IMG/VR virus record: IMGVR_UViG_3300005095_000132
Coordinates: 1 to 20,564 of that record
Length of the DNA stretch: 20,564 nt
Strand: one strand, 5' to 3'
From: a virus
Made by a program: the position numbers and the translations under genes
The notes under the pieces: model-generated
The model's database searches: none
What the model saw: only the letters and a program-made list of their open reading frames with translations
What the model was told of the DNA's origin: nothing
In this document: piece by piece, positions 1 through 20,564 of the stretch
Numbering within the stretch: position 1 is the stretch's first letter
Layout of the letters: the number at the start of each line of letters is the position of its first letter

Positions 1-65
1 CTTTTACGAATCACCGATTACCAATTGTCATTCGTAATAACGGAACCGATGTTTCTATACACCCT
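1..65. repeat. Non-coding left edge with inverted ATTCGTAA-type repeat
   Basis: No gene is seen here. TTACGAAT (4-11) and ATTCGTAA (30-37) form an 8-bp inverted repeat, and the 18 bases between them (CACCGATTACCAATTGTC) look like degenerate copies of the same roughly 8-bp word. Short words of this kind are, from memory, common in intergenic DNA of some Chloroflexota. This may therefore be host-type DNA or a prophage edge. That reading is inference; the repeat itself is seen. Confidence 0.4.
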
Positions 66-464
66 TTAACCACCAAGAGCCGGGCTTTCCCGGCTCTCCT
101 TCGTTTTACGACCGCCACCTCTCGGCGGTGGCACTCCCTCATCCATCGCCGCCTTGAAACGCAAAAACGCCAACGCCTCCCGCCGCGCCTCCGGCGACAT
201 CTGCGCCAGCAAATACACCGCCTGCTCAATCTCCTCATCCGCCTCCGGCTTCGGCGGCAACAACCCCGCCCGCCGAAACACCACCTCCGGCGGATAATCC
301 AGCGCGCGCGCAATCGCCCTGCAGAAATCAGGGCCGGGAGTTCGAGCGCCTGAAAGCACATTAGAGACGGCCGTTCTACTTAAACCCGCCAGCCTCGCCA
401 ATTCCGCTTGTGTTATATCTCTCTTCCTCATTTCTGAGGTGAGCCAAGTCGTAAATGTTTTCAT
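66..464 (-). CDS. XRE-family (cI/Cro-like) phage repressor
   Basis: This 132-residue protein is a likely DNA-binding repressor of the divergent early operon. Residues 18-38 form a classic helix-turn-helix (TQAELARLAGLSRTAVSNVL), followed by a helical region and a basic, glycine-rich tail. It has no C-terminal S24/LexA-like peptidase domain, so RecA-triggered self-cleavage as in lambda CI is not expected. I chose the ATG at 464 because GGGAGAG lies 7 bases upstream; a TTG at 485 would add seven residues but overlaps that site. The gene faces away from the early promoter and its 16-bp dyads, the usual layout of a phage genetic switch. It could instead be a Cro-type or host-like regulator. The DNA-binding role is well supported; the exact target is inferred. 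Confidence 0.85.
   Translation of the reverse strand: MKTFTTWLTSEMRKRDITQAELARLAGLSRTAVSNVLSGARTPGPDFCRAIARALDYPPEVVFRRAGLLPPKPEADEEIEQAVYLLAQMSPEARREALAFLRFKAAMDEGVPPPRGGGRKTKESRESPALGG
76..97. terminator. Perfect 9-bp hairpin in the 3' end of the repressor gene, possible terminator
   Basis: AGAGCCGGG (76-84) pairs fully with CCCGGCTCT (89-97) around a CTTT loop. It lies in the last codons of the repressor gene. On the minus strand it is followed by TTGGTGGTT, a poor U-tract; on the plus strand by CCTTCGTTTT. The stem is strong, but the U-tract is weak on either strand, so termination is uncertain. Confidence 0.35.
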
Positions 465-525
465 TTTGTTCTCTCCCGTTGACAATAATCATACACCAGA
501 AAACACAATCAAAGGGAAACAATTT

Positions 526-541
526 GTTATCACTTGACAAC
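526..541. promoter_or_regulatory. Candidate operator O1 overlapping the early -35 box
   Basis: GTTATCACTTGACAAC is an imperfect 16-bp dyad with six of eight base pairs matched. It covers the -35 hexamer of the early promoter and resembles the dyad centred 40 bp downstream. Binding here would block RNA polymerase. The symmetry is seen; the repressor link is inferred. Confidence 0.5.
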
Positions 542-562
542 TGCGGGCTACTATGCTAATAT
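534..562 (+). promoter_or_regulatory. Early rightward sigma70-type promoter
   Basis: TTGACA (534-539) and TAATAT (557-562) are separated by exactly 17 bp in AT-rich DNA upstream of the first early gene. The expected start point is near 569, leaving a leader of about 50 bases. The -35 box is consensus and the -10 box is a near match. It should drive the nine-gene plus-strand operon and is flanked by two operator candidates. Confidence 0.8.
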
Positions 563-565
563 GTC

Positions 566-581
566 GTTAGCGTACGATAAC
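566..581. promoter_or_regulatory. Candidate operator O2 over the early transcription start
   Basis: GTTAGCGTACGATAAC is a near-perfect 16-bp palindrome with seven of eight pairs matched (GTTA, one variable base, CGTACG, one variable base, TAAC). It covers the predicted start point of the early promoter. It shares GTT at the left end and AAC at the right end with O1, and the two centres are 40 bp apart, close to four helical turns. Confidence 0.6.
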
Positions 582-617
582 AACTTGTAACCGAACGAAA
601 ACCACAGGAGCCACCCC

Positions 618-956
618 ATGACCATAACAACAACCTTCCCCTCACAACCTCACACACACGCCCGTGCCGTTGTCAGCGCCACCACTCCGCCCCGCCCTGC
701 ACTCATCGCCCAACTGCGCCAGGCACGCGCCGCCTACGCCCGCGCCCGCGCACGCACAGAAAAAGCATGGCAAGCCTACTACCACCTCGTCGACGCCCAA
801 TATAACTGCGGCAAATGGGATTTCCAGACCCTCGAACAAGCCGCCCAGGCCGCCGAACAGGCCGAAGAAGAAAAATCCCGCCTCTACCACCGCATGAACG
901 CCATCGAAGCCCAACTCCTCGCCCTCACCCCTCACCTCTACCCCCCTAACCCCTAA
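618..956 (+). CDS. Hypothetical early protein, helical/coiled-coil
   Basis: First gene of the early operon, 112 residues, with AGGAG upstream of its ATG. I do not recognise a family. Residues 1-25 are rich in Thr, Pro and His and probably disordered. Residues 29-105 are Ala/Arg/Glu-rich with a heptad-like pattern, interrupted near residue 62 by a short NCGKWDF segment, so a helical hairpin or coiled-coil dimer is likely. Codons end mostly in C, like the following genes. The position directly behind the regulated promoter suggests an immediate-early role, but nothing in the sequence says which. Confidence 0.75.
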   Translation: MTITTTFPSQPHTHARAVVSATTPPRPALIAQLRQARAAYARARARTEKAWQAYYHLVDAQYNCGKWDFQTLEQAAQAAEQAEEEKSRLYHRMNAIEAQLLALTPHLYPPNP

Positions 957-974
957 CTCCCAAGGAGCCCCACC

Positions 975-1547
975 ATGACCACCACCCCAACCCCCAACCC
1001 CACCGACTACGCCCGCCAACTCGCCCGCGCCTACTTCGAACAGCGCGCCGCCGAAGCCCAGGCCTACCACCGCCAGCGCGAAGCCAAAGAGCGCCGCAAA
1101 GCCGAAGAAGCCTGGCAAAACGCCCTTGCCATCGAACCCCGCCTCGCCAACTTCACCCCAACCCTCACCGACCACGACGGCCTCCCCGCCATCCTCCTTG
1201 AAGGCTTCGCGCCCATTCGCCTCATCGTCCGGCGCCGTGGTGCCCCCGAAGCCAACATTGCCTACCTCATCCCATGGCACGGTCGACACGACTGGGTCTT
1301 CGAAAGCCCCTACATCGCCGAAACCCTCGAAGAAGCCCTCGCCATCGCCAAAGAGCGCGGTGACAAAGCCGTACTCGAAGAGGAATCCCCCGACCAAAGT
1401 GCACCACGCAAACACTGCCCTTTCATTAACGGCGAATGCTTGCAGCACGAATGCGTCCTTTGGGATAGCACCTACAGCGGCGGTGACGGATGCGCCTTCT
1501 CCCTCATCGCCAACAGCCTCGACGCCGCCGTTCCACGACAAATATAG
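975..1547 (+). CDS. Hypothetical protein with C-terminal four-cysteine motif
   Basis: 190 residues, with AAGGAG before the ATG. Residues 12-55 are a charged helix rich in Ala, Arg, Glu and Gln. Residues 58-130 look like a small alpha/beta domain containing IRLIVRRRG and a Trp-rich strand. The C-terminal part has C148, C155, C160 and C173 in the pattern C-P-F-x4-C-x4-C-x-L-W-x10-C, which could hold zinc or an iron-sulphur cluster. A CPF...C...C.LW motif is, from memory, found in small uncharacterised proteins of Chloroflexota, so this may be host-derived. No enzymatic residues are recognised. Function unknown; the metal site is inference from cysteine spacing. Confidence 0.8.
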   Translation: MTTTPTPNPTDYARQLARAYFEQRAAEAQAYHRQREAKERRKAEEAWQNALAIEPRLANFTPTLTDHDGLPAILLEGFAPIRLIVRRRGAPEANIAYLIPWHGRHDWVFESPYIAETLEEALAIAKERGDKAVLEEESPDQSAPRKHCPFINGECLQHECVLWDSTYSGGDGCAFSLIANSLDAAVPRQI

Positions 1548-1563
1548 CAGCATCTCCTCCAGC

Positions 1564-1619
1564 CTGCGCCCGGAAGGCACATAAGGTAGGGAACATCATT
1601 GGGGCTGCGCCTGGAAGCC
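1564..1619. repeat. Imperfect 15-bp direct repeat and hairpin before the RHH gene
   Basis: CTGCGCCCGGAAGGC (1564-1578) recurs as CTGCGCCTGGAAGCC (1605-1619), 41 bp further on. The second copy sits inside a GGGGCT (1601-1606)/AGCCCC (1616-1621) hairpin just upstream of the ribosome-binding site of the ribbon-helix-helix gene. It could be a protein-binding or translational control site. No U-tract follows, so it is not a normal terminator. Confidence 0.4.
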
Positions 1620-1643
1620 CCGCCATTACCAGGAGGTATAACC

Positions 1644-1832
1644 GTGAAAGACTCTCTTGCCAATATCAAAACTATCGCATTACATCTTGACGACAATGAC
1701 CGTCGCATCATCCAGAGCGTGGCCCAACGTACGGGCATTAAAGCAGGTGTAACTGTGTTACGCTATATCCTGCGTGAATACGCCCGCATGACTGGTCTCG
1801 ACAACAACCCCAGTGGAGAGAGCAAACCATGA
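1644..1832 (+). CDS. Ribbon-helix-helix (Arc/CopG-like) small DNA-binding protein
   Basis: 62 residues. I chose the GTG at 1644 because AGGAGG lies 7 bases upstream; an in-frame ATG at 1599 would place the hairpin region and this site inside the gene. The pattern is a short strand (IKTIALHL), helix A (DNDRRIIQSVAQRTG) and helix B (VTVLRYILREYARMTG). This matches the size and layout of ribbon-helix-helix dimers, whose paired N-terminal strands bind the DNA major groove. It may be a second early regulator, perhaps acting at the repeat just upstream or on late genes. Its stop overlaps the next ATG (ATGA), so the two are translationally coupled. Fold confidence is moderate; target unknown. Confidence 0.7.
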   Translation: MKDSLANIKTIALHLDDNDRRIIQSVAQRTGIKAGVTVLRYILREYARMTGLDNNPSGESKP

Positions 1833-2176
1833 GCATTGAGGTCACCCTCGCCGTTATCGCCCTCGCCGAGGGCGTCCTCCACTGGTTCCCCTGGCGCGCC
1901 GCCATCGGCAAACCCCTCCCCCGTATCCCCGCCTACACCCTGGGCGTTCTGGCCATCCTCGTCCCCCTCATGGCCCACGACATCACCACTGGCCACCCCG
2001 ACCACGCCATCATCATGCTCGCCGCCGCCGTCACCGCCGGAGCCAGCGTCCTCGCTGCCTACGCAATAGATTGGGTCATTGAAACCCATTGGCGCGCTCA
2101 ATCTGCTGAGGCCATCGCTGGCCAACTGGCCAAACAACTCCGCTCGGCCTGGGAGAGCGAAGATGCCGCGTCCTAA
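1829..2176 (+). CDS. Small integral membrane protein
   Basis: 115 residues. Hydrophobic stretches at about 3-20, 35-51 and 59-82 suggest two or three membrane spans, followed by a charged amphipathic tail rich in Ala, Glu and Gln. The start overlaps the previous stop by ATGA. I recognise no family. Small membrane proteins in early phage operons are sometimes superinfection-exclusion factors, but no sequence feature proves that here. The C-terminal end overlaps the next gene by 14 bases. Confidence 0.75.
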   Translation: MSIEVTLAVIALAEGVLHWFPWRAAIGKPLPRIPAYTLGVLAILVPLMAHDITTGHPDHAIIMLAAAVTAGASVLAAYAIDWVIETHWRAQSAEAIAGQLAKQLRSAWESEDAAS

Positions 2177-2405
2177 AGGCTACACCAAAACCACAGCCCA
2201 GCGCCGTGCCCTGGCCGAAGATGCCGCCGCCCACCTCGCCAAAGCCAAAGCCCTCATCCCCATCACCCGCTTGCGCATCACCCAAACCCTGCGGCGCACC
2301 GGCCCCCTCGCCGTCCTGACACCCGCCATCGAAGAACTCGCCGACGTCGAACAAGCCATCCAGCAAGCCCAGGAACTCATCACCCGCCTTGGAGTGCAAA
2401 AATGA
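2163..2405 (+). CDS. Hypothetical small basic protein
   Basis: 80 residues beginning MPRPKGYTK. I chose the ATG at 2163, with GGGAGAG just upstream, rather than an ATG at 2079 that lies deep inside the previous gene. The N-terminal 25 residues are basic (PRPKGYTKTTAQRR) and could bind nucleic acid. The rest is helical, with a Leu/Ala/Glu-rich C-terminus (IEELADVEQAIQQAQELI) suited to a coiled coil. The stop overlaps the next start (ATGA). Family and function are not recognised. Confidence 0.7.
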   Translation: MPRPKGYTKTTAQRRALAEDAAAHLAKAKALIPITRLRITQTLRRTGPLAVLTPAIEELADVEQAIQQAQELITRLGVQK

Positions 2406-2638
2406 CCACCATCACCCAAACCGCAGACCGAATCACCCAACACCCCTTCCAAATCGCCCCCGCAGACGCGCTCCTCGCCTGCGAATACCTCCTCGTCACC
2501 CTCGACTACGCCGCCGCCCTGCAAGGCGAAACCGCAGCCTACGAAAACGCACTCAGCGCCCTGCAAGCCGTCATCGCCAACCGCTTGCGAACCGGCGTCT
2601 GGTATTCCCCCGAACAAGCCTCAAATCGCAAATCCTGA
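2402..2638 (+). CDS. Hypothetical small helical protein
   Basis: 78 residues, coupled to the previous gene by an ATGA overlap. The sequence is predicted helical, with alternating Ala/Leu and polar residues and little charge bias, ending in a short polar tail. No motif is recognised. Codon use matches its neighbours, which supports it as a real gene. Function unknown. Confidence 0.65.
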   Translation: MTTITQTADRITQHPFQIAPADALLACEYLLVTLDYAAALQGETAAYENALSALQAVIANRLRTGVWYSPEQASNRKS

Positions 2639-2656
2639 CTCATCAATCATCCACCC

Positions 2657-2938
2657 ATGCGCTACAACGCCAAAACCGACCAAAACCAGGCCGAAATCGT
2701 CGCCGCCCTCCGCGCCGTAGGCGCAACCGTTCACCCCATCCACCGCCTCGGCGGCGGCCTCCCCGACCTCCTCGTCGGCTACCGCGGCCAAAACTACCTC
2801 CTCGAAGTCAAAACCGCTACAGGGCATCTTACGCCCGACGAAGCCAAATTCTTCCAAACCTGGCGCGGCCAGGTCGCCATCGTCCGTAATATCACCCAGG
2901 CACTTGCCGCAATTGATATAACCAAATCCAATCCATGA
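2657..2938 (+). CDS. VRR-NUC-type PD-(D/E)XK nuclease
   Basis: 93 residues, the usual size of stand-alone phage VRR-NUC proteins. It shows the family core in order: an N-terminal helix with QAEIVAALRAVG, the loop HRLGGGLPDLLVG with catalytic-type D37, then the strand YLLEVK with E50 and K52, and a downstream GHLTPDEAKFFQTWRG segment. The D...ExK set fits a metal-dependent endonuclease related to Holliday-junction resolvases. In a phage it may act on recombination or replication intermediates. Its last codons overlap the methyltransferase start by ATGA, so the two are made together. A restriction-like role beside the methyltransferase is possible but not shown. There is no strong Shine-Dalgarno site, so translation may depend on the upstream gene. 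Confidence 0.85.
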   Translation: MRYNAKTDQNQAEIVAALRAVGATVHPIHRLGGGLPDLLVGYRGQNYLLEVKTATGHLTPDEAKFFQTWRGQVAIVRNITQALAAIDITKSNP

Positions 2939-3678
2939 CTGGTTCTCTTGTTTTATCCCTATTCCCCGGAATAGACGTCCTCGGCTTGGGCTTCGAAGAA
3001 GCGGGCTACACGGTCGTACGCGGCCCTGACCCCATGTGCGGTAGCCTGCACGACATACGCCGGTTTCATCCCCCTACCGGAGTATTCCGCGGCGTCATCG
3101 GCGGGCCGCCGTGCCAAGCGCACAGCAAACTGGCCGTTGTGGTGCGCGCCCGCTACGGGGAAGAGGCGGTGGCCCAAGACCTCATTCCCGAATTTGCCCG
3201 CGTGGTGCTGGAAGCCCGCCCGCGCTGGTTCCTGATGGAGAACGTCCCCGGCGCACCTGCGCCGAAAACGACGGGCTATGCGGTGCACTCGTTCCTGCTC
3301 AACAACCGCTGGCTGGGACAGGAACAGAACCGGCTGCGTCGCTTCTGGTTTGGCGTTCGCGACAACGACGCCGTGGATTTACGCACTTACATTCGCGGCT
3401 GGGTTGCGCTGGAACCCGTTGCATGGTCTCCGGCGGTGCTGGCCTCCGGGGCATTCAAACACGGTCGCGGACGGGTGCGCCTGAGTGCCAAATGCGGCCC
3501 GTCGCGGGAAACCGTACGGGAGGGGTTGCGCTTGCAGGGGCTTCCCGAAGATTTCTTCGACCAGTCCCCCTTTACCGTGAAAGGCCAACAGCGGCTTATC
3601 GGCAACGCCGTACCGCTGCCAATGGCCAAGGTTCTGGGCAAGGCCATTGCGTATTGGGAAAGAAACGACAAATTGTAA
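2935..3678 (+). CDS. C5-cytosine DNA methyltransferase (compact, Dcm-type)
   Basis: 247 residues. It transfers a methyl group from S-adenosylmethionine to cytosine C5. Motif I is LSLFPGIDVLGLGFEEAG (residues 7-24). Motif IV is GGPPCQ, with catalytic Cys60. Motif VI is ENV (102-104). Motif VIII is QNRLRRFWFG (131-140). Motif X is GNAVP (223-227). The target-recognition segment between motifs VIII and IX is only about 55-60 residues, so this is a short member of a family often above 300 residues; all key catalytic motifs are nonetheless present. No partner restriction enzyme is obvious, so it is probably an orphan methylase that protects phage DNA. Base use differs from the rest of the operon: it is G-rich rather than C-rich, which suggests recent acquisition. 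Confidence 0.95.
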   Translation: MTGSLVLSLFPGIDVLGLGFEEAGYTVVRGPDPMCGSLHDIRRFHPPTGVFRGVIGGPPCQAHSKLAVVVRARYGEEAVAQDLIPEFARVVLEARPRWFLMENVPGAPAPKTTGYAVHSFLLNNRWLGQEQNRLRRFWFGVRDNDAVDLRTYIRGWVALEPVAWSPAVLASGAFKHGRGRVRLSAKCGPSRETVREGLRLQGLPEDFFDQSPFTVKGQQRLIGNAVPLPMAKVLGKAIAYWERNDKL

Positions 3679-3690
3679 GGAGAGAAAACC

Positions 3691-4074
3691 ATGACTCAAA
3701 ACACACAACCCCAAAAATCCAAACTCATCGCCCTTGCCCAACGCTGGGCAGAACTCAAAGCCGAGTGCAACCAAATCGAAGCCGAACTGGCCACACTCGC
3801 TAAAGAAATCGACGAAACCAAAGCACGCATCCCCACACCCCATGGACTCGTCGATTACAAATTTTTCCGCCGTGGCACCTACAACTGGAAAGCCATCTGC
3901 CACGCTATGGGCGTTGCCCAGCAAGCCGAAGGCCTCTTCGCCACCACGAAAGTGGACTGGCGCGCAGCCGCCCAAAACCTCATCCCAAAAGGCACACTTC
4001 AAGAAATCCTGCCAGATTACTATACTCCAGGCAAGGAACCCAAATTCAGCATCTCGCTCAAACCGCTGAAATAG
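3691..4074 (+). CDS. Hypothetical protein with N-terminal coiled coil
   Basis: 127 residues, last gene of the early operon, with AAGGAGAG upstream of its ATG. Residues 8-46 form a strong coiled-coil pattern (LAQRWAELKAECNQIEAELATL, in part). The rest is a compact alpha/beta region with several aromatic residues (VDYKFFRRGTYNWKAI) and an ending PKFSISLKPLK strand. The helix-then-globular layout loosely recalls Gam-like nuclease inhibitors, but I cannot support that name. C-rich codon use resumes here after the methyltransferase. The terminator lies about 50 bases downstream. Confidence 0.75.
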   Translation: MTQNTQPQKSKLIALAQRWAELKAECNQIEAELATLAKEIDETKARIPTPHGLVDYKFFRRGTYNWKAICHAMGVAQQAEGLFATTKVDWRAAAQNLIPKGTLQEILPDYYTPGKEPKFSISLKPLK

Positions 4075-4125
4075 AAGGGGAAAACAATGCTTCGCTTCTG
4101 AACGCCTGACCAGGTACACCAACAC

Positions 4126-4158
4126 AAAAAGCCCCGCCTGTAATGGACGGGGCTTTTT
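4126..4158. terminator. Bidirectional rho-independent terminator
   Basis: AAAAAGCCCCG (4126-4136) pairs with CGGGGCTTTTT (4148-4158) around an 11-base loop. The stem has a GC core, and on each strand the 3' arm ends in a run of T. It lies between the convergent early (plus) and late (minus) operons and should stop both transcripts. Confidence 0.92.
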
Positions 4159-4174
4159 GCATTAGTGGCACAAC

Positions 4175-4480
4175 TTACTGGGTATCAATACCAGGAACAG
4201 GGGTAATGGTATGAGCGCGCAGATATGCCACCAGCCAATCTTGGGCCATATGGAGCAGGGTAGAAGTGATAAGCGTAATGAGCCCCAGAATGGTAGCAGC
4301 ATCCAAATGCTGCCCAAGCGGCGCCAGCAGCGCAGAAATGACAATGGCCGCCGTGCGACGGGCATTGCCGGAGGGAAGCAGGTCTGTGAACTCCAGCAAA
4401 TACACGGCGACGGCCACCAACAGGCCGAGGACAAGGCCAAGAGGCCCCATCTGGGTCAGGATATCGACAACAGTTTGCAT
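4175..4480 (-). CDS. Putative holin (small membrane protein)
   Basis: 101 residues, last gene of the late operon, with AGGAGG 8 bases before the ATG at 4480. An upstream in-frame start at 4549 would lie inside the preceding gene and lacks this site. Hydrophobic segments at about 12-29, 44-58 and 64-82 fit a two- or three-span inner-membrane protein, with a short polar C-terminal tail. Holins are defined by this size and topology and by position next to the endolysin, and sequence is rarely conserved. The role, timing membrane permeabilisation so that the endolysin reaches the wall, is inferred from the context. Confidence 0.65.
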   Translation of the reverse strand: MQTVVDILTQMGPLGLVLGLLVAVAVYLLEFTDLLPSGNARRTAAIVISALLAPLGQHLDAATILGLITLITSTLLHMAQDWLVAYLRAHTITPVPGIDTQ

Positions 4481-4490
4481 TTTGTTCCTC

Positions 4491-4940
4491 CTAATGAAAT
4501 AGGGAGTGGGCAATATATTTACCCATCTCGTATAGGGTTGGTGTGGCAAGGGCGCTAAGCACCCATATTGCCACTTTCTTCATAGTCTGATACGACTTCT
4601 TCACAGCATCAAGGTCTTGCGACATCTGCGGTATCTTGGCAAGTTCTGGCTGCACTTGGGACTGACAAAGACTTTCTTGCGCTCTCAACCGCTCGGCAAG
4701 GCCGGGTTTGCCATTGCCTGTCAGCAATTCTATGGCCTTTCGTGACACGTCAATGGCCTGACGCACATCCTTTGCCTGCAAATCCAAACGAGTGGTTAAG
4801 TCATTGATTGCCTTGATAAGGTCAGCAAGTTGCGCCTCATGACTCTCCGTCCTGGCATGATTGCTCTCGCTCAGTGCTTCCAGGCGGGCAAGTTTTGTTG
4901 ATATCTCTCTGAGCGCTTCAATGATTTCACTGTTTTCCAC
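4491..4940 (-). CDS. Coiled-coil protein with C-terminal membrane anchor, lysis-associated
   Basis: 149 residues. I chose the GTG at 4940, three bases after the endolysin stop, with only a weak GGTGA in front; translation probably continues from the upstream gene. Residues 1-60 have a heptad-like charged pattern (IIEALREISTKLARLEAL), followed by a second helical region. The C-terminal 28 residues form a likely membrane span (VAIWVLSALATPTLYEMG). Small tail-anchored coiled-coil proteins of this layout (XhlA-like) occur in Gram-positive lysis cassettes, but this one is longer than those. It lies between endolysin and holin candidate, so a lysis accessory or second holin is the best guess. Confidence 0.65.
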   Translation of the reverse strand: MENSEIIEALREISTKLARLEALSESNHARTESHEAQLADLIKAINDLTTRLDLQAKDVRQAIDVSRKAIELLTGNGKPGLAERLRAQESLCQSQVQPELAKIPQMSQDLDAVKKSYQTMKKVAIWVLSALATPTLYEMGKYIAHSLFH

Positions 4941-4943
4941 GGG

Positions 4944-5801
4944 TCACCACCGGTAGTTTTCGGCAAACGTCTTGTTCACATGGGAAAGGTCAACATCTTT
5001 CGGACGCCAGAACTGGTTCAGGATGCCCGACCATGTACCGCGAGGTGTGTACTGCCAGACGTCAACAGCCTTCCAGCCAACTGGCGGGCGTGGAGCGCCG
5101 CGACCATAGGACGCCAACCACAGCGGACGTCCCTTTGTGACATCCTCGACGGCATCATAATCAGCAAAATAATAGTCCCAAACGTATTTCCCGGTATAGA
5201 CCCACGTAGGCCGGCCTGTCATATCATCCAAGGCCTTGAGTAAATCAAGGAGGTTCGCACGGGCTGTAATACGCTTTGATTTAGGCACGTACCACTCCCA
5301 ATCCAAGGCAACGTGTTCGCCCGTCGGGGAGCGCCCAGCGCTGGCAATGGCCTTCTTCCACATCTCAGCCTGGCCCCTCCACGGAGCCAAAGGCTCGGCA
5401 AAGTGGTAGGTGGCACGATGCCACCCAATGTCTGAGAGAGTGCGGTAACGGTAGCAGAACGTCGCATCCTGAATGTCTGTGCCCTGCGAGGCCTTCAAAA
5501 CAACAGCCCAAGGAATGCGTTGCCCACACCAGAAGCCATCACGCAAGCACGGCTGATAGTGGCTAATGTCAACAAGCGGCTCATCCAGCCACTCTGTGAC
5601 GGGATGGTCATCCGGGTTCCATGGAGAAGTGTAGCCGAGGTGAATCCACCCGTGCTTTGAGGGCACCTTGCCCCAGACGCCGCTTTTCTCGGTCACATCA
5701 ACGATGCTGTGGTAAGGAAGCCCCGCCACAACACGAGAGAAAACGGTGGGCTTCTCTCGAACCCGGAGGCCTCTGGTTGCTTCAACTATCACTTTCGTCA
5801 T
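4944..5801 (-). CDS. Endolysin: SH3-like domain plus GH25 lysozyme
   Basis: 285 residues, with AGGAGG 6 bases before the ATG. Residues 1-58 look like a bacterial SH3 wall-binding domain (GLRVREKPTVFSRVVAGLPY, WGKV, GWIHLGY). Residues 75-285 are a glycoside hydrolase 25 muramidase: VDISHYQ with D78, ALDWEW with D167 and E169, VWQYT near 249, and DVDLS with D271. GH25 enzymes cut the MurNAc-GlcNAc bond of peptidoglycan. The order is unusual, since phage GH25 lysins often carry the binding domain at the C-terminus. No signal peptide is seen, so export should depend on a holin, in line with the neighbouring membrane proteins. The start overlaps the preceding gene by 20 bases. Confidence 0.93.
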   Translation of the reverse strand: MTKVIVEATRGLRVREKPTVFSRVVAGLPYHSIVDVTEKSGVWGKVPSKHGWIHLGYTSPWNPDDHPVTEWLDEPLVDISHYQPCLRDGFWCGQRIPWAVVLKASQGTDIQDATFCYRYRTLSDIGWHRATYHFAEPLAPWRGQAEMWKKAIASAGRSPTGEHVALDWEWYVPKSKRITARANLLDLLKALDDMTGRPTWVYTGKYVWDYYFADYDAVEDVTKGRPLWLASYGRGAPRPPVGWKAVDVWQYTPRGTWSGILNQFWRPKDVDLSHVNKTFAENYRW

Positions 5802-6111
5802 GGGGTTCCTCCTGTTCTACAGGGGACAACGCACCCATCACCTCTGTGGCGATACGGTCTCGCAAGCGTTTTGGCAATTGCCGAATGGTACGGCGCTTGA
5901 CGGGTAAGATGCGCTTGCCCTTGCCGATGTTCCACTCCTCGATTGCCTCGGCGAGCCAGGCTATCAGAGCAGGCTCCGCAGGTCCCGCCGGGCGGGGGTC
6001 TGCAGCGCCATCGAGGGTGAGGGATACGGTCTGCCCTTCGTACTCGAACGACACCGTGGGGGCTTTGGATTGCAGCGCGTCCAAATCAAAAATGTTTTTA
6101 TCTTTCGCCAT
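5782..6111 (-). CDS. Hypothetical protein between tail-tip and lysis genes
   Basis: 109 residues, with GGAGGTGA upstream of the ATG. Residues 17-34 are a beta pair (VSFEYEGQTVSLTLDG). Then come a Pro/Ala linker, a helix containing WLAEAIEEWNIG (52-63), a basic stretch (GKRILPVKRRTIRQLPKRLR) and an acidic tail. The EWN...P...LP pattern resembles, loosely and from memory, small tail assembly proteins of other phages. Its position after the tail-fibre gene could instead make it a fibre chaperone. I do not assign a function. Confidence 0.7.
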   Translation of the reverse strand: MAKDKNIFDLDALQSKAPTVSFEYEGQTVSLTLDGAADPRPAGPAEPALIAWLAEAIEEWNIGKGKRILPVKRRTIRQLPKRLRDRIATEVMGALSPVEQEEPHDESDS

Positions 6112-6130
6112 TTGTCACCTCCAAATTAGG

Positions 6131-7477
6131 TTAGGTTAGCGGATACAACGTCAGCACGTCGCCATTGGCGAGTGTGCCGCCGTCAATCGCCCACGTCGGG
6201 AACCGCAGCCACCTTGTCGCTCCGTCCGGTCGAGTAATACGAATCTCTGCGACGTCCGCCATATTCGCTGTAAACAACGCAATGCCCTGTTTGTCCCACG
6301 CTGTGTTACGTACAGATTCCAGCAATGTGCCACTGCCATCATATAGTGAAATTGCACTACCTACCGGCACGTCTGTAATAACGAGGTTGCTACTTTGGTA
6401 GAACTGCACCTCTGCGAAGTAGGCTGTCGAGCCACCACTATCTCCATAGATTCCGAGAACAACTCGCCACTTTGTGGCAATGGTTCTGCTGAATGTCTTC
6501 TCATTGACTTGCCACGTGCCTCCCGTTCCATCTGTATCGTACCAGAACGGTACGGCATCTTGCCATGCAGCTGCCGTGTCGTCATAATATTGCAGCCCCC
6601 AGCCAATGCGTCCACCGTTTCTGTTCATCCAGATACGTACGCCTGATAATGCGATGGGATATGCTGCTGTGAAGTATTGATAATCGTAGTGCCACCCCCC
6701 ACTGGGAGCAAGGTTCACTGCAGATGTATTTGTCACGCCGTCTATCAATGCTGGTGTTGTTGCTGTGAAAATTGCTTGCTCTGCACCGGCTGACATCCAG
6801 CCTACACCAGAGCCGCCGGAAAGCGCCCGCGCCAGCCGCCAGGCGCCGTTGCCGGGGACGATTGTAGCGCCTACGCTGTAATCCGTCGTGCTTTCCAACA
6901 CCGGGGGGACCAGCGTCCAGGCACGCAGGTACCCGTACCGCGTCCAATCATCCGTGTTTGGTGTGTATTGATACACGCGCATTTGCCCAGTACCTGGCCA
7001 GTAGATTTGCAATTTTGCCGTGTGGTCACTGTCGCGGCGCAACACGCGCACACCGCGCATCACCCAGTAATTTGGGTAGGTGCCATCATCCTTCCAGTAG
7101 CGTCCGTAGGCCCATTCGCGCAACACAGAACCTGTAGGGCTATAGGTCGATGTGTATAAATGAGCGGCGAATACACGCATGTATTCCAGCAGAGAGTTGG
7201 AAAACTCGAACCACCCCGCTACTCTACTACCGCCTACCGCAATAGTCACCCACCCCGCGGCGATGTTGTCGTCCAGGTCAACGTACCCGTCCCAGTGCTC
7301 AAAATTGTGGCTGTGCAGGTTATCCACCATATCTGCGTTCGAGCCGCTGCCGTGGCCCGCTGCCAATCCATCGTACAAAATCTGCTGGTTGTTACGAATA
7401 TAAGTGTTGTGTTCCGCAGCCGTCCACAGGTCGCCTGTGGCTACCAGCGGTACAGATTGCCAATCGCTTAGGCTCAT
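6131..7477 (-). CDS. Tail-tip / receptor-binding protein with discoidin-like domain
   Basis: 448 residues. I chose the ATG at 7477: GAGGTGAAGA precedes it and it overlaps the upstream stop by ATGA. Residues 1-60 contain a phage-fibre-type N-terminal motif (DLWTAAEHNTYIRNNQQIL) followed by a His-rich HSHNFEHWDG segment. Residues 65-190 are beta-rich. Residues 235-360 look like a galactose-binding/F5-8C fold (ALSGVRIWMN, WGLQYY, KWRVVLGIYG, AEVQFY), a common carbohydrate-binding module. Residues 365-448 form a final beta domain. The lack of repeats or a trimerisation coil argues for a compact tip protein rather than a long fibre. Host-surface binding is inferred from domain type and position. 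Confidence 0.75.
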   Translation of the reverse strand: MSLSDWQSVPLVATGDLWTAAEHNTYIRNNQQILYDGLAAGHGSGSNADMVDNLHSHNFEHWDGYVDLDDNIAAGWVTIAVGGSRVAGWFEFSNSLLEYMRVFAAHLYTSTYSPTGSVLREWAYGRYWKDDGTYPNYWVMRGVRVLRRDSDHTAKLQIYWPGTGQMRVYQYTPNTDDWTRYGYLRAWTLVPPVLESTTDYSVGATIVPGNGAWRLARALSGGSGVGWMSAGAEQAIFTATTPALIDGVTNTSAVNLAPSGGWHYDYQYFTAAYPIALSGVRIWMNRNGGRIGWGLQYYDDTAAAWQDAVPFWYDTDGTGGTWQVNEKTFSRTIATKWRVVLGIYGDSGGSTAYFAEVQFYQSSNLVITDVPVGSAISLYDGSGTLLESVRNTAWDKQGIALFTANMADVAEIRITRPDGATRWLRFPTWAIDGGTLANGDVLTLYPLT

Positions 7478-7863
7478 TTCTTCACCTCTCGTCGCCATTG
7501 CCGCTCATTTACCGGCTTTTTCAGTAGTTCCCGCTCGATGCGCCGCCGCGCCCGAGGAAAAACCACATGCCGCACGCGCCCCTCAAAGCGCGCATTCCCG
7601 CACGCCTGGCAGAAGAAAATCGGCTCCTGCGGGTCGACATACTCCGCTCCACCGCACACATCGCACACAGCCAGCCACCGCCCATGGTCAATTTCCGCGT
7701 ATACTGGGTGCGCCTTGTCAGCCTCCATGTCAATTCGCAGACCACGCCGCGCCGCCATTGTGCGAATGAAATTCTCCACAGACGGCACACCAGCATAGGT
7801 TGCTACATCGCCAGCCGTCACGATTTTCGTTTCGTCGCTCCACACACCACGATACCGCTGCAT
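7474..7863 (-). CDS. Zinc-ribbon protein in the tail module
   Basis: 129 residues, with GGAGG 6 bases before the ATG. Residues 65-90 form a zinc ribbon: C67 and C70 (CDVCGG), then C85 and C88 (CQACGN). The flanks contain a helical N-terminal part (TAGDVATYAGVPSVENFIR) and a very basic C-terminus (FPRARRRIERELLKK). Its stop overlaps the tip-protein start, so the two are coupled. A zinc ribbon with a basic tail would usually suggest nucleic-acid binding, which is odd among tail genes. It could be a structural zinc protein of the tip or an assembly factor. Function unknown. Confidence 0.75.
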   Translation of the reverse strand: MQRYRGVWSDETKIVTAGDVATYAGVPSVENFIRTMAARRGLRIDMEADKAHPVYAEIDHGRWLAVCDVCGGAEYVDPQEPIFFCQACGNARFEGRVRHVVFPRARRRIERELLKKPVNERQWRREVKK

Positions 7864-7876
7864 TTACTACCTCCGC

Positions 7877-9316
7877 TCAAAACCCAAATACCGAACTTAC
7901 ACCCAGCGTCGTCGGGAACCGCCAGAAGCGCGCGACAAAATTGAACCGTGGATTAAGCCGCACTTTCGTTTCGTATAATGACCCGTCGCTCGTCAACCAA
8001 CGCTCATCCACGAAAAACACTCTATGTTCGCCGCTCAGGTGCTCCTCCGGCAAGTCCACATCAATGACCGTTCCCACGTCAAGCCGCTCCTGCACATCGT
8101 GCTTCCCGCGCAACACCACCTCCGGGTAAAGCCGCGGCGTCTTCCACCATGAAAGCAAAAAATCCGCATAATCCTGCGCGACATACACATCCTCGACCCA
8201 CGGCGCAGTCAGGGTAAACACCCGCTCACCATAAAGTCCAATGCCGCCAGCGTCTCTACTGCTGGCCGTTTGTGTGTTCGACGACCACAGTGCATCGCCT
8301 TTCAACTGCAACATCGTCAGCCACACAACGCTACTCGTTGTGTTGGTAATGACGACCTTGGCAGAAGCAGCGAATCGCGTTACGTCCACACTTACGTCCG
8401 TCGTGTAATCTGTACCACTACCATCCGCTGCTCCATTGGCAGCATAGTTCACGGCAGTAATTGCAAGTGCTCGCGCCGGCGTATTCTGATACGTGTAGTT
8501 CACCCACATAGTTACTGCGCTGTTGCCGTTAAGGCGTAAGGGTTCCATCAAACTGTAAAGCACCACGTCATTAACCCGCGCCAGCACCTGTACAGGGATT
8601 TGCACCACCGTCCGCACCACGTCCCAGGGCTGCTGAACAGTTGTCTTTGGCGTCAGTACTGCTCCATCCAACGTCACGCTGCTCGTATACTCTGCATGTC
8701 TGTTACGGAAATGCAGCACCCCATCACCAGAGACCCACACGTGCCCATATTCGGCTTCAGCAAGTTTGAAAATCTCCTCCAGCGCCGTGCCCCCCTCCGC
8801 CCACCAATACGCCATCTTGTTCAACCCTGGTGCAATGTCGCGCTTATCGTTCGGCCATCCCGCTTTATCCAGAATGACCGTCATAGCCTCATCACTCCAC
8901 ACGTTTTCCAACACATCACTGTACACACGCGTTCCTAATGCGCCCCAATCCTCTTGGATGCGCATTTCCACAGCCTTGCTCCCACGGCTGCGCATGGGCC
9001 GCAAATCGTTTACGCGCCCCACGAATCGCACCGCCCACGTCGCGCCGTCATCGGCGCTCACCTCCACCCGCATGGGCGCGCCGGGCAGCACGTGCGGATA
9101 CAGAGGCGAAGCCGTGTTGAGCGCATCATACCGCCCGTCGGTATTGCTCAACAGCACCTTTCCCTTGCCGCGGCGCGGCCGCTCGAACCCGTGCCCGTCT
9201 GGGCGGATAAAATGCGTTGCCCCGCGGGCGTATTCCACGTGGAATACACGCCCCGTCTCGTCACTGTACGTCCCGTCGTGGTGCCAATCCACCAGCACAC
9301 GCCATCGCGCACCCAT
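7877..9316 (-). CDS. Minor tail protein (tail-tip hub-like)
   Basis: 479 residues, with GGGAG 8 bases before the ATG and 3 bases after the tape-measure stop. It begins with WRVLVDWHHDGTYSDET and continues with RGKGKVLLSNTDGRYD and a WAVRFVGRV strand. I know this type of start from tail proteins encoded directly after tape-measure genes in siphoviruses. The rest is largely beta-structured, with a central WWAEGGTALEEIFKLAEAEYG helix. Position suggests a distal-tail or hub protein linking tube to tip. I see no peptidase or lysozyme motif. Structural role confident; exact place in the tip inferred. Confidence 0.75.
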   Translation of the reverse strand: MGARWRVLVDWHHDGTYSDETGRVFHVEYARGATHFIRPDGHGFERPRRGKGKVLLSNTDGRYDALNTASPLYPHVLPGAPMRVEVSADDGATWAVRFVGRVNDLRPMRSRGSKAVEMRIQEDWGALGTRVYSDVLENVWSDEAMTVILDKAGWPNDKRDIAPGLNKMAYWWAEGGTALEEIFKLAEAEYGHVWVSGDGVLHFRNRHAEYTSSVTLDGAVLTPKTTVQQPWDVVRTVVQIPVQVLARVNDVVLYSLMEPLRLNGNSAVTMWVNYTYQNTPARALAITAVNYAANGAADGSGTDYTTDVSVDVTRFAASAKVVITNTTSSVVWLTMLQLKGDALWSSNTQTASSRDAGGIGLYGERVFTLTAPWVEDVYVAQDYADFLLSWWKTPRLYPEVVLRGKHDVQERLDVGTVIDVDLPEEHLSGEHRVFFVDERWLTSDGSLYETKVRLNPRFNFVARFWRFPTTLGVSSVFGF

Positions 9317-9319
9317 CGC

Positions 9320-11233
9320 TTACGCTCCCGCAAGTGCAGCCCGCACCTGCTCCGCCACCATCGGCGCCAGCACCCGCTCTGCCTCCACACGGTCGCCCAA
9401 TGCCACAGCCGGCGCGTAATGTAGATTCACCACCACTGCAGGAGTCTGTTGTACCCGTACACTGGAACCCTCGTAACCCACCGCAGGCACCGCGGGCCCC
9501 ACACGATGCACCACATCCAACTGCGCCGCCATGCGCGGCAGACCATGCCGTGAGACCCGCTCCAGCGCCTTATTGATACCCAGTAGGCCAATTTCCCACG
9601 GTGTAGGACTTCCAGGCGTCAGCCAGTCTGGCAACTCCAGGTTAGCAAGTTTTTGCGCCATTGCATCCAATTTCCCAACAACATCACCAATAAAGTCAGC
9701 CACCTTGGAAATTGCTCCACCCAACGCATCCCACACGGGCATCAGCGCCGTACTGATAAAATCGGCTACCTTTTCGAATATTGGCATTAAGTGCTCATCC
9801 AGCCATTGCCCCACAGCCTGCATCGCGGGCAAGACATACGTCTCAAAAATTGCACCCAATGCCCGCAGGGCTGCGACAAATACTGCCTGCGTAAACCGCG
9901 CCACAGCCTTGAAAATCGGCCACAACACCGCGCTAATAAATTGCCACACCAACTTCAGCGCCGGTAACAGCACCCCCTGCCACACCGCGCCGAACACCAT
10001 CACAAACCCGCGTCCCACCGTAGCCAGCCACCCGCTGAAAACCTGCAGCGCAGGCCACAACACGCCTTGCACGTAATTACCCACCGCTTCTATTACTGGC
10101 TGCAAAAACGCCCACGCCGCGCTCAACCCTTGCACCGCCAGGGTCAGTCCCTCTTTCAACAGTGCCCCCAATTGCGCCAGCACCGGCTGCAAGAACGTCC
10201 ATACCGCCGCGGTTTTCTCCTGAATACCACCCCAATCCTTCTTCCACGCCACGGCCAGCAACCCCACCGCCGCGACCAGGGCCAGAATGGGCAGCAGCGG
10301 CCCGGAAAGCGACAACGAAAGCCCTCCCATCGCCGCAGAGATGGACGATAACGCGCCCAAAAACGACCCCAACAACCACAATAGCGGCCCCACAGCAGCC
10401 GCAAGCCCTAATACTCCCACAATCACAGCGCGCGTCTGTGGAGATAGCGAATTTAGCCAGCCCAACAGGCGTTTTCCTACATCCAACGCCTTCATTGCAT
10501 AAGGCAGCAACACGCTACCCAGCCCAGCCGCCAAGTTGAGCAATTGCGCTTTCACGATGCGCGTGCTGTTCGCCACGCCATTGCTCGTGCGCGCAAAATC
10601 TCCCATCGCGTTCTGGCTCTGCTCCAGAATCAGTGTATAGCGTGCCTGCATAAGCATCGCTGGTGTCAATTTATCTGCTGTCTCAGCCAATCCCATTGCC
10701 AACGCTTTGGCCTTTACCGCATTGGCGCTCAGGTTGATACCCAATGCACGCAATGGCTCAACCTCGCCCACCAAGCCGGATTGCAGTTTTCTGAGCACCT
10801 CCGAGGGGTCAAGATTGTTGAACGACGCTAAATCAGAAGCCAACTGAACGAGCCGCATCGACATATCCGCCGACGCGTCCTCTGCCAGCCCTACACTTTC
10901 AAAAAGATTGCCGTACGTTGCTGCCGCCTCCAATGCGGCTTGCGAACTTATCCCCAGCGATGTATCAGCGTTCCGAGCAAAAGCAAGTACGGAATCCGCT
11001 GCATCGCCAAAGACCACCTGCACCTTGTTCACGCTCTCGTACAAGTCAGAGGCCTTTGCCGTGGCAAAGCCCAGGAAACCGAGGATAGGCAGCGTCGCCG
11101 CGCCAGTCAGGCGCTGCCCCGTCTTCGTCAGCCGACCGGCCCAGCGCGACACCTTGGCCTCGGCCTTTGCCAAGCCAGAATCAAATGCCGAGAGGTCTGC
11201 GACCAATCGCACTGCAATCTTTCCTAAACTCAT
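9320..11233 (-). CDS. Tail tape measure protein
   Basis: 637 residues. I chose the ATG at 11233, which overlaps the upstream gpT-like stop by ATGA and has GGAGG 9 bases before it. Residues 1-45 are a basic helical start. Residues 60-250 match the TP901-type tape measure region (NKVQVVFGDAADSVLAFA, QSGLVGEVEPLRALGI). A long hydrophobic stretch covers about 266-330. Residues 340-510 carry a repeated L-x-P helical motif about every 15 or 30 residues. At 0.15 nm per helical residue, the whole chain would span roughly 95 nm, an estimate of tail length. It is the longest gene in the window, as is usual for this family. It guides tail tube polymerisation and may insert into the host membrane at injection. 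Confidence 0.95.
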   Translation of the reverse strand: MSLGKIAVRLVADLSAFDSGLAKAEAKVSRWAGRLTKTGQRLTGAATLPILGFLGFATAKASDLYESVNKVQVVFGDAADSVLAFARNADTSLGISSQAALEAAATYGNLFESVGLAEDASADMSMRLVQLASDLASFNNLDPSEVLRKLQSGLVGEVEPLRALGINLSANAVKAKALAMGLAETADKLTPAMLMQARYTLILEQSQNAMGDFARTSNGVANSTRIVKAQLLNLAAGLGSVLLPYAMKALDVGKRLLGWLNSLSPQTRAVIVGVLGLAAAVGPLLWLLGSFLGALSSISAAMGGLSLSLSGPLLPILALVAAVGLLAVAWKKDWGGIQEKTAAVWTFLQPVLAQLGALLKEGLTLAVQGLSAAWAFLQPVIEAVGNYVQGVLWPALQVFSGWLATVGRGFVMVFGAVWQGVLLPALKLVWQFISAVLWPIFKAVARFTQAVFVAALRALGAIFETYVLPAMQAVGQWLDEHLMPIFEKVADFISTALMPVWDALGGAISKVADFIGDVVGKLDAMAQKLANLELPDWLTPGSPTPWEIGLLGINKALERVSRHGLPRMAAQLDVVHRVGPAVPAVGYEGSSVRVQQTPAVVVNLHYAPAVALGDRVEAERVLAPMVAEQVRAALAGA

Positions 11234-11601
11234 GCGCCTCTGCCTCCATGCGCCTTCGCCAACAGCGCAAACGCATCCTTCCACTGCTTCCAAGGCTCGT
11301 CTGGGGCCTCGCCTTCGTTGTCGCCATCCGGCGCGTCCAGCATCTCCCGCGACCACGTCGGCATGAACGCCTCCAATTTGAGCGTCTTTGCCTTCGGGTC
11401 GCTATGCACCGCAGCAACCGTCTGCGCCACGATAGCAGCCCTCACATCACCGGCCAGCACGCCCCACGGCTCCAAAGCGTAATACGCCATCCACTCGTTG
11501 AACTCCCGCGCGTTCATGCTGTCCAGCATGGCATCCACCGAGGGCATCCCCAGCGCCAGCGCCAACCGATAGGCAAACCGCCGCCGGGGATGCGCCCTTA
11601 G
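11230..11601 (-). CDS. Tail assembly chaperone gpT-like domain, made by -1 frameshift from gpG
   Basis: This is the downstream frame of the G/GT pair: 123 residues read after a -1 slip at 11601-11607, giving a fusion of about 248 residues. It starts LRAHPRRRFAYRLALALG and contains NAREFNEWMAYYALEPWG, the signature of lambda gpT-type proteins (DUF4035-like), followed by an acidic and Trp-containing tail. The only free-standing start is a TTG at 11565 with no good Shine-Dalgarno site, and using it would cut off the conserved RRRFAYR lead-in. The stop overlaps the tape-measure start. In lambda, gpGT recruits the tube protein to the tape-measure complex; the same job is expected here. Confidence 0.88.
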   Translation of the reverse strand, partial: LRAHPRRRFAYRLALALGMPSVDAMLDSMNAREFNEWMAYYALEPWGVLAGDVRAAIVAQTVAAVHSDPKAKTLKLEAFMPTWSREMLDAPDGDNEGEAPDEPWKQWKDAFALLAKAHGGRGA

Positions 11602-11607
11602 TTTTTT
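11541..11607 (-). promoter_or_regulatory. Programmed -1 ribosomal frameshift signal
   Basis: The minus strand reads GCA AAA AAC TAA at the end of gpG, placing the slippery heptamer A AAA AAC (11607-11601) in the correct frame directly before the stop. Downstream, AGGG plus CATCCCC (11598-11586, with a two-base CG bulge) can pair with GGGGATGCCCT (11551-11541). The main 7-bp stem starts 8 bases after the heptamer, the usual distance. The -1 frame then runs open into the gpT-like domain. Confidence 0.88.
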
Positions 11608-11975
11608 GCTAACGCGTCCAAGTCGTCCTCATCAAGCCCGCTCAACCGGCTTGCCACCTTGAAAATGCGCTCCAATGCCGCGGCGCTCTTCGTCGCCAGC
11701 CAAGCCACATCCGCGTCTTCGAAGATGGGTTTTCCGCCTTCGTCTTCACACACCATCACGGCCAGCCGCGCCCGCGCATACTCCAGCCGCAGCCGGTTCT
11801 TCCCGCGCCGCTGGTCGAGCAGCGACTGCTCGAACTGCTCCCGCTCCAGGGCAGTCATCGCACGCACATACAGCGCCCCGCCCCACTCCGGCACTTCAAC
11901 CAGTTCACGTACTCGGTCATCCAGCGCCCGAATGGCGTCCCTGCTCAAAATACGGGGTTTCTTGTTGTCTGCCAC
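11598..11975 (-). CDS. Tail assembly chaperone gpG-like protein
   Basis: 125 residues, with AAGGAGG before a GTG start at 11975. The protein is helical, with the layout of gpG-type chaperones: an N-terminal LSRDAIRALDDRVRELVEVPEWGG, then YVRAMTALEREQFEQSLL, and a C-terminal AAALERIFKVASRLSGLDEDD. It lies between the tube gene and the tape-measure gene, as in lambda and many siphoviruses. Its end holds the slippery site that produces the longer GT form. It should coat the tape measure before the tube assembles and is not expected in the virion. Confidence 0.88.
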   Translation of the reverse strand: MADNKKPRILSRDAIRALDDRVRELVEVPEWGGALYVRAMTALEREQFEQSLLDQRRGKNRLRLEYARARLAVMVCEDEGGKPIFEDADVAWLATKSAAALERIFKVASRLSGLDEDDLDALAKN

Positions 11976-11985
11976 GTCTACCTCC

Positions 11986-12411
11986 TTACGGCATCGCCAC
12001 CGCGCCGGTCACCTGCATCTTCACACTCGCCTTGCGGGTGCCACCCGTGGGCGCATCAGGCTCAAACTCAGTTACCAGCGCCTTAAACAGCACCTCTGCG
12101 GAATCTGGAAATGTGATTTTGAAATCCCGCGGCTGCCGCGCAGCCAGCATTGCTGGCAGTCCCTCAGTGTTGCTTTGTTGCCCGCTGTGCGTGCTCAGCG
12201 CAGGGTCATACTCCAGTTCGAATGACACCTCGCCGCCGTCGATGAGCGTTCCCTCGTACTCCTTCCAGCCGTTGGAGTCGTAAGTCGTCACATCCTCGGT
12301 ATCCAGTTTCAACCCCGGCCCCTTCACATCGCGTACCTTGGCGATGGGCACATAAGTCCCATCATCGCCGAGTTGCTTTACCGAAAGCACAGTTGCATAA
12401 GTTGCAGTCAT
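11986..12411 (-). CDS. Major tail tube protein
   Basis: 141 residues, with AAGGAG before the ATG. The sequence KVRDVKGPGLKLDTEDVTTY, followed by GWKEYEGTLIDGGEVSFELE, is typical of siphovirus tail tube proteins. The protein is beta-rich, as expected for the gpV/Hcp-like tube fold, and ends with an AVAMP strand. Position between the tail terminator and the gpG/T chaperones fits. No C-terminal Ig-like decoration domain is present, and the length is at the compact end of the family. It polymerises as rings around the tape measure. Confidence 0.92.
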   Translation of the reverse strand: MTATYATVLSVKQLGDDGTYVPIAKVRDVKGPGLKLDTEDVTTYDSNGWKEYEGTLIDGGEVSFELEYDPALSTHSGQQSNTEGLPAMLAARQPRDFKITFPDSAEVLFKALVTEFEPDAPTGGTRKASVKMQVTGAVAMP

Positions 12412-12428
12412 GGCTTACTCCTTCTGCA

Positions 12429-12821
12429 TCATTTCACGGCCACCCGAAACGTCAGGTGATGCCTAAATCGGTAAGAATCGTCCTGGAACGACGTCCCCGC
12501 GTCGCCCGTCAGCCAGATACCGGCAATCCCCTCCGGCAATGCCTTCGCGCCGTTCATCACGGCAACCAGGGCATCGGCCAACTCGCCCACGCTGGGCGCA
12601 TCGTCGCCGTACACATCCACATCCAGCGTATAGTGCGCCACCTCGGCCGCGTCGCCGTAGGTTGGGGGCTGTGGCTCGGCCATCACGTTGAACGCCGCGC
12701 ACAGCGCCTTTTGCCGCAAATCCGTGGGATAAAGCCGCCTTGGCCGGATGCACGTCGTCAGCGCAACCACGGCATTTTGGCTACGCACCCACGTCGTCAG
12801 CGTACCGAGCACATCGTCCAT
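12429..12821 (-). CDS. Tail terminator / completion protein (DUF3168-like)
   Basis: 130 residues. The start follows the upstream stop in a TGAGATG junction, with GAGG 7 bases before the ATG. The order of elements, N-terminal helix (MDDVLGTLTTWVRS), a strand with Pro and Arg residues (CIRPRRLYPTDLRQ), YTLDVDVYG, a helix (VGELADALVAVMNG), and a final RFRHHLTFRVAV strand, fits the gpU/DUF3168 family that caps the tail tube and joins it to the head. Gene order supports this. Assigned from pattern and context. Confidence 0.8.
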   Translation of the reverse strand: MDDVLGTLTTWVRSQNAVVALTTCIRPRRLYPTDLRQKALCAAFNVMAEPQPPTYGDAAEVAHYTLDVDVYGDDAPSVGELADALVAVMNGAKALPEGIAGIWLTGDAGTSFQDDSYRFRHHLTFRVAVK

Positions 12822-12822
12822 C

Positions 12823-13248
12823 TCACAGCCTCGCCAGCCATTGCCGCAGATACGCCGTAAATGCAGTCAGCGCCTCGCCGCGCTTTTCGTTGCTGATACG
12901 CCGCAGCCATGGCCTGGGCGCCATCCGCGACGTCCCCAACTCCGTAAACGCCGCCTGGGGAACATCCGAGCCGTACTCAACCCACACCTCCAACGACGAG
13001 GCCGCCGAGCCTAACTCCCGTACGCTCGCCGCCAGTTCTCCGGTGTCGATAGCCGGTGCTTCCCCTGGCGCAGAGGCCACATGGTACCCATACCGCCGAC
13101 CGCGCTTCGGCTCGGCCATGGCAATCTTAATTGCGCCAATCAGCACAGCCTCGCCCACCCGCAGCCCACGCAACACCTGCCCTGGCATAGCCCGCCGCAG
13201 GTGCGCCACAGCCGCGCGAAATTCACGGTCGTCAACTCGTAAAGTCAT
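12823..13248 (-). CDS. HK97 gp10-like head-tail joining protein
   Basis: 141 residues from the ATG at 13248, which has GAGG 6 bases upstream; an ATG at 13266 would add six residues but has no such site. Features of the gp10 family are visible: an N-terminal helix (EFRAAVAHLRRAMP), a basic GRRYGYHVASAPGEAPAIDTGELAASV segment in which the A-P-x-DTG-x-L motif is characteristic, a VEYGSDVPQAAFTELGTS strand-helix, and PRPWLRR near the end. It helps close the head and attach the tail. Overlaps the upstream gene by 17 bases. Confidence 0.88.
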   Translation of the reverse strand: MTLRVDDREFRAAVAHLRRAMPGQVLRGLRVGEAVLIGAIKIAMAEPKRGRRYGYHVASAPGEAPAIDTGELAASVRELGSAASSLEVWVEYGSDVPQAAFTELGTSRMAPRPWLRRISNEKRGEALTAFTAYLRQWLARL

Positions 13249-13642
13249 CGCTGACCTCGCCGACATCCTTCACAGGCACCAACACCGAAGCCATCGCCGC
13301 CATGGGGAGCCCATCCACGTCATACACGCTCCACGGCGTCTCGCTCCCGCGCACATACACCCGCACGCGTGAGCGCAGCGTCAAACCGGCCAGCGCCTCC
13401 GGCAAACGCACATACACCCGCCGCGTCGCCGTCACCCCTGGCTCCGCGCCCGCCAAACCGCTCCGCAAGCGCTGCATCACGATACTGCACGGCACCGGAT
13501 TCTCCGGCTCACCCAGCACCGCCGTCACCGAGCCGTCCTCGTTCTCCGTAGCCTCGGCGCGCTGGATAGCGCATTCGAACGGCCACACATCCATCAGCAT
13601 CGCCGCCGCGTTCGCGCGCTCATCGCCGTCCAGCACTCGCAT
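13232..13642 (-). CDS. Head-tail stopper/adaptor-like protein
   Basis: 136 residues. I chose the ATG at 13642: it lies one base after the upstream stop (TGAGATG) and has GAGAGG upstream; a longer ATG start at 13675 lacks such a site. The sequence is beta-rich (VPCSIVMQRL, TRRVYVRLPEALAGL, SRVRVYVRGSETPWSVYDVDG), with the small-barrel look of head-closure (stopper) proteins such as SPP1 gp16. Position between the connector and gp10-like genes agrees. Assigned mostly by context. Confidence 0.75.
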   Translation of the reverse strand: MRVLDGDERANAAAMLMDVWPFECAIQRAEATENEDGSVTAVLGEPENPVPCSIVMQRLRSGLAGAEPGVTATRRVYVRLPEALAGLTLRSRVRVYVRGSETPWSVYDVDGLPMAAMASVLVPVKDVGEVSDDFTS

Positions 13643-13643
13643 C

Positions 13644-14024
13644 TCACACCTCTCCGGGCAATACTTCGGCGGCATCCTCGGCCCGCGTCACCGCCACCAC
13701 CCTGGCAACCGCCCGCGCACCGTAATACGCCGCCATCCGCCGCGCCTGTCGGAAACGCTGTGACCGCCGCGCCGTCGTGCCGTCCACGCTCACATCGAAC
13801 TCGGAGGCCAGCGCGGCGGCCTTGTCGTTCCAGATGTCCCGCGCTGCTGCGTTCAGGTCATACGTCGGCGTCCATCCCTCGTCGTCAGGCATCAGCCCCG
13901 ACGCGTCACGCAACGCGTACCGCTCGATATACATCGAGATGGTGTCATCGTCCCACGGAGCCGCATTCTCCGGCTCGGCCACCATCCGCCGCACGCACGC
14001 AATCACATCCGCACTCACCGCCAC
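13644..14024 (-). CDS. Head-tail connector (gp6/gp15-like adaptor)
   Basis: 126 residues, with GAAGGAGG before a GTG start at 14024. The sequence is helical: VIACVRRMVAEPEN, a Trp/Asp-rich loop (PWDDDTISMYIERY), DLNAAARDIWNDKAAALASEF, and a basic helix RRSQRFRQARRMAAYYGARA. This short multi-helix layout directly after the capsid gene is typical of adaptor proteins that ring the portal. It could be named head completion protein. Family call from pattern and position. Confidence 0.8.
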   Translation of the reverse strand: MAVSADVIACVRRMVAEPENAAPWDDDTISMYIERYALRDASGLMPDDEGWTPTYDLNAAARDIWNDKAAALASEFDVSVDGTTARRSQRFRQARRMAAYYGARAVARVVAVTRAEDAAEVLPGEV

Positions 14025-14047
14025 GCCTGGCCTCCTTCAAAGACTTC

Positions 14048-15031
14048 TTACGAGCCCGTAGTCACGCTTCCTGCCAGCACGCCAAACGGGTACCGGTTCG
14101 CGCTGTCGTCCACGGCATTCACCGGATTGGGCAACTGCCAGCCCAGCCGCACCGTCACCCGTAGCGCCACCATGTCCTGCTGCGCCAGGTTGTAGATGAT
14201 GTTCCCGCTGGGGTCGGTAATCACCGCCTGGTCGAGCAGTTTCCACCGCATCCCCTGGCGGAACGCATACACCAACTGCGAGAAATCCCCGGAAATCAGC
14301 AGCAAATCGTTCAGGGTCGTGGTGTCCACCGTCACGCTGTTCTGCCACGCCCCGTTGCGCGGAAACTCCAGCGGCTCGCCGTCCAGTTCGTACCGCGTCC
14401 CCTCCTGCATGGAACGCATGAATAGCGGACGCCCCGAAGTATCCTTCAGCCCGCGCAGTTTGGCGCGCATCTTGATAGCGGCAATGTGCCCATTCACCAG
14501 ATAGCCGCTCTCCTCAACCTTCGCCAGCACGCCGCCCTCGTCCATGATAGCGGAATACAAATCGCTGGCCGCCGAAAGGTCAACCACATGCCCCGCTCCC
14601 TGCGCGCCAGGCACCAGCGCCGTTGGCCAGGTGCTCGGCGCATTCGCGCCAAACAGCACCGCCGCGTCGAACGCCTTGCCCAATGCCGCCACCAGGTGCG
14701 GGCGAATCTCGTCCCAAATAGGGTATGAAGCATCGTCCAGCACCGCCTCGGGGATGGGTACGATGGTCGCCAGTTCCTCGGCGGTGATGTACTTGTTCTC
14801 CCACGCGGCCTTCGTGGTCTGCTTTAGGCCGGTATCGCCGCTCACGAAATACGCCTCCGGCAACATGCTCAACACCGGCAAGCGGTGTTTCGAAGCCGGA
14901 ATATCGGGCAGCCGTGCCGCCAGGCGCATCACCACGCTGGTCTCGGCCAGCCCCTGGAAAATTTGTGCAGCCACGCTTTCCTCAATCAAAGCCTCCGCGT
15001 CGCTACGCAAAATCGCGTCGTTATAAGCCAT
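14048..15031 (-). CDS. Major capsid protein (HK97 fold)
   Basis: 327 residues, with AGAGGAG 8 bases before the ATG. The start MAYNDAILRSDAEALIEESV, the IFQGLAETSVVMRLA helix, the E-loop region (SMLPEAYFVSGDTGLKQTT), ELATIVPIPEAVLDDASYPI and the C-terminal ITDPSGNIIYNLAQQDMVAL strands followed by RVTVRLGWQ are all typical of HK97-fold capsid proteins. It lacks a long N-terminal delta domain, which fits with a separate scaffold gene just upstream and the absence of a protease gene. Many copies build the icosahedral shell. Confidence 0.95.
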   Translation of the reverse strand: MAYNDAILRSDAEALIEESVAAQIFQGLAETSVVMRLAARLPDIPASKHRLPVLSMLPEAYFVSGDTGLKQTTKAAWENKYITAEELATIVPIPEAVLDDASYPIWDEIRPHLVAALGKAFDAAVLFGANAPSTWPTALVPGAQGAGHVVDLSAASDLYSAIMDEGGVLAKVEESGYLVNGHIAAIKMRAKLRGLKDTSGRPLFMRSMQEGTRYELDGEPLEFPRNGAWQNSVTVDTTTLNDLLLISGDFSQLVYAFRQGMRWKLLDQAVITDPSGNIIYNLAQQDMVALRVTVRLGWQLPNPVNAVDDSANRYPFGVLAGSVTTGS

Positions 15032-15034
15032 CGT

Positions 15035-15535
15035 TTACGCTCCTCTTCCTGCAAGTGTGCGAATGAATCGGTCAACACTCGGCGCTTCCGGCGGCTTCTC
15101 GCCCGCGCCGGCATCGCCAGTGCTCTGCACCTGCGGCTTGCTCGAAAACAGGTCGGGATACTGCTCCGCCAGCCCATGCCACAGGTTGTCATCCTCCAGC
15201 GATTCGATGCCGTTCAAATCCACCGCAGCCAGCAGCAACTTGGGGTACTTCGCCCCGCGCTGCGCCGCCTGCGCCACAAAATCCGCCCGCCGCCTGGCCG
15301 CGCTCACTTGCTGCTCCAACGCCTCCAACTGCGTGCGAATCGCCTCCGGCACCTCTTCGCCTTTGGAAATACGCTTCAACTGCTTCTCCAAGGTGCGGTG
15401 AGCCTCCCGCTCCCGCTCCAACGCGCTCTTCAGCCCGCTAATATGGCGCTCATACATCTCCCGCACATCGTCGGGCTGCTGCGCCAGCCAGGCCTCGAAA
15501 TCCTTCGGCGTCTCGCCTTCGTTTCTTTCACCCAT
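15035..15535 (-). CDS. Capsid scaffolding protein
   Basis: 166 residues. The ATG at 15535 has GAGGAGG 8 bases upstream; an in-frame start ten codons earlier lacks this. Residues 20-95 form a long, highly charged coiled coil (ALEREREAHRTLEKQLKRIS). Then comes a small globular part (AKYPKLLLAAVDLNGIESL) and a Pro/Ala-rich linker leading to a short helical end (VDRFIRTLAGRGA), the usual place for contact with the capsid protein. It guides procapsid assembly and then leaves. Located directly before the capsid gene. Confidence 0.88.
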   Translation of the reverse strand: MGERNEGETPKDFEAWLAQQPDDVREMYERHISGLKSALEREREAHRTLEKQLKRISKGEEVPEAIRTQLEALEQQVSAARRRADFVAQAAQRGAKYPKLLLAAVDLNGIESLEDDNLWHGLAEQYPDLFSSKPQVQSTGDAGAGEKPPEAPSVDRFIRTLAGRGA

Positions 15536-15548
15536 CTCGGAAACCTCC

Positions 15549-16442
15549 TCACAAAATGGCGGCATCTCCCGCCTTGTTTACTGGCAAATCGCGCACACGG
15601 ATAACACCCACCGATGGGCCGTACTCCGTCATCGTTACCACCGGAATATCCTCCCACAGCAAGCGCCCCTCGCGCCACGCCTTCCAGCGCCCCGGCCCCA
15701 GGATGTGCCGCTGCACCTCTTCCGGCTGCGCCTCGAACCATTCCCGCCCCGACGTCCACGTCGGCGCATACGCATCCGTCACCGGCACCAACTGGCACCG
15801 CCCGTTGGGGTGCTCCTCCATCACCTCGTTGATGCCATAAAACTTGCCGTCCAGCGCCAGGCACGCCGCGCACGTCCGCTGCGATTTTGCCGCCAGACGC
15901 CGGTACCCGCGCACCCCCGGAATGCGGCCATACGCCCGACGGTTCTGCTCCCGCAGCGATGCCATCAACAGCGTCCGAAACGCTGTCGCGCTGTCAATCC
16001 CCAGGCGCGTCAACCGCGCCTCAACAACCCGCCGCGTCACCGAGGTATCCCACACCTCATTGCCCCCCACCATCTTCATCCGTACATACGCGTCGAACTG
16101 CTTTACCAGCGCCGCGCTGCGCACCACAAACGCCCCCAACACCGCGCCCAGCGCCTTGCCCAGGTCATCCAGCCATTGCCGGTGCGTATCCTCCGCGTGC
16201 TGATAACTGCGCTGGGCGGCCAGCACCGCCCGCGGCCGGAAATCCTCCGCCGCCGACCGCACCCGCGCCCTCAACGCAACCGCCGCCTCCGCGCGCCGGT
16301 CGTCCCACCCATCCAGCGCATCCATCGCCCCCGCGCGCCGCAGCGCCTCAGCCCACAAACGCAATAGCCGCAACTCTGTGCCCTCCGTATCCTTCACAAT
16401 CGCACCATGCGCCGCCAACAACGTGGCCGTAATCTCGTCCAT
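15549..16442 (-). CDS. Mu F-like minor head (head morphogenesis) protein
   Basis: 297 residues. It starts immediately after the portal stop, with only a weak Shine-Dalgarno site. Residues 20-170 are helical. The family-defining C-terminal region is visible: CAACLALDGK with C191 and C194, then HPNGRCQLVPV with H211 and C216. It corresponds to SPP1 gp7 / Mu gpF, a minor head protein carried with the portal. A later WTSGREWFEAQPEEVQRHIL segment is typical of this family. No toxin or other extra domain is fused at its end. Confidence 0.9.
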   Translation of the reverse strand: MDEITATLLAAHGAIVKDTEGTELRLLRLWAEALRRAGAMDALDGWDDRRAEAAVALRARVRSAAEDFRPRAVLAAQRSYQHAEDTHRQWLDDLGKALGAVLGAFVVRSAALVKQFDAYVRMKMVGGNEVWDTSVTRRVVEARLTRLGIDSATAFRTLLMASLREQNRRAYGRIPGVRGYRRLAAKSQRTCAACLALDGKFYGINEVMEEHPNGRCQLVPVTDAYAPTWTSGREWFEAQPEEVQRHILGPGRWKAWREGRLLWEDIPVVTMTEYGPSVGVIRVRDLPVNKAGDAAIL

Positions 16443-17801
16443 CTACGCCCTTTCCTCGCCTGTCCCGTCCAGCGCCCGCAGCGCCGCAGCCAAAGCCTCC
16501 GGCCCAGGCAACAACTCCGCCACGCGCGCCTCCGCCTGGGCCTCCTCGACCATGCTGATGAACGCCTCGCTCTTGCCTTCCTCGCGCAAAATCGCAGGCA
16601 ATGGCATCCCGGCCTGGCGATTCTTCGCCCGCGCCTCGGCCACCCGCGCCGGGAAGGAAACATCCGTCGGCGCAAACTCCACGCTGATTTCGTGCGCCGC
16701 CACGTCCAGCCCTTCGAAACGCAGCGCCAACCGGAAAACCTCCCGCCACGAAACCATGAACGCATCCACCCTGCTCCGCGCCCTGTGTGCCAGCACCGTG
16801 TCCATCAACCGCAGCGCCTCGCCCGAAGGCACATCCCCGCTCGTGCGCAGGTAATACGACGGCACTCGCGCAATTGCCGCAATCGCGTTCACGAAATGCT
16901 CCACCACCTGCGTGTAATTCACCAAATCCGCAGGCTCGAACTGCCCCACCTTCGTAGGCTCCCCCTCGTCGACCAGCGCAGGCGGAATCTGCCATAACCC
17001 CGCCGGGCTGTTCTTCAGACCCGACAAATCCGCCTGCGTCACAATCCACCGCTGCGGAAACGCCCCCCATTCCCCCGTCACCATCATGTCCGCGAGGGTC
17101 TTGTTTAGCATATCCTGCACTGGCGCAGCCGTCTCGAACTCCGCCCGTGCTCCATCCAGGCGCGGCCGAAACGCCACCACAGGCAACGCCTCCAGCGGGT
17201 TGGGCTCTGGCTCCCCCAGCGGCTCGAACGCCTGCACACCCAAGTCCTGCACCGCTTCGCCATTGTTCAACTTCCGCCGTGTCCGGTACCGATACAGCGC
17301 CTCCGGTGCGTACACCGTCACCCGCGCAAACCCATCGCCATCAAGCCACCACTTCGCCGCATACGCCAGCCGCGTCGCATCCTCGCTGTCCGGAATGCCA
17401 ACCATCAACCCAGGGCGCTGATAGTACACCTGCGGCGTCCCCTCTCGGTTCGGCCACACAATCACATACGCCGCGCCCGTGGCCAGCGCCTGCTCATGCA
17501 CACCCTGCGCCAGCAGCGGGAACCCGCTTGCCCCCCAAACCATGTCCACCACCGCCTGAGCGCGGGCATCGCTCACCCCCACGCTCACCAGACGGATGCG
17601 CTCCAGAACAGCCTCGACAACGACCGAAACCCAATTTTCCACAAACAGTAGCCGTGACCGCCCCCGTTCACGGAAATAATCCCGCACATTCTCCGAAACG
17701 TACAACAGCGGCTGTTTCCCGCGGTAATACTCCCACAGCGTCCGTTGCCGCTTCGCCTTGGTGCGCAACTGCTCTACCACCCGCGCCAAATCTACAGCCA
17801 T
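16443..17801 (-). CDS. Portal protein
   Basis: 452 residues from the ATG at 17801, preceded by GGGAG; the start overlaps the terminase end by 10 bases. The N-terminal part has RTLWEYYRGKQPLLYVSENV and FVENWVSVVVEAVLERI. The middle has a Trp-rich beta domain (YVIVWPNREGTPQVYY, AAKWWLDGDGFARVTVYAPE). The C-terminal half has LPVVAFRPRLDGA, AAPVQDMLNKTLADMMV and a long helix. This matches SPP1 gp6-type portals. Twelve copies form the DNA entry ring and bind the large terminase. The length is normal. Confidence 0.92.
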   Translation of the reverse strand: MAVDLARVVEQLRTKAKRQRTLWEYYRGKQPLLYVSENVRDYFRERGRSRLLFVENWVSVVVEAVLERIRLVSVGVSDARAQAVVDMVWGASGFPLLAQGVHEQALATGAAYVIVWPNREGTPQVYYQRPGLMVGIPDSEDATRLAYAAKWWLDGDGFARVTVYAPEALYRYRTRRKLNNGEAVQDLGVQAFEPLGEPEPNPLEALPVVAFRPRLDGARAEFETAAPVQDMLNKTLADMMVTGEWGAFPQRWIVTQADLSGLKNSPAGLWQIPPALVDEGEPTKVGQFEPADLVNYTQVVEHFVNAIAAIARVPSYYLRTSGDVPSGEALRLMDTVLAHRARSRVDAFMVSWREVFRLALRFEGLDVAAHEISVEFAPTDVSFPARVAEARAKNRQAGMPLPAILREEGKSEAFISMVEEAQAEARVAELLPGPEALAAALRALDGTGEERA

Positions 17802-19222
17802 GACCCACTCCCCGCAGCCCGGCGCTGCGCCTTCCTCCGTACCCGCACCGCGCCCATCCATGCCAAAGCCAGCATTGCCAAACCATCCGGCAAATGCCCG
17901 CTTCCGTACACATCATCCACCGATGCGTACTTCAATTCAGCCTTCAGCGAACGCACCAGCGGCGCCTCGATGTCCCCCGCCTCGATAGCCGCAATCACGT
18001 CGCTCACCATGTCCTTGCGCCGCCGACCTGCCATCACCACGCCTCGCGCCGGCGTCTGCATATACTGGCCCACAACGTCGCCCAAACCAGTCCCGTCGTG
18101 ATACGCCGCCGACCGGCTCCCGTCCTTCCCGACGCCATACCGCCGCGCTTGCTCGTCAAAGCGGCCTATCATCCGCGGCCACGGCTCCCGATGCCCCTTC
18201 CAGAACCACACCAGCCGCGCCGGTCGTGTGTCCACGCGCAGCACCCCAATCTCCGTATAATCCACCTTGCGCGCCCAGTCCGCCGACACTACATACACCC
18301 CGTCAGGCCGCGGCGGCTCAATCTCCACCACTTCACCAGCGCGCCCCTCGAACACCCCCAACGCGCGCCGAAACATGCGCTCCACCGCCTCCGGCGCAAT
18401 CGCCCTGCTCTCCGGCGCAGGCTCTTGCAGGTCGTACTCCACCCGCCACATCTCAGCCGTTACCTGCGCCCGCTTGCGCTCGATTTCGTCAGTTGAGAGC
18501 CAGCCAGTCGGCGGCGCGCTCGTCTCACGCCAACACCACTCATACACCGGCCACCCTTGCTCAGCCGCGCGCCGCAGCACCTCGCTCATCGTTCCGTCAG
18601 GATACTGGTGCGTCGACGAAATCACCACCTGCGAGGATATCCCCCGCGCGCTCATCGGCTGCCCCAGAGCAGCATCTAAAATATCGAGCCGCATTTCATC
18701 GGCCTCATCCAGCCGTAGCCGTTGCGGGTGCGGCCCCCGCACCGACGTCTGCGATGCCATCAGCGCCTGCACCTTGTTGCCGCCCACAAAGCGCATCTCC
18801 CGCTGCACATCCCCCATCAGCAAATACCGCGGCGCAGCCTCGTAATCCCAAAACCGCCGCATGTGCTCCAACACCCTGCGACTCTGCTCCCCCGAACCGC
18901 CCAAAATCGTTACATCAGCCCCCAACGCCACCGACTCGACCGTCGCCAGCAAGGAAAGCAAAAACGACTTCCCGCCAAACCCCCGGCTAGCCTTCCATAC
19001 CGCCACGGGGTGGCGGGCGAAAAACGCGTCGGCAAATGCCCGCCACGGCGTGGTATGCCCTGCGCACACCCGCACATCGGGCACCGTCACCCCAAACGCC
19101 CGGCGCACGAACAGCCGCAACTCTGCCTCCGTCCGTAAAGGCAAGTCGAACACCCATTCGCGCACCCGCTGGAGCGTCGCCCGACGTGGCGTAGCCTCAG
19201 GCGCTATCGCCGTCATCACCAT
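17792..19222 (-). CDS. terL: Terminase large subunit
   Basis: 476 residues. I chose the ATG at 19222, with GAGG 6 bases upstream; an ATG six bases later is possible. The ATPase domain has a Walker A-type ASRGFGGKS (78-86), Walker B LRLDEADE (169-176) and an SST coupling motif (202-204). The nuclease domain has the three expected acidic positions: D315 in SADWARK, D376 in YHDGTGLGD and D446 in HLPDGLAM. It pumps DNA into the prohead and cuts the concatemer. The packaging type (pac or cos) cannot be told from this sequence alone. Overlaps the small subunit gene by 26 bases. Confidence 0.95.
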   Translation of the reverse strand: MVMTAIAPEATPRRATLQRVREWVFDLPLRTEAELRLFVRRAFGVTVPDVRVCAGHTTPWRAFADAFFARHPVAVWKASRGFGGKSFLLSLLATVESVALGADVTILGGSGEQSRRVLEHMRRFWDYEAAPRYLLMGDVQREMRFVGGNKVQALMASQTSVRGPHPQRLRLDEADEMRLDILDAALGQPMSARGISSQVVISSTHQYPDGTMSEVLRRAAEQGWPVYEWCWRETSAPPTGWLSTDEIERKRAQVTAEMWRVEYDLQEPAPESRAIAPEAVERMFRRALGVFEGRAGEVVEIEPPRPDGVYVVSADWARKVDYTEIGVLRVDTRPARLVWFWKGHREPWPRMIGRFDEQARRYGVGKDGSRSAAYHDGTGLGDVVGQYMQTPARGVVMAGRRRKDMVSDVIAAIEAGDIEAPLVRSLKAELKYASVDDVYGSGHLPDGLAMLALAWMGAVRVRRKAQRRAAGSGSWL

Positions 19223-19631
19223 CCACCACCTCACGCACCACAATCCGCTCCACGGGCATGGGCTCCCCGCCGCTGGTCACATCCACAGCCACAGGCGCAT
19301 CCAGACCCAGCAACGCCGCCCGTCGCTTTGCAATCCGTAAAACCCTGTCCACAGCCGCAAGGTCGCCCTCCTGCGCCTTGGGCCACACCACACGCAGGAG
19401 GGCATCCAGCCGCTCGACCTCCATCCGCCGTACGGCCAAGCCATCCTCATTGATTTTCTCGTTCAACCGCTTGAGCACACGCATCACAATCTTGTGCGCG
19501 CCCTGTTCCGTGACCCCCAAAGCCTCGCCAATCTGGGCGTACGTCTTACCGGCAAGGCGCAACTTCAGCGCCTCCCGCTCTCGCTCCCTGGCCCTCAACC
19601 GCCGCTGGCTTCCCTTGCTTCCCGCGCCCAT
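19197..19631 (-). CDS. terS: Terminase small subunit
   Basis: 144 residues, with GAGG 4 bases before the ATG. A basic N-terminus leads into a helix-turn-helix (KTYAQIGEALGVTEQGAHKI, about 29-48), a sigma-region-4/LuxR-like motif that should recognise the packaging site. A central helical region (MEVERLDALLRVVWPKAQEG, DRVLRIAKRRAALLGLDAP) suits ring assembly, as in other small terminases. The last residues (VVREVVDGDDGDSA) overlap the large-subunit gene. First gene after the late promoter. Confidence 0.9.
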   Translation of the reverse strand: MGAGSKGSQRRLRAREREREALKLRLAGKTYAQIGEALGVTEQGAHKIVMRVLKRLNEKINEDGLAVRRMEVERLDALLRVVWPKAQEGDLAAVDRVLRIAKRRAALLGLDAPVAVDVTSGGEPMPVERIVVREVVDGDDGDSA

Positions 19632-19679
19632 GACACCTCAACCGCAAATGGCTCAACTCATTACATAAACGCAAATTAC

Positions 19680-19699
19680 ATTACCTATAGTAATTATAG
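19680..19699. promoter_or_regulatory. Candidate operator dyads over the late -10 box
   Basis: ATTAC-N5-GTAAT (19680-19694) and CTATA-N5-TATAG (19685-19699) are overlapping imperfect palindromes covering the -10 hexamer and likely start point of the late promoter. They differ from the GTTATC-type sites at the early promoter, so another regulator may act here, such as the ribbon-helix-helix protein. Only the symmetry is seen. Confidence 0.4.
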
Positions 19700-19721
19700 A
19701 CTATCTCCCCCAAAGTGTCAA
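19693..19721 (-). promoter_or_regulatory. Late promoter, perfect sigma70 consensus
   Basis: On the minus strand TTGACA (19721-19716) and TATAAT (19698-19693) are separated by exactly 17 bases, and the start point is expected near 19686, about 55 bases before the terS ATG. It drives the 15-kb structural and lysis operon. Such a strong promoter in a temperate phage needs repression, and two dyads overlap its -10 box. Confidence 0.9.
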
Positions 19722-19742
19722 CTCCCATTTCATCTCGCTATT

Positions 19743-20117
19743 TCACTTCTCCTTAGCAAGCAACCATCTATCACTGAATTCATCGATGATTTCTACAAGC
19801 CCATGCTCAGCAAGATACTCCACAGCCTCCGCAATATCTCGAAGTGCCATCGTATCTATTACTCCATCAGAACGCTGCCAATACCGCACCACGTCCAACA
19901 AATACTGATGAGCACGCTCACACCCCGCCCTGCGATTCCACAAAGCAACAGCCTCCTCACGCGTTGTTCCCTCATTACAGGACACTGAACCCTCATCTCC
20001 TACTGTAGCCCCACACTGGGAGCAGTACACGGAGTACAGTCCTATCCAATTCCTGCTCTCATGCAACACAGCCTTTCCACCACAAAAAGGGCACGATAAT
20101 AACTTTTCAGCGCTCAT
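19743..20117 (-). CDS. Lar-like zinc-ribbon protein (possible restriction alleviation)
   Basis: 124 residues from the ATG at 20117, with GGAGG 5 bases upstream. The N-terminal 65 residues match the Lar pattern: SCPFCGGKA with C9 and C12, YCSQCGA with C32 and C35, then TTREEAVALWNRRA. Lar family proteins can modulate host type I restriction, but many phage members are untested. Residues 66-124 form a helical extension of unknown role (YLLDVVRYW, LRDIAEAVEYLAEHG, IDEFSDRWLL), so the protein is longer than a minimal Lar. The start overlaps the upstream stop by ATGA. It lies just before the late promoter and belongs to another transcript. Confidence 0.8.
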   Translation of the reverse strand: MSAEKLLSCPFCGGKAVLHESRNWIGLYSVYCSQCGATVGDEGSVSCNEGTTREEAVALWNRRAGCERAHQYLLDVVRYWQRSDGVIDTMALRDIAEAVEYLAEHGLVEIIDEFSDRWLLAKEK

Positions 20118-20564
20118 CGCGACCTCCAAATATTAGGACGCCTATTCTCCGGGGCAAGGCCTGAAAGCCCTAATAATTGCAGAAAATCCTTTTCCTCTGG
20201 CGTGGGAAAAACCTCACCATTACACCAAACCGCGCCCTCTCTTACGCGGCAATTGGACGGCAAAGCGCCTCCACGTTTTCGTGGCGTGACAATCCACCGG
20301 CTAAAATCGCCCGGCCCTGTGCGGAGGGCGAGAATCACTCCCCATTGTGCTGGCGGAAGTACGACGAACAAATCAAGATTGACTCCTTCTGGCAAAGCAA
20401 TTTGTTTGTAACGCCTTCCGTTTTTCAGCAAGCGCGCACCACGCGGTATCAGTTCAACCACAGCATCATCAAGCAAACTGTGCGACATGCCAGGATTGCC
20501 GAACAAATCATTGCTCACAACCGTGCGTGGAATAGCGACAATCTCAATGTCGCCAACCAGTGGC
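20114..20564 (-). CDS. Family X polymerase-type nucleotidyltransferase (5' end outside window)
   Basis: Partial gene: the frame is open to the window edge, so the real start lies beyond 20564; 149 residues are visible. An internal GTG at 20518 would drop the catalytic strand. The first visible residues, PLVGDIEIVAIPR, carry the D-x-E metal pair of polymerase beta-type palms, and LDLFVV supplies the third acidic position. The end, FPTPEEKDFLQLLGLSGLAPENRR, resembles the thumb of DNA polymerase X, where a TEEE...LGL...PE.R pattern is usual. It may be a repair polymerase or a smaller phage nucleotidyltransferase. Coupled by ATGA to the Lar-like gene. Confidence 0.8.
   Translation of the reverse strand, partial: PLVGDIEIVAIPRTVVSNDLFGNPGMSHSLLDDAVVELIPRGARLLKNGRRYKQIALPEGVNLDLFVVLPPAQWGVILALRTGPGDFSRWIVTPRKRGGALPSNCRVREGAVWCNGEVFPTPEEKDFLQLLGLSGLAPENRRPNIWRSR

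Follow-up and report, generated by a model that had tools for sequence, protein, structure and literature searches.

A probable lambda G/GT-type programmed -1 frameshift between tail assembly chaperone frames in a siphophage-like virus record

Introduction

The system against which we compare this locus is the G/GT pair of phage lambda, in which the slippery heptamer is GGGAAAG. The -1 frameshift of lambda gene G/GT was described by Levin 1993 and by Xu, Hendrix and Duda 2004, both as cited in PMC5009743; the ratio of gpG to gpGT is ~30:1, and both proteins guide assembly of the tail tube on the tape measure protein (PMC5009743).

Slip sites ending in AAC have been put forward for several other viruses. 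In phiCbK and its relatives (AAAAAAC) and in Colossus (GGGAAAC), they were proposed for the chaperones that precede the tape measure (PMC3556154); the heptamers are the same as those described below, although these phages form a different group (Caulobacter) and the sites there are sequence-predicted. Acinetobacter phage Loki gp12/gp13 has AAAAAAC immediately beside the stop of its G-like gene (PMC5313236), which is also a prediction, and resembles our locus in both heptamer and stop placement while being a different phage. Dragolir possibly carries the same heptamer in the same gene (PMC6003738). The haloarchaeal viruses HCTV-1, -2 and -5 differ in having archaeal hosts but share two AAC-ending heptamers, G_GGA_AAC in HCTV-1 and A_AAA_AAC in HCTV-2 (PMC5009743). 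Among isolated phages, depositors annotated joined G-T genes in Streptomyces phages phiSASD1 (gp35/35.1) and Dubu (gp13/14) and in Rhodococcus phage Jflix2 (gp18/19). These phages encode a gpG homologous to the one studied here (~39% identity), whereas the stem and the letters of the slip-phase heptamer differ (GGGAAAC in phiSASD1 and Dubu, GGGTTTC in Jflix2). A text search of the literature for phiSASD1 together with frameshifting returned no match.

The DNA analysed here, hereafter the window, comprises all 20,564 bases of an IMG/VR virus record. We consider it very probable that its tail genes use a lambda G/GT-type programmed -1 ribosomal frameshift, which would yield a 125-residue gpG and a gpGT of ~248 residues. 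The locus matches lambda in the order tail tube, G, T, tape measure, in the position of the predicted -1 shift near the end of G, and in the gpT domain (PF06223); it departs from lambda in its heptamer, AAAAAAC, which abuts the stop and is followed by a strong hairpin. The site is thus no novelty but a textbook feature of phages, AAAAAAC having already been proposed for phiCbK, Loki and HCTV-2.

Gene Order and Protein Domains

The minus strand of the window carries a siphophage-like structural block comprising a major capsid protein, tail terminator, tail tube, G-like chaperone, T-like frame and tape measure (Table 1). As in the lambda-type G/GT arrangement, two overlapping frames sit between the tail-tube and tape-measure genes. 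The first of them opens with a GTG start codon preceded by aaggaggt as a ribosome-binding site, both read directly from the sequence; its product found no match in Pfam, and PHROG 344 is its sole family match. The second, lying in the -1 frame, had been read from the letters alone as opening into a gpT signature, and the family searches bear this out: its protein matches Pfam PF06223 (Phage_tail_T) at 62.5 bits against a cut-off of 25.9, and PHROG 337 with an E value of 2e-19. The gpT stop overlaps the tape measure start as ATGA, and GGAGG precedes the tape measure ATG. Elsewhere in the window, an open reading frame at 2935-3678 (+), oriented against the structural genes, reads by eye like a C5 DNA methyltransferase (FPGIDVLGLGFEEAGY... 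GGPPCQAHS).

Table 1. Features of the tail chaperone locus, with positions in the window.
Feature	Coordinates	Strand	Evidence and remarks
Major tail (tube) protein gene	11986..12411	-	Directly upstream of gpG; Pfam PF16461, 45.1 bits vs cut-off 26.1; PHROG 158
gpG-like tail assembly chaperone, 125 aa, zero frame	11598..11975	-	PHROG 344 'tail assembly chaperone', E 2.2e-25
Slippery heptamer A AAA AAC	11601..11607	-	Phase and conservation in relatives
gpG stop TAA	11598..11600	-	Touches heptamer
Predicted stimulatory hairpin, 22 predicted pairs	11541..11597	-	Fold, covariation, consensus fold
gpT-like -1-frame extension, 123 aa after the predicted shift, without conserved start codon	11230..11601	-	PF06223, PHROG 337, translation
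Tape measure protein gene	9320..11233	-	Directly downstream of gpT; PHROG 1535 and other tape-measure families, E down to 1e-25

The Slippery Heptamer in the Window and in Its Relatives

The 3' end of gpG reads TTA GCA AAA AAC TAA, which puts A AAA AAC in the slip phase and hard against the stop, just where the sequence-only reading had placed it. The motif occurs once in the window, on the minus strand, with 2.66 copies expected by chance; since the bare AAAAAAC is therefore not significant, the case rests on its position, phase and conservation, and it is on these, not on its count, that we reject the reading as a chance motif. The -1 frame translates as LRAHPRRRFAYRLALALG...EFNEWMAYYALEPWG and is open to 11230; past the gpG stop it continues LRAHPRRRFAYRLALALGMPS... 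for 123 residues, so that the predicted fusion would measure 125 + 123 = 248 residues, in agreement with the length first estimated.

A scan with the gpG protein gave 80 viral loci, to which isolated phages were added, and 64 loci remained after removal of near-duplicates. A scan with gpT as query found only 2 relatives, and a genome-contig scan yielded 2 loci, both left out of the heptamer count. With a slippery heptamer defined as XXX, then AAA or TTT, then any base, the last 75 nt of gpG in the 64 non-redundant relatives hold 42 heptamers in the slip phase and 1 and 3 in the remaining two (42:1:3); elsewhere in gpG, the ratio by phase is 8:9:6. This comparison of the heptamer among relatives, which the sequence-only reading had put forward as a check, thus reveals an X XXY YYZ motif that is conserved, in the slip phase, close to the 3' end of G, kept even in very divergent relatives and followed by the T domain in the -1 frame. 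The 42 loci comprise AAAAAAC (23), GGGAAAC (11), GGGTTTC (4) and AAATTTC (1), so that 39 of the 42 heptamers end in C and 3 end otherwise. It had been cautioned that the AAC ending is less usual; the weight of this remark is smaller than was stated, given this predominance of C and the known occurrences of AAAAAAC at the same position elsewhere (PMC3556154, PMC5313236, PMC5009743). One close cousin of L037-L039, L040 (stop at 3331), has GAA GCA AAG TAA in place of GGGAAAC, and only an A_AAG tetramer remains before its stop.

The Downstream Hairpin

The 66 bases from the gpG stop onward fold with a minimum free energy of -41.6 kcal/mol (z -3.9; none of 200 shuffles as stable), and the z-score is -4.2 against shuffles that preserve the -1-frame protein. 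Three outer pairs, GGG/CCU (11597-11595 with 11543-11541), begin 3 bases after the heptamer; the main helix, GCAUCCCCGGCG/CGCUGGGGAUGC (11593-11582 with 11555-11544), begins 8 bases after it, and is topped by 4 + 3 bp around an 8-base loop. The distance of 8 bases is the one originally noted, whereas the length of 7 bp given then for the main helix has to be revised to 12 bp, flanked by 3 more pairs on the lower side and 7 on the upper.

Compensatory changes in the stem, which had been named as evidence that would support it, are found among the nearest relatives. The covariation set consisted of the window, L087 (84% gpG identity), L083 (66%) and L029 (44%), which align without gaps from the heptamer onward, and support for the exact register of the hairpin comes from only these four sequences. 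Across them, 84% of the cells in the window's 22 pairs can pair, and 10 of the 22 pairs have changed on both sides and still pair, a number reached in 0 of 500 shuffles; sliding the partner by 1-3 columns as a control leaves at most 3 doubly changed pairs. The hairpin was also recovered by an independent consensus fold, computed from the three nearest sequences, in which one of the upper pairs is displaced and six pairs are compensated. Some of the stem changes swap a gpT residue (H to R and M to A between the window and L087), so that they do not represent mere wobble drift.

Imposed on all relatives, the exact hairpin of the window fails beyond the nearest ones because the stem drifts in register: deeper relatives have stems in other registers or weak ones, some lack a significant stem, and the mean z-score over the 42 loci is -1.6. 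A downstream stimulatory RNA structure, which is common in such systems without being universal, is thus predicted for the window and its nearest relatives.

Upstream of the heptamer, many relatives have a Shine-Dalgarno-like GAGG/AGGA at ~10-12 nt, a dnaX-like spacing (e.g., L087, 2948-2951). Counted as GAGG, AGGA or GGAG within 22 nt upstream, 37 of the 42 relatives have such an element, where 11 would be expected; this enrichment is confounded by a conserved acidic pair, and codon choice adds only weak support beyond the acidic residues encoded there (p ~0.03). In the window, no GAGG lies at the position 10-12 nt upstream. For these reasons, we do not claim a Shine-Dalgarno-like stimulator.

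Weighing Other Explanations

The six-A run could also be the site of transcriptional slippage, by which a subpopulation of mRNAs would have G and T fused without any ribosomal shift and would give a protein nearly identical to the frameshift product. Six A's are, however, short for bacterial transcriptional slippage, and among the relatives no long homopolymer is conserved: the arrangement is kept at GGGAAAC, GGGTTTC and AAATTTC in the same place, with no run longer than three. What is conserved is an in-phase heptamer with a covarying downstream RNA hairpin. Tandem tRNA slippage remains possible on A-rich, G-rich and T-containing heptamers alike, whereas RNA polymerase slippage on a long run does not; the exchange among these heptamers therefore favours a ribosomal event, and we judge a transcriptional one very unlikely. 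The same six A's are a typical site of sequencing error, and a one-base indel introduced by sequencing, assembly or decay to a pseudogene could have split a single continuous chaperone gene. That account is already refuted by recurrence, since dozens of independent contigs, as well as isolated phages with annotated joined genes, share the two-frame layout, and we accord it practically no likelihood.

Separate synthesis of gpT, from an internal start or by reinitiation after termination at the gpG stop, would dispense with a fusion altogether, and the -1 frame does offer a TTG (11565) and ATG codons shortly past that stop. These candidates lie within or beyond the stem, are preceded by no Shine-Dalgarno sequence, and would cost the protein the conserved PRRRFAYRLALALG segment. 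An independent, well-formed start for the gpT frame in related phages, together with the lack of a slippery site, was among what the sequence-only reading had named as telling against a frameshift; none of the gpT start codons is preserved, and already in the two nearest relatives the TTG at 11565 is CTG and CTG, and the ATG of LGM is GCG and GTT. A separate start would, moreover, leave the in-phase heptamers unexplained, and we regard it as extremely improbable.

Proposed Mechanism and Implications

For the programmed -1 ribosomal frameshift, we envisage that most ribosomes would stop at TAA and release the 125-residue gpG-like chaperone, while a small fraction, stalled by the strong hairpin, would slip back by one base while tRNA-Lys occupies AAA and tRNA-Asn occupies AAC. 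Ribosomes that slipped would bypass the stop and continue in the gpT frame to produce the gpGT fusion, which in a lambda-type system would be expected at a few percent of gpG. By analogy with lambda, the G part may bind the tape measure protein and the T part may recruit the tail-tube protein. In E. coli, far less shifting occurs on A AAA AAC than on A AAA AAG (PMC5009743, PMC4066793); bacterial ribosomes tolerate the change from AAC to AAA less well (PMC4066793). The strong stem may compensate for the less shift-prone heptamer, or the tRNAs of the host may differ.

On this mechanism, the correct gene model for the phage would be gpG plus gpGT, rather than one open reading frame and a missing one. 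The locus adds a well-supported case to the AAC-ending slip sites, and the comparative set shows that a slip site which seems unusual by the standards of E. coli is ordinary in this chaperone family.

A Sister Clade with gpT in the +1 Frame

At the end of gpG, a sister clade of the same chaperone (L043, L048, L049, L052, L057-L078, L080 and L081; e.g., L058, stop at 3352) carries no -1 heptamer, and the gpT-like domain is found in the +1 frame instead. In most members, the zero frame is CGA UUU CCN NAA GAA UCC UGA; only UUU C is common to all distinct sister-clade sequences examined, L043, L070 and L073 being without UCC UGA. Judged from these sequences, the pattern suggests that a -1 shift has been exchanged for a candidate +1 shift within one chaperone family. 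It is conceivable, though we advance the idea tentatively and rate it somewhat short of probable, that the PHROG 344-type family is committed to C-ending heptamers, the class preferred by the ribosomes of eukaryotes rather than those of E. coli, and that one branch has gone over to +1 shifting, at a UUU C located at the homologous codon. In that case, the family would let one see, as in a natural experiment, how the direction of the shift and the choice of slippery codon depend on the tRNAs of the host. The nearest -1 cousins of the sister clade, L050 and L079, carry G GGA AAA at the homologous codon.
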